Positions 1 through 64,000 of a DNA stretch of 64,000 nt are shown here, piece by piece. How positions within the stretch are numbered: position 1 is the first letter of the stretch; the number at the start of each line of letters is the position of its first letter. The notes under the pieces are model-generated. The model made no database searches, had not been told where the DNA came from, and worked only from the letters and a program-made list of their open reading frames with translations. The DNA comes from Thiobacillus sp. (GTDB lineage: Bacteria; Pseudomonadota; Gammaproteobacteria; Burkholderiales; Thiobacillaceae): positions 64,863 through 128,862 of the forward strand of contig JAIBEI010000041.1 of assembly GCA_019459055.1 (NCBI GenBank), read 5' to 3'. The position numbers were made by a program, and so were the translations under genes.

Positions 1-89
1 GCCGGATCTCCTACACTTGATACGGAAAGCCAAGGGTCCGTCTGACTGATTTTCCACCGCCTCGCGCCTGACCGAAACAGGGATTGCCC

Positions 90-1775
90 ATGATAAAAAA
101 CCCAAGCCGAGCCGGCGGATGTCTCGCCCGACATGCATTGCTCGCCTGCCTGCTGCTGGTGGCGCTGAACGCCACGGCGCAGACGCCGGCCACTTCCGAT
201 GCAGCGCCGGCACGGACCGAGGTGAAGGAATCCACGGCCGAACACGGCAAGTTCAGCCAGCTGAAAAAGCCATTCAAGACCGGCGAGGAAGTGACCGAAG
301 CCTGCCTGTCCTGCCATACCGAGGCGGCCAAACAGGTGATGGCGACGCGGCACTGGACCTGGGATTACGTCAACCCATCCACCGGCCAGCGCCTGGGCAA
401 GAAGACCATGCTCAACAGCTTCTGCATCGCCGATCGTTCCAACGAGGCGTTCTGCAATGCCTGCCATGTTGGCTACGGCTGGAAGGACGACCGGTTCGAT
501 TTCAGCTCGGAAAGGAACGTCGATTGCCTGGCCTGCCACAACACCGGCCAGTACGCCAAGATTCCCGGCCTGGCCGGCCATCCCGCCTACCAGCGCATGG
601 AATATCCGCCGGGTTCCGGCAAATTCGTCGAGGCGGTGGACCTGCCGAAGGTCGCCCGGCTGGTCGGCAAGACCAGCCGCGCCACCTGCGGCGCGTGCCA
701 TTTCTACGGCGGCGGCGGTGACGGGGTGAAGCACGGCGATCTGGATTCCTCGCTGAAGCAGCCCGACCGCAAGCTGGACGTGCACATGGGCGTGGATGGC
801 GGCAACTTCACCTGCGCCACCTGCCACAAGACCGAGAGCCACCGCATCGCCGGAAGTCGGATAGCGCCGACTGCCTCCGATCCGCACCGTGCCATCCTGC
901 GCGGCGAGAAAACCGACCGCAATCCGGCAAGCTGCCAGGCCTGCCATGGCGACCAGCCGCACAAGCCGGGGCCGAGCGCGGGCCTGCTGGGTAGCCTGAC
1001 GCTGGGCGACCGTCTCAACACCCATACCCGCACGCTGGCCTGCCAGACCTGCCACATTCCCGCTTTCGCCCGTGGCGGCGTGCCCACCAAGATGTTCTGG
1101 GACTGGTCCACGGCAGGCACGCTGGACGCCGACGGCAAGCCGTTCCAGAAGAAGGATGAACACGGCCACGTCATTTTCGACAGCAAGAAGGGCGACTTCC
1201 GCCTGGGCGAGAATGTCGAACCGGACTACGTTTGGTTCGACGGCCGCGTGGATTACACGCTGAAGAGCGACCGCATCGATCCGGCGCGCATCGTCAGGAT
1301 AAACACCTTCCATGGCGACGCCGGCGAGCCCGATGCCCGCATCTGGCCGGTCAAGCGCTTCCGCGGCAAGCAGCCCTACGACCTGGAGCACCTCACCCTG
1401 CTGGTGCCCCACACCGCCACGCCGGACGATACCGCGCTGTGGTTCAACTACGACTGGGACCGCGCGCTGGCCGCCGGAACGGCCGCCGCCGGCCAGCCCT
1501 TCAGCGGCCGCTTCGGCTTCGTCGAAACGGAGATGCTGTGGCCCATCACCCACATGGTGGCGCCCGGGGAACAGGCGCTGGGCTGCGCCGAGTGCCACAG
1601 CCGCGACGGCCGCCTGAAGGCGGTCAGCGGCGTCTATCTGCCGGGCCGCGACCATCACCTGCTGCTGGACCGTGCCGGCTTCGGGCTGGCCGGCCTCGCC
1701 TTGCTCGGCGTACTGGGCCACGGCACGCTGCGAATCTTCACGCGCAGACAGCGCAAGGAACACGGAAATGGCTGA
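90..1775 (+). CDS. Octaheme c-type cytochrome, tetrathionate reductase (OTR)-like, with signal peptide and C-terminal TM anchor
   Basis: Eight CxxCH motifs (CLSCH, CNACH, CLACH, CGACH, CATCH, CQACH, CQTCH, CAECH); N-terminal signal sequence; hydrophobic C-terminal segment. ATG at 90 preferred over the TTG at 84. Confidence 0.85.
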   Translation: MIKNPSRAGGCLARHALLACLLLVALNATAQTPATSDAAPARTEVKESTAEHGKFSQLKKPFKTGEEVTEACLSCHTEAAKQVMATRHWTWDYVNPSTGQRLGKKTMLNSFCIADRSNEAFCNACHVGYGWKDDRFDFSSERNVDCLACHNTGQYAKIPGLAGHPAYQRMEYPPGSGKFVEAVDLPKVARLVGKTSRATCGACHFYGGGGDGVKHGDLDSSLKQPDRKLDVHMGVDGGNFTCATCHKTESHRIAGSRIAPTASDPHRAILRGEKTDRNPASCQACHGDQPHKPGPSAGLLGSLTLGDRLNTHTRTLACQTCHIPAFARGGVPTKMFWDWSTAGTLDADGKPFQKKDEHGHVIFDSKKGDFRLGENVEPDYVWFDGRVDYTLKSDRIDPARIVRINTFHGDAGEPDARIWPVKRFRGKQPYDLEHLTLLVPHTATPDDTALWFNYDWDRALAAGTAAAGQPFSGRFGFVETEMLWPITHMVAPGEQALGCAECHSRDGRLKAVSGVYLPGRDHHLLLDRAGFGLAGLALLGVLGHGTLRIFTRRQRKEHGNG

Positions 1776-2364
1776 ACGCATTTATCTCTTCAAGCGCTTC
1801 GAGCGTTTCTGGCACTGGTCGCAGGCCGCACTGGTCCTCGCCCTGCTGGTCACCGGCTTCGAGGTCCACGGCAGCTACAGCCTGCTCGGCTTCGGCCAGG
1901 CGGCGTCGATTCATACCACAGCCGCCTGGCTGCTGGTGGGCCTGTGGATCTTCGCCATCTTCTGGCATTTCACCACCGGCGAATGGCGCCAGTACATCCC
2001 CAGCTTCGACCAGTTGGGCGCGGTGATCCGGCACTACAGCTACGGCATCTTTCTCGGCCGCCCGCACCCCTACAGGGTGGTTCCCGAGCGCAAGCACAAC
2101 CCGCTGCAGCGCCTGGCCTACCTGGGGCTGAAGCTCGCGATCAACCCGCTGATCTGGGCGAGCGGAATCGCCTACCTGTTCTATGCCCAATGGCGCGATC
2201 TCGCGCCCGCCTGGCTCGGTCTGCAGGAAGTCGCCATCGCCCACACGCTCGGCGCTTTCATGATGCTGGTTTTCCTCATCGCCCACGTCTACCTCACCAC
2301 CACCGGACATACCCCGCTCGCCCACATCAAGGCCATGATCACCGGCTATGAAGAGACGCACTGA
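1768..2364 (+). CDS. Membrane cytochrome b (b561 / hydrogenase b-subunit type)
   Basis: MAERIYLFKRFERFWHWSQAALVLALLVTGFEVHGS with several TM segments and His residues; overlaps the octaheme cytochrome stop. Confidence 0.8.
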   Translation: MAERIYLFKRFERFWHWSQAALVLALLVTGFEVHGSYSLLGFGQAASIHTTAAWLLVGLWIFAIFWHFTTGEWRQYIPSFDQLGAVIRHYSYGIFLGRPHPYRVVPERKHNPLQRLAYLGLKLAINPLIWASGIAYLFYAQWRDLAPAWLGLQEVAIAHTLGAFMMLVFLIAHVYLTTTGHTPLAHIKAMITGYEETH

Positions 2365-2412
2365 AACGGCCTCGACGCCACGCCCACTCAACCGCAACCG
2401 AAAGAACGCCCC

Positions 2413-2805
2413 ATGAAACAAACCCTGCTGCAGGAAAAATACCCGATCTTCGTCGCCGAGATCGACAAGTCCGAAACCCGCTGTCAAAGCGTCGACGAAG
2501 TGGTGAGCGACCTGAAGGAAAAAATCGCCGCCAATCCCAAGGTGCAATTCATCGGCGTGTTCGATCACTACGCCCACACCCGACGCATCGAAGGCGAGAT
2601 CAATCCCGACATCAAGGCCGCGGTGGACGTGATCTTCTGCTTCGGCCTGGCCCTGCCCAATCCGCAGGTGCTGGCGGTTCGTCCGCGCTCCATCGGCGTG
2701 GCGGACATGGGCGACAAATTCGTGGTGAGCTTCATGGAAGCGCCGATGAAGCCCGCGAACGAAGCCATGGAAGCCTGGGTCAAAGGACTGCGCAACAAGG
2801 GCTGA
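2413..2805 (+). CDS. Small conserved hypothetical protein (possibly DUF6858)
   Basis: 130 aa ORF directly downstream and co-oriented with the cytochrome genes. Confidence 0.6.
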   Translation: MKQTLLQEKYPIFVAEIDKSETRCQSVDEVVSDLKEKIAANPKVQFIGVFDHYAHTRRIEGEINPDIKAAVDVIFCFGLALPNPQVLAVRPRSIGVADMGDKFVVSFMEAPMKPANEAMEAWVKGLRNKG

Positions 2806-2881
2806 GCGGCGCCCCGCCGTCAGCGTGAAATCCGGGATGCACCCACTACAATGCGCGTCCCGATACCCGGATGTTTACAGC

Positions 2882-3553
2882 GTGCCTGAAAAGAATTTTG
2901 ATCCTGGCTGCCGCGCCTGCCCGCGCCTTGCCGGCTTTCTGGACGAAGTGCGCACGCGCCATCCCGATTACCACGCGCGCCCGGTGCCCGCCTTCGGCGA
3001 CCCCGCGCCCGACCTGCTGATCGTCGGTCTCGCCCCCGGGATGCATGGCGCCAACCGCAGCGGCCGGCCGTTCACCGGCGATCACGCAGGGGTGCTGCTG
3101 TACGAAACCCTGCATCGATTCGGCTACGCCAGTGCGCCGCAGTCGATTTCGGTCGACGATGGCCTGACGCTCCGTGGCTGCCGCATCACCAACGCGGTGA
3201 AGTGCCTGCCGCCGGCCAACAAGCCGGCGCCGGACGAGATCCGCGAATGCAACCGTTTCCTGGCTACGGAAATTGCCGCCTTGCCGGCGCACGCCAGCAT
3301 CCTGGCGCTGGGCCAGATCGCGCATCAGGCCGTTCTGCGCGCATTGGGGGTGAAGCTCAAGGACTACCCCTTCGGCCACGTCAGCGACTACCGCCTGCCC
3401 GGCGGCCGGCGGCTGGTGAGCAGCTACCACTGCTCCCGCTACAATACCCAGACGCGCCGCCTCACCCCGGAAATGTTCGCGGCGGTGTTCACCCTGATTC
3501 AAAGCGAGAACCGATCATGCCCGTCGTCACCATCAAGCTCGCCGGCACCCTGA
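2882..3553 (+). CDS. Uracil-DNA glycosylase, family 4/5-like
   Basis: CRACPRL, GLAPGMHGANRSGRPFTGDHAG and a SYHCSRYNTQ C-terminal motif. GTG start at 2882 preferred because a TACAAT -10-like box lies just upstream. Confidence 0.8.
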   Translation: MPEKNFDPGCRACPRLAGFLDEVRTRHPDYHARPVPAFGDPAPDLLIVGLAPGMHGANRSGRPFTGDHAGVLLYETLHRFGYASAPQSISVDDGLTLRGCRITNAVKCLPPANKPAPDEIRECNRFLATEIAALPAHASILALGQIAHQAVLRALGVKLKDYPFGHVSDYRLPGGRRLVSSYHCSRYNTQTRRLTPEMFAAVFTLIQSENRSCPSSPSSSPAP

Positions 3554-3702
3554 CCCGCGAGCAGAAGCAGAAAGTCGCCGAGGAAATCACCGCCACACTG
3601 GAGCGCCACGCAGGCAAGCCGGCCTCCTATACGTATATCGCGTTCGAGGAACTGCCCGACGAGAACTGGGCGATCGCCGGCAAGCTGCTCGATGAGGATT
3701 GA
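3517..3702 (+). CDS. 4-oxalocrotonate tautomerase-family protein
   Basis: MPVVTIKLAGTLTREQKQKVAEEITATL: short ORF with Pro immediately after Met. Confidence 0.75.
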   Translation: MPVVTIKLAGTLTREQKQKVAEEITATLERHAGKPASYTYIAFEELPDENWAIAGKLLDED

Positions 3703-3705
3703 TTT

Positions 3706-3812
3706 TTTTATCCGCGAATACCCTGAAGGGCATAAAGGACGCGAAGGGACGCGAAGAAAATCTTTAAGGTCTTGCTTCGCGCGTCCTCGCGTACTTCGCG
3801 GATAAGAGGTTT
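3706..3812. repeat. Palindromic intergenic repeat, TTATCCGCGAA...TTCGCGGATAA family
   Basis: Inverted ends ttatccgcgaa / ttcgcggataa flanking cgcgaag motifs; related to the element at 17327-17405. Confidence 0.7.
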
Positions 3813-5615
3813 TTGCGTGTGAGCGTCGACAAGGATTTTCTCGCCTCGCTGCCCACCCTGCCCGGCGTCTACCGCATGATCGACGCGGCCGGCGCGGTGC
3901 TCTACGTCGGCAAGGCGAAACACCTCAGGAAGCGCGTCACCAGCTATTTCCAGAAAACTGACCAGAGCCCGCGCATCCGGCTGATGCTGAAAAGCGTCGA
4001 CCACATCGACACCACGGTGACGCGCACCGAGGCCGAGGCGCTGCTGCTGGAGAACAACCTGATCAAGGGGCTGAAGCCGCGCTTCAACATCCTGTTCCGC
4101 GACGACAAGTCCTACCCCTACCTGCTGCTGACCGGGCACCGCTTTCCGCGCCTGGCCTATTTTCGCGGCACGCCGAAAAAGAGCGACCAGGCGTTCGGAC
4201 CCTACCCCAATTCCTACGCCGTGCGCGAGAGCATCCAGCTGCTGCAGAAAGTGTTCCAGCTGCGCACCTGCGAGGACACCGTGTTCGCCAACCGCTCGCG
4301 CCCCTGCCTGCTGCATCAGATCAAGCGCTGCAGCGCGCCCTGCGTCAAGCTCGTCACGCCGCAAGCCTACGCGCGCGACGTCAGCGCGGCCGCCCAGTTG
4401 CTGCACGGCGAGGCCTCCGCGCTGACCGAGCTGATCACCGAACAGATGAACGCCGCCGCCGCCGCGCTCGATTTCGAGACAGCCGCCCTGCTGCGCGACC
4501 GCCTGCGCATGCTGGCAACCGTGCGCGAAAAGCAGTTCGTCGACACCACCGGCGGCGAGGCCGATGCCGACGTGGTGGCGGTGGCCGAGACCGGCGGGGT
4601 GATCGCGGTCAACCTAACCATGATCCGCGGCGGTCGCCATCTCGGCGACCGCAGCTTCTTTCCGCAGCATGGCGAAGGGGCGACGTCGGCCGAAGCGCTG
4701 GAAGCCTTCATCGCCCAGCATTATCTTGAGCACCCGGTCCCGGCGCGCATCCTGGTGAGCGAAGCGATCGAGACCGACGCGCTGGAAGCGCTGCTGTCCG
4801 AACAGGCCGGCAAAAAAGTCACGCTCCTGCACCGCGTCACCGGCGAGCGAAAAGTCTGGATCGGCATGGCGCAGGCCAACGCGCGCCTGTCCGCCGCGCG
4901 CCGTAGCGCCGACCGCGCCAACCAGTCGCAACGGCTGGCCGCGCTGCGCGATACGCTCGACCTGCCGCAACTGAACCGCATCGAATGCTTCGACATCTCG
5001 CACACCATGGGCGAAGCCACCGTCGCCTCGTGCGTCGTCTACGAAGGCGATGACCTGAAGAAATCCGACTACCGCCGCTACAACATCGGCGGCATCACCC
5101 CGGGCGACGACTACGCCGCAATGCGCGCCGCGCTGATCAAGCGCTTCCGCAAGAGCGTGGAGGAAAACGGCGTGCTGCCCGACCTGCTCTTGATCGACGG
5201 CGGCAAGGGTCAGATTTCGAGCGCGGTCGAGGCGATGGCCGAATTGGGCCTGGGTGATGTCTTGCTGCTCGGCGTCGCCAAGGGCGAGGCGCGCAAGCCC
5301 GGCCTGGAAACGCTGATCTTTGCCGACGGCCGCGAACTCAAGCTCGCCAAGGACCACCCCGGCTTTCACCTGATCCAGCAGGTGCGCGATGAAGCGCACC
5401 GCTTCGCCATCACCGGCCACCGCGCCAAACGCGGCAAGGCACGCCTGCAATCGACCCTGGAAGACATCGCCGGAATCGGCCCCAAACGCCGCAAACAGCT
5501 GCTGGAACACTTCGGTGGATTGCAGGGCGTGCGCGACGCCGGCGTCGACGCGCTTGCCACGGTGAACGGTATCAGTCGAGAATTGGCGGAAACCATCTAC
5601 AACGCCCTCCATTAA
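3813..5615 (+). CDS. uvrC: Excinuclease ABC subunit C
   Basis: [35 protein letters not shown]-terminal Hh[17 protein letters not shown]. Confidence 0.97.
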
Positions 5616-5620
5616 CGCTG

Positions 5621-6190
5621 ATGCCCCTCAACCTCCCCAACCTGCTCACCTGGCTGCGCATCCTCTTCATTCCGCTGATGGCGGGCGTCTTCTACCTGCC
5701 GGACGGCTGGATGACGCCCTACGAAGCCAACCTGCTGGCTGCGGCATTTTTCGGGGTGGCGGCGCTGACCGACTGGCTCGATGGCTATCTGGCGCGCGCG
5801 CTGGGCCAGACCTCGGCCTTCGGCGCCTTTCTCGACCCAGTGGCCGACAAACTGATGGTCGCCGCCGCGCTGATCGTGCTGATCGACATCGATCGTGTGG
5901 CGCCGCTCATCGGGCTCATCATCATCGGCCGCGAAATCACCATTTCGGCCCTGCGCGAGTGGATGGCCAGGGAAGGCAAATCTGCCAGCGTGGCGGTGTC
6001 CTTCGCCGGCAAGCTGAAAACCACGGCGCAGATGATCGCCATCGTGCTGCTGCTGTATTTCGACCCGGTCGCCGGCCTGCCCATCGCAAGCATCGGCACG
6101 CTGCTGATCTGGGTTGCCGCGCTGCTCACCCTGGTGTCGATGGCGTATTACCTTGTGATGGCAGCGCGCGCGCTGCAAAAAACTTCATGA
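5621..6190 (+). CDS. pgsA: CDP-diacylglycerol-glycerol-3-phosphate 3-phosphatidyltransferase
   Basis: DWLDGYLAR...GAFLDPVADKLMV CDP-alcohol phosphotransferase motif. Confidence 0.95.
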   Translation: MPLNLPNLLTWLRILFIPLMAGVFYLPDGWMTPYEANLLAAAFFGVAALTDWLDGYLARALGQTSAFGAFLDPVADKLMVAAALIVLIDIDRVAPLIGLIIIGREITISALREWMAREGKSASVAVSFAGKLKTTAQMIAIVLLLYFDPVAGLPIASIGTLLIWVAALLTLVSMAYYLVMAARALQKTS

Positions 6191-6240
6191 AAATTGTTGA
6201 CAGGAAAAAGCGGAATCCCCATAATGCGCAGCCTTGAAAC

Positions 6241-6316
6241 GCGGGAATAGCTCAGCTGGTAGAGCGCAACCTTGCCAAGGTTGAGGTCGGGAGTTCGAGC
6301 CTCCTTTCCCGCTCCA
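6241..6316 (+). tRNA. tRNA-Gly (GCC)
   Basis: gcgggaatagctcagctggtagagcgcaaccttgccaaggttgaggtcgggagttcgagcctcctttcccgctcca; cloverleaf with encoded CCA. Confidence 0.95.
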
Positions 6317-6385
6317 GTATTCTGGGGAAAACAGATGGCGTAGTCCGGATGTTTTCCCCTTTTCGTTTAAGCAGTTCACCGCGAC

Positions 6386-6459
6386 GGCGCGATAGCAAAG
6401 CGGTTATGCACCGGATTGCAAATCCGTGTAGGTCGGTTCGACTCCGGCTCGCGCCTCCA
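6386..6459 (+). tRNA. tRNA-Cys (GCA)
   Basis: ggcgcgatagc...ccggattgcaaatccgtgtaggtcggttcgactccggctcgcgcctcca. Confidence 0.95.
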
Positions 6460-6482
6460 GACTCAAGCCAGCTGTCCGTTTC

Positions 6483-6569
6483 GCCCGGATGGTGAAATTG
6501 GTAGACACAAGGGACTTAAAATCCCTCGCCAGCGATGGCGTACCGGTTCGACCCCGGTTCCGGGCACCA
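6483..6569 (+). tRNA. tRNA-Leu (TAA)
   Basis: gcccggatggtgaaattggtagacac...agggacttaaaatccct, long variable arm, encoded CCA. Confidence 0.95.
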
Positions 6570-6719
6570 TCTTGTCTTTCAGACTACCTGCCCGAGTGGT
6601 ATAATTTCGGCGCTTGATTATTAACAACAATGGGCGGTTCGCCCATTTTTTATTTGTGCTGCGCCATACGTTCATGCGGTTTCGTTTGCACTGCGCAGCA
6701 GCACGAAGATGGATTTGCA

Positions 6720-7148
6720 ATGATGGATCTGCCCACCCGCCTGGAGCCTGTACTTGCCGGACTCGGTTACGAGCTGGTGGCGCTGGAACGCGCCGGGCGC
6801 GGGCTGATGCGGATTTTCATCGACAAGCCGGGTGGCATCACGATCGAGGACTGCGTAACGGTGAGCAATCACCTGAGCCACCTGTTCACCGTCGAGAACA
6901 TCGACTATGACAGACTGGAAGTATCCTCGCCCGGTATCGACCGGCCGCTGGTCAAGCCGCAGGACTATGTACGTTTTGCCGGTGAGCCGGTGACGCTCAA
7001 GCTGCGGGTGCCGATGGACAACCGGCGGCGCCTCAGCGGCCAACTGCTCGGCCTGGAAGAAAATGCAGTGAAGTTGATCGTCGATGGCACGGAAGTGTCC
7101 GTCGATTTAAGGAATGTGGACGCTGCCCGCCTGAACCCCAAGGTTTAG
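6720..7148 (+). CDS. rimP: Ribosome maturation factor RimP
   Basis: [36 protein letters not shown]; upstream of nusA-infB. Confidence 0.95.
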
Positions 7149-7162
7149 GCTGGCTGGAGGGA

Positions 7163-8644
7163 ATGATGAGTCGTGAATTGTTAATGCTGGCCGACGCGCT
7201 GGCGCGCGAAAAAAACGTGGGCCCGGATGTGGTGTTCGAAGCGCTGGAGCAGGCGCTCGCCTCCGCCACCAAAAAACGCTTCAAGGAAGAGGCCGACGTG
7301 CGCGTGGCGATCGACCGTGAAACCGGCCAATACGAATCCTTCCGCCGCTGGCAGGTGGTGTCCGAAGCCGACCTCGAATCCGAGGGTTACCAGATTCTGC
7401 TGATCGACGCACAGGACAAGATTCCCGACATCGAAATCGGCGACTACATCGAGGAGCCGCTGGAGAACGTCGAGTTCGGCCGCATCGGCGCGCAGGCGGC
7501 CAAGCAGGTCATCCTGCAGAAGATCCGCGATGCCGAGCGCGAACAGATCATCAGCGACTTCCTCGACCGCAAGGAACACCTCGTCAGCGGCGTGGTGAAA
7601 CGCATCGACCGTGGCAACGCCATCATCGAATCGGGTCGCATCGAGGGCTTCCTGCACCGCGACCAGATGATCCCGCGCGAGAACCTGCGCGTCGGCGACC
7701 GCGTCCGCGCCTACCTGCTGCGCATCGACCGCGGCGCCCGCGGCCCGCAGGTGGTGCTGTCGCGCACCGCGCCCGAATTCATCATGAAGCTGTTCGAGCT
7801 CGAAGTGCCGGAAATCGAGGAAGGCCTGCTTGAAATCAAGGCTGCCGCCCGCGACCCCGGCCTGCGCGCCAAGATCGCAGTGGTATCGCACGACCCACGC
7901 ATCGACCCGATCGGTACCTGTATCGGCATGCGCGGTTCGCGCGTCACCTCGGTGACCAACGAACTGGCGGGCGAGCGCGTCGATATCATCCACTGGTCGT
8001 CCGACCCCGCGCAATACGTCATCAATGCGCTGGCGCCTGCCGAAGTCAGCTCAATCGTGGTGGATGAAGACAAGCACAGCATGGACGTAGTGGTGGATGA
8101 GGAACAACTGGCGATGGCCATCGGCCGCGGCGGCCAGAACGTGCGTCTGGCGTCCGAGCTGACCGGCTGGGAACTCAACATCATGTCGCGTGAAACGGCA
8201 GAAGAGAAGCAGTCGAGCGAAAGCGGCAAGACCCTCGCGCTCTTCGTCGAGAAGCTCGATGTGGACGAGGAAGTCGCCCAGATTCTGGTCGACGAAGGCT
8301 TCTCCACGCTGGAAGAAGTCGCTTACGTCCCGCTCAACGAAATGCTCGAGATCGAGGCCTTCGACGAAGACCTGGTCAACGAACTGCGCAACCGCGCCCG
8401 CAATGCGTTGCTGACCGCCGCCATTGTCGGCGAGGAGCAGGTGGAGGCCTCCGCCGGCGACCTGTTGTCGCTCGAAGGCATGGACGCAGAAACCGCACGC
8501 ATGCTTGCCAGCAAAGGCATCCACACCACCGAGGACCTGGCGGAACTGGCAGTCGACGAACTGACCGAAATGTCCGCCATGGATGCCGAACGCGCCAAAC
8601 AATTGATCATGGCCGCACGCGCGCCCTGGTTCGCCCAAGGCTAA
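7163..8644 (+). CDS. nusA: Transcription termination/antitermination protein NusA
   Basis: S1 and KH domains ([49 protein letters not shown]). Confidence 0.97.
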
Positions 8645-8653
8645 GAGGACTGC

Positions 8654-11475
<2,822 letters not shown>

Positions 11476-11476
<1 letters not shown>

Positions 11477-11850
11477 TGCCAAAAGACTTTCCCCGCGCCC
11501 GCCGCGTCGCCGACCAGATCCAGCGCGAGCTGCCGGAGTTGATCCGGCAGGAAGTAAAGGATCCGCGCGTGGGCATGCTGACCATCACCGAGGTGGAGGT
11601 CAACCGCGACATGGAGTTTGCCAAGGTCTACTTCACCACACTGGGCGGCGAGGCCGAGCATGCCGCCTGCCTGCTGGGCCTGCAGCGTGCCAGCGGCTTT
11701 CTGCGCACGCAGCTGTCGCGCCGCATGCAGTTGCGCGTGGTGCCCAAGCTCAGCTTCGTCTACGACCGCTCGGTCGAGCGCGGCATCGAGCTCAGCCAGC
11801 TCATTGAAGCAGCCGTCGCCGAAGACGCCAAACACCCGAAAGACGAGTGA
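11476..11850 (+). CDS. rbfA: Ribosome-binding factor A
   Basis: MPKDFPRARRVADQIQRELPELIRQEVKDPRVGMLTITEVEV; 1-nt overlap with infB stop. Confidence 0.95.
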
Positions 11851-12794
11851 ACCCGCCCGCCAGCCCGTCTCCCCAGCCCTCTCCCGGAGGGAACGGGGGC
11901 AAGCGAACGCGCGAGCCGATCGACGGCGTGCTGCTGCTGAACAAGCCGGTCGGCATCACTTCCAACGCCGCACTGCAGAAAGCCAAGTGGCTGCTCAACG
12001 CCAAAAAGGCAGGCCACACCGGCACCCTCGATCCGTTCGCCGACGGCCTCTTGCCGCTGTGCTTCGGCGAGGCCACCAAGTTCTCCGCCTATCTGCTCGA
12101 AGCCGACAAGCACTATCGCGCCGTGCTGCAACTCGGCGTCACCACCACGACGGGCGACCCGGAAGGCGAGGTGCTCGACACCCGCGAAGTCAAAGTCGAC
12201 CGTGAAGACATCCGCGCCGTGCTGCCCCGCTTCACCGGCGAAATCGAGCAGATCCCACCCATGCATTCGGCGCTCAAGCATCAGGGGCGCCCGCTCTATG
12301 AATACGCCCGCGCCGGCATCGAAATCGACCGACCGCCGCGCAAGGTGACGATTCGCGCCCTCGAATTGGTCGAATGCGATTCGCCCCGCGTAGTGCTCGA
12401 CGTGCAATGCAGCGCCGGCACCTATATTCGAACCCTGGCGCAGGACATCGGCGCCGTGCTCGGCTGCGGCGCCCACCTCACCGCGCTGACGCGCTGTGCA
12501 GCCGGCGGATTCAGGCTGGAACAGGCGCACGCCCTGGCCGACCTGGAAGCGCTCGACGTTTTCCAGCGCCACGCCCTGCTGCTACCTGCCGACTGCCTGG
12601 TGGCGCATCTGCCCGCGGTACAACTCGATGCCGTCGACGCCGCGGCGCTATGCCAGGGCCGCGCCGTGGCACATTCTACGGAGCATCAAGGGCTGACACG
12701 GGTTTACGCGGGGCCCCACGCTTTCCTCGGCCTGGCTGAGGCCAATGCCGGCCTTCTGCTGCCGCATCGGCTGATCGCCACCCAGCAGGCTTGA
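11847..12794 (+). CDS. truB: tRNA pseudouridine(55) synthase
   Basis: DGVLLLNKPVGITSN...KAGHTGTLDPFADGLLPL; GTG start overlapping the rbfA stop. Confidence 0.97.
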   Translation: MNPPASPSPQPSPGGNGGKRTREPIDGVLLLNKPVGITSNAALQKAKWLLNAKKAGHTGTLDPFADGLLPLCFGEATKFSAYLLEADKHYRAVLQLGVTTTTGDPEGEVLDTREVKVDREDIRAVLPRFTGEIEQIPPMHSALKHQGRPLYEYARAGIEIDRPPRKVTIRALELVECDSPRVVLDVQCSAGTYIRTLAQDIGAVLGCGAHLTALTRCAAGGFRLEQAHALADLEALDVFQRHALLLPADCLVAHLPAVQLDAVDAAALCQGRAVAHSTEHQGLTRVYAGPHAFLGLAEANAGLLLPHRLIATQQA

Positions 12795-12883
12795 GTTGGA
12801 TCCCCAATTTAGCGTAAAATGCGCGGTTTCCCCAGAACGTGTCCCGCTCAGCCGCAGGCCACGCGATTTAGAAGGAGTACACC

Positions 12884-13153
12884 ATGGCTGTTACCGTCGC
12901 GCAAAAAGCGCAAGTCGTCCAGGATTTCCAACGCGCCGCCGCCGATACGGGCTCTCCCGAAGTGCAGGTTGCCCTGCTGACGGCCCGCATCAATGACCTG
13001 ACCGGCCACTTCAAGGCCAACATGAAGGATCACCACTCGCGTCGTGGTCTGCTGAAAATGGTGAGCCGCCGCCGCAAGCTGCTGGACTACCTGAAGCGCA
13101 CCAATCTCGAAAGTTACAAGACGCTGATCGAACGTCTCAGCCTGCGTAAGTAA
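12884..13153 (+). CDS. rpsO: 30S ribosomal protein S15
   Basis: [24 protein letters not shown]...[22 protein letters not shown]. Confidence 0.98.
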
Positions 13154-13234
13154 GTCCGGCAACGCCACTGTGATGATCCAGCACCCAGCTGCCCCGGCAC
13201 AGTGGATGGGGCGTGTTGCCCCCTGAACTTCTCA

Positions 13235-13259
13235 CGCCCCGCCCATGCGGGGCGTTTTT
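13235..13259 (+). terminator. Rho-independent terminator-like hairpin between rpsO and pnp
   Basis: cgccccgcccatgcggggcgttttt. Confidence 0.7.
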
Positions 13260-13277
13260 GCTTTGAAAGGAACTCGC

Positions 13278-15425
13278 ATGAGCGCTAGCAAGAAAACCTT
13301 CACCTACGGCCGCCACATGGTCACGCTGGAAACCGGCGAAATCGCCCGCCAGGCTTCCGGCGCCGTCCTCGTCAACATGGATGACACCGTGGTGCTGGTC
13401 ACCGTGGTTGCCAAGAACGAAGTCAAGCCTGGTCAGGATTTCTTCCCCCTGACCGTCGACTACCAGGAAAAAACCTACGCTGCCGGACGCATCCCCGGCG
13501 GCTTCCTCAAGCGTGAAAGCCGCGCGTCCGACGGTGAAATCCTGATTTGCCGCCTGATCGACCGCCCCATCCGCCCGCTCTTTCCCGAAGGCTTCTTCAA
13601 CGAAGTGCAGATCATCGCCACGGTGATCTCGTCCAACCCCGAAGTCAGCGCCGACATCCCCGCGCTGATCGGCGCCTCGGCTGCGTTGTCGCTGTCCGGC
13701 CTGCCGTTCGACGGCCCGGTGGGCGCAGCGCGCGTCGGTTTCATCAACGGCGAATACGTGCTGAACCCGACCAACTCCGAGTTGAAAGACTCGGCGCTCA
13801 ATCTGGTCGTCGCCGGCACCGAGACGGCCGTGCTGATGGTCGAATCCGAAGCGATGGAACTGCCCGAAGACATCATGCTGGGCGCGGTCATGTTCGGCCA
13901 CGCGCAGATGCAGGCCGCGATCAACGCGATCAACGAACTGGCCGACGAAGCCGGCGCCGACGCGTGGGACTGGCAGCCGGTCGCCGAAGACACCGCGATG
14001 GTGGAACGCCTGAAGGCACTGGCCGAAGACGGCCTGCAGCAGGCCTACAACATCAAGCAGAAGCAGGCGCGCATGAGCGCCATCGACGAAATGCGCAACA
14101 AGGCCTTCGCCGAACTCATCACCCCCGACATGGATACCGTCGCCGCCAATGCCGTGAAGGACGCCTTCCACCGCGTGGAAGCCAGCGTGGTGCGTAACCG
14201 CATCCTGTCCGGCCAGCCGCGTATCGACGGCCGCGATACCCGCACCGTGCGCCCGATCACCATCCGTACCGGCGTACTGCCGCGCACTCACGGTTCCGCC
14301 CTGTTCACTCGCGGTGAAACCCAGGCGCTGGTCGTCACCACACTCGGCACCGGACGCGACGAGCAGACCATCGACGCCCTCGAGGGCAGTTATTCAGACC
14401 GCTTCATGCTGCAGTACAACATGCCCCCCTACGCCACCGGTGAAACCGGCCGCGTGGGCGCACCCAAGCGCCGCGAAGTCGGCCACGGCCGCCTCGCCAA
14501 GCGCGCACTGCTGGCGGTGCTGCCCTCCAAGGAAGAATTCGGCTACACCATGCGAGTGGTTTCGGAAATCACCGAATCCAACGGCTCGTCGTCGATGGCT
14601 TCGGTGTGCGGCGCCTGCCTGTCGCTGATGGACGCCGGCGCGCCGCTGAAAGCGCACGTTGCCGGAATCGCCATGGGCCTGATCAAGGAAGGCAACCGCT
14701 TCGCTGTGCTGACCGACATCCTCGGCGACGAAGATCACCTCGGCGACATGGACTTCAAGGTGGCCGGCACCGAAAAAGGCGTGACCGCGCTGCAGATGGA
14801 CATCAAGATCAACGGCATCACCCAGGAAATCATGCATGCTGCGCTGACGCAGGCCAAGGAAGGCCGCCTGCACATCCTCGGCATCATGAAGGAATCGGTC
14901 TCCGGTAGCCACGAGATGTCCGCCTACGCGCCGCGCATCATCGCAATGAAGATCAACCCGGAAAAGATCCGCGACGTCATCGGCAAGGGCGGCGCCGTGA
15001 TCCGCGCGCTGACCGAGGAAACCGGCACCCAGATCGACATCCAGGAAGACGGCAGCGTAAAGATCGCCTGCACCAGCATTGAAGCCGGCGAGCTCGCGAA
15101 GAAGCGCATCGAGGAAATCACCGCCGAGGTCGAAGTCGGCAAGGTGTACGAAGGTCCGGTCATCAAGCTGCTCGACTTCGGCGCGATCGTCAACGTGCTG
15201 CCGGGTCGCGACGGCCTGCTGCACATTTCGCAGATTGCCCATGAGCGTGTCAACACCATCGGCGATTATCTGAAAGAAGGCCAGGTCGTGAAGGTGATGA
15301 TTCTGGAAGCCGACGAAAAAGGCCGTCTGCGCTTGTCGATGAAGGCCCTGCTTGAAGCACCTGCACCTGCACCTGCACCTGCACCCGCGCCCGTCGTGTC
15401 CAGCGACGAAGAAGAAGCCCACTAA
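13278..15425 (+). CDS. pnp: Polyribonucleotide nucleotidyltransferase
   Basis: RNase PH, KH ([19 protein letters not shown]) and S1 domains; follows rpsO. Confidence 0.98.
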
Positions 15426-15457
15426 GAAGCAAGCCGCGCCTGCCGGCGCGGCCTCTC

Positions 15458-15496
15458 CCAATAAAAAACGCGCCACCCGGCGCGTTTTTTATTGGC
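15458..15496. terminator. Bidirectional terminator between pnp and a convergent ORF
   Basis: ccaataaaaaacgcgcc acccg gcgcgttttttattgg: GC stem extended by an A/T tract on both sides. Confidence 0.8.
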
Positions 15497-15512
15497 CCGA
15501 GCGGATCGGCAA

Positions 15513-15956
15513 TCAGGCTACATCGCCCAGAAACGCCTGCCACCAGCGCTTGCGCTGGCCGGTCACCACGCCATTCATTTCAAGCTCGCGCGGCGGCGTG
15601 CGGCTCATCACCCAGCCCGGTAGCACCGACGATTTCATCGAGCTCGAACCGCACGAACTGCCGAGGTGGTTGGGATCGTAGATCTTGATGAAGCCGGGGG
15701 AATCGAGGTTGTCGGCGTAAACAATCGCACAGTACTCCTCGTGATGCTCGCGCCGCAGCAGTTCATCCAGTTCGCGCGTGAACTGTTGCACCTTGTCGGC
15801 AGCGGAAGGTTCTTGCGGCACCTGCTGACCGACCGCATAGAGATACCAGCCGGCGCCGGCGTCCACCTTTTGCCAGAATGCCGTCAACTGATCCCAGCGC
15901 ATCACGCTGTACAGCAGGCCATTGAAGTTACGGTCGAATTCGCTGGTATCGGTCAT
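15513..15956 (-). CDS. Conserved hypothetical protein
   Basis: MTDTSEFDRNFNGLLYSVMRWDQLTAFWQKVDAG...; convergent with pnp. Confidence 0.65.
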   Translation of the reverse strand: MTDTSEFDRNFNGLLYSVMRWDQLTAFWQKVDAGAGWYLYAVGQQVPQEPSAADKVQQFTRELDELLRREHHEEYCAIVYADNLDSPGFIKIYDPNHLGSSCGSSSMKSSVLPGWVMSRTPPRELEMNGVVTGQRKRWWQAFLGDVA

Positions 15957-16022
15957 GGCGCGCTTACGGGTTAGCTTGTTTGGCAACCGACTTGTCGGAT
16001 TGATTTGGCGCCTGGCGCGCCA

Positions 16023-16069
16023 TGTTTACTTGGCGACCTGACGTGCCTGTTTACTTGGCGACCTGACGT
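16023..16069. repeat. 25-bp period tandem duplication at the 3' end of dksA
   Basis: tgtttacttggcgacctgacgt occurs at 16023-16044 and 16048-16069. Confidence 0.9.
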
Positions 16070-16470
16070 TCGCGAATTTCCTCGAGCGTCTTGCAGTCGA
16101 TGCACAGCGTTGCCGTCGGGCGCGCCTGCATCCGGTCCAGGCCGATCTCGACGCCGCAGGATTCGCAGTAGCCGTATTCTCCGCTGTCGATCTTGGCGAT
16201 GGTTTCGCCGATTTTCTTGATCAGCTTGCGCTCGCGGTCGCGGTTGCGCAATTCGAGCGCCATGTCCGATTCCTGGGTGGCGCGGTCGTTGGGATCGGCA
16301 AACACCGTCTGCTCGTCCTGCATGGAATGCAGGGTGGTATCGATGTCCTGCGACAACTCGGCTTTCCACGCCTCGAGCATTTTGCGAAAATGCGCGAGCT
16401 GTTTTGCGTTCATGTATTCTTCGCCTTTTTTTGCCTTGTACGGCTCAAAGCGCATCAAAGTTTCAGCCAT
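16051..16470 (-). CDS. dksA: RNA polymerase-binding transcription factor DksA
   Basis: Coiled coil plus zinc finger (YCESCGVEIGLDRMQARPTATLCIDCKTLEE). Confidence 0.95.
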   Translation of the reverse strand: MAETLMRFEPYKAKKGEEYMNAKQLAHFRKMLEAWKAELSQDIDTTLHSMQDEQTVFADPNDRATQESDMALELRNRDRERKLIKKIGETIAKIDSGEYGYCESCGVEIGLDRMQARPTATLCIDCKTLEEIRERQVAK

Positions 16471-16551
16471 CTTGTTCTCTTTGAATGTTCTCTTTGAAAA
16501 ATAGGATGTTCAGGATCCAGCCCAACGCAATTTAATAACAGAATCCTCTTT

Positions 16552-17325
16552 ATGCCGCAACCAAAAACCACACTTCACGCCCTGCTTTTCGATGTTGACG
16601 GCACCCTCGCCGACACCGAACGCGACGGCCACCGTCCCGCCTTCAACCAGGCCTTTGCCGACGCCGGCCTCGACTGGCACTGGGACGCCGCCCTCTACGG
16701 CAAACTCCTTGCCGTCACCGGTGGCAAGGAGCGGATGAAATACTATATCGACCGCTTTCGGCCCGACTACAGGAAGCCGGACAACTTTGACGAACTGGTA
16801 GCCGGCCTGCACCAGGCCAAGACCCGTCATTACAGCGCGTTGGCCGCAACGGGCGGCATCCCCATGCGCCCCGGCGTCAGGCGGCTGCTGGCCGAGGCAC
16901 GCGCCGCGGGGCTGCGGCTGGCGATTGCCACCACCACCACCCCGGAAAACGTCACCGTGCTGCTGGAGCACAGCCTCGGCCCCGGCACCCAATCCTGGTT
17001 CGAGGTCATCGCGGCGGGCGACATCGTACCGGCGAAAAAACCCGCGCCCGATATCTACCACTACGCGTTGGAGAGAATGGGAATTGAACCCGCCGAGTGC
17101 CTGGCCTTCGAAGACTCGGAGAACGGCCTGCGCGCAAGCCTGGGCGCCGGCCTGAAAACGCTGGTCACGGTCAACGACTACACGCAGGACCACGACTTCA
17201 CCGGCGCCGCCGTGGTGCTGTCCGACCTAGGCGACCCCAACGCCCCCAACCGGCTGCTGGCCGGCCCCGACCTCGGCCAGCCGTTCGTCGACGTGGCCTA
17301 CCTCAGAACGCTGCACGCGAACTGA
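16552..17325 (+). CDS. HAD-superfamily phosphatase, CbbY-like
   Basis: LLFDVDGTLADTERDGHRPAFNQAFADAGLDWHWD; typical CbbY motif order. Confidence 0.85.
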   Translation: MPQPKTTLHALLFDVDGTLADTERDGHRPAFNQAFADAGLDWHWDAALYGKLLAVTGGKERMKYYIDRFRPDYRKPDNFDELVAGLHQAKTRHYSALAATGGIPMRPGVRRLLAEARAAGLRLAIATTTTPENVTVLLEHSLGPGTQSWFEVIAAGDIVPAKKPAPDIYHYALERMGIEPAECLAFEDSENGLRASLGAGLKTLVTVNDYTQDHDFTGAAVVLSDLGDPNAPNRLLAGPDLGQPFVDVAYLRTLHAN

Positions 17326-17326
17326 T

Positions 17327-17405
17327 TTTATCCGCGAAGGACGCGAAGAAAAGCGAAGGGGAAAATAGTTTTTCTTCGCGAGACTTCGCGTCCTTCGCGG
17401 ATAAA
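17327..17405. repeat. Palindromic intergenic repeat with 22-bp perfect inverted ends
   Basis: TTTATCCGCGAAGGACGCGAAG ... CTTCGCGTCCTTCGCGGATAAA. Confidence 0.85.
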
Positions 17406-17439
17406 CCCAGATTGTTCAATAGACGATTTATGGCGCGTG

Positions 17440-17492
17440 GGGTGCACTCTGTGCACCGATCGACGCCCGAAGGTGCACGGAGTGCACCCTAC
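17440..17492. repeat. Intergenic repeat of the GTAGGGTGCNN..NNGCACCCTAC family
   Basis: ggtgcactctgtgcaccgatcgacgcccgaaggtgcacggagtgcaccctac; related to 23756-23812 and 25186-25242. Confidence 0.75.
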
Positions 17493-17536
17493 CCAAAGTA
17501 TTTTGCCCCAATGAACAATCCGGGATAAAAACCCGT

Positions 17537-18391
17537 TCAGGGATTGTGCATCAGCGCAGCTTCGAGCGTGTTTTCCAGCAGGGTCGCCACGGTCATCGGC
17601 CCGACGCCGCCCGGCACCGGAGTAATCCAGCTGGCGCGTTCCACAGCGGTGTCGAAATCGACGTCGCCGACCAGCTTGCCGTCGGGCAGGCGGTTGATGC
17701 CGACGTCGATCACGATCGCGCCCTCGCGGATCCAGTCGCCCGGAATCATGCGCGGCTTACCCACCCCCACCACCAGGATTTCGGCCGAGCGCACGAAGCT
17801 TTCCAGATCGCGCGTGGCGCTGTGGCACACGGTGATGGTGCACCCGGCGAGCAGCAGTTCCAGGCTCATCGGCCGGCCGACGATGTTGGACGCGCCGACC
17901 ATCACCGCATTCTTGCCGCGCAGTTCCTCGTTGGTCGCGCGCAAGAGCGTCATGATGCCGCGCGGGGTGGACGGCCGCAGCGTCGGCATCTTCACCGCCA
18001 GGCGGCCGATGTTGTAGGGGTGGAAGCCGTCGACGTCCTTGTCGGGGCGGATGCGCTCGATCACCGTCTCCGTGTCGATGTGCGCCGGCAGCGGCAGCTG
18101 CACCAGGATGCCGTCGATCGCAGGGTCGGCGTTCAGCGTGTCGATCAGCGCCAGCAGCTCGCCCTGCGTGGTGGCGCTGGGCAGGTCGTGCGAGACGCTG
18201 GTGACGGCGGCGCGTTCGCAGGCGCGCTTCTTGTTGCGCACGTATACGGCCGAGGCGGCTTCGTCGCCCACCAGGATCACCGCAAGACCGGGGCGGCGCT
18301 TGCCCTGCGCCTCACGCTCGGCCACCTTGTCGTGGATCACTGCGAGGATGGTGTCGGCCATGGCCTTGCCGTCTAGAATTCGTGCGCTCAT
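17537..18391 (-). CDS. folD: Bifunctional methylenetetrahydrofolate dehydrogenase/cyclohydrolase
   Basis: [59 protein letters not shown]. Confidence 0.96.
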
Positions 18392-18453
18392 CAAGGCAAC
18401 CCTGAAGCAAAAGAGCGATTTTCCCGGAACCCCTCATCCGACTCAAGCAAAAA

Positions 18454-18482
18454 TTGACCCGGCCAATTCGGCCATGTATAGT
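18454..18482 (+). promoter_or_regulatory. Candidate sigma70 promoter for the tRNA-Pro/Arg/His cluster
   Basis: TTGACC - 17 nt - TATAGT, upstream of the tRNA at 18525. Confidence 0.65.
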
Positions 18483-18524
18483 CTCGCTTCTCCGAAATAC
18501 GGCCGTATTATAAAAACAGGATTT

Positions 18525-18601
18525 CGGGGTGTAGCGCAGCCCGGTAGCGCGCCTGCTTTGGGAGCAGGATGTCAGGAGTTCGAATCCCCTCACCCCGACC
18601 A
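18525..18601 (+). tRNA. tRNA-Pro (TGG)
   Basis: cggggtgtagcgcagcc...cctgctttgggagcagg...ttcgaatcccctcaccccgacca. Confidence 0.95.
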
Positions 18602-18649
18602 CCCCCATTTTGTCCCAAGTAGTAAGAATGCCGCCCGAGAAGTGTGTCT

Positions 18650-18726
18650 CTGCCCGTAGCTCAACTGGATAGAGCACCAGCCTTCTAAGCTGGGGGTTAC
18701 AGGTTCGATTCCTGTCGGGCAGACCA
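18650..18726 (+). tRNA. tRNA-Arg (TCT)
   Basis: ctgcccgtagctcaactggatagagcaccagccttctaagctgg...gttcgattcctgtcgggcagacca. Confidence 0.95.
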
Positions 18727-18764
18727 AAGTTTTTCGTTGCCAGCGTTTGCTGACAACACCAATG

Positions 18765-18840
18765 GTGGACGTAGCTCAGTTGGTAGAGTCCAGGATTGTG
18801 ATTCCTGTTGTCGTGGGTTCGAGCCCCATCGTCCACCCCA
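18765..18840 (+). tRNA. tRNA-His (GTG)
   Basis: gtggacgtagctcagttggtagagtccaggattgtgattcctgttgtcgtgggttcgagccccatcgtccacccca, preceded by G. Confidence 0.95.
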
Positions 18841-18858
18841 CCATTCAATAAGAAGCAA

Positions 18859-18886
18859 AACAAAGCCCGCGCAAGCGGGCTTTGTT
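18859..18886. terminator. Bidirectional terminator-like hairpin downstream of the tRNA cluster
   Basis: aacaaagcccgc gcaa gcgggctttgtt. Confidence 0.75.
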
Positions 18887-18901
18887 CATTGTGCCCGGGG
18901 C

Positions 18902-19342
18902 TTAAAGCTTGAGCGTCCCGACATGCGCCACCGCGCCCGGATCGTTGCGCCAGATTGCCGGATCGGCGTCGACGTACAGCTCGATCATGATGCCGTCCGG
19001 ATCGTGGCAATACAGCGCCTGACTGACACGGTGATCGGCCTGTCCGGCCAGCGCCACGCCGTGCGCCGCAAGCTGATCGCGGCAGGCACGCAGTTCGTCC
19101 AGCGAATCGCCGACCTTGAACGCAAGGTGATACAAGCCGACCTGACGGTCCAGGGGCGCTGCCGCCGCTTCGCCGACCTCGAGCAGTGCGAGGTCGTGAT
19201 GATTCTCGCCGCACGAAAAAAACACCATCTGGGCGCCGTAGCGTGCCACTTCGGTGAGCCCGAGCACGTCGCGGTAGAACGGCACCGAGACCGCGAGGCT
19301 GCGCACCTTCAATACGGCATGGCCCAGCTTGAGTGCACGCAT
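18902..19342 (-). CDS. VOC-family (glyoxalase/dioxygenase) protein
   Basis: MRALKLGHAVLKVRSLAVSVPFYRDVLGLTEV...YHLAFKV...DPDGIMIELYVD. Confidence 0.85.
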   Translation of the reverse strand: MRALKLGHAVLKVRSLAVSVPFYRDVLGLTEVARYGAQMVFFSCGENHHDLALLEVGEAAAAPLDRQVGLYHLAFKVGDSLDELRACRDQLAAHGVALAGQADHRVSQALYCHDPDGIMIELYVDADPAIWRNDPGAVAHVGTLKL

Positions 19343-19352
19343 CACGTCTCCT

Positions 19353-19736
19353 TCATTCTCGAATGTCACCGCCAACATACAGCCAGCGCCCGTCCACCTG
19401 CTCGAAGCGGCTGGTCTCGTGCAGTTTGAATGCGCGGCCATTGCGCTTGTAGCGGGCGACGAATTCGACCGTCGCATGGCTTGCGTCAAGCGGCACGTGC
19501 GCCTTCACCGCCAGACCCAGCCATTGCGGGCGAGGAGGAACATCAAGATCGAGCGCAGCAGGCCGGGTATCGGGGTGCCAGGTCGCCAGCAGATAGTCCT
19601 CCAGTCCCAGCACATAGGCGCTGTAGCGCGAGCGCATCAGGGCCTCGGCATTCGGAGCCGGCGCGCCGGCATGGAATCTCCCGCAGCAGGCCTCGAGCAC
19701 GCGTCCCGATCCGCACGGGCAGGCTGCCCCGCTCAT
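19353..19736 (-). CDS. YchJ-family SEC-C motif protein
   Basis: MSGAACPCGSGRVLEACCGRF...ALMRSRYSAYVLGLEDYLLATWHPDTRP. Confidence 0.85.
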   Translation of the reverse strand: MSGAACPCGSGRVLEACCGRFHAGAPAPNAEALMRSRYSAYVLGLEDYLLATWHPDTRPAALDLDVPPRPQWLGLAVKAHVPLDASHATVEFVARYKRNGRAFKLHETSRFEQVDGRWLYVGGDIRE

Positions 19737-20377
19737 GGCTTTTTCACCAGGCAACGCAGCATCGGCTGGATGTACGGCCACACGGCGTTGAGCATCCGGG
19801 GCTGGGCCTTTTCGTTCGGGTGGATGCCGTCGGCCTGCATCATGCCGGGCGCGGTGCCCACGCCGCAGACAAAACACGGCACGCGAACAACCTTTTCCTC
19901 GCGCGCCACGTCGACATACAGCTTCGCCACCGCGTCGGCATACGGCTTGCCGTAATTCGGCAGCACCGGCGCATCCAGCAGAACCACCCAGGCACCCGAT
20001 GCCCTGGCCTGGCGGATCATGGCAACCAGATTCTGCTTGATCGCCGCCGGCGGCGTGCCGCGCAAGGCATCGTTGCCGCCGAGCGCGATCAGCACGCCTT
20101 GCGGGCGCTGCCGGTCAAGCGCAGGCTTCAGGCGCTGCAGACCGTTCTGCGTGGTGTCGCCGCTCACGCTGGCGTTGATCACGCGCCACCGCTGGTTTTT
20201 TTGCAGCGGCGCGGTCTTTTTCAGGCGCGCATCGAGCAGATCCACCCAGCTTTGTCCCGCGTCAAGGCCGTAGCCGGAACTCAGGCTGTCGCCGACAATC
20301 AACACAGTGCACGAGCCGGCCAGTGCCCAGCCCGGCATCCACCACAGCAGCAACAGCACCCATACGCGATAATTCAT
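19733..20377 (-). CDS. tesA: GDSL arylesterase / acyl-CoA thioesterase I
   Basis: VLIVGDSLSSGYGLDAGQSWVDLL; GGNDALRG; DGIHPNEKAQ. Confidence 0.9.
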   Translation of the reverse strand: MNYRVWVLLLLWWMPGWALAGSCTVLIVGDSLSSGYGLDAGQSWVDLLDARLKKTAPLQKNQRWRVINASVSGDTTQNGLQRLKPALDRQRPQGVLIALGGNDALRGTPPAAIKQNLVAMIRQARASGAWVVLLDAPVLPNYGKPYADAVAKLYVDVAREEKVVRVPCFVCGVGTAPGMMQADGIHPNEKAQPRMLNAVWPYIQPMLRCLVKKP

Positions 20378-20406
20378 TCACTCACCTTAACCTGACCACC
20401 CCTTCA

Positions 20407-21141
20407 ATGACGCCCCCAGACAGCGCCCAGTTCCCTGCTGAATCAACCAGCGCATTGCAATCGCACGGCGTCGTCATCGCCCGCGCCCTGTCACAGCGCG
20501 TGGCCACCGCCGACGGCGAGCTCGCCATCCTGAGCGAAGTCGAGCTCGCGGTCAAAGCGGGTGAAACGCTCGCCATCACCGGTGCCTCGGGCTCTGGCAA
20601 GTCGACGCTGCTGGGCTTGCTGGCGGGACTCGACCAGCCGTCGGCGGGCGAAATCATGTTGCTTGGCCAGCGTATGGGCGACCTCGACGAGGATGCTCGT
20701 GCCCGGCTGCGCGCCGGCCGTGTCGGCTTCGTGTTCCAGTCGTTCCAGCTGTTGCCCGCGCTCACTGCGCTGGAAAACATCCTGCTGCCGCTGGAACTGG
20801 CCGGCCGCGCCGACGCGCGTGAACGCGCAACCTACTGGCTCGACCGCGTCGGCCTTGCCGCGCGCGCCGGCCACACGCCGCGCCAGCTGTCCGGCGGCGA
20901 GCAGCAGCGCGTCGCCCTCGCGCGCGCCTTCGCCACCGATCCCGAAATCGTGTTCGCCGACGAGCCCACCGGCAACCTCGACGCCGAAACCGGCGCGCGC
21001 ATCATCGAACTCCTGTTCGAACTCAACGCCTCCGCCCACACCACCCTGATCCTGGTCACTCACGACGAGGCACTGGCGGGGCGCTGCCAGCGCCGGCTGC
21101 ATCTGGTCGCAGGCCAGATGCGCGAGGCGGCGCTCGCATGA
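20407..21141 (+). CDS. ABC transporter ATP-binding protein (LolD/YbbA-like)
   Basis: [18 protein letters not shown] Walker [33 protein letters not shown]; divergent from tesA. Confidence 0.92.
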
Positions 21142-23687
21142 CCTTCCTGCGGAAGGGTCGCTGCGCAGCAGCGGGGTACCCGCCGGCGTACCCTTTACGG
21201 GTGCTCCGGATCGGCCTGTGGCTGCTGCGGCGCGAACGCGCCAGCGGCGAGTGGCGGGTGCTGCTGCTGGCGCTGATCATCGGCGTCGGCAGCGTGTCCA
21301 CCACCGGCTTTCTGGGCGACCGCCTCAAGCGCGCAATGAGCGAACAGGGCGCCGGCTTTCTCGGCGCCGACCTGCTCGTCACCAGCCCGCGCCCGATCGC
21401 GGACTGGCCTAGCCTTCCTATTGAAAACAGCGCGCCCGCGCTGGCAACCAGCCAGGCGCTCGAATTCGCCAGCATGGTGAGCCGTGGCGATGCCTTCCAG
21501 CTTGCCACCCTGCGCGCGGTCGACGCCGCCTATCCGGTGCGCGGGGTGGTGCGCATCGCCGACCGCCCGTTTGAACCGGGCGTCCCGCGCCCGGCGCAGC
21601 CACCGCCTGGCGCGATTTACGTCGAGCCGTCGCTGCTGCCGCTGTTGTCCGCCAGCGTCGGCGACAGCGTGCAGATCGGCGAAACCAGCTTTCGCATCGC
21701 CGGTATCGTGGCCGAAGAGCCGGGCCAGCTCGGCGGCGTGTTCGGCCTTGCCCCACGCGTGTTCCTGCGCGTCGACGAAGTCGAACGAACCCGCGTGCTG
21801 CAGCCCGGCAGCCGCCTCACCTACCTGTATCAGTTTGCGGGCGAGCCCGATCAACTCGCCGCATTCGGCGCGGCGTTGAAGCCAACGCTCGACAGCACCC
21901 AGCGCCTCATCGGTTCGCGCGAAGGCATCGAAACCCTGCGCGGCGCCTTCGCAAACGCCGACCGCTACATCCAGCTCACCGCCTTGATCAGCCTCTTGCT
22001 GTCGGTGGCCGCAATCGCCATCGCCGCCCACCATCACGCGCTGCGTCATTACGACCAGGCCGCGCTCTTGCGCTGCTTCGGCGCCACCACCGCGCAGCTG
22101 CGCTCGCTCTATGCCGTCCAGCTGCTGACGCTGGGGCTGCTGGGCAGCCTCGCTGGCGTGGCGGTCGGCGCGCTGATGCAACAGGCGCTGGCGGGGCTGA
22201 TCCTGCCTGACGCCGTCACCCGGCTGCCGTCGCTTGGCCTGGCGCCGGTGGGCGTCGCCGTCGTCAGCGGCCTGTTGGCGCTGGCGGGCGCCGCCCTGCC
22301 GGCACTGATGCGCCTGATCCGGGTGCCGCCGCTACGCGTGCTGCGGCGCGACCTGCCGCCGCTGCCTGTGGCGGCGTGGCTGGGCGCCGCGGTCAGCGGA
22401 TCGGCGCTGCTGGGGCTGATTGCCTGGTATGCGGGCGACGCCAAGCTGGTCGGCGTCTTCGTCGGCGCGCTGGCGGGACTGGTCGGCGTGCTGATCCTGC
22501 TGGCGCGGCTGGCGCTGGTGGCCGGCCGCGGCGTGCAGCGCATGGCCCACGGCCCGCTGCGCTTCGGCCTCGCGCAGCTGCTGCGCCACCGCTTCGACAG
22601 CACCCTGCAACTCGGCGCCTTCACCCTGGCGCTGTTCCTGGTGGCCCTGCTGGCGCTGGTGCGCAGCGATCTCATCGCCGGCTGGCAGCAGCAACTGCCG
22701 CCGCAAGCCCCCAACTTCTTTCTGGTGAACATCGCGCCGCACCAGCAGCAGGCGGTTGCCGCCTACCTGTCGCAACATCGCCTTCAGGCCTCCGCGCTCT
22801 ACCCCATGGTGCGTGGCCGCCTGGTCAGCAAGAACGGCACCCCCATCGTCGAGACGCTGCCCGAGGATGCGCGCGACACCAACACCCTGCGGCGCGAGCT
22901 CAACCTCACCTGGACCGCCACCCTGCCCGCCAACAACGCCGTGCTGGCCGGACAGTGGCACGGCGAGCGCAGCGCCGCCTCAATATCGGTCGAGTCTGGG
23001 ATGGCCGAGCGGCTGAATCTTGCGGTCGGCGACCAGCTCGGCTTCCAGATCGGCGACCAGACGCTCGTCGCGCGCATCACCAGCATCCGCAGCGTGAAGT
23101 GGGATTCGATGCAACCCAATTTCTTCGTCATCTTCGCCCCCGGCCAGCTCGACGCCCTGCCCGCCAGTTCCATTGCCAGCGTCTACGTGCCACCCGACGC
23201 CACCGGCGTGCTGCCCGGCTTCGTCAAGGCCTTCCCCGGCATCACCGTGCTCGCGCTCGACAAGCTCATCGCCAACATCGAAGCCGTGTTCGCGCAGATC
23301 ATCGGCGCCATCCAGCTGCTGCTGGGCTTTTTGCTTGCTGCCGGCATGGCCGTTGTCGTCGCCACGCTGCTGGCCAGCCTCGACGCGCGCCAGCAGGAAG
23401 CGGTGCTGCTGCGCACCCTCGGCGCCCAGCGCGCCTACCTGGCCAAGGGGTTGTGGAGTGAATTCATCGCCCTGGGATTGCTGGCCGGGCTGCTCGCCAG
23501 CGCCTGCGCCGAAATCGCCATGGCGCTGATCGCCGATCGCCTTTTCGACCTGCCGCTGCGCCTGCACCCCTGGCTGTGGCTTGCGCTGCCGCTGGCCGGC
23601 GCGCTGCTGGTCGGCATGAGCGGCTGGCTCACCACGCGGCATATCACCCGGGTGCCGCCGATGCAGTCGATCCGCGCGCTGGGTTGA
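21138..23687 (+). CDS. FtsX-like ABC transporter permease (YbbP-like)
   Basis: 849 aa multi-TM ORF overlapping the ATPase stop by ATGA. Confidence 0.88.
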   Translation: MTFLRKGRCAAAGYPPAYPLRVLRIGLWLLRRERASGEWRVLLLALIIGVGSVSTTGFLGDRLKRAMSEQGAGFLGADLLVTSPRPIADWPSLPIENSAPALATSQALEFASMVSRGDAFQLATLRAVDAAYPVRGVVRIADRPFEPGVPRPAQPPPGAIYVEPSLLPLLSASVGDSVQIGETSFRIAGIVAEEPGQLGGVFGLAPRVFLRVDEVERTRVLQPGSRLTYLYQFAGEPDQLAAFGAALKPTLDSTQRLIGSREGIETLRGAFANADRYIQLTALISLLLSVAAIAIAAHHHALRHYDQAALLRCFGATTAQLRSLYAVQLLTLGLLGSLAGVAVGALMQQALAGLILPDAVTRLPSLGLAPVGVAVVSGLLALAGAALPALMRLIRVPPLRVLRRDLPPLPVAAWLGAAVSGSALLGLIAWYAGDAKLVGVFVGALAGLVGVLILLARLALVAGRGVQRMAHGPLRFGLAQLLRHRFDSTLQLGAFTLALFLVALLALVRSDLIAGWQQQLPPQAPNFFLVNIAPHQQQAVAAYLSQHRLQASALYPMVRGRLVSKNGTPIVETLPEDARDTNTLRRELNLTWTATLPANNAVLAGQWHGERSAASISVESGMAERLNLAVGDQLGFQIGDQTLVARITSIRSVKWDSMQPNFFVIFAPGQLDALPASSIASVYVPPDATGVLPGFVKAFPGITVLALDKLIANIEAVFAQIIGAIQLLLGFLLAAGMAVVVATLLASLDARQQEAVLLRTLGAQRAYLAKGLWSEFIALGLLAGLLASACAEIAMALIADRLFDLPLRLHPWLWLALPLAGALLVGMSGWLTTRHITRVPPMQSIRALG

Positions 23688-23755
23688 ATGGCAACTGGTA
23701 GCTTTGTGCGGATCGACTATCTATAAAAGGAAACTCACTTATTCTTGAATAATGC

Positions 23756-23812
23756 GTAGGGTGCAATCTGTGCACCTTCAGACGTCAATCGATGCACAGA
23801 GTGCACCCTACG
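23756..23812. repeat. Intergenic repeat of the GTAGGGTGC...GCACCCTAC family
   Basis: gtagggtgcaatctgtgcaccttcagacgtcaatcgatgcacagagtgcaccctacgc. Confidence 0.8.
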
Positions 23813-23860
23813 CCAAGCATCTCGCACGTTGCGTTTGCTCATGTATGTAAGGAGGTCATC

Positions 23861-24205
23861 ATGCACAGAAGAAATTTCCTCGCCACGCTCGCGTTCGGGC
23901 TCTCTTTGGCCTTCCCAGCGGCCGGCCTGGCCCAGGGCAAGGTACTGATCACGTCCCCGGCTGACGGCGCCATTCTCGACGCGATGGACGAGAACCATCT
24001 GGTCTATGAAGTGGATCCCGGCCCGCGCGGCGATCACGTCCACGTTTACGTCGACAACCGGGAAATCGGGATATTACGCAAGCTCAAGGGCAGCTATTTA
24101 CTGGAAAGCCTGTCATCCGGCGCGCGCAATCTCTGCGTCAAAGTGGTGAACAAGGCCCACGTGCCCGTTGGCATCGAGCAGTGCGTCAAGGTCACGGTGA
24201 AATAG
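23861..24205 (+). CDS. Exported hypothetical protein
   Basis: MHRRNFLATLAFGLSLAFPAAGLAQG signal peptide; RBS aaggaggtcatc upstream. Confidence 0.65.
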   Translation: MHRRNFLATLAFGLSLAFPAAGLAQGKVLITSPADGAILDAMDENHLVYEVDPGPRGDHVHVYVDNREIGILRKLKGSYLLESLSSGARNLCVKVVNKAHVPVGIEQCVKVTVK

Positions 24206-24208
24206 GCC

Positions 24209-24619
24209 GTGGGGGGGGAAAACCTCGCCTACGCCCTGACCCAGGTGGTGCATAACTTCGGCGCGGCTGCCGTGCTCGGCGGTGCGCTGTTCGCGCTGTG
24301 GCCCGCATCCAGGCTGGAAAACGGGCGCAGCTTCGCCTGGCTGATCCTGATTGCCTGGGGCGCGCAAATCGCCAGCGGCGGGCTGTTCGGCCTCACCAGC
24401 CTCTACTACTACGGCGAGACGCCGGACCTGAGCAGCATTGCCATGGCGGCCCTCACCATCAAAGTGGCGGCGGCGGCGGCGGGATTCCTGCTTGCGGCCT
24501 TCTATCTCCTCCGCGGCCGGGAATGGGATCGCGTGCGCGTGAAACGCATCTTTTTGGGCCTGACTGCGCTGGGCGCCATCGCCCTGACGGCAGCGGCCTT
24601 CCTGCGCTGGTTTTCATAA
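24209..24619 (+). CDS. Small integral membrane protein (CopD-like)
   Basis: Four predicted TM stretches; 3 nt after the preceding gene. Confidence 0.55.
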   Translation: MGGENLAYALTQVVHNFGAAAVLGGALFALWPASRLENGRSFAWLILIAWGAQIASGGLFGLTSLYYYGETPDLSSIAMAALTIKVAAAAAGFLLAAFYLLRGREWDRVRVKRIFLGLTALGAIALTAAAFLRWFS

Positions 24620-24715
24620 GCTGCCAGGATATTGCCGGGACTGCGACCGACTGATCGCATAGATTCCGCTGCCTGCCGTCATGGTCAGCACCTGAGACTT
24701 GCGCGAGAATGCCGC

Positions 24716-25069
24716 ATGGACGTCTTCCGCATCTTTCACCTGCAATGCGCGCGCCGCCTGCCCGCGCTGCCTGAATCCCATCCCTGCTCGCGCCTGCACG
24801 GTCATTCGTTCCGGGTCGAACTCACCGTCAGCGGCGAAGTCGATCCGGCACTTGGCTGGGTGCTCGACTTCGCCGACATCGAGGCGGCCTGGCGGCCCGT
24901 TCATGCGGCGCTCGATCATCGCACCCTCAACGACATCGCCGGGCTGGAAAACCCGACCAGCGAAAACCTGGCCGTGTGGTTATGGCAGCAGATCAAACCT
25001 GTGCTGCCCGGCTTGTCGCAGGTGAGTGTGATGGAAACGCACGATTCGGGCTGCATCTACCGCGGCTAA
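24716..25069 (+). CDS. queD: 6-carboxytetrahydropterin synthase (QueD family)
   Basis: HPCSRLHGHSFRVELTVSGEVDPALGWVLDFADIE...LDHRTLND...PTSENLAVWLW. Confidence 0.9.
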   Translation: MDVFRIFHLQCARRLPALPESHPCSRLHGHSFRVELTVSGEVDPALGWVLDFADIEAAWRPVHAALDHRTLNDIAGLENPTSENLAVWLWQQIKPVLPGLSQVSVMETHDSGCIYRG

Positions 25070-25185
25070 CCGGACCCGTTCCCGACGCAGCAGCTTTTAT
25101 TGGTTCGTTGAGCCGCCTCAATAGAGCGCTGTTCTTAATGGTTATCGATCCCGGATTGTCCATTGGGCACGCGAGGTGTTCAGTA

Positions 25186-25242
25186 GTAGGGTGCGCCGTG
25201 CGCACCATGGAGCATGGATCGGTGCGCATGGCGCACCCTACG
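25186..25242. repeat. Intergenic repeat of the GTAGGGTGC...GCACCCTAC family
   Basis: gtagggtgcgccgtgcgcaccatggagcatggatcggtgcgcatggcgcaccctacg. Confidence 0.8.
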
Positions 25243-25368
25243 AGCCGCATCTACCGCGGCTTGCAGCCAGGCAAACATCAAACAGGCCTACAAGCGCTGG
25301 ATGCCGGCTCAAGCATGGTTGTTTTGTATCGGTTGACATATTCCAACAATCGTTAGAATATGTGAGGC

Positions 25369-26031
25369 ATGATCCAACGACACACCAAGGACCTGCTCTA
25401 TGAACAGGTCGCCCGCATCGGCAAGGCCGTCTCCAGCCCCAAGCGGCTGGAATTGCTGGAAGTTCTGGCGCAGGGCGAAAAAACCGTTGAGGCCCTGGCA
25501 GCCGAAGCCAGAATCGACATCAAGCTGGCGAGCGCGCACCTCAAGGTGCTGAAGGCGGCGCGGCTGGTCGAGGCACAGCGCGACGGGCGCTTCATCGCCT
25601 ATCGCCTGTCCGGCAACGACGTGAGTGCGCTATGGGTCAACCTGCGCACGGTGGCCGAAGAGCATCTGGTCGAGCTCAAGGTGGCGATGGACCAGATTTT
25701 CGCCGCGCCGGAAAATCTCAATGCCGAAACGCGGCGCTCGCTGATGGAGAAGGCGCGACGCGGCGACGTGGTGGTGATCGACGTGCGCCCGTCTGACGAA
25801 TACGCCAGCGGCCACCTGCCGTTTGCGCGCTCGATGCCGCTCGACGAGATTCTTCAGCGAATCAAGGAGCTGCCCGCCGACAAGGAAATCGTCGCCTATT
25901 GCCGCGGCCCCTTCTGCATGATGTCCGCCGAGGCCGTGGCGCTGCTGAAAGAGCACGGCTACCGCGCGCAGAAGATCGCCGACGGCACGCCGGAATGGCA
26001 GGCGGCGGGATTGCCGCTGGCCGAATCCTGA
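25369..26031 (+). CDS. ArsR-family transcriptional regulator with C-terminal rhodanese domain
   Basis: N-terminal winged HTH (SSPKRLELLEVLAQGEKTVEALAAEARIDIKLASAHLKVLKAARLV); C-terminal rhodanese (VVVIDVRPSDEYASGHLPFA...IVAYCRGPFCMMSAEAVALL). Confidence 0.92.
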   Translation: MIQRHTKDLLYEQVARIGKAVSSPKRLELLEVLAQGEKTVEALAAEARIDIKLASAHLKVLKAARLVEAQRDGRFIAYRLSGNDVSALWVNLRTVAEEHLVELKVAMDQIFAAPENLNAETRRSLMEKARRGDVVVIDVRPSDEYASGHLPFARSMPLDEILQRIKELPADKEIVAYCRGPFCMMSAEAVALLKEHGYRAQKIADGTPEWQAAGLPLAES

Positions 26032-26064
26032 ACTTTTCATAACCTTTCTCGCCAAGGAACCTTC

Positions 26065-26538
26065 ATGAACAAAACCCTGATTTCACTGTTTGCCGGCTTC
26101 GCCCTGCTGGCCGCACCGGCCCATGCGGAAGACAGCCCCGCCGTCGTCGATGCGCTTTCCGGCTACATGGACTTCGCCGAATACAGCAGCAGCCTGATCT
26201 GGCCGGAGCAGATCCCGAAGGATGACTGGAACAAGGTCTTCATCGTCGATGCGCGCGACGCCGACCAGTTCGCCAAAGAACACATCCCCGGCGCGGTCAA
26301 CATCGACTGGCGGCAGTCGGTGGCACGGCGCAGCGAACTGCCGAAAGACCGCATGGTGGTGATGTACTGCAATTCCGGCTCGCTGTCCGCGCAGGCGGTG
26401 TTCGCCCTGCGCCTGCTCGGTCACGAGAACGTGAAGGTGCTGCAGGACGGCATCGAAGGCTGGAAAGCCAAGGGCGGCTTCGAGGCCCACGCGCGCGCCA
26501 GCCAGCCCGCCGGGCACCAAAGCCCTGCCGGAAAGTGA
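26065..26538 (+). CDS. Exported rhodanese-like protein
   Basis: Signal peptide; FIVDARDADQFAKEHIPGAVNIDWR...MVVMYCNSGSLSAQAVFALRLLG. Confidence 0.88.
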   Translation: MNKTLISLFAGFALLAAPAHAEDSPAVVDALSGYMDFAEYSSSLIWPEQIPKDDWNKVFIVDARDADQFAKEHIPGAVNIDWRQSVARRSELPKDRMVVMYCNSGSLSAQAVFALRLLGHENVKVLQDGIEGWKAKGGFEAHARASQPAGHQSPAGK

Positions 26539-26579
26539 AGCGTGGCACACCTGTTGGTTTGATTTGACCGGGAGTTGAT

Positions 26580-27383
26580 ATGGACATCCTTGTGATCCTC
26601 GCCGGCGCGGCAACCGGCATCGTGCTGGGCCTGTTCGGCAGCGGCGGCTCGATCATCGCCACCCCGGCGCTGCTCTATCTGCTCGACGTGGCGCCCAAGT
26701 CGGCCATCGCCATGAGCCTGGGCATCGTCGCGGTGACCGCCACGATCGCCGCGCTGGACAACTGGAAACGCGGCAACGTGGATGTGTCGGTGGCCGCGGT
26801 GTTCGGCCTGTTCGGCGTGGTCGGCACCTACGCCGGGGCGCGCCTCGGGGTGGTGACCCCCGTAGTCATCCAGCTCGTGGTGTTCGCCCTGGTGATGTAC
26901 GCGGCGGCCTGGCGCATGCTCAAGCCGGCCCGGCTCGCCGTTCCTGCATCCGGGGGTGCAGCCATATCCGCATCCGGTGGCGCGGCCGCGCTGCCCTGCA
27001 CCGGCCTGTTCTCCCCGTGCATGGCGCACATGGCCCTGCACGGCATCGGCGTCGGCGTGCTCACCGGCTTCGTCGGCGTCGGCGGCGGTTTCCTTATCGT
27101 CCCGGCTCTGGTGCTGCTCTCGCGCATCCCCATGAAGATCGCGGTCGGCACCTCGCTCGCCATCGTCGCCGTCAAGTCCTACGCGGGCTTCGCAGGCTAC
27201 ATGGGCGCGGTGCCCATCGACTGGGCACTGATGGGCGGCTTCACCGCCGTCACCGTGGTGGCCAGCTTCGCCGGCACCCGGATCGCGCACCGCTTTTCGC
27301 AGGACGCCCTGAAGCGCGCTTTCGCGGTGTTCCTGCTGTTCGTCGCCAGCTACATTTTGCTGAAAAGCGTCATCGGCGGATAA
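26580..27383 (+). CDS. TauE/SafE-family sulfite exporter / permease
   Basis: GLFGSGGSIIATPALLYLLDVAPKSAIAMSLGIVAVTA and repeated GFVGVGGGFLIVPALVLLSRIPMKIAVGTSLAIVAVKS. Confidence 0.9.
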   Translation: MDILVILAGAATGIVLGLFGSGGSIIATPALLYLLDVAPKSAIAMSLGIVAVTATIAALDNWKRGNVDVSVAAVFGLFGVVGTYAGARLGVVTPVVIQLVVFALVMYAAAWRMLKPARLAVPASGGAAISASGGAAALPCTGLFSPCMAHMALHGIGVGVLTGFVGVGGGFLIVPALVLLSRIPMKIAVGTSLAIVAVKSYAGFAGYMGAVPIDWALMGGFTAVTVVASFAGTRIAHRFSQDALKRAFAVFLLFVASYILLKSVIGG

Positions 27384-27395
27384 CGATGGCTTTGC

Positions 27396-27665
27396 ATGGT
27401 CGTGTCGTCTCCCGGCAATCGCCCGATGGCGCTTGCACCGGCCATGCCGAGGCCCGCCAACAACGAGACCGGCAGCCGGCAGCCCGTGCACGCGATCGCC
27501 GATCTCGCCCATGCCGCAGGCGCGCTGATGCCCGTCGATGCGGCCCAGGCCGTTGGCAAGGTGGCGGTGGACGTGGAGGCGCTGGGCACCGACCTGTTGA
27601 CCCTGGTTGGCCACAAGTTCTACGCGCCCAAGGGCGTGGAGGGGCTAGCGCAGCCGCAGCCTTGA
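27396..27665 (+). pseudogene. Internal fragment of a NifS/IscS-type cysteine desulfurase
   Basis: ANNETGSRQPVHAIADLAHAAGALMPVDAAQAVGKVAVDVEALGTDLLTLVGHKFYAPKGVEGL matches the NifS core including the PLP-Lys (GHK); N- and C-terminal domains absent. Confidence 0.8.
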
Positions 27666-27690
27666 TCGGCGCCTGGCAGTCGCTCACGGC

Positions 27691-28332
27691 ATGAACCCTG
27701 CCGACTACGACGCCTGGTACGCCACCCCGCGTGGGCGCTGGCTCGGCGAAGCCGAATACGCGCTGGCCGCGCGCCTGCTCGCGGCGCAACAGGGCGACAG
27801 CCTGCTCGACGGCGGCTGCGGCACCGGCTGGTTCACCCGCCGCGCCGCCGCCGACGGGCTCGCCACAACGGGACTCGACCCCAATACCGCCTGGCTGGAT
27901 TACGCGCACGCCCACGGCAGCCCGGCATCGAACTGGGTGGAAGGCGACGCGCGCAACCTGCCGTTTGCCGACACCAGCTTCGATCACGTGCTGTCGATCG
28001 CCGCGCTGTGTTTTGTGGACGACGAGCGCCGGGCCGTGGCCGAGGCCGTGCGGGTGGCACGCCACCGCTTCGCCATCGGCTGGCTCAACCGGAGCAGCTT
28101 GCTGTATTGGCAGAAGGGCCGGGGCGGCGGCAGCGGCGCCTATCGCGGCGCCCGCTGGCATACCGCTGGCGAAGTGCGTGCGCTGTTCTCCGGCTTACCG
28201 GTGCGCAAGCTGAAATTGCGATCGGCGATTTTTCTGCCTTCCGCCACGCGCACGGCCCGCTGCCTGGAACGGGCCATCCCTGGTGCGCTGCCATGGGGCG
28301 GGCTGCTGCTGGCAACCGGCGAAAAGGCCTGA
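27691..28332 (+). CDS. SAM-dependent methyltransferase (class I)
   Basis: LLDGGCGTGWFTRRAAADGLATTGLDPNTAWL. Confidence 0.85.
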   Translation: MNPADYDAWYATPRGRWLGEAEYALAARLLAAQQGDSLLDGGCGTGWFTRRAAADGLATTGLDPNTAWLDYAHAHGSPASNWVEGDARNLPFADTSFDHVLSIAALCFVDDERRAVAEAVRVARHRFAIGWLNRSSLLYWQKGRGGGSGAYRGARWHTAGEVRALFSGLPVRKLKLRSAIFLPSATRTARCLERAIPGALPWGGLLLATGEKA

Positions 28333-28350
28333 TTCGCCGCGGCGAGGACA

Positions 28351-29673
28351 TCAACCCGGCGCGTCAGGCGTGTCCGGCGGCGCTGCTTCGGCGGGCGCAA
28401 TCGGCGTGGCGAGGATCTTGTCGATGCGCCTGCCGTCGAGATCGACCACTTCCAGCCGCCAGTTTTCCCAGGTCAGCACGTCGCCGGTCTGCGGCAACTT
28501 CCCGGACAGCCACATCACCAGACCGCTCAGCGTGTGGTAGCGGCCCTTGTCTTCTTCCGGCAGGCTTTTCAGCCCCAGCCTGTCCTTCAGTTCGGGGAGG
28601 CGGATCAGGCCGTCGAGCAGCCAGGAGCCGTCCTCGCGTCGCGTCGCCCACGCCTGGTCCAGCCTGCGCGGCTTGAATTCGCCTGCAATGGCTTCCAGCA
28701 CATCGTGCAGGGTGACCAGGCCGTTGATCTCGCCGTATTCGTCGACGACCAGCACCAGGTGGGTGTCGGACGCGCGGAACGTCCCCAGCAGGTCCAGGCC
28801 GCTGAGGCGTTCCGGCACGAACACGGCCGGCTGCAGCGAGCCGGTGAGGTTGGGCGGCGCGCCGGCCAGCATCGCATTGAGCAGCTGCCGGACGCTGAGG
28901 ACGCCCAGCACCTCGTCGAGTCCGCCGCGGCAGACCGGGAAGCGCGTGTGCTCCGATCCGGACACGCGCCGCAGGTTATCGTCCAGCGGCAGCGCGACGT
29001 CAAGATAGACAATGTCGGCGCGCGGCACCATCAGCGACTCGACCAGACGGTCGTCGAGGCGGAACACGTTGCGCACCATCTCGCGTTCCTGCTGTTCGAT
29101 CGCGCCGGAGTCCGAGCCCTCCTGCAGCAGGGCGTGGATTTCCTCCTCGATGATGTCCGTCTGATCGGGCGGACGCATGCGCAACAGGCGCAGCAGGCCA
29201 TCGGTCGACAGCGACAGAAAGCGCACGAACGGCTGCACCAGCATCGCCAGCAGCTGCATCGGACGCGCCACCCGGCAGGCAATGCGCTCGGGGTCGAGCT
29301 GGGCGATGCGTTTGGGCGCCAGTTCGCCGACGACGATCGTGACATAGGTGATGATGACCACCACCAGCGCGGTCGAGGCGATGCGACTGGCTTCCGGCTC
29401 CATGCCGAAAGACTGCAGCCATAGCGCCAGCGGCCCGGCTAGGGCAGCCTCGCCGATGATGCCGTTGAGAATGGCGATCGAGGTGATGCCGACCTGCACC
29501 GTCGACAGGAAATGCGTCGGTTCGTCGTGCAGTTTCATCGCCGCCGCAGCCGAAGCGCTGCCTTCTTCGGCCAGACGCGCGAGGCGTGCGCGCCGCGCCA
29601 CCACCAGCGCGATTTCCGACATGGCGAACACGCCGTTCAACACGATCAGTGCAGCGAGAAGCAGGATTTCCAT
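28351..29673 (-). CDS. CNNM/CBS/CorC hemolysin-type transporter family protein
   Basis: MEILLLAALIVLNGVFAMSEIALVVARRARLARLAEEG...VGELAPKRIA...CBS pair plus CorC C-terminal domain. Confidence 0.9.
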   Translation of the reverse strand: MEILLLAALIVLNGVFAMSEIALVVARRARLARLAEEGSASAAAAMKLHDEPTHFLSTVQVGITSIAILNGIIGEAALAGPLALWLQSFGMEPEASRIASTALVVVIITYVTIVVGELAPKRIAQLDPERIACRVARPMQLLAMLVQPFVRFLSLSTDGLLRLLRMRPPDQTDIIEEEIHALLQEGSDSGAIEQQEREMVRNVFRLDDRLVESLMVPRADIVYLDVALPLDDNLRRVSGSEHTRFPVCRGGLDEVLGVLSVRQLLNAMLAGAPPNLTGSLQPAVFVPERLSGLDLLGTFRASDTHLVLVVDEYGEINGLVTLHDVLEAIAGEFKPRRLDQAWATRREDGSWLLDGLIRLPELKDRLGLKSLPEEDKGRYHTLSGLVMWLSGKLPQTGDVLTWENWRLEVVDLDGRRIDKILATPIAPAEAAPPDTPDAPG

Positions 29674-29791
29674 GGCTTGATCCAGTCGAGGAAACTTGAC
29701 GGAACGGGATGATTCATTGGCTGCTTGAGCCAAGACGCACGCCACGGAATGATGGGCGCAGCCGGCCCGGATGTCCAACGCACGCAGATAA

Positions 29792-29822
29792 AAAGGCGGC
29801 GCCGGTTGACGGCACCGCCTTT
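29792..29822. terminator. Terminator-like hairpin
   Basis: aaaggcggcgccggttgacggcaccgccttt. Confidence 0.6.
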
Positions 29823-29875
29823 GCCGGCATTGCGGGAAGCGACTGAAGCCGTCTTCCTGCCCGCAGCGCTGTCAT

Positions 29876-32800
29876 TCAGCTGTAGGCTGCGGCTTTCCTG
29901 AGCAAGGTTTCGAATTCCGCGGCCGGCACCGGTCTGCTGAAGAGATAGCCTTGCATCTCGTCGCAGTGGCGCTGCTGCAGGAAGGATTTCTGCGCCTCGG
30001 TTTCGACCCCCTCGGCGATCACCCTGAGCTGCATGTCGTGCGCCATGGAAATGATGCTCTTGGCGATCGCCGCGTCGTCCGGGTCGGTGGTGATGTCACG
30101 CACGAACGACTGGTCGATCTTCAGCGTGTCGATCGGGAAGCGCTTGAGATAGCTCAGGCTCGAATAGCCGGTTCCGAAATCGTCGATCGACAGCTTGATG
30201 CCCATCGCCTTCAGTTTGCCAAGAGTGGAGATGGTTTCTTCTACGTTCTGCATGACCAGGCTCTCGGTCAGTTCCAGTTCGAGGCAGGCAGGATCGAGCC
30301 CGGTTTCACCGAGGATGGCGGCCACCCTCTCGACCAGGTCGGGCTGCCTGAACTGCCGCGCCGAGAGGTTGACCGCGACGCTGATGGGCTTGAGCCCGGC
30401 AAGCTGCAATGCCTTGTTCTGGGCGCAGGCGGTGCGCAGCACCCATTCACCGAGCGCGACAATCAGGCCGGAGTCTTCCGCCACCGGGATGAACATGGCG
30501 GGGGAAACCAGCCCCAGCTCCGGATGCCGCCAGCGCACCAGCGCCTCCATGCCGGCGATCTCGCCGCTGCGCAGGTCGACCTGCGGCTGGTAGTGGAGCA
30601 GGAATTCGTCGCGTTCCAGCGCATGGTGAAGGCCGTTTTCCAGCACCAGCCGCTCCATCGCCCTGACGTTCATTTCGGTGGAGTAGTACTGGGCGTTGTT
30701 GCGGCCCAGTTCCTTGGCGCGGTACATGGCAGCATCGGCGTTTTTCAGCAGCGTCTGCCGATCCTCGCCATCCTTGGGATAAGACGCGATGCCAATGCTG
30801 CAGGTGATGCGCAGCGCGCGCCCGTTGATGTCGAAAGGCGCCGACATCGCCTTGAGAATTTTTTGCATGACGATCGGCACATCGTCGTCTTCCCTGATTT
30901 CCGACAGAACCAGGACAAACTCGTCGCCCCCCTGGCGCGACACGGTGTCGCCTTCGCGCACGCTGCCAGCAAGACGGGCGGCAACCTGGGTCAGCAGTGC
31001 GTCGCCGGCATCGTGGCCGAGGCTGTCGTTGATGTTCTTGAAATTGTCCAGATCGATGAACAAGACCGCCAGGCTGCGACCAATGCGGCGCGCGGAGATC
31101 AGCGCCTGGCTCAGGCGATCCTGGAACAGGTTGCGGTTGGCAAGCCCGGTCAGCGTATCGTAATTGGCTTGATATTCCAGCCGGGTCTCATGGGTCTTAC
31201 GCTCGGTGATGTCGTTCTGAATGCCTACAAAATGCGTGACCTTGCCGCTTTCATCACGCACCGGCGCGATCAGCAGTTCGTTCCAGAACAGGCTGCCGTC
31301 CTTGCGGTAATTCCGCAGCACCGCATGCCCTTCGCGCTGCTCGCGGATGGCCTGGCGCAGTTCCTCAACCTCGGGCTGGTCGGTATCCTCGTTCTGCAGG
31401 AAATTGCAGTTTCGCCCCAGCGCCTCCTCCTGCGAATAGCCGGTAATACGCTCGAACGCCGGATTGGTGTAGATCAGCGGATTGCCCGGTACTTCGGCGT
31501 CGGTGATGAGGATGGCGTTGACGCTGGATTCGATGGCGCGCTCCCACATGCGCAGCTTTTCCTCCTGATGTTTGCGTTCGGTGACATCCTCCTTCACGGC
31601 GATGAAATGGGTGATCTCCCCTGCCGCGTTTTTCAATGCCGAAATCACTTCGGATTCCCAGAACAGGTCGCCACTCTTTTTCCGGTTGCGCAGCTCGCCG
31701 CGCCATTCCTCCCCCGCCTGTAAAGTTTTCCACAACTTTTGGTAGTGTTCCGCCGGAGTCAGTCCGGATTTGAGCATGCCTGGCGACTGCCCCACTGCTT
31801 CCTCCAGTGAATAGCCGGTCACCTTGGTGAAGGCTGGATTGACATACTCAATAATGCCGTTGCGGTCGGCGATGATTACCGAGTTGCCGGTTTCTTCCAC
31901 CACCCGGGAAAGCTTGCGCACCTTGTCTTCTGCCAGTTTGCGTTCGGTGACGTCGTAGCAAGCCCCGATATAGCCTGCGAAATTTCCGTTCAGATCCTCA
32001 TACGGCGCGCCGTTGCTCATGAGCCAGCGATATTCCCCGTCATGACGGCGCAGCCGGAACCCGATCTCATATGGCTCGCGCTTGCCGAACGCTTCCAGAT
32101 AAACCGTGCGGCAGCGGTCCAGATCGTCGGGATGTACAGCCTCCGCCCAGCCATTCCCCAGTTCCTGCTCCAGCTTGCGGCCGGTAAAATCGAGCCAGGT
32201 CTTGTTGAAATAATCGCAATTCCCGTCGGCACCCGAGCGCCAGACCATGTGTGGAAAGTGCTGGAGCAGCTTGAGGTGAAAATCGCGCGACCGGGTCAGC
32301 CGCGATTCGAGTTCGATCCGCTCGCCGATATCGCGGGCAATGCTGGAAACAAAATTGACTGCACCATTCTCATCCCTGTGGGCGATGACCACCTGCGAAA
32401 CGGGGATCTCCCGGCCATCGCGGCACAGCAGAGCGGTTTCTCCCAGCCAGATGCCGTCGCGCGCGGCGGTCGGCAGGGCGACCCGTGCAAGCACCGTGCC
32501 GCCCCATTCCGGGTAGCAATCCTCCAGCTTCAGGCCGGCGATGTCGTCCGTCTGGCCGATGCCGAGCATCCGGCGGCCAGCAGCATTGATGTACAGCATC
32601 CTGCCTTCGGGCGTAAAGGTGCCGACGAAATCCGGCGTGGCCTCAATGATTGTCGCCAGCCGTCCACGCGACAGCTGGGCACGGCTGCGCCCCAGGTAGG
32701 AACGAAGCATTTCTCCCAGCGACTTGACCAGCGCCTGCTCTTCCTCAAGAAAAGCGTTTTCGCCCGCCGGGCACGCGTCCAGGCGGAACGCTTCGAGCGC

Positions 32801-33850
32801 ATCCTGACGGCCGCCGCCCCGGACAAAATCGGCAGCCAGGCGGGACGACGTCTCCCTGAATCCTGGCGTAACGAAGGTCTCGCCCTCATAAACGATCCGG
32901 ACTGCAATCTTTTCCGGATTGCGGAACGCGGAGGGCAGCATCAAGACCAGTTCCTGCATCACCTCTGCCACCGGCCTGCGCTCGTCCTGCAAGATCCGGG
33001 CAGCGCGGTGCAGCGCGGTGTTGACCTTCAGGCCGATATCCAGATTGGCAATCAGCCGGCCGACCGTTTCCGCTGTCTGGTTGAAGTTTTTCGCCAGCCC
33101 CCCGATCTCGTCGCGCGACGTGAAGTCAAACCGCGCCGAATGGTCGCCCGAGGCAAACCGGCTGAACATGCGCGAAACCCCCCGTACCGGCAAGATGACC
33201 TTGTGGCGCAGGTAGAGGATGATCATCAGCATGAGTACCACCTCTGCGGCCAGGATGGCATTCACGATCAACTTCGCCTTGGAATGCGCCTTGGCCGCGG
33301 CGCGGGTCAATTCAACGACAACGTTGTCGGCGGCATCCAGCGTGGCGGCCGAATGAAAACCAAGACGGGCAAAGACAAGCGACCTGTCGACCTCTTCCGG
33401 CGAATTGCGTATCGAATCCACCACGGAACGGTACCCTTGCCAGGCTTGGTGCAAATCCCGCAAAAACCCGGGGAGATTGTTCGCCTCATCTTTGACGATC
33501 GGCGGCAGCTGCCGCACAGCAAGCCCGATCTTGTCCAGTTGCGCTTCAAATTGGGCGTACAGCCGATCAATCACCTGGCCATCCTGGCGTTTTTCCAGCC
33601 CCATCGATTGGAAGGCAATTTCCTGGCTTATATAGCGCAGGCGGCCGCTTTCATTGATGATGCTTGCAGTGTCGGCGGCCCCGTCATACAGCCGTTCGAC
33701 AACGACCAGGTTCCCCACCGTGAGCGCAAAAAACAGCAAAAAGGCGATGCCAAACTTTTTGCCAAGGGAGGGGCGCAGCAACCGACTACGCAAGGCATTC
33801 CCGGCATGTTGGACCGGGATGGCGGGGTGTTGCGGAGTGGATTTATTCAC
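29876..33850 (-). CDS. Membrane sensor protein with HAMP, multiple PAS (one LOV-like), GGDEF and EAL domains
   Basis: N-terminal TM and periplasmic region, HAMP, several PAS/PAC repeats (DITERK), GGDEF motif [14 protein letters not shown], EAL motif [14 protein letters not shown]; PAS motif GRNCNFLQ. Confidence 0.93.
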   Translation of the reverse strand: [1324 protein letters not shown]

Positions 33851-34345
33851 CGTGCATTCTTGGCATAAACAACACCGGCTTTAGCTGGCGCAAGCCGTGG
33901 GACGCCTTTTGTCTACGTACATATGCTGATTTTCTAAATACCACGACAAGAATAATCAACTCCACATTCACAAAAAAACACCTGAAACCATTTTTTGGGC
34001 CGCCTCCATGGCGTCCGCTTTGCCCCTGTCTGCCATTACCGCGAGCATTGTTTACGCGTCCCGATGATCTGCCCTCCGGCCCGATGAAAGGGCCCTCGGA
34101 CTGCCGACAAAATCCCGTCTTTTCTCAAAGGCGTGGTTTTTCTTTTTCAAAGGCTGCCGAGCTGGCCGCGGCTCGGCAACGCCTTGCCAACAATTCAGCA
34201 GAAAGCTCATGAATGATTCGCAGCGGATAGGTGGCCGAGGCGAGGTGCCAGGGCCGTATCGGAAAGCGGCTGGTTTTGACCGGGCTGCCGGTACGCTTCC
34301 TGAAGGGCGCTGTGCTATGCTGATGACCATTTTCAGGGGGTCTGC

Positions 34346-34567
34346 GTGGGCAAAATTCTGCTGCTCATCATTATTGGTCTGGTGGTGTATGCGCTGATCC
34401 GCAACTACCAGCGCTCGCTCAACAAACCCGCATCGGCGCAGGAACACACCGTCGAAGACATGGTGAAATGCGCGCATTGCGGGGTGAACCTGCCGCATAG
34501 CGAAGCGATTTATTCCGGCGGCGACTTCTTCTGCACCCCCGAACACAAACAACTCGGTAAAAAATGA
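34346..34567 (+). CDS. PP0621-family small membrane protein
   Basis: MGKILLLIIIGLVVYALIRNY...MVKCAHCGVNLPHSEAIYSGGDFFCTPEHKQ; directly upstream of the pilS-like gene. Confidence 0.75.
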   Translation: MGKILLLIIIGLVVYALIRNYQRSLNKPASAQEHTVEDMVKCAHCGVNLPHSEAIYSGGDFFCTPEHKQLGKK

Positions 34568-36147
34568 GCGCCCCGGCGGCTGCCCTGCCCCGCCCTGCCA
34601 CGCAGGGCTATTACGCGTCGCATTGGCGCAGCCTCGACTACTTCAACCTGTATCGCCTGACCCTTGCGGTGGCGCTGGTGTTCACCAGCCTGCTGTTCGA
34701 CGCGTCCGACCTGTTCCGCGCCGGCGCGAGCGAGCGCTTCCAGGGCTTTGCGTATGCCTACCTGGTGATTGCGGCCTTGTTCATTCTGGGGATTCGCGCG
34801 CGCTGGCCGGGATTCCAGATCCAACTCACCGCGCACATCACCGCCGACATCGTGCTGTTGATGTTGATGATGTCGACCAGCGAGCGGCTGGCAGGCGGCA
34901 TGGGACTGCTGCTGATGATTTCGATTGCTTCGGGCGGCCTGGTCGGCAGCGGCCGGCTGACCCTGCTGTACGCCGCGATGGCGTCGATCGCCGTGCTGCT
35001 GCAGCACGGCTTCAGCATTCTGGGCGGCGGCGAGAGGGTGGACAGTTTTTTCCAGGTTGGCCTGCTGTGCGCGGGCTATTTTGCCATCGGTTGGCTGGCA
35101 CACGCGCTGACGCAGCGCGCGCTGCGCTCGGAAACGCTGGCCCAGCAGCAGGCGGACGAACTGGCGCTGCTGAACCGGATCAATGCGCTGGCGATCGAAA
35201 ACTCCCCCGACGGCCTGCTGGCGGTGCGCGGCGATGGCGTGGTGCGCCACGCCAGCCCGCGAGCGCTGGTGTTGCTCGGCGTCACGGCGCCGGTGACGCC
35301 CGGCATCACCCGGCTGCAAGACTGCGCGCCCGAACTGGCGCGTCTGGCCCAACAGGTACACCCCCCCGGCATGGCGCCCACCCTGAGCACGCCGACGGCG
35401 CAGTTGCGGGTGCGCTGCATTCCGCTGGAGACGCCGGACGACAGCCGGGTGCTGGTACTGGAGGACCAGAGCCAGGCCGAGCAAGCGGCGCAGCGCCTGA
35501 AGCTGGCGGCGCTGGGACGGCTGACCGCCAACATCGCTCACGAAATCCGCAATCCGCTGTCGGCCATCAGCCATGCCGCACAGCTGCTGCACGAGGAAGC
35601 GCACGGCCCCGCCCAGGCCAGGCTGACCGAGATCATCGAAAACAACGCGCGGCGGCTTGACCGGCTGGTGGAGGAGGTGCTGACGCTCAATCGGCGCGAC
35701 CGCCTCAACCCGGTCAACTTCGACGCCGCGGCGCTCACCGCCCTGATCGACGATCTGCGGCAGACTGAAGAAATCCCGGCCGCCGCCGTCATAGTCAGCA
35801 TGACTGAACCCGTGCACTTTCAATTCGACCCCGACCACCTGCGCCAGATCGTGTGGAATCTCTTGCGCAACGCCTGGCGATACAGCCGCAAGCAGGCGGG
35901 CAGCATCCGCTTCCGCACGCAGGTGACGGACGACGGCGTGCAGTTCGAAATCGAGGACGACGGGCCGGGATTGTCGCCGGAACATCAGGGCAAGCTGTTC
36001 GAGCCATTTTTCACCACCGATGCGCAGGGCACCGGGCTCGGGCTGTTCCTCGCACGCGAGCTGGCCGAGGCCAACCACGCGGCGCTGGCCTACGTGCCCT
36101 GGGCAGACGGCGCGCGCTTCCGCCTCAGCCTGCGCGGGGGCGAGTGA
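34564..36147 (+). CDS. pilS: Two-component sensor histidine kinase (PilS-like)
   Basis: TM region, H-box NIAHEIRNPLSAISHAAQLL, ATP-binding domain DDGPGLSPEHQGKLFEPFFTTDAQGTGLGLFLARELAEAN. Confidence 0.85.
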   Translation: MSAPAAALPRPATQGYYASHWRSLDYFNLYRLTLAVALVFTSLLFDASDLFRAGASERFQGFAYAYLVIAALFILGIRARWPGFQIQLTAHITADIVLLMLMMSTSERLAGGMGLLLMISIASGGLVGSGRLTLLYAAMASIAVLLQHGFSILGGGERVDSFFQVGLLCAGYFAIGWLAHALTQRALRSETLAQQQADELALLNRINALAIENSPDGLLAVRGDGVVRHASPRALVLLGVTAPVTPGITRLQDCAPELARLAQQVHPPGMAPTLSTPTAQLRVRCIPLETPDDSRVLVLEDQSQAEQAAQRLKLAALGRLTANIAHEIRNPLSAISHAAQLLHEEAHGPAQARLTEIIENNARRLDRLVEEVLTLNRRDRLNPVNFDAAALTALIDDLRQTEEIPAAAVIVSMTEPVHFQFDPDHLRQIVWNLLRNAWRYSRKQAGSIRFRTQVTDDGVQFEIEDDGPGLSPEHQGKLFEPFFTTDAQGTGLGLFLARELAEANHAALAYVPWADGARFRLSLRGGE

Positions 36148-36149
36148 GC

Positions 36150-37466
36150 ATGGCCGCTTCCCCGCGCATTCTGCTGGTAGATGACGAGTCCGACCTGCTC
36201 GACCTGATGGAGCTGACGCTGGTCAAGATGGGGCTGGAAACCGACCGTGCCGCCAGCGTCGCCGAAGCACAGGTCCGGCTGGCGCAGACGCACTACGACC
36301 TCTGCCTCACCGACATGCGACTGGGGGATGGCGAAGGGCTGGAGGTGATCGCCGCCGCCAGCGCGTTGCCAGCGCCGGTGCCGGTAGCGGTCATCACCGC
36401 GTACGGCAATGCCGGCAATGCGGTGGCCGCGCTGAAGGCAGGCGCGTTCGATTACCTGGCCAAGCCGGTGGCGCTCGACCAGCTGCGCGCGCTGGTCAAG
36501 TCCGCGCTGAAAATCCCGGAGACCGCGCAGGCGAACGGCACCGCGCACGATCTGATCGGCCAGTCCGCCACCATGCAGGACATCCGCGCACGCATCGCCA
36601 AGCTCGCCCGCACCCAGGCGCCGGTGCACATCGCCGGCGAATCGGGCAGCGGCAAGGAGCTCGCGGCGCGGCTGATCCACCGTCTCGGCAACCGCGCCGA
36701 CAAGCCCTTCGTCGCGGTCAACTGCGGCGCCATTCCCGAGACGCTGATGGAAAGCGAGTTTTTCGGTTATCGCAAAGGCGCGTTCACCGGCGCCGACGCC
36801 GACCGCAACGGTTTTTTCCAGGCGGCCGACGGCGGCACCCTGTTTCTCGACGAGGTGGCCGATCTGCCGCTGTCGATGCAGGTGAAACTGTTGCGCGTGC
36901 TGCAGGAAAAGAAGGTGCGCAAGATCGGCGCCACGGTCGAAGAGCCGGTCGACGTGCGCATCGTCAGCGCCACCCACCAGAACCTCGCCGCGCTGGTCGA
37001 ATCCGGACGCTTCCGCCAGGATTTGTATTACCGGCTGAACGTCATCGATCTGGTGATGCCCAGCCTACGCGAGCGCGTCGAGGACATCCCGGAAATGGCG
37101 CGCTTTCTGCTCGACAAGCTGGGCGGCAGCGACGTCAAGCTGGATCGCGACGCCGAAAAGGCACTCTGCGCCTATGCCTTCCCCGGAAACGTGCGCGAAC
37201 TGGAAAACACCCTGGAGCGGGCGCTGGCACTGTGCGAAAACCGGCGCATCAGCGCGGCCGATCTCAGCCTTGCCCCCGCCCTGCCCGTCACCAATGGCGC
37301 GCCCGGCAGCAAATACCCGTTGCAGGATCACCTCGACCAGATGGAGCGCACCGCCATCCTCGAAGCGCTGGAGCAGACACGCCACAACAAGACCGCCGCC
37401 GCCCGCGTCCTCGGCGTCACCTTCCGCAGCCTGCGCTACCGGCTGGAGCGCCTGGGGATCGAGTAG
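36150..37466 (+). CDS. pilR: Sigma54-dependent response regulator (PilR-like)
   Basis: Receiver (ILLVDDESDLLDLMELTL), AAA+ (GESGSGKELAARLIH, ESEFFGYRKGAFTGAD), C-terminal HTH. Confidence 0.88.
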   Translation: MAASPRILLVDDESDLLDLMELTLVKMGLETDRAASVAEAQVRLAQTHYDLCLTDMRLGDGEGLEVIAAASALPAPVPVAVITAYGNAGNAVAALKAGAFDYLAKPVALDQLRALVKSALKIPETAQANGTAHDLIGQSATMQDIRARIAKLARTQAPVHIAGESGSGKELAARLIHRLGNRADKPFVAVNCGAIPETLMESEFFGYRKGAFTGADADRNGFFQAADGGTLFLDEVADLPLSMQVKLLRVLQEKKVRKIGATVEEPVDVRIVSATHQNLAALVESGRFRQDLYYRLNVIDLVMPSLRERVEDIPEMARFLLDKLGGSDVKLDRDAEKALCAYAFPGNVRELENTLERALALCENRRISAADLSLAPALPVTNGAPGSKYPLQDHLDQMERTAILEALEQTRHNKTAAARVLGVTFRSLRYRLERLGIE

Positions 37467-37481
37467 TGTTGCCTTGTCCCG

Positions 37482-37520
37482 CACAATAAAAAACCCGCTA
37501 AATGCGGGTTTTTTATTGTG
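37482..37520. terminator. Bidirectional terminator between pilR-like gene and tRNA-Thr
   Basis: cacaataaaaaacccgc taaat gcgggttttttattgtg, perfect 17-bp inverted repeat. Confidence 0.85.
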
Positions 37521-37524
37521 TTAG

Positions 37525-37600
37525 TGGTGCCGCTTGTCGGAATCGAACTGACGACCTACCGCTTACAAGGCGGTTGCTCTACCAACTGAGCTAAAGCGGC
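37525..37600 (-). tRNA. tRNA-Thr (TGT)
   Basis: Reverse complement gccgctttagctcagttggtagagcaaccgccttgtaagcggtaggtcgtcagttcgattccgacaagcggcacca. Confidence 0.94.
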
Positions 37601-37646
37601 GACGGGCGACATTATAACGATGCCGCGCGATGGATTGAGCGATTAA

Positions 37647-38054
37647 TTACTTGACGACTTTGAGCGAGGGTCTGCCCTTGGGAGGGGGGGGCGGCGGCTC
37701 GTCAGCCTGGGTAGACGGAGCCTGATCGGGCGGCTCGGGCGTGTCGACGGGTTCGAAATGCAGGCCCTGGCCGTTTTCGCGCGCGAAGATGGCCATGACC
37801 CGATCCACTGGAATGGAAATCTCGTGCGAGACGCCGCCGAAGCGTGAGGAAAACTGGATCCAGTCGTTGTCCAGGGTGAGGTTTCGCGTCGCGCCTGCGC
37901 TGATGTTGAGCACGATCTGGCCGTCCTTGACGAAGCCTTGCGGCACGCGGGTGCGGCCATCCACCGCAACCAGGAGTTGCGGGGTATGGCCCGCATCCGT
38001 ACACCATTCATACAGCGCACGGATCAAATACGGCTTGGTTGAAATCTCGGCCAC
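37647..38054 (-). CDS. sspB: ClpXP protease specificity-enhancing factor SspB
   Basis: STKPYLIRALYEWCTDAGHTPQLLVAVDGRTRVPQGFVKDGQIVLNISAGATRNL. Confidence 0.94.
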   Translation of the reverse strand: MAEISTKPYLIRALYEWCTDAGHTPQLLVAVDGRTRVPQGFVKDGQIVLNISAGATRNLTLDNDWIQFSSRFGGVSHEISIPVDRVMAIFARENGQGLHFEPVDTPEPPDQAPSTQADEPPPPPPKGRPSLKVVK

Positions 38055-38063
38055 CAGCCTGCC

Positions 38064-38663
38064 TTACTTGCGCAATGCCTTTTCGGTGGGCGTCAGCGCG
38101 CTGATGAAAGCAGGACGGCTGAACAGGCGCTCGCGGTACTTGAGCACCGGCGCGGCCACCTTCGGCAGTTCGATGCCGTAATGCTCGAGGCGCCACAGCA
38201 GCGGGGCGATCGCCACGTCCAGCATGGAGAACTCGTCGTTCATCAGGTATTTCTGCTTGGTGAGGATGGGCGTGAGCTGTGACAGGCTGTCACGGATTTC
38301 CGCGCGCGCCTTGTCCGACGACTTGCCGAGGCCGTGCTCAAGCGTGTTGACGTGGGTGAACAGGTCGTGCTCGAAGTTGAACAGCACCAGCCGCGCACGC
38401 GCGCGCATGACGGGATCCGGCGGCATCAGTTGCGGATGCGGAAAGCGCTCGTCGATGTACTCATTGATGATGTTGGACTCGGTCAGGATCAGGTCGCGTT
38501 CGACCAGCACCGGCATCTTGCCGCCGGGGCTGATGCTGGCGATTTCTTCCGGCTTGTTGTGCATGTCGACATCGATGATTTCGAAGTCCATGTCTTTTTC
38601 GTACAGGACAATGCGGCAGCGGTGGCTGTATGGGCAGGTACTGCCGGAATACAAGGTCATCAT
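38064..38663 (-). CDS. sspA: Stringent starvation protein A / GST-family protein
   Basis: MTLYSGSTCPYSHRCRIVLYEKDMDFEIIDVDMHNKPEEIASISPGGKMPVLVERDLILTESNIINEYIDERFPHPQLMP. Confidence 0.93.
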   Translation of the reverse strand: MMTLYSGSTCPYSHRCRIVLYEKDMDFEIIDVDMHNKPEEIASISPGGKMPVLVERDLILTESNIINEYIDERFPHPQLMPPDPVMRARARLVLFNFEHDLFTHVNTLEHGLGKSSDKARAEIRDSLSQLTPILTKQKYLMNDEFSMLDVAIAPLLWRLEHYGIELPKVAAPVLKYRERLFSRPAFISALTPTEKALRK

Positions 38664-38706
38664 GGCGGGGGCTCCCTAAGGTGTTGCGTGTATTGGATAC
38701 GTAAAA

Positions 38707-38739
38707 TGCCAACAGCCGGACACAGTCCGGCTGTTGGCA
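38707..38739. terminator. Hairpin downstream of petC
   Basis: tgccaacagccggacacagtccggctgttggca. Confidence 0.65.
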
Positions 38740-38755
38740 GAAGGCGCGACCCGGA

Positions 38756-39481
38756 TCAGTGGATGTGTTTCCAGAATTCCTTCTTCAGATAATAGGCCAC
38801 GACGAAGAAAACAGAGAGGAAAATCAGGACGATGATGCCAAGCTGCTTGCGCTGAAGCTGGGCGGGCTCGCCCATCCACACCAGGTAGTTGACCAGATCG
38901 CCGACCATGGCATCGTACTCGGCCAAGGCCATGCTGCCGGGCTTGACCAGTTCGAGCCGCTCGATCACTTGATGGCCGCCTTCCGTCTTGAAGCGTGGCG
39001 CCATTTCACCCTGCAGATCCGACATCACGTGCGGCATGCCCACCTTGTCGAACACGGTGTTGTTCCAGCCGGTGACGGTCGAACCATCCCGGTAGAAGCT
39101 GCGCAGGTAGGTGTACAGATAGTCGGCGCCGCGAGCACGGGAGATCACGCTGAGGTCGGGCGGGGCGGCGCCGAACCAGGCCTTGGCGTCTGTATTGGCC
39201 ATGGCGACATTCATGGGTTCACCCGGCTTTTCGGCGGCGAACATCAGATTGTCCTTGATCTGGTCTTCGGTCAGGCCGATGTCCTGCATGCGCGAGTAGC
39301 GCATGGCACTGGCGCTGTGGCAGTTAAGACAGTAGTTCACGAACACGCGGGCGCCGCGCTGCAGGGAATCCTGATCGGCCAGGTTGACCGGCGCCTTGTC
39401 CAGATGGATGCTGGCGCCGGCCGCAAAGGCTGCGACGGGGGCTACCGCCAGCAGGAAAAGAAAGTTCTTCAAGCGTTTCAT
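38756..39481 (-). CDS. petC: Cytochrome c1 (bc1 complex)
   Basis: VNYCLNCHSASAMRYSRM heme motif; C-terminal TM. Confidence 0.95.
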   Translation of the reverse strand: MKRLKNFLFLLAVAPVAAFAAGASIHLDKAPVNLADQDSLQRGARVFVNYCLNCHSASAMRYSRMQDIGLTEDQIKDNLMFAAEKPGEPMNVAMANTDAKAWFGAAPPDLSVISRARGADYLYTYLRSFYRDGSTVTGWNNTVFDKVGMPHVMSDLQGEMAPRFKTEGGHQVIERLELVKPGSMALAEYDAMVGDLVNYLVWMGEPAQLQRKQLGIIVLIFLSVFFVVAYYLKKEFWKHIH

Positions 39482-40717
39482 TTAGCCAGTCACCCTTTCC
39501 GGTTCCGGTTTGGTTTTGTCAATCGATGTGTACCACGGCATCAACAGGAAAAACAGGAAGTAGATCACCGAGAAGATCCGGGCAAAAGTCGTCGCCACCG
39601 GGGAGACCGGCAGCAGCCCCAGATAGCCGAGGCCGATGAAAGACACGACGAACAGGGCCAGCATGATCTTGTAGATTGGACCGCGATAGCGGATCGACTT
39701 GACCTTGCTGCGATCGAGCCAGGGCAGGAAGAACAGCACGACGATCGACATGCCCATCGCCACCACGCCGGGGAACTGCGAGCCGAACAGTGGCGGCACC
39801 GCGCGCAGGATCGCGTAGAACGGGGTGAAGTACCACAGTGGCGCGATATGCAGCGGCGTCTGCAGCGGATTGGCCGGAACGAAGTTGGCCTGTTCGAGGA
39901 AGTAGCCGCCCATTTCAGGCGCGAAGAACACAATCGCCGAGAACACCATCAGGAAGACGATGACACCGACAATGTCCTTCACCGTGTAGTAGGGGTGGAA
40001 GGGAATGCCGTCGAGCGGAATATGCGTCACCGGGTCTTTGTGCTTCTTGATTTCGATGCCGTCCGGGTTGTTGGAGCCGACTTCGTGCAGCGCCACCAGG
40101 TGCACCACGACCAGCGCGAGCAGCACCAGCGGCAGGGCGATGACATGGAAGGCGAAGAAACGGTTCAACGTGGCGTCGGAAATCACGTAGTCGCCGCGAA
40201 TCCAGATCGACAGATCCTCACCGATGAAGGGCACGGCGGCGAACAGGTTGACGATCACCTGCGCACCCCAGTACGACATCTGGCCCCACGGCAGCAGGTA
40301 ACCGAGGAAAGCTTCGGCCATCAGCGCCAGATAGATCAGCACGCCAAATATCCAGATCAGCTCGCGCGGCTTGCGGTAGGAACCGTACATCAGGCCGCGG
40401 AACATATGCAGGTAGACGACGACGAAAAACATCGCGGCGCCGGTTGAGTGCATGTAGCGGATCAGCCAGCCCCACTCGACGTCGCGCATGATGTACTCGA
40501 CGGACATGAAGGCGAGCGCCGCGTCCGGCTTGTAGTTCATGGTGAGGAAAATGCCGGTGACGATCTGGATCACCAGCACCAGCATCGCGAGCGAGCCGAA
40601 GAAATACCAGAAATTGAAGTTCTTGGGTGCGTAGTACTCGGACAGGTGCGCCTTGTAGGTCGAGGTGAGGGGGAATCGGTCGTCGACCCAACCCATCATT
40701 TTTTGCAGGGCAGACAT
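39482..40717 (-). CDS. petB: Cytochrome b (bc1 complex)
   Basis: GIFLTMNYKPDAALAFMSVEYIMRDVEWGWLIRYMHSTGAAMFFVVVYLHMFRG. Confidence 0.97.
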   Translation of the reverse strand: MSALQKMMGWVDDRFPLTSTYKAHLSEYYAPKNFNFWYFFGSLAMLVLVIQIVTGIFLTMNYKPDAALAFMSVEYIMRDVEWGWLIRYMHSTGAAMFFVVVYLHMFRGLMYGSYRKPRELIWIFGVLIYLALMAEAFLGYLLPWGQMSYWGAQVIVNLFAAVPFIGEDLSIWIRGDYVISDATLNRFFAFHVIALPLVLLALVVVHLVALHEVGSNNPDGIEIKKHKDPVTHIPLDGIPFHPYYTVKDIVGVIVFLMVFSAIVFFAPEMGGYFLEQANFVPANPLQTPLHIAPLWYFTPFYAILRAVPPLFGSQFPGVVAMGMSIVVLFFLPWLDRSKVKSIRYRGPIYKIMLALFVVSFIGLGYLGLLPVSPVATTFARIFSVIYFLFFLLMPWYTSIDKTKPEPERVTG

Positions 40718-40721
40718 TTAT

Positions 40722-41327
40722 TTAAGCTCCTTTTGCGTCTACACCGATCAGCAATCTGGCATCGCTGAGGTATTGATGAGGCGGAATCACCAGATTGGTC
40801 GGGGCCGGCGCACCCTTGAATACGCGCCCGGCAAGGTCGAAACGCGAGCCGTGGCAGGGGCAGAAGAAGCCGCCCGGCCAGTCGCCGCCGAGATCGGCCG
40901 CGCCGATTTCACTGCGGAAGGTGGGCGAGCACCCGAGGTGGGTACAGATGCCGACCGCCACCAGGTATTCCGGCTTGATCGAACGGGCCACATTCTTGGC
41001 GTAGTCGGGCTGCTGCGGCATTTCGCTGCCGGGGTCGGCCAGCTGATCGTCGTGCTTGCCCAGCAGGTCGAGCATTTCCGGGGTGCGGTTGACGATCCAC
41101 ACCGGCTTGCCGCGCCACTCGACCGTCAGCAGCATGCCCGGCTCGATCTTGTCGATATCCACTTCCACCGGTGCGCCTGCTGCCCTGGCGCGCGCGCTGG
41201 GCATCATGCTCATCACCAACGGCACTGCCACGCCTGCCGCCGCAACCCCGCCCAGAGCGCTGGTCGCGGCGATCAGGAATTTTCGTTTACGTGCGTCCAC
41301 TTTTTGCCCATCGACTTCCTGGTTCAT
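40722..41327 (-). CDS. petA: Ubiquinol-cytochrome c reductase Rieske iron-sulfur subunit
   Basis: CTHLGCSP...FFCPCHGSRFDLAGRVFKGAPAPTNL. Confidence 0.96.
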   Translation of the reverse strand: MNQEVDGQKVDARKRKFLIAATSALGGVAAAGVAVPLVMSMMPSARARAAGAPVEVDIDKIEPGMLLTVEWRGKPVWIVNRTPEMLDLLGKHDDQLADPGSEMPQQPDYAKNVARSIKPEYLVAVGICTHLGCSPTFRSEIGAADLGGDWPGGFFCPCHGSRFDLAGRVFKGAPAPTNLVIPPHQYLSDARLLIGVDAKGA

Positions 41328-41467
41328 GTTTACCTGACCTGAACGTGTTTCGATAAAGACGACATTCTAATCAATTTTTCGCACTTACTGGAAGCCCCCG
41401 CGTGGCATGGACGCTGTGCACCGCCCCCCTAGGGTATAATAACGCGTGGCGGAACTACGCCAAGTCC

Positions 41468-42676
<1,209 letters not shown>

Positions 42677-42774
42677 AAATCCGTTGGGCCGCGCGAGCGC
42701 GGCCTGCATGCCGGAAGACACATTCAAGCCCCCCCCCGCCGGACGCGGGCTGACTGCGCACCCCCCTGAACGCA

Positions 42775-44577
42775 TCACGCGTCCGGCGGCACCTCCGTCA
42801 ACACGCGGACGCGGGTGGGGTATGCATACGCATCCTGCTCCATTGCCGGCACGCGCCAGCCGGCGGCAGTGCGTGCCAGCCGCTGCAGCGCGGGGTCGCG
42901 CAGGCGGAGGCTGGCCAGAATCAACACATCGGATGGCGAATACAGCGCACCATCCGCCAGCGCCGGTTCGGCCTGCAGGGTGGCCAGCAGCGGCCGCGCT
43001 TCATGTTTCCACCCCTTCTCGCTCCAGAACCGTTGCCAGGCAACCTGCGCGAGTTGTCGCGCCTGCTCGCGCGACGGGCCATTGCCGGTGGCGTCGGCAT
43101 GGTCGAGCAGGCCCTGCACGACATAGGCGTAATCCTCCAATTCGGCCTCCGGCAGCACCTTCCCGCGCGCCATCGCCTTCAACAAGCGGCCGTCCCTGAC
43201 CAGCCGCGTCAGCAGGAATTGCTGCAGGCGGTCGGCGCGCAGGCGGTAGGCCGGATCGAGCTGAATGGCCTGACTGAACGCCGACAGCGCCAGGCCATTG
43301 AGGCCGGCGTTCAGCTTGTCGTCCTTAGGCAGGCTGCGGGCCTGGCGCACGGGACGCAGGATGCGCGCGGCGGCGGCCAGCAGCCGGCGCTCGTCGGCCG
43401 TCGGCGTGCGGTATTCCGCAGGCAGATAGCCGTGATCGAAGTTGCGCGGCGCATCGAGTCGCCACACCCGACGCGCCGCAGCGAGAGCTTCCGGCGCCAG
43501 GCGCCGCTTCAGTTCATCAGGTTCCCACAGATAGGCCGCGCCTTCCCGGCCGGCGGCGTCCACCGCCGACGTGCTGCTGTAGAGGCCGCCGCTCGGGTCA
43601 AGTAATTCGTCCTGCATGAAACCTAGCGTGCCGCGCGCAATCTCGCGGTAACGCGGCTGCCCCAGCACGCCGGCGGCGCGCAGGTAGAGCACGGCCAGAT
43701 GCGCGTTGTCGTACAGCATTTTCTCGAAATGCGGCGTGTCCCAGCCCGGGTCGGTGGTGTAGCGAAAGAATCCGCCGCCGATAGGGTCGTGCAGCCCGCG
43801 CGCCGCCATCTGGTCGAAGCTCAGACGCAGAAATCCGGCCAGCTTGGCGTCCGGCTGCCGCGCCTGGCGCTCCAGCAAGGCATGCAGTTGCGGCGCCATG
43901 GGAAACTTGCTGACCTGGCCGAAACCACCGTGCAGCATGTCGGCTTCCTGCCACACGCCGGCGATGAACTGCTCCCAGGCGCCGGCGGCGCGGACGGCCG
44001 TCAGCGGCGCGCGGCTGGGCGGCAACGCGGGCGGCGGCGCTGCCCGCTGCGCCAGCTGGCGTATGCCAGCGGGATCCGCCGCCCAGCGCTCGGCGAGATG
44101 GCTCAACAGTTTGCGAAAATCGTCCGGCGGCGCATACAGCGCGACAAACGCCGGGAAACCCTCGGGCGTGACGAAGGCATTGAGCGGCCAGCCGGCGACG
44201 CCGTTGAGCTGAGCCGAGAAGGTCTGCAAGCCGTCGTCCAGCCCGCTGTTGAGCTCGCGGTCGACCTTGACCGGGATGAAATCGCGGTTGAGCCGTGCGG
44301 CAATCTGCGCGTTCTTGTAGCTTTCGCGCTGCATGACGTGACACCAGTGGCAGGCGAAGTAGCCCACCGACACGAACAGCAGCTTGTTTTCGCGCTTGGC
44401 GCGGGCGACGGTGGCGGCATTCCATTCCTGCCAGGCCACCGGGTCGCTGCCATGCAGCGCAAGATAGGGCGAAGGGTGGTTGACCAGCTGGTTGACCGGA
44501 GCGGCCGCAACCGCAACCGGCAGCAGCAGGCTCAACAGCAGGATGGCGAATACTGTGCTGCGCTCAAACCCTGACAT
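42775..44577 (-). CDS. Exported DUF255/YyaL-like protein with thioredoxin-fold N-terminal domain
   Basis: Signal sequence FAILLLSLLLPVAVAAA; NHPSPYLALHGSDPVAWQEW...VSVGYFACHWCHVMQRESY. ATG 44577 lies inside the 3' end of the preceding gene. Confidence 0.85.
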   Translation of the reverse strand: MSGFERSTVFAILLLSLLLPVAVAAAPVNQLVNHPSPYLALHGSDPVAWQEWNAATVARAKRENKLLFVSVGYFACHWCHVMQRESYKNAQIAARLNRDFIPVKVDRELNSGLDDGLQTFSAQLNGVAGWPLNAFVTPEGFPAFVALYAPPDDFRKLLSHLAERWAADPAGIRQLAQRAAPPPALPPSRAPLTAVRAAGAWEQFIAGVWQEADMLHGGFGQVSKFPMAPQLHALLERQARQPDAKLAGFLRLSFDQMAARGLHDPIGGGFFRYTTDPGWDTPHFEKMLYDNAHLAVLYLRAAGVLGQPRYREIARGTLGFMQDELLDPSGGLYSSTSAVDAAGREGAAYLWEPDELKRRLAPEALAAARRVWRLDAPRNFDHGYLPAEYRTPTADERRLLAAAARILRPVRQARSLPKDDKLNAGLNGLALSAFSQAIQLDPAYRLRADRLQQFLLTRLVRDGRLLKAMARGKVLPEAELEDYAYVVQGLLDHADATGNGPSREQARQLAQVAWQRFWSEKGWKHEARPLLATLQAEPALADGALYSPSDVLILASLRLRDPALQRLARTAAGWRVPAMEQDAYAYPTRVRVLTEVPPDA

Positions 44578-45295
44578 AGGTCCAGCCTTGCTGGAGCCGG
44601 GTGACGATTTCGCCGATGGCGGTGGGTGCAGTCTTGGTCGCGGGAAGCAGGACGACGGTTTCGCCATCGTTGGCGAAACGGGCAATGGACTGCCCGCACG
44701 CCACCCAATGCAGGTTGGCATGGCGCTGCTTCATGCGCGCCATGCGCGCCGCATGGGGGCTGACCCCGGCGCGCAGCAGGTCGATGCCACGGCTGTTGGC
44801 AATGACTTCGAGTTGCATCGCCCGGCCCTGCTGTTCCGCTTCGTCGAGCAGCCGCTCGGCCTGATCCAGCACCGTCCGCATCTTGTCGGGCGCGGCACTG
44901 TCGAGGTGCAGCAGGATCCGATTCGGGTCGGCCGCGCGTGCCAGGCTGACCGCCTGAAAGCCGCCGACGACGGCGGCCGGAACGGTGGCCACCGCTTGCG
45001 GCTCCAGCCCGCGCAAGGCCCAACCGCCGCTCAATCCTGCAACCAGGACGAGACAGCCGTACGCGCAGCGCTGCATGAACTGGCGCCGGGGCGCCCCACC
45101 CGGTTGCCGGCCGGCGGCAACCGGCGGTTCGGCATACGCCAGCCGCACCATGCTCTGCAGACTACGCAATGCGCAGACACGCTGCGCCAGATCCTTGTCG
45201 TCACGGATGCGGGCGATGAGCGCTTCGCTCTCGGCCACGTCGAGTTCGCCATCGACAAAGGCATGCAGGGTCTCATCCGAAACAACGAGGTTCAT
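44564..45295 (-). CDS. Membrane anti-sigma factor with predicted periplasmic DsrE-like domain
   Basis: N-terminal LHAFVDGELDVAESEAL (anti-sigma-like), one TM (CLVLVAGLSGGWALRGL), C-terminal NRILLHLDSAAPDKMRTVLDQAERLL...NLHWVACGQS...WTYVRV resembling adjacent DsrE-like proteins; ATGA overlap with the sigma gene. Confidence 0.78.
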   Translation of the reverse strand: MNLVVSDETLHAFVDGELDVAESEALIARIRDDKDLAQRVCALRSLQSMVRLAYAEPPVAAGRQPGGAPRRQFMQRCAYGCLVLVAGLSGGWALRGLEPQAVATVPAAVVGGFQAVSLARAADPNRILLHLDSAAPDKMRTVLDQAERLLDEAEQQGRAMQLEVIANSRGIDLLRAGVSPHAARMARMKQRHANLHWVACGQSIARFANDGETVVLLPATKTAPTAIGEIVTRLQQGWTYVRV

Positions 45296-45846
45296 TTCAC
45301 GCTCCTCAACAGGGCCCTGGCCGCAGGCTGCTGCGTCGCAGGATCCAGCAAAACTTTCAGGCTTGCGCGCGCGCGCGACAGGCGACTCATCACCGTGCCC
45401 ACCGGAATATCCAAAATCCCGGCCACTTCGGCATAGCCAAATTCTTCCAGGTCGACCAGCGTCAGCACCTGGCGCTGCCCCAGCGGCAGGCGCGCCACCG
45501 CGGCCCGCACGCAGGCGATCACCTCCTGGCGATTGCAACAAGCGTCGGGCGCCTCGGCACCGGATTCGAGTTCATCGTAGAGGTCGTCGACATCGTCGAA
45601 GTCGCGCCGGCTGCGCAGGTGATCGAGCCAGCAGTGATTCATGATCGACACCATCCAGCCCTTCAGCGCCGCCTCGTCGCGCAGCTGGGCACGGCGCGCC
45701 CAGGCCTTCGACAGAGCCTCCTGCACCAGATCGTCGGCCAGTGCCGGATCGTGGCACCAGGCGTAGGCGATGCGGTAGAGCAGCGGGCGCTGCGCCTCGA
45801 TTCCGGAGCGAAACGGGCCAAACAGGAAGCGGCTGATCATGGTCAT
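45292..45846 (-). CDS. ECF-type RNA polymerase sigma factor
   Basis: Region 2 (YRIAYAWCHDPALADDLVQEALSKAW) and region 4 (LPLGQRQVLTLVDLEEFGYAEVAGILDIPVGTVMSRLSRARASLK). The ORF extends to 45873, but that start overlaps a candidate promoter, so 45846 is preferred. Confidence 0.88.
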   Translation of the reverse strand: MTMISRFLFGPFRSGIEAQRPLLYRIAYAWCHDPALADDLVQEALSKAWARRAQLRDEAALKGWMVSIMNHCWLDHLRSRRDFDDVDDLYDELESGAEAPDACCNRQEVIACVRAAVARLPLGQRQVLTLVDLEEFGYAEVAGILDIPVGTVMSRLSRARASLKVLLDPATQQPAARALLRSVK

Positions 45847-45851
45847 GTGGG

Positions 45852-45881
45852 TAAGACGGGGCGAGTGGTTCATTTATTCCA
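45852..45881 (-). promoter_or_regulatory. Candidate ECF promoter for the sigma/anti-sigma operon
   Basis: Reverse strand GGAATAA - ATGAACCACTCGCCCC (16 nt) - GTCTTA. Confidence 0.65.
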
Positions 45882-45902
45882 TAAAAAATCACCCACCGGA
45901 AT

Positions 45903-45931
45903 GGAATAAGCGTGCCAGACGACGCGTCTTA
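45903..45931 (+). promoter_or_regulatory. Candidate ECF promoter for the divergent DsrE-like gene
   Basis: GGAATAA - GCGTGCCAGACGACGC (16 nt) - GTCTTA; same elements and spacing as the reverse-strand promoter. Confidence 0.68.
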
Positions 45932-45988
45932 TCCATAGGGCCGATAGTAATTAAGCCGGCTTATCGATAACTGTTCAGGAGACCCACC

Positions 45989-46456
45989 ATGATTCGCACC
46001 CTCACCCCTCTGCTTGCCGCTCTGCTGCTGGCGAACTCGCCCATGATCCACGCTGCTCCGGCAGCGGGGGCTGCAGCCCCCGCTGCCGCGGCTGCCGCGG
46101 CTGCGGAAGAAAAAGTGGTCTACCACATCAATGACGCCTCGCTTGCCCGCGTCGCCATGCGCAACATCCAGAACCACATCACGGCCAGCCCCGATGCCAA
46201 GATCGTGGTGGTGACCCACGGCAAGGGCATCGATTTTCTACTCAACGACGCCAAGGATGAAAAAGGCGAGTCCTATCAGACCCAGGTGGCCGGTCTCAAG
46301 GAAAGAGGCGTCGATTTTCGCGTCTGCCGCAACACCCTCAAGGGGCGCAAGCTGGACGACAGCGCCGTGATGATGGATGCCACGGTGGTGCCGTCCGGCG
46401 TGGCCGAGATCGGCAGGCTGCAGGCCAAAGAAGGCTTCGTCTACCTGAAGCCCTAA
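45989..46456 (+). CDS. Secreted DsrE-like protein 1
   Basis: Signal peptide and Ala-rich linker; VVYHINDASLARVAMRNIQNHI...IVVVTHGKGIDFLL...VDFRVCRNTLKGRKL...GFVYLKP. Confidence 0.82.
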   Translation: MIRTLTPLLAALLLANSPMIHAAPAAGAAAPAAAAAAAAEEKVVYHINDASLARVAMRNIQNHITASPDAKIVVVTHGKGIDFLLNDAKDEKGESYQTQVAGLKERGVDFRVCRNTLKGRKLDDSAVMMDATVVPSGVAEIGRLQAKEGFVYLKP

Positions 46457-46551
46457 AGGACTCCGATCCACTACGTGCTAAAGCGCGTGTGGAATCGTAT
46501 GCCCTAAAGGACTCCGATCCGTGCGCGCGCCAATGCGCGCATGGGTTCCAT
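46450..46551 (+). repeat. Two tandem 51-bp units, each a 20-nt identical box followed by a hairpin
   Basis: gccctaaaggactccgatcc at 46450-46469 and 46501-46520; each followed by a GC-rich inverted repeat. Confidence 0.8.
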
Positions 46552-46705
46552 CTCCTGAATCACTCCTTAATGCCCCTCCGGAGAAGGGGGCGGGAGCTTT
46601 TTTGGCCCGAAAAAACGGGACCCACATGAATCAAGAAACACGGTAGGTGCTGTTTGGCCGCCGCTTTAGCCCTGGCTGTACCTGTCCATCTATCGGAGGC
46701 AAGCA

Positions 46706-47146
46706 ATGCTTAACTTTTTTCGATCCGCCCTTCTCGTCATGTCTTCTCTTCTGTTCGTCCCGGCCCCTGCCCTGGCAGCAGCTCAGAGCCTGGCTGAATA
46801 CAAATATGTCCTTCACATCAGCGACATGGATCCGTCCAAGCAGGAACTCATCCTGAACAATGCCCGAAACCTGCTGGAAGCCTACCCGCCGGGCGATGTG
46901 GAAGTCGAAATCGTTGCCTATGGACCCGGCCTGCGCCTGATGTTTGCCGAGAACGTCAACGCCCAGCGCCTTGATTCGCTATCCCAGAGCGGCGTGAAAT
47001 TCACCGCATGCGGCAACACCCTCAAGGGCATGGCGAAGCTACTCGGGGAAGAGCCGAAGCTGAATCCGGCTGCCAACGTGGTGCCCGGCGGCATCGTGCG
47101 CATCGGCGAACTGGTCAAGCAGGGTTACATCTACGTCAAACCCTGA
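46706..47146 (+). CDS. Secreted DsrE-like protein 2
   Basis: Signal peptide; YKYVLHISDMDPSKQELILNNARNLL...VEIVAYGPGLRLMF...VKFTACGNTLKGM...GYIYVKP; RBS cggaggcaagca. Confidence 0.82.
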   Translation: MLNFFRSALLVMSSLLFVPAPALAAAQSLAEYKYVLHISDMDPSKQELILNNARNLLEAYPPGDVEVEIVAYGPGLRLMFAENVNAQRLDSLSQSGVKFTACGNTLKGMAKLLGEEPKLNPAANVVPGGIVRIGELVKQGYIYVKP

Positions 47147-47229
47147 CACCCGGAATGGGAATTACGGGGCTTTTTGCAGGGGCACAAACCCTGCCGGACT
47201 TACTTGAAACCAAATAGAGGAGCAATAAA

Positions 47230-48615
47230 TTGGGAGAGAACAAACAACTCAAGCGCGCACTGATCAGCGCAGCCTGCACCCTGGCTTTCGCCGCCGCAGG
47301 CACGTCCCATGCGGCCAACTGGCTGATGCTGCAGGGCACCGAAGATCCAGCATCCGCTGCACGCGCCAATGTGTGGGGATTTATCCAGGCCAAATACGAG
47401 AAGGACTTCAGCGATGCCAATGCCTTAGGACAATACGTACCCCCCAAACTGCTTGGGCCTGAACTCGAAGCTCAGGACGGTTTCAACATCAACCGTGCCC
47501 GTATCGGCGTCCGCGGTACCGGCTTCCCGCTCGACAGCCGGATCAATTATTTCGTCCTGCTCGAAATGGGCAACAATGGCATCACGCATGGTGGCGGCGC
47601 CTTTGCCAAAATGTCCGACGCCAGTGTCACGCTGAATTACATTCCGGGTGCCCGCATTCGCGCCGGCCTGTTCAAAACCCCAGGCTCCGAAGAAGGCCTG
47701 CAGGCAATTCATGTGTTCGACTACATCAACTTCAGCGAAGCGGCTAACGGCCTGCTGCTGGAGCGCTTCCCGAACAAGGGCTTCACCGACTGCACCGGCA
47801 CCATCGCTCCATGCAACGCGGCCACAGGCAACGTTGGCCCGTATACCGAGGCCCAGCTTCAGGGTGGCGCCGGTCTGAACCGATTCGACAGTCCGATTGG
47901 CGCATTCCGCGATGTGGGGGTGCAGGTGTTCGACGCGTTCGACGTCGGCAACGACTGGGAAGTCTCCTATGCCGCGATGGTCGGCAACGGCAACGGCATC
48001 GAGTTCAGCAACAGCGATGGCGAATACGACACCTATCTCTACTTCTCGGCCGAGAAGAAGTACGGTGGCAAGGGGCCCAAGGCCGAAGGGCTGAAGTTCT
48101 TCGCCTGGGGTCAACAGGGGAAGCGCCTGCTTGATCTGACGAACGACACAACGGCCAACGCCCAATCCTACGACCGGGATCGCGCTGGACTAGGCTTCAA
48201 GTTCATGAAGAAGCCCTTCCGCGTGACGGCCGAGTACATCACGGCGGATGGCATGATCTGGAGCGGGCCGGACAAGCCAAATTTCTACTTCACCCAAATA
48301 GCGCACGGCAACGGCGCCGATGCCAAATCCAGTGGCTGGTATGTGGAGGGCGGCTGGTATATCCCCAAAACCAAGTTCGAGCTCGATGCCCGCTTCGACA
48401 CCATGACCCGGCTTGAGAACCGCATAAACGAGCACCAGTTCGACAAGTGGACCCTGGGCATGCAGTACCATTTCAACCCCAAGACCCGCGTCACGCTCAA
48501 CTACGAGATCCGCGACTTCGAGTGCACGGTTGCAGGGGCTGTCTGCACAGCCGTCAACAACAACCTGAAAGGGGTGAATGACAAGGTCGGCGTGCAGCTG
48601 ACCGCAATTTTCTAA
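47230..48615 (+). CDS. Outer membrane porin (phosphate-selective OprO/OprP-like)
   Basis: Signal peptide (TTG start), GFNINRARIGVRGTGFPLDSRINYFVLLEMG, C-terminal VGVQLTAIF ending in aromatic residue. Confidence 0.8.
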   Translation: MGENKQLKRALISAACTLAFAAAGTSHAANWLMLQGTEDPASAARANVWGFIQAKYEKDFSDANALGQYVPPKLLGPELEAQDGFNINRARIGVRGTGFPLDSRINYFVLLEMGNNGITHGGGAFAKMSDASVTLNYIPGARIRAGLFKTPGSEEGLQAIHVFDYINFSEAANGLLLERFPNKGFTDCTGTIAPCNAATGNVGPYTEAQLQGGAGLNRFDSPIGAFRDVGVQVFDAFDVGNDWEVSYAAMVGNGNGIEFSNSDGEYDTYLYFSAEKKYGGKGPKAEGLKFFAWGQQGKRLLDLTNDTTANAQSYDRDRAGLGFKFMKKPFRVTAEYITADGMIWSGPDKPNFYFTQIAHGNGADAKSSGWYVEGGWYIPKTKFELDARFDTMTRLENRINEHQFDKWTLGMQYHFNPKTRVTLNYEIRDFECTVAGAVCTAVNNNLKGVNDKVGVQLTAIF

Positions 48616-48756
48616 GCAGAAAATCAGTTTTTGTATGGGTCTCCTCATGCCCACCAGGTCAAACTGGTGGGTTTTTTGCGAATAGACCAGGTCAGGCGTG
48701 TCGCTCAGCCACCGATGTTCGACAACGCCACAACACTTTTCCATGAAAGGAACGCA

Positions 48757-49260
48757 ATGCGCTTATTTCATTCACCCGGCATTAAGTGGCTGGGGCTGCT
48801 GGCGGCCGCGAGCCTGCTCTCCGGCTGTGCCGGTACGGGCGACAGCAGCGCCCAGAGCGGGCGCATCAGGATCACCTCCGAACCCGCCGGCGCCATCGCC
48901 TATGCGGACGGCGCCGAACTTGGCGCGACACCACTGGCGATCGCGCCCGGCAACCACTTCCGCTCGGGCTTCGTGGGGTTTTCCTACCGCTACGTCGGCA
49001 AGCTCTCGATCAGGAAACCCGGTTGCGAGACCTGGTCGACCGAAGTCAATGATGCGATTTTGTCGAAGGACATACACGCCAGGCTGAGGTGCGACCCGAA
49101 TCACCAGCCCGCCGCCCCCTCACCCGTGCAACCCGCCGGCACAGAGACCGGCGATCAACCCATCGAACGGCTGGAGCGCATTGAAGCGCTGCGCAGGAAA
49201 GGGCTGATCAGCGAGGAGGAATACAAGCGCCTACGCGCCCGCATTATCGAGAAACTCTGA
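48757..49260 (+). CDS. Lipoprotein with PEGA-like region and SHOCT-like C-terminus
   Basis: Lipobox LLSGC; GRIRITSEPAGAIAYADGAELGATPLAI; ERLERIEALRRKGLISEEEYKRLRARIIEKL. Confidence 0.7.
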   Translation: MRLFHSPGIKWLGLLAAASLLSGCAGTGDSSAQSGRIRITSEPAGAIAYADGAELGATPLAIAPGNHFRSGFVGFSYRYVGKLSIRKPGCETWSTEVNDAILSKDIHARLRCDPNHQPAAPSPVQPAGTETGDQPIERLERIEALRRKGLISEEEYKRLRARIIEKL

Positions 49261-49302
49261 CGCGCTGCCCCCATCAAGCAAACGGCCATCAGGCCGTTGT
49301 GC

Positions 49303-49851
49303 TTATGCGCTGCGGATGAAATGCTCGCGGTAATACTTCATTTCGTCGATGGACTCGTAGATGTCGGCCAGCGCCTCGTGCTTGTTGGACTTCTTGAACG
49401 CTTCGGAAAGTCCGGGCCGCCAGCGCTTGGCCAGCTCCTTCAGGGTGCTGACGTCGAGGTTGCGGTAGTGGAAGAACGCTTCCAGTTGCGGCATGCAGCG
49501 CGCCATGAAGCGGCGGTCCTGGCAAATCGAATTGCCGCACATCGGCGAAGTCCTGGCCGGCACGTGCTGTTTCACGAACTCAAGCATCTGCGCCTCGGCG
49601 TCAGCCTCGTTCAGCTGCGAAGCCCTGACGCGGTCGATCAGCCCCGATTTGGCGTGCGTGCCCTTGTTCCAGCTGTCCATCGCATTCATGACCTCGTCGG
49701 GTTGATGGACCGCCAGCACCGGACCTTCGGCCACGGTATTGAGGTCGGCATCGGTAACGACGATGGCGATTTCGATGATGCAGTCGTTCTCCGGCGACAA
49801 GCCGGTCATTTCCATGTCGAGCCAGAGCAGGTGCGTGGGGTTCAGAGCCAT
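49303..49851 (-). CDS. orn: Oligoribonuclease
   Basis: [32 protein letters not shown]; DEDDh motifs. Confidence 0.95.
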
Positions 49852-49962
49852 ATCAAGGTTCCTTGCGAAAAACAGGCTGTCATTTTCGCACACGACGTAC
49901 CAGGCGCTGGCGCAATTGCGGTCCTGTGACCATAATGTTGGCAATACCAGAGGAATCCCATC

Positions 49963-50277
49963 ATGATCATGAAAACCCTGACCGCCCTGTTCTGTAGCGT
50001 ACTGCTGGTTGGCGGCGCCCACGCCGCAGCGGTTGCCAAAAGCGACTCCGATGCCGGCAAAATCCTGCACGACAAGGCCTGCACCAGTTGCCACGTCCGC
50101 ATGTTCGGCGGCGACGGCAGCAAGATCTACACCCGCGCCGACCGCAAGACCAAAACCGCGCAGCAGCTCGCCGCCCGCATTTCCGGCTGCAACGCCAACA
50201 CGGGCGCCGGCTGGTTCCCGGAGGACGAGGCGCACGTCGCCGCCTACCTCAATAAGCAGTACTACAAGTTCAAGTAA
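49963..50277 (+). CDS. Secreted monoheme cytochrome c
   Basis: Signal peptide; [19 protein letters not shown]. Confidence 0.82.
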
Positions 50278-50300
50278 GGCTCATTCAAACGAGGAATGCC

Positions 50301-50642
50301 ATGACCACCGTCGTAGAAGAACTCGTCCGCAAGAAGTGCGCGCCCTGCGAGGGCGGCGTCGCGCCGCTGACCGATGCGCAGATTGCGCCGCTGCTGAAGG
50401 GCCTGTCCGGCTGGCAGCGCGAGGCTGAAAAAATCGTCAAGGAATACAAGTTCAAGGACCACTACCAGGCCCAGGCCTTCACCAATGCGGTAATGTGGGT
50501 GTCGCACCGCGAGGACCATCACCCCTACCTGCTGGTGGGCTACAACACCGTCAAGGTCGAGTACTGGACGCACGCCATCGGCGGGCTTTCCGAAAACGAT
50601 TTCATCTGTGCGGCCAAGGTCGATACGCTTCTTGAGATTTGA
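50301..50642 (+). CDS. phhB: 4a-hydroxytetrahydrobiopterin dehydratase
   Basis: [51 protein letters not shown]. Confidence 0.93.
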
Positions 50643-50711
50643 GCCTCAAGTCGCCCCCGCGTTGATCCGTTTAGAGTTCTTTTTTTTCGCGCATAAAGGA
50701 CCGGCCTGATC

Positions 50712-51086
50712 ATGGACTGGATGGAAATCATCGGTGCCCACGTGATGTGGAAACAGCGCCTGACCAGCTTTCTCGCTGGCGAAAGTACGGAAAACCTCGA
50801 TCCTGAAACGATCCGGTTGGACGATCGTTGCGCCCTGGGCAAGTGGCTTTATGGCGAAGGCAGCGCCATGTCTGAATTGCCACGGTATGAGGAAGTGCGC
50901 GGCCTGCACGCCCAGTTCCATCAATATGCGGCAAACGTGGTCAACCTGCACCTGGCCGGCAATTCGGCCGAGGCCGAAAAACTGCTGCAAGGCGACTACT
51001 CCAGGCTATCCGAAAAACTCAAACACCGGGTTATCGGCCTGTCGCAGCAGGTGAAATCGGCTTCCAACGGAATCCCGCCATTCTGA
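50712..51086 (+). CDS. Stand-alone CZB (chemoreceptor zinc-binding) domain protein
   Basis: AHVMWKQRLTSFL...RCALGKWLYGEGSAMSELPRYEEVRGLHAQFHQYA CZB signature. Confidence 0.85.
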   Translation: MDWMEIIGAHVMWKQRLTSFLAGESTENLDPETIRLDDRCALGKWLYGEGSAMSELPRYEEVRGLHAQFHQYAANVVNLHLAGNSAEAEKLLQGDYSRLSEKLKHRVIGLSQQVKSASNGIPPF

Positions 51087-51961
51087 ACACCCTGACCGGG
51101 CAGGTCGTCGCCGCTTTCAGCCGCCGTTTCATCGTCGCGACCGCCAGCGGCGAACTGCCCTGCCAGGTCAAGGGCCGGCAGTTGCGCGTGGTGTGCGGCG
51201 ACCAGGTCGAAGTCCGGCGCGACGGCGATGCCGGCGTGATCGAGGCCGTGCTGCCGCGCGCCAGCCTGCTCTACCGCTCCGACGCCTTCAAGTCCAAGGC
51301 CATTGCCGCCAACGTCACCCAGCTTGCCGTGGTAGTCGCCGCGCGGCCGAGCTTTTCGATGGAATTGGTGCAGCGCTGCATCCTCACCGCCGAGGACCAG
51401 GACATCGCCAGCCTGCTGATCCTCAACAAATCGGACCTGCCGGAAACGCCGGCTGCGCTGGAACGCCTCGGCCTGCTCACCCGCATCGGCTATCCGCTCG
51501 TCATGCTGTCGGCGCTGACCGACGTGGCGCCGCTGCGCCCGGCCCTGCACGGTCACACCACGCTCTTGATCGGGCAGTCCGGAATGGGCAAGTCGACCCT
51601 CATCAACGCGCTTTTTCCGGGCGCCGACGTGGTGACCGCTGAGTATTCCGAGGCGCTCGACAGCGGGCGCCACACCACCACCCACACTCGCCTGCACCGG
51701 CTGGACGCCGACTCGGCGGTGATTGATTCGCCCGGCCTGCAGGAATTTGCCCTGCAGCACATGGATGCCGGTGCACTGGCGCATGGCTTCGTCGAGTTCC
51801 GCCCGTTTCTGGGACAGTGCCGCTTCCGCGACTGTAAGCACGAGACCGAGCCGGGCTGCCGGCTGCAGGAAGCGGCCGCCGCGGGCGAGATCGACCCGGC
51901 GCGAATCAAGCTGTTCCAGACCCTGCGCCGCCTGCAGCAAAACGCCGCCCAGCGTCTATAA
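51083..51961 (+). CDS. rsgA: Ribosome small subunit-dependent GTPase A; non-canonical start likely
   Basis: NKSDLP, GQSGMGKSTLINAL, DSPGLQEF; C-terminal Zn motif. OB-fold start TGQVVAAFSRRFIVATASGELPCQVKGRQL lies upstream of the first ATG/GTG/TTG. Confidence 0.9.
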   Translation: MNTLTGQVVAAFSRRFIVATASGELPCQVKGRQLRVVCGDQVEVRRDGDAGVIEAVLPRASLLYRSDAFKSKAIAANVTQLAVVVAARPSFSMELVQRCILTAEDQDIASLLILNKSDLPETPAALERLGLLTRIGYPLVMLSALTDVAPLRPALHGHTTLLIGQSGMGKSTLINALFPGADVVTAEYSEALDSGRHTTTHTRLHRLDADSAVIDSPGLQEFALQHMDAGALAHGFVEFRPFLGQCRFRDCKHETEPGCRLQEAAAAGEIDPARIKLFQTLRRLQQNAAQRL

Positions 51962-51993
51962 ACCAAGCTGGCTTACATCAGAGGAGAGCGGCC

Positions 51994-52503
51994 ATGAAAT
52001 CAATTCTGGTTGCGTTGATGGGGCTATGGCTGGGATTTTCCGCACCGGCACAGTCCGCCGGAAAATGGGTGGCGACGCCCTACGCGCCAGCCAGAGTCGT
52101 GTTCGAGTTCTATCTGGACGACCCGCAGAAAATCGGCAGCGCGCTCTACTGGGTGCGCTCGCTGATGAATCCCCTGCAGGCAGCGCCGTATAACTACTCG
52201 CCCGAAGATTTGAGCATCGTCGTCGTGATCCACGGCACCGAGATCGTCACGGTGGCGAAAAAGAACGAGGCGAAATACCGGGAAGCCGTCGACCGCATGC
52301 GTTACTACGCTGATTTAGGGGTGTCGTTCAAGGTGTGCGGGCAGGCCGCGGAAGATTTCGGCTACGCGGTAAAAGATTTTCAGGACTTCATCGAAGTCGT
52401 GCCCAACGCCATCACCGAACTGGCGCACTGGCAGCAGCGGGGCTATGCGCTGATCGTGCCCCAGATACTGGACAAGCGGATCGACATCGAGTCGATCCGC
52501 TGA
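51994..52503 (+). CDS. Secreted DsrE-like protein 3
   Basis: Signal peptide; RVVFEFYLDDPQKIGSALYWVRSLM...LSIVVVIHGTEIVTV...VSFKVCGQAAEDFG...GYALIVPQ. Confidence 0.78.
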   Translation: MKSILVALMGLWLGFSAPAQSAGKWVATPYAPARVVFEFYLDDPQKIGSALYWVRSLMNPLQAAPYNYSPEDLSIVVVIHGTEIVTVAKKNEAKYREAVDRMRYYADLGVSFKVCGQAAEDFGYAVKDFQDFIEVVPNAITELAHWQQRGYALIVPQILDKRIDIESIR

Positions 52504-52512
52504 CAGCTGGCC

Positions 52513-52947
52513 TTATTCCGGCCAGTGCTTGATGTAGCGCTTCAAGAGGCTGTTCTCGAATTTGGCTTCCTTCAGGCTGGCGCGCGCCACGTCGTGGAAG
52601 GAAATGATGCCGAGCAGCTTGTCTTTTTCGAGAATCGGCAGGTGGCTGATATGCGACTTGGTCATCACGTCGCGCGCATAGTCGACCGAATCGTCGGCAT
52701 CGGCCACCACCGGCTCAGTCACCATGATGGTGCTGACCTGCGCATCCTTCAAGTCGCAGCCCTGCTTGACCATGCCCTGCATCACGTCACGCTCGGTCAG
52801 CAATCCCACCATCTCGCCGTTCTTCAGCACCACCAGCGAACCCACGCCCAGGCTCACCAGCTTGGCGACGGCGCTTTCCACCGAATCGGTCGGCTCGATG
52901 CTGTAGATGGCGTCGCTTTTGAAGGTGAGGATTTCGCGAATCAACAT
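52513..52947 (-). CDS. CBS-domain pair protein
   Basis: AVAKLVSLGVGSLVVLKNGEMVGLLTERDVM and second CBS repeat. Confidence 0.9.
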   Translation of the reverse strand: MLIREILTFKSDAIYSIEPTDSVESAVAKLVSLGVGSLVVLKNGEMVGLLTERDVMQGMVKQGCDLKDAQVSTIMVTEPVVADADDSVDYARDVMTKSHISHLPILEKDKLLGIISFHDVARASLKEAKFENSLLKRYIKHWPE

Positions 52948-53015
52948 GGTGATCTCCGGGGTCGGCTTGAGGGTGTGCGCAATAATTTGATAATAGAACG
53001 ATGGCGCGCGGCGGG

Positions 53016-53561
53016 CTATGGTCTGACCAGCGCAGCTTCGACCCGGCGGCGATTCTCGGCGCCAGTCAGCGTCTCGACCAGCGCCAGCGCAAAGTCCATC
53101 GCTGTGCCGGGGCCGCGCGAGGTCAGCACCTTACCGTCCTGCACCACGGCTGAGGTGCTGACGGTCACGCCGGGCACGCCATCGAGCGAGCCGGGGTAGC
53201 TGGTCGCCTGCTTGTCCTTGAGCAGCCCTGCTTCGGCCAGCACCATCGGCGCGGCGCAGATGGCGGCGGTGTACTTGCCGGCTGCCGCCATCTTTTTCAG
53301 CAGTTCGAGGATGCGCGCATCCTCCTTCAGATGCGTCGCCCCCGGCATGCCGCCCGGCAGCACCACCATGTCGTAGTCGTCCTGCAAGGCCACGTCGAGC
53401 GTGACGTCGGGCACCAGCTGCACACCGCGGCTGGCCCGGACGATGCCGGGCTTGAGGCCCGCCGTCACCACCTCGATGCCGCCGCGGCGCAGCAGGTCGA
53501 TGATCGTGACGGCTTCGAGTTCTTCACAGCCGTCTGCCAGGGGAACCAGAACCTTGGTCAT
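53016..53561 (-). CDS. DJ-1/PfpI family protein (YajL-like)
   Basis: KVLVPLADGCEELEAVTIIDLLRRGGIEVVTAGL...AAICAAPMVLAEAGLL. Confidence 0.92.
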   Translation of the reverse strand: MTKVLVPLADGCEELEAVTIIDLLRRGGIEVVTAGLKPGIVRASRGVQLVPDVTLDVALQDDYDMVVLPGGMPGATHLKEDARILELLKKMAAAGKYTAAICAAPMVLAEAGLLKDKQATSYPGSLDGVPGVTVSTSAVVQDGKVLTSRGPGTAMDFALALVETLTGAENRRRVEAALVRP

Positions 53562-53606
53562 GCGCGTCTCCTAATGTCCTGAGCTGAAAATGCGCGACGG
53601 GAAGGG

Positions 53607-54092
53607 TCAGTCGCGAAAATTCTGATACTGCAGCGGAAAATCGGTGATGGACTTGCGCACCAGCGCGATGGTGTCCTGCAGCAGGTCGCGCTTGGCGCCG
53701 GACACGCGTACGGCGTCGCCCTGGATGCTGGCCTGCACCTTGAGCTTGCTGTCCTTGATGCAGCGGACGATCTTCTTCGCCAGTTCGGTTTCCACGCCGG
53801 TCTTCACCGTCACGCTGCGCTTGACCTTGTTGCCCGAGACTTTCTCGACGCTGCCGAGTTCCAGGCACATCACGTCGACGCCGCGCTTGGCGAGCTTCTG
53901 CGCCAGGATGTCGTAGACCTGTTCCAGCTGGAATTCAGTGTCGGCGTGAATCGTCAATACGTAATCGGCCTGCTCGACGCGCGCGTCGGAACCCTTGAAA
54001 TCGAAACGGGTGGACACTTCCTTGTTGACCTGGTCAACCGCGTTGCGCACTTCCTGCTTGTCGACTTCGGACACGATATCAAAACTCGGCAC
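53607..54092 (-). CDS. YajQ family nucleotide-binding protein
   Basis: [43 protein letters not shown] start. Confidence 0.93.
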
Positions 54093-54272
54093 TTTGATTA
54101 CTCCTTGAAATGCGGATGGTTCATAAGACACAGGAATGCGAAACCATGTAGGCACGGCGCCCTCGCCGCGATTTCGCATTCGAGCACGCTTCATGGCTTC
54201 GGGCCGGGGGCGGCCCTCCTACAACAGCGCCGCACCTACAACGATAGTAGCGCACCAATGGATAGCCCGGGT

Positions 54273-54857
54273 TTATGAAACATCCGGTTTCATGTCCATC
54301 GCAAACGATTGCACTGGCAGCCCGGTTTCGTCGTGGAACTCTGCCGCCGCCATCACCCCCAGCCGCGCCAAGGCCTCGGCGTCGAGCGAGGGCGCGCGCC
54401 AGGCCGCATACATTGCCCCCAGCGCATACGAACTGCCGCTGCCGTAGGCATAAAAGCGCGAGAACTCCTGCACCGTGCGATGCGCAGCCACGCCGAAAAT
54501 TCCGCGCGGGTTGGCGATCAGCACGTCCATGCGGGAGGATTCGAGGTCTTCTTCCTTGTCCTCTCCGGTCTGCAGGTAGTAGTGCTCCTTGAGGGCGCCG
54601 TGCATCGTGTTCCATACGCGGAAAATGTCCGCCGCCGAATCGAGTTGCGGCGGTGTGTCCAGCGAGGAAAAATAGTCCGCCAGGATCAGCTTGAAGGTGG
54701 CCGATCCGGTGATTGCGATATGGCTGTCACCGATGCGGATGATCTTCTCATGGTTCGCCACGTAGTCGGCGGACTCCTTGCCGCTGCCCCACTTCGTCAG
54801 CGTGTCCGCCGCGATCGCGATGCGGCCGTCCTTCTTGACGACGGTGACGGTGGTCAT
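54273..54857 (-). CDS. Beta-proteobacterial proteasome homolog (BPH), Ntn-hydrolase family
   Basis: MTTVTVVKKDGRIAIAADTLTKWGSGKESADYVANHEKIIRIGDSHIAITGSATFKLIL; HslV-like N-terminus with Thr after Met. Confidence 0.85.
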   Translation of the reverse strand: MTTVTVVKKDGRIAIAADTLTKWGSGKESADYVANHEKIIRIGDSHIAITGSATFKLILADYFSSLDTPPQLDSAADIFRVWNTMHGALKEHYYLQTGEDKEEDLESSRMDVLIANPRGIFGVAAHRTVQEFSRFYAYGSGSSYALGAMYAAWRAPSLDAEALARLGVMAAAEFHDETGLPVQSFAMDMKPDVS

Positions 54858-54860
54858 CGC

Positions 54861-55175
54861 TCAGGCGAAATGGCAGACGTAGTGATACGGCTCGCCGGCG
54901 ACCTCGATTTCGAAGCTGGAATTGCCCGGCACGTTGAACGACTGCCCGGCACCGTAAGCTTTCCACTCGCTTTCGCCCGCCATCTTGACCCGACACGACC
55001 CCGCCACCGTTTCCATGATTTCCGGGGCGCCGGTATTGAAGGTGAGCGTGGACGGCAGGATCACGCCGACCGATTTCTTGCTGCCGTCGGCCAGCGTGAG
55101 GCTGTGCGACACGCATTTGCCGTCGAAGTAGACGTTGGCCTTTTTGGTGACGGCGACATTATCGAACTGGGACAT
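54861..55175 (-). CDS. ppnP: Pyrimidine/purine nucleoside phosphorylase (PpnP/YaiE)
   Basis: [52 protein letters not shown]. Confidence 0.92.
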
Positions 55176-55177
55176 GC

Positions 55178-56407
<1,230 letters not shown>

Positions 56408-56418
56408 GGTTTCAATGT

Positions 56419-56658
56419 TCAATGGGTGGAGCCGGAGGTGTTCTTGTCGATGATTTCGATCTGGCCGGGGAAGCCGCCGATCTTCAGGATGTCGAGGTTG
56501 GCAGCCTGGCTGGCCTTCTGGATCTCGATGCCGACCACGCGGCCGTCCGCGGACAGGTTGAGCACGATGCCCTCGTGCGCTTCCCACGCCTGCGCGGGAT
56601 TCTCGGGACTGATTTCGACATAGAGCGAATCCATGTCCTTGAAGTAGGCGATATTCAT
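56419..56658 (-). CDS. DUF2283-family small protein
   Basis: [50 protein letters not shown]. Confidence 0.8.
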
Positions 56659-57575
56659 GATTCGATTTTTCCCAGCAGCAGATATTCCATCAGTGCCTTC
56701 TGCACGTGCAGGCGGTTCTCCGCCTCGTCCCACACCACCGACTGCGGGCCGTCGATCACCTCGGCGGTGACCTCCTCGCCGCGGTGCGCCGGCAGGCAGT
56801 GCATGAAGACGGCATCGGATTTCGCCACCCGCATCATGTCGGCGTCCACCTGCCAGTCGGCGAAGTCTTTCATCCGCTCATCGTTTTCCGCTTCCCAGCC
56901 CATGCTGGTCCACACGTCGGTGGTCACCAGATCGGCGCCGCGGCAGGCGTCCATCGGGTCGGCAAAGCTCTCGAAGTGGTCGGTGCCGTACAGGCCCGCG
57001 CGTTCCGGCTCGACTTCATAGCCGGGCGGGGTCGACACGTGCACGTTGAAACCGAGTATTTCGGCCGCCTGCAGCCAGGTGTTGCACATGTTGTTGGAAT
57101 CGCCGACCCACGCCACGGTCTTGCCCTGGATCGAGCCGCGATTCTCGATGAAGGTGAAGATGTCGGCGAGGATCTGGCACGGGTGGTATTCGTTGGTGAG
57201 GCCGTTGATCACCGGCACGCGCGAGTGCGCGGCGAAGCGCTCGATGATTTCCTGCTCGAAGGTGCGGATCATCACGATATCGACCATGCGCGAGATGACC
57301 TCGCCCGCATCCTCCACCGGCTCGCCGCGGCCCAGCTGGGTGTCGCGCGTGTTGAGGTAGATCGCCGAGCCGCCGAGCTGGTGCATGCCCGCCTCGAACG
57401 AGAGCCGGGTGCGGGTCGAGCTTTTCTCGAAAATCATCGCCATCGTGCGATCGACCAGCGGGTGGTACGGCTGATATTTCTTGAAGCGCGACTTGATCAG
57501 CCGCGCGCGCTCGAACAGATACAGCAGCTCGTCGCGCGACAGATCCTTGAATTGCAGGAAATGCCTCAGCATCAC
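56655..57575 (-). CDS. argF: Ornithine carbamoyltransferase
   Basis: [27 protein letters not shown]...[13 protein letters not shown]. Confidence 0.97.
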
Positions 57576-58753
57576 GCTGCCTGCTGCAGATAGTTCTTGA
57601 CGATGCCGGACACCGCCGAAACCAGCGCATCGACTTCGGCTTCACCGTAAATCAACGGCGGCACCAGGCGGATGACCGTGTCGGCGGTGACGTTGATCAG
57701 CACGCCGGCGTCGCGCGCCACCGCCACCAGCTCGGCGCACGGGCGATCGAGTTCGATGCCGATCATCAGGCCCTCGCCGCGGATGTCGACCACGCCGTGC
57801 ACACCGTCCAGCGCCTGCCGCAGGCCGCTGCGGATCGCCTCGCCGCGCACGCGCGCATTGTCGAGCAGCTTTTCATCCTCGATCGCATCGAGCGTCGCCA
57901 GCGCCGCCGCGCACGCCAGCGGGTTGCCGCCGAAGGTCGAGCCGTGGTTGCCCGGCTTGAAAACGTCCGCCGCCGCGCCGCGCGCGAGGCAGGCGCCGAT
58001 CGGCATGCCCGAGCCGAGGCCCTTAGCCAGCGCGATCACGTCGGGCATCACGCCCGAATGCTGAAAACCGAACCAGGTGCCGGTGCGGCCGATGCCGGTC
58101 TGCACTTCGTCCAGCATCAGCAGCCAGCCGTGGGCATCGCAAATCGCACGCAATTCAGCCAGATAGTCGGGCGCCATCAGGTTGATTCCGCCTTCGCCCT
58201 GCACCACTTCAGCCAGCACAGCGACCACGCTCTTGTTGTGCTCGGCGACGTGGCGAATCGCCTCCAGATCGTTGAACGGCACCCGCGCAAAACCCGTCAG
58301 CAGCGGCTCGAAGCCGGCCTGGATCTTGCGGCTGCCGGTTGCGGTCAGCGTCGCCATGGTGCGGCCGTGGAAGGCCTTCTCCATCACGATGATGGTCGGC
58401 ACTTCGATGCCCTTGCCGTGGCCGTATAGGCGCGCCAGCTTGATCGCAGCCTCGTTGGCCTCGCAGCCCGAATTGCAGAAGAAGGCGCGGTCCATGCCGG
58501 CCAGTTCGCACAGGCGGTCGGCCAGCGCTTCCTGCCGCGGCACGCGGTACAGGTTGGACGTATGGATCAGGGTCGCGGCCTGGTCGGCAATCGCCTTCAC
58601 CAGTTTGGGGTGGGCATGGCCCAGCCCGTTCACCGCCACGCCGGCGACCGCATCGAGATAGCGCTTGCCGGCTTCGTCCCACAGATAGGCGCCTTCGCCG
58701 CGAACAAAGGCGACGGGTTGGCGGGCATAGGTATTCATCAAGTGTTCGGACAT
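57572..58753 (-). CDS. argD: Acetylornithine aminotransferase
   Basis: FFCNSGCEANEAAIKLAR...LMLDEVQTGIGRTGTWFGFQ...GNHGSTFGGNPLACAAALA. Confidence 0.96.
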   Translation of the reverse strand: MSEHLMNTYARQPVAFVRGEGAYLWDEAGKRYLDAVAGVAVNGLGHAHPKLVKAIADQAATLIHTSNLYRVPRQEALADRLCELAGMDRAFFCNSGCEANEAAIKLARLYGHGKGIEVPTIIVMEKAFHGRTMATLTATGSRKIQAGFEPLLTGFARVPFNDLEAIRHVAEHNKSVVAVLAEVVQGEGGINLMAPDYLAELRAICDAHGWLLMLDEVQTGIGRTGTWFGFQHSGVMPDVIALAKGLGSGMPIGACLARGAAADVFKPGNHGSTFGGNPLACAAALATLDAIEDEKLLDNARVRGEAIRSGLRQALDGVHGVVDIRGEGLMIGIELDRPCAELVAVARDAGVLINVTADTVIRLVPPLIYGEAEVDALVSAVSGIVKNYLQQAA

Positions 58754-59054
58754 GGCTCTAAGGTCTACTCTGCAAAGACAAAATCATTCACTAAAGCAAT
58801 ACGGCGGCCTAAGCCGCCGTATCCGTTCCAGAATAGTACTACGCTCGCGTTTTTTGGGCTATCACAAGCCGTGCACACCCGCACCCATGAAATACAGCAT
58901 GGAGATCAATAGCAATGGGTATTGGTGCGCGATGCAGGGGAGGCGAGCCGTCGCCACGGCCGACCGGCGGAAGAACAGCCGCGCGCGGCACGGCAACATT
59001 TCCGCCCCGGGCTGCGTGCTAAAATCCGCCGACCCCTTCAGCAGCCCCCCACTC

Positions 59055-59336
59055 ATGGATGACGCATCCGCCAACGCTCCCTTCATCATTCGCGGCATCA
59101 CCACCCGAGGCGCCCGGTTTCGGCCGAGCGACTGGACCGAGCGGCTGGCGGGTGCGTTCGCGGTGGTCGATCCCAACCACCGCACCAATTATTCGCCTTA
59201 TGTGCAACCCACCACGCTGGACGGCATCCCCTGCGTTGTGGTGGACAAAAAGCTCAGGGACTCCAACCCGACCGCCTACCGTTTCCTGCAAAACTTTGCC
59301 GAGAGCAACGAATTGGTGACCGAGAACGCCGGCTGA
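59055..59336 (+). CDS. DUF3579-family protein
   Basis: FIIRGITTRGARFRPSDWTERLAGAFAVVDPNHRTNYSPYVQPTTLDGIPCVVVDKKLRD. Confidence 0.85.
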   Translation: MDDASANAPFIIRGITTRGARFRPSDWTERLAGAFAVVDPNHRTNYSPYVQPTTLDGIPCVVVDKKLRDSNPTAYRFLQNFAESNELVTENAG

Positions 59337-59348
59337 ACCGCCGGAACG

Positions 59349-59387
59349 GCAATAAAAAACGCCGCGTATCGCGGCGTTTTTTATTGC
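59349..59387. terminator. Bidirectional terminator between DUF3579 gene and rpsT
   Basis: gcaataaaaaacgccgc gtatc gcggcgttttttattgc, perfect 17-bp inverted repeat. Confidence 0.85.
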
Positions 59388-59422
59388 ACTGCGCTGACCA
59401 GGCAGCGCGGAGCGTCGGGCGC

Positions 59423-59689
59423 TCAGGCCGCCATGCTTTTGACTGCCATGGACAGACGGCTCTTGTGGCGTGATGCCTTGTTCTTGTGGACAATTTTCTT
59501 GTCGGCAATGCTGTCGATCAGGCTCATGGAAGCCTGGAAAACCTGCTGTGCAGCGGCCTTGTCACCGGCTTCGATCGCCTTGCGCACTTTCTTGATCGCG
59601 GTACGGAATTCCGAGCGCTGGCTCATGTTGCTGTCGCGCTGCGCGCTGGCTTGACGTGCGCGCTTGCGCGCCTGGGCGGAGTTCGCCAT
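59423..59689 (-). CDS. rpsT: 30S ribosomal protein S20
   Basis: [39 protein letters not shown]...[11 protein letters not shown]. Confidence 0.97.
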
Positions 59690-59931
59690 ATTTTCTGCTC
59701 CTGATAAGCCCAGCCGGAGGCGGGGCATTGGGTCTCTAAGCGCCCTGCACAATGGGCAAGGCAAAAAATCAATCCTGAATCTGAAGCGTCCTGATTTCCA
59801 CGGGCGCCACTGGGCAGATTCACCAAAGCCCGCGATTGTACGGGAAACCCCCGCCACAAATCAAGCGGCTTTTGCATGTGGTTGCAGTTGGCGCGCCCGC
59901 CCCGCACAATGCGCGCAAAACGCCACCGCCC

Positions 59932-61470
59932 ATGAATCTCCTCAAAGCCCTCGCTGCGGTCAGCAGCATGACCCTGCTTTCCCGCATCCTGGGATTCATG
60001 CGCGACGCCATCATCGCCCGCGTTTTCGGGGCTGGCATGCTGACCGACGCCTTCTTCGTCGCCTTCAAGATCCCCAACCTGCTGCGGCGCCTGTTCGCCG
60101 AGGGCGCGTTCTCGCAGGCCTTCGTGCCCATCCTCGCGGAATACAAAAGCCGCCGCGGCCACGACGCCACCCAGACCCTGGTCAACCAGGTCGGCACCGT
60201 CCTCACGCTGGCGCTGGTCGGGGTCGCCCTGCTCGGCGTGGTGGGGGCGCCGTGGGTGGCCTATATCAGCGCGCCCGGGTTCCGGGCCGACCCGGACAAG
60301 TTTGCGCTCACCGTCAGCCTGCTGCGCATCACCTTTCCCTACATCGTCTTCATCTCGCTGGTGGCGCTGGCAGCGGGCATCCTCAACACCCACAGCAAGT
60401 TCTCGGTGCCGGCGTTCGCGCCGGTGCTGCTCAACGTCGCCATGATCGGCGCCGCGCTGTGGCTGGCGCCCTATTTCGACCCGCCGGTGCTGGCGCTGGG
60501 CTGGGGCGTGGCGCTGGGCGGCGTGCTGCAACTGGCGTGGATGTTGCCGCACCTGTTGAAGATCCGCATGCTGCCGCGCCCCACCCGGCACTTCGACGAC
60601 CCCGGCCTCAAGCGCGTCCTCAGGCTGATGGCGCCGGCCACGCTGGGCGTCTCGGTGGCGCAGATCAGCCTCCTGATCAACACCATCTTCGCGTCCTTCC
60701 TCGCCAGTGGCAGCGTATCGTGGCTGTACTATGCCGACCGCCTGATGGAATTTCCCGCCGGCATGCTGGGGGTGGCGCTGGGCACCATCCTGCTGCCCAG
60801 CCTGGCCAGGCATTATGCCGACGACAACCCGGGCGACTACTCGAAGCTGCTCGACTGGGGCCTGCGCCTGACCCTGCTGCTGGCACTGCCCGCGGCCGCC
60901 GCGCTGGCGGTGCTGGCGGTGCCGCTCATCACCACACTGTTTCATTACGGCGCCTTCACCGCGACCGACGTCACCATGACCCAGCGGGCGCTGGTCGCCT
61001 ACAGCGTGGGGCTGGTCGGGCTGATCCTGGTCAAGGTGCTGGCGCCCGGATTCTACGCCCGGCAGAACATCCGCACCCCGGTCAAGGTCGCCCTCTTCAC
61101 CCTGTTCGCCACCCAGATGATGAACCTCGCCTTCATCATCCCGCTCGGCCATGCCGGGCTGGCGCTGTCGATCGGCCTGGCGGCCTGCCTCAACGCCGGC
61201 CTGCTGCTGCACCTGCTGAAAAAACAGAAGATTTACCAGCCGCAACCGGGCTGGACCGGCTATTTCCTGCGCGTGCTGCTGGCGGCCGCGTTGATGGCGG
61301 CGATGCTGTTCTACAGCATGGGCGACGCGCAATGGTGGCTGGCGGCCGGCTTTCTCGACCGCATGATCCGGCTGGCGCTGCTGGTCGGCGGCGGCATCGT
61401 GCTGTATTTCGCCGCGCTCGGCGTGATGGGTTTCCGCCCGCGTCAGTTCGCCCGCCGCGCGGCCGAATAG
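59932..61470 (+). CDS. murJ: Lipid II flippase MurJ
   Basis: [68 protein letters not shown]. Confidence 0.97.
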
Positions 61471-61527
61471 GGCTCTGAATCGGCTAGAATAAGCCCTTTT
61501 CGGCGTCCCGCCGCCAACGCATCAACC

Positions 61528-62463
61528 ATGCGCATCACCCACGGCTTCACTCCCCTCGGCACGCCCCATGCGGTCACCATCGGCAACTTCGACGGCCTGC
61601 ACCTCGGGCACCAGGCCATGCTCGCCCGCCTGCAGGACGTGGCACGGGCGCGTGGCCTGCCGAGTTGCGTGCTGAGTTTCGAGCCGCATCCGCGCGAGTT
61701 CTTCACCCCCGAGCAGGCGCCCGCGCGCCTGTCCAGCCTGCGTGAAAAAGCCGAGTGCCTGCAGCGGATGGGGATCGACCGGCTGCACGTGTTCCGTTTC
61801 GACCACGCGTTCTCGGCGCTGTCCGCCGAGGCCTTCATCGGGCAGGTGCTGGGCACGACGCTGCAGGCGCACTACGTGCTGGTGGGCGACGATTTCCGTT
61901 ACGGCGCCAAGCGCGCGGGCGATTTCGCCCTGCTCAAGCAGGCCGGCCAATCGCTCGGCTTCGACGCCGAATTCCTGCCCACGGTCGAAGTGGCCGACGA
62001 GCGCGCCTCGTCGACCGCGGTGCGCCAGGCGCTCGCCGCGGGCGAACTCGAACACGCCGCGCGCCTGCTGGGCCGGCCCTACAGCATCTCCGGGCGGGTG
62101 GTGCACGGCGACAAGCTGGGGCGCGACATCGGCTTTCCCACCGCCAACATCCAGCTCAAGCACAACCGGCCGCCGCTACTGGGGATTTTTGCAGTCGAGG
62201 TCTACGGTCTCAACGGCGAGCCGCTGCCGGGGGCGGCCAGCCTGGGCAAACGCCCGACGGTCAAAAATCCCGATGCCGTGCCGGTGCTCGAAGTGCACCT
62301 GTTCGACTTCAATGCGGAGATATACGGCCGCCGCGTGCGGGTGGATTTTCTGCACAAGCTGCGCGACGAAGAAAAATACCCCGACCTCGACAGCCTGGTC
62401 GCGCAGATCCGACGCGACGTCGACAACGCCAAACAATTCCTGAAGCAGCGCCGTGCCCGTTAA
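61528..62463 (+). CDS. ribF: Bifunctional riboflavin kinase/FAD synthetase
   Basis: [30 protein letters not shown]. Confidence 0.96.
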
Positions 62464-62465
62464 AC

Positions 62466-64000
62466 ATGCCCGACTATAAAAGCACCCTCAACCTGCCCGA
62501 CAGCCCATTCCCGATGCGCGGCGACCTCGCCAGGCGCGAGCCCGGCTGGGTCAAAAGCTGGCAGGAGAAAAAGCGCTACGAAGCCATCCGCGCCGCTGCC
62601 GCCGGGCGCCCCAAGTTCATCCTGCACGACGGCCCGCCCTACGCCAACGGCGACATCCACATCGGCCACGCAGTCAACAAAATCCTCAAGGACATCATCG
62701 TCAAGGCCAAAACCCTCTCCGGTTTCGATGCGCCCTACGTGCCGGGCTGGGATTGCCACGGCCTGCCGATCGAACTGCAGGTGGAAAAAACCCACGGCAA
62801 GGCCATTCCGCCGGCAAAATTCCGCGAGTTGTGTCGCGAATACGCCGCAACGCAGATCGAGCGTCAGAAGGCCGACTTCATCCGCCTCGGCGTTCTGGGC
62901 GACTGGGGCAATCCTTATCGCACGATGGACTTCCAGTTCGAGGCCGACACCCTGCGCGTGCTGGGGCAGATCCAGACGGCGGGTTATCTGTATCAGGGCG
63001 CCAAGCCGGTGCACTGGTGCGTCGACTGCGGCTCGGCGCTGGCCGAAGCCGAGGTCGAATACGAGGACAAGACCTCGCCCGCGATCGACGTCGGCTTTGC
63101 CGTGGCCGACCATGCCGACCTCGCGCACCGCTTCGACATCGCGGCGATCAACGAACCCATCCAGGTCGTCATCTGGACCACCACGCCGTGGACGCTGCCG
63201 GCCAACCAGGCGGTGGCGCTGCACCCCGATTTCCAGTACGCGCTGGTGCGCACCGCGAAAGGCCTGCTGATCCTGGCCGACAGCCTGCGCGAAGCGGCGC
63301 TGACGCGTTACGGTTTGAATGAAGGCGCCGAAGTCATTGCGCACACCACCGGCCAGGCGCTGGAAGGCGTGCTGCTGTGGCACCCGTTCCAGCAGCGCGA
63401 GGTTCCGGTCATCGTCGGCGACCACGTCACCGCCGACGCCGGCACCGGCGCCGTGCACACCGCCCCCGGCCACGGCCTCGATGACTACGTGGTCGGCAGC
63501 CGCTATGGCTTGAAGGTCGACAACCCGGTGGGCGACGACGGCCGCTTTTACGCCGGTGTGCCGCTGGTCGGCGGCATGAGCATCTGGCAGGCCAACCCGC
63601 TGATTCTGGACACGCTCGAAGCCAGCGGCAATCTGCTGGCGCACGAGAAACTGCTGCACAGCTACCCGCACTGCTGGCGCCACAAGACGCCGATCATCTT
63701 CCGCGCGACGCGGCAGTGGTTTATTGGGATGGATGCGAGGGGTGAGGCGTCCGGGGTGAGGGGTGAGGCGAACTTGCGCGAGCAGGCGATGGCGGCGGTC
63801 GAGGCGACTCAATTCTTTCCCTCGTGGGGCCGTGCGCGGCTGGAGGCGATGATCAAGAACCGTCCCGACTGGTGCGTGTCGCGCCAGCGCAACTGGGGCG
63901 TGCCGATGCCCTTCTTCACTCACAAGGAAACCGGCGACCTGCACCCGCGCACGGCGGAGCTGCTGGAAACCGTGGCAAAGCGTGTCGAAGCCGCCGGCAT
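62466..64000 (+). CDS. ileS: Isoleucyl-tRNA synthetase (truncated by window end)
   Basis: [33 protein letters not shown]...[28 protein letters not shown]; read by eye from the + strand because the ORF runs off the window. Confidence 0.95.
63736..63770. repeat. GGGGTGAGGCG-type short repeat inside ileS
   Basis: cgaggggtgaggcgtccggggtgaggggtgaggcg, in frame, encoding [11 protein letters not shown]. Confidence 0.75.

Follow-up and report, generated by a model that had tools for sequence, protein, structure and literature searches.

Predicted divergent ECF26-like promoters at a Thiobacillus locus whose anti-sigma factor carries a DsrE domain

Two copies of the sequence GGAATAA-N16-GTCTTA point away from each other between an ECF sigma factor gene and a gene for a secreted DsrE-family protein in a Thiobacillus sp., within a stretch of 64,000 nucleotides that was analysed as a whole (the window). 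This raises the questions of whether the two sites are promoters, which sigma factor would read them and to what signal such a circuit might respond. The first site (45852-45880, minus strand) is the predicted promoter of the sigma/anti-sigma operon and consists of a -35 box GGAATAA at 45880-45874, a 16-nt spacer ATGAACCACTCGCCCC whose last base is C, and a -10 box GTCTTA at 45857-45852; the prediction draws on the exact match, on orthologous loci and on likeness to the SMc01418 promoter discussed below. The second (45903-45931, plus strand), the predicted promoter of the divergent DsrE unit, has GGAATAA at 45903-45909, a 16-nt spacer GCGTGCCAGACGACGC, likewise ending in C, and GTCTTA at 45926-45931, and is assigned on its exact match and on the conservation of its minus-strand counterpart in orthologous loci. 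The -35 boxes are separated by 22 bp. The initial annotation had described identical boxes at the same 16-nt spacing with differing spacers, and both sequences were found exactly as and where it had placed them.

Given that the sites lie less than 80 bp apart, their likeness could stem from a recent local duplication or be functionless chance. The probability of this is negligible for two reasons: first, the spacers differ; second, the pair is conserved across many genera far above shuffled controls. Conservation in orthologous loci was the point on which the initial annotation had staked its reading, and there the pair, taken as no more than three mismatches with 16-bp spacing, was kept in 58 of 76 loci of sulfur oxidisers, these 76 being those with an intact upstream region among the 80 best of 159 relatives, which do not form a random sample. 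When the consensus was permuted 200 times and each version scored on these regions, the mean was 0.15 and the highest value 4; the remaining 18 relatives had no recognisable pair at this threshold and spacing. Across 129 aligned sites, which were picked by their likeness to the consensus, GGAATA and CGTC are 96-100% conserved, the adjoining A and TTA are partly conserved and the spacer holds little information. The C directly before GTC played no part in the choice of sites and is nevertheless present in 96% of them, both window sites included; as judged from this alignment the refined core is GGAATA-N16-CGTC, with CGTC as the real -10 core.

The paired-box region is also an imperfect inverted repeat of 42 nt (71% complementarity) and could be regarded as an operator for a DNA-binding repressor or activator. 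Across relatives, the two -35 boxes lie between 11 and 136 bp apart, most often near 22-25 or 33-35 (in one pairing they overlap), while the spacing of 16 is fixed on each strand, and the extra copies found in relatives occur singly, each upstream of a gene. Because the box spacing is fixed and the inter-site distance variable, the sites are taken as two separate promoters and not as a single operator; the operator hypothesis, which is extremely improbable, was rejected on the variable distance.

The minus-strand promoter would serve a gene (45292-45846, minus strand) for a 184-aa protein in which both Sigma70_r2 and Sigma70_r4_2 score above the Pfam cut-offs, as in ECF (group 4) sigma factors, and whose recognition helix is PVGTVMSRLSRAR. 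Its start is most likely the ATG at 45846, rather than the longest-ORF start at 45873, given that two other Thiobacillus loci have the upstream ATG in a different frame and that M(T/S)xISRFLFG is conserved. With a start at 45846 the -10 box ends 5 bp upstream of the sigma start codon, and in three Thiobacillus loci (window 45846-45857, minus strand; L146; L147) the start codon falls 5-7 nt past the -10 box. By analogy, transcripts would begin about 6-8 nt after GTCTTA, which places the start sites within about 2 nt of the sigma start codon in these three loci, and a leaderless or near-leaderless sigma mRNA is therefore predicted; most other genera have longer leaders upstream of sigma.

The boxes belong to a promoter class that is already known. 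The S. meliloti RpoE1-dependent promoter of the SMc01418 operon, which has a mapped start (GCCGGGAATAAATCCATAGCCCTCCGTGTCTTATCCTCG; PMC6180224, Table 1), shows the same 7+16+6 arrangement with boxes that agree letter for letter with those of the window, and the boxes of the S. meliloti rpoE4 promoter (TCATGGAATAAGCGAGGCAGCTCGCTCGTCTCTACGCCG; PMC6180224, Table 1) are nearly identical to them. The ECF26 consensus is GGAAT/CGTC (PMC6527743), and both elements are present in the window sites within the 16-17 bp spacing of that group. As is also characteristic of ECF26, the anti-sigma gene lies directly downstream of the sigma gene, overlapping it by 4 nt (ATGA) in the window and adjacent to it in nearly all relatives checked. 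The S. meliloti pairs RpoE1/EcfR1 and RpoE4/EcfR4 (ECF26; PMC3511301, PMC6180224) likewise combine adjacent sigma and anti-sigma genes, autoregulation, a tiny regulon and a link to sulfur compounds, although their targets are a sulfite oxidase and a lipoprotein operon, unlike the DsrE targets here. SigE-sorAB of Starkeya novella (ECF26 type; PMC6527743) shares GGAAT/CGTC and the control of a sulfur-oxidation gene by an ECF/anti-sigma pair, but SigE differs from the proposed circuit in that it is not autoregulated and in that the regulated enzyme is a sulfite dehydrogenase (PMC6527743).

Comparison of the proteins gave a mixed picture as regards ECF26. The recognition helix GTVMSR is common to the window sigma and two ECF26 references (against GTVRSR in E. 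coli RpoE and GTIKSR in an ECF15 protein), the identity to two ECF26 references is only 34-35%, and the sigma tree does not separate the ECF26 and ECF15 references. The top score of the family HMM was the ECF26 reference RpoE6 (145 bits), the other ECF26 reference scoring under three unclassified plasmid sigmas, and comparison with COG5662-type anti-sigma factors gave a weak N-terminal match of 36 residues to the EcfR6 region (E 0.05). On a megaplasmid of Cupriavidus metallidurans (L233 position 900), an ECF26-type site GGAATAAGCACCCCCCTCCCCGCGTCTAC was seen some 2 kb away from an ECF gene whose product has the same recognition helix.

It could be argued that the boxes serve another sigma factor of the genome and not the adjacent one, given that two further ECF genes were found by homology and that ECF promoters are alike. 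This is highly unlikely: one of the two is near E. coli RpoE, both have different helices (GTVRSR, GTVKSR), and the motif tracks the presence of the window-type sigma/anti-sigma pair. Of 299 genomes sampled from the same order, 36 encode an anti-sigma homologue (E 1e-8), and most of their loci, a set that partly overlaps with the 76 described above, have GGAATAA-N16-GTCTTA or near variants on both strands upstream of sigma. Exact 13-base matches numbered 25 in these 36 genomes, where the reversed-pattern control gave 1, and zero in 46 same-order genomes in which the anti-sigma gene was not found; the motif travels with the sigma/anti-sigma pair. The pair of sites is kept in many beta- and gammaproteobacterial genera whose anti-sigma factors are about 30-79% identical to that of the window, among them two Thiobacillus MAG proteins at 78-79%. 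It is suggested that the neighbouring sigma factor binds these boxes, and the proposal of divergent, autoregulatory ECF promoters was upheld at the level of sequence by conservation in orthologues with free spacers, by co-occurrence with the sigma/anti-sigma pair and by identity with a mapped ECF26 promoter.

The anti-sigma gene (44564-45295, minus strand) encodes 243 residues that divide into an N-terminal helical anti-sigma-like domain (about 1-55), a membrane helix (about 70-95) and a domain of DsrE fold (about 124-243). Pfam and NCBIfam gave no significant match to the window protein, which the Pfam DsrE model misses, and the fold was identified from four directions. A profile of 44 anti-sigma homologues matched the DsrE-family structures MTH1491 (1L1S, E 1e-15) and ST0148 (2PD2, E 2e-8); an AlphaFold2 model (mean pLDDT 87.5) showed the helical domain at the N-terminus, the helix at 70-95 and, with pLDDT near 96, a C-terminal domain; the top six PDB matches of this model in Foldseek were all DsrE-type (a designed cage protein among them), led by 1L1S with a TM-score of 0.89 over the target; and a DsrE HMM built without anti-sigma sequences matched 110 of 111 anti-sigma proteins, the window protein with E 3e-13. 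Cys200 is invariant in both anti-sigma alignments, and the DsrE-family cysteine aligns with it in 44 of 44 rows of a joint alignment (22 anti-sigma and 22 secreted DsrE proteins). The fold is common to this C-terminus and to the DsrE-family proteins MTH1491, ST0148, TusBCD and YchN, with an aligned cysteine in MTH1491; unlike those proteins, the window domain is joined to an anti-sigma domain by a membrane helix and probably lies in the periplasm, since arginines precede the membrane helix, which fits a cytoplasmic N-terminus.

With this topology, read from the arginines, model and sequence together give a membrane anti-sigma factor with a cytoplasmic helical domain, a single membrane helix and a periplasmic domain, and such a protein would inhibit its cognate sigma. 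The architecture is that of RseA in the E. coli RpoE-RseA system, in which a membrane anti-sigma factor combines a cytoplasmic anti-sigma domain with a periplasmic sensor part; that system differs in its GGAAC-type -35, its helix GTVRSR, its non-DsrE sensor and its signal, outer membrane protein stress. The zinc-binding ZAS/zf-HC2 motif HxxxCxxC is conserved in neither of the two anti-sigma alignments, and zf-HC2 gave sub-threshold matches only, in 10 of 30 members (best E 0.0037). A tree of DsrE domains gathers 24 domains from anti-sigma factors into a single supported clade and puts those of one divergent genus (L069-L071) among secreted DsrE proteins, perhaps through an independent fusion. 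The tree suggests that the DsrE/anti-sigma fusion arose twice, although one common origin, while less favoured, was not rejected (AU p 0.086). No description of a DsrE-bearing anti-sigma factor was found in the searchable literature, in which its position beside DsrE/Sox targets also appears to be undescribed, although an earlier listing in a large ECF reclassification paper is possible; apparent mentions of 'DsrE' in PMC2729926 and PMC3511301 proved to be DsRed.

A probable third gene of the operon (42775-44577, minus strand) encodes a DUF255/DsbH-like thioredoxin-fold protein (Pfam Thioredox_DsbH) with a signal-peptide-like N-terminus and overlaps the anti-sigma gene by 14 nt (44564-44577, minus strand); it is close to the locus in only 6 relatives and the linkage is not kept in most. 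On the plus strand, the first gene of the divergent unit (45989-46456) encodes secreted DsrE-family protein 1 (Pfam DsrE, 3.4e-12), followed by secreted DsrE-family protein 2 (46706-47146; Pfam DsrE, 2.8e-5) and a Porin_O_P-type outer membrane porin (47230-48615, TTG start as called; Pfam Porin_O_P, 7.5e-12), a homologue of which lies near the locus in 30 relatives. Read-through to the second DsrE gene and the porin is uncertain because a terminator-like hairpin followed by a T run (46571-46592, plus strand) separates the DsrE genes, the pattern scan that picked it out being weak (7 found against 4.6 expected).

Other features were also recorded. A perfect 20-nt direct repeat GCCCTAAAGGACTCCGATCC lies just past the first DsrE gene at 46450-46469 and 46501-46520, copy one spanning the stop codon, and a third secreted DsrE-family gene, which has no promoter motif, lies 5 kb off (51994-52503, plus strand). 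A dispersed repeat near GAAATA(A/T)CGAAACATGAAACAGCGTCTTT has at least seven copies in the genome (C4:13192, C11:35619, C11:66893, C13:147702, C13:190769, C28:38174, C29:75248). Rfam gave no match in window positions 42000-52600.

The initial annotation had also expected the motif to predict a regulon of sox, dsr and porin genes, and in the source genome this was not seen. A pattern scan of its 2,932,595 bases found exact copies of GGAATAA-N16-GTCTTA at these two sites only and zero at one mismatch throughout the 2.93 Mb, the reversed pattern likewise giving zero exact matches; the six two-mismatch matches examined in context (L003-L008) were dismissed as further sites, as they fall within genes or by unrelated ones and look like chance. 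The soxY gene of this genome has no GGAA...GTC site up to four mismatches. The detectable regulon in the source genome is local.

The prediction holds better in relatives. In 70 of 111 loci, drawn from two partly overlapping locus sets, the divergent gene adjoining sigma encodes a secreted DsrE protein; the figure rises to 75 with the inclusion of five ORF calls that are overlong. At motif-bearing loci where it does not, it encodes SoxY (L160 and L221, and L189 by inspection), SoxB (L171; best NCBIfam match TIGR04486, partial sequence), a Sulf_transp/YeeE protein (L188), a metallo-beta-lactamase fold that by inspection is ETHE1-like or persulfide dioxygenase-like (L190), or by inspection an alpha/beta hydrolase (L208). 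Extra exact sites in relatives, each single, lie upstream of a DsrE protein (L078), soxY (L095) and, by inspection, a DsrE-like protein (L075), and others upstream of a TPR protein (L094), a HAD-like protein (L090) and a secreted protein without family assignment (L074). All 36 anti-sigma-positive genomes have SoxY, compared with 191 of the 299 genomes sampled; the hypergeometric p is 2.6e-8 when genomes are counted and 2.8e-4 when genera are, uncorrected for phylogeny. Promoters, autoregulation and the link to sulfur are well supported computationally.

In the circuit that is proposed, the adjacent ECF26-like sigma would read both promoters, the minus-strand one driving the sigma/anti-sigma operon, and so its own expression, and the plus-strand one driving a secreted DsrE protein resembling a sulfur carrier and perhaps also the second DsrE protein and the porin. 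At rest, sigma would be held by the membrane anti-sigma factor with its periplasmic DsrE part. Candidate signals in the periplasm are polysulfide, thiosulfate-derived persulfide and sulfur loaded on DsrE/Sox carriers; either the invariant cysteine of the anti-sigma factor would react, or its DsrE domain would swap partners with secreted DsrE proteins, and the freed sigma would raise its own operon and the DsrE unit. Confidence in the promoter circuit is high, the sensing of reactive sulfur through the anti-sigma DsrE domain has an even chance of being correct, and the explanation as a whole, an autoregulated ECF26-like circuit whose anti-sigma DsrE domain reads periplasmic reactive sulfur, is considered likely.

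The same circuit may instead respond to sulfite, to thiosulfate itself or to envelope or redox stress, with the DsrE domain as a docking module and the first DsrE protein maybe an RseB-like feedback inhibitor. DsrE proteins are commonly multimeric, and sensor and targets have a common fold, both of which speak for this reading. Given that the ECF26 relatives RpoE4 and SigE are sulfite-induced (PMC3511301, PMC6527743), sulfite is by analogy a serious alternative signal; it is to sulfite and not to sulfane sulfur that the best-studied ECF26 systems respond, which counts against the reactive-sulfur circuit. However, the alphaproteobacterial systems adjoin sulfite oxidases, whereas the neighbours here are DsrE genes, joined in relatives by Sox and YeeE genes; the RpoE4-type anti-sigma factor of Sulfitobacter, the sole alphaproteobacterial one compared, has no similarity to DsrE; and neither the sensor nor the targets vary at the cysteine. 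Such a circuit is credible, at a little under an even chance.

To our knowledge, the reactive-sulfur sensors known so far are cytoplasmic, and little is known of how periplasmic sulfur-oxidation genes are controlled in chemolithotrophs such as Thiobacillus, Sulfuriferula and Sulfuritalea. The locus carries the ECF26 promoter class, so far linked to sulfite, over to the control of DsrE and Sox genes, with a putative sensor domain paralogous to the protein under its control. Its sigma factor and the presumed inhibitor are defined, the inhibitor has a cysteine that could plausibly act as sensor, the motif is verified and the targets are few, so that the question can be tested directly. It is tentatively proposed, as a possibility more doubtful than probable, that beta- and gammaproteobacterial sulfur oxidisers sense periplasmic sulfane sulfur by an anti-sigma factor with a DsrE carrier domain captured from the very class of proteins under its control, in which persulfidation of the cysteine would free sigma to raise the DsrE and Sox carriers.
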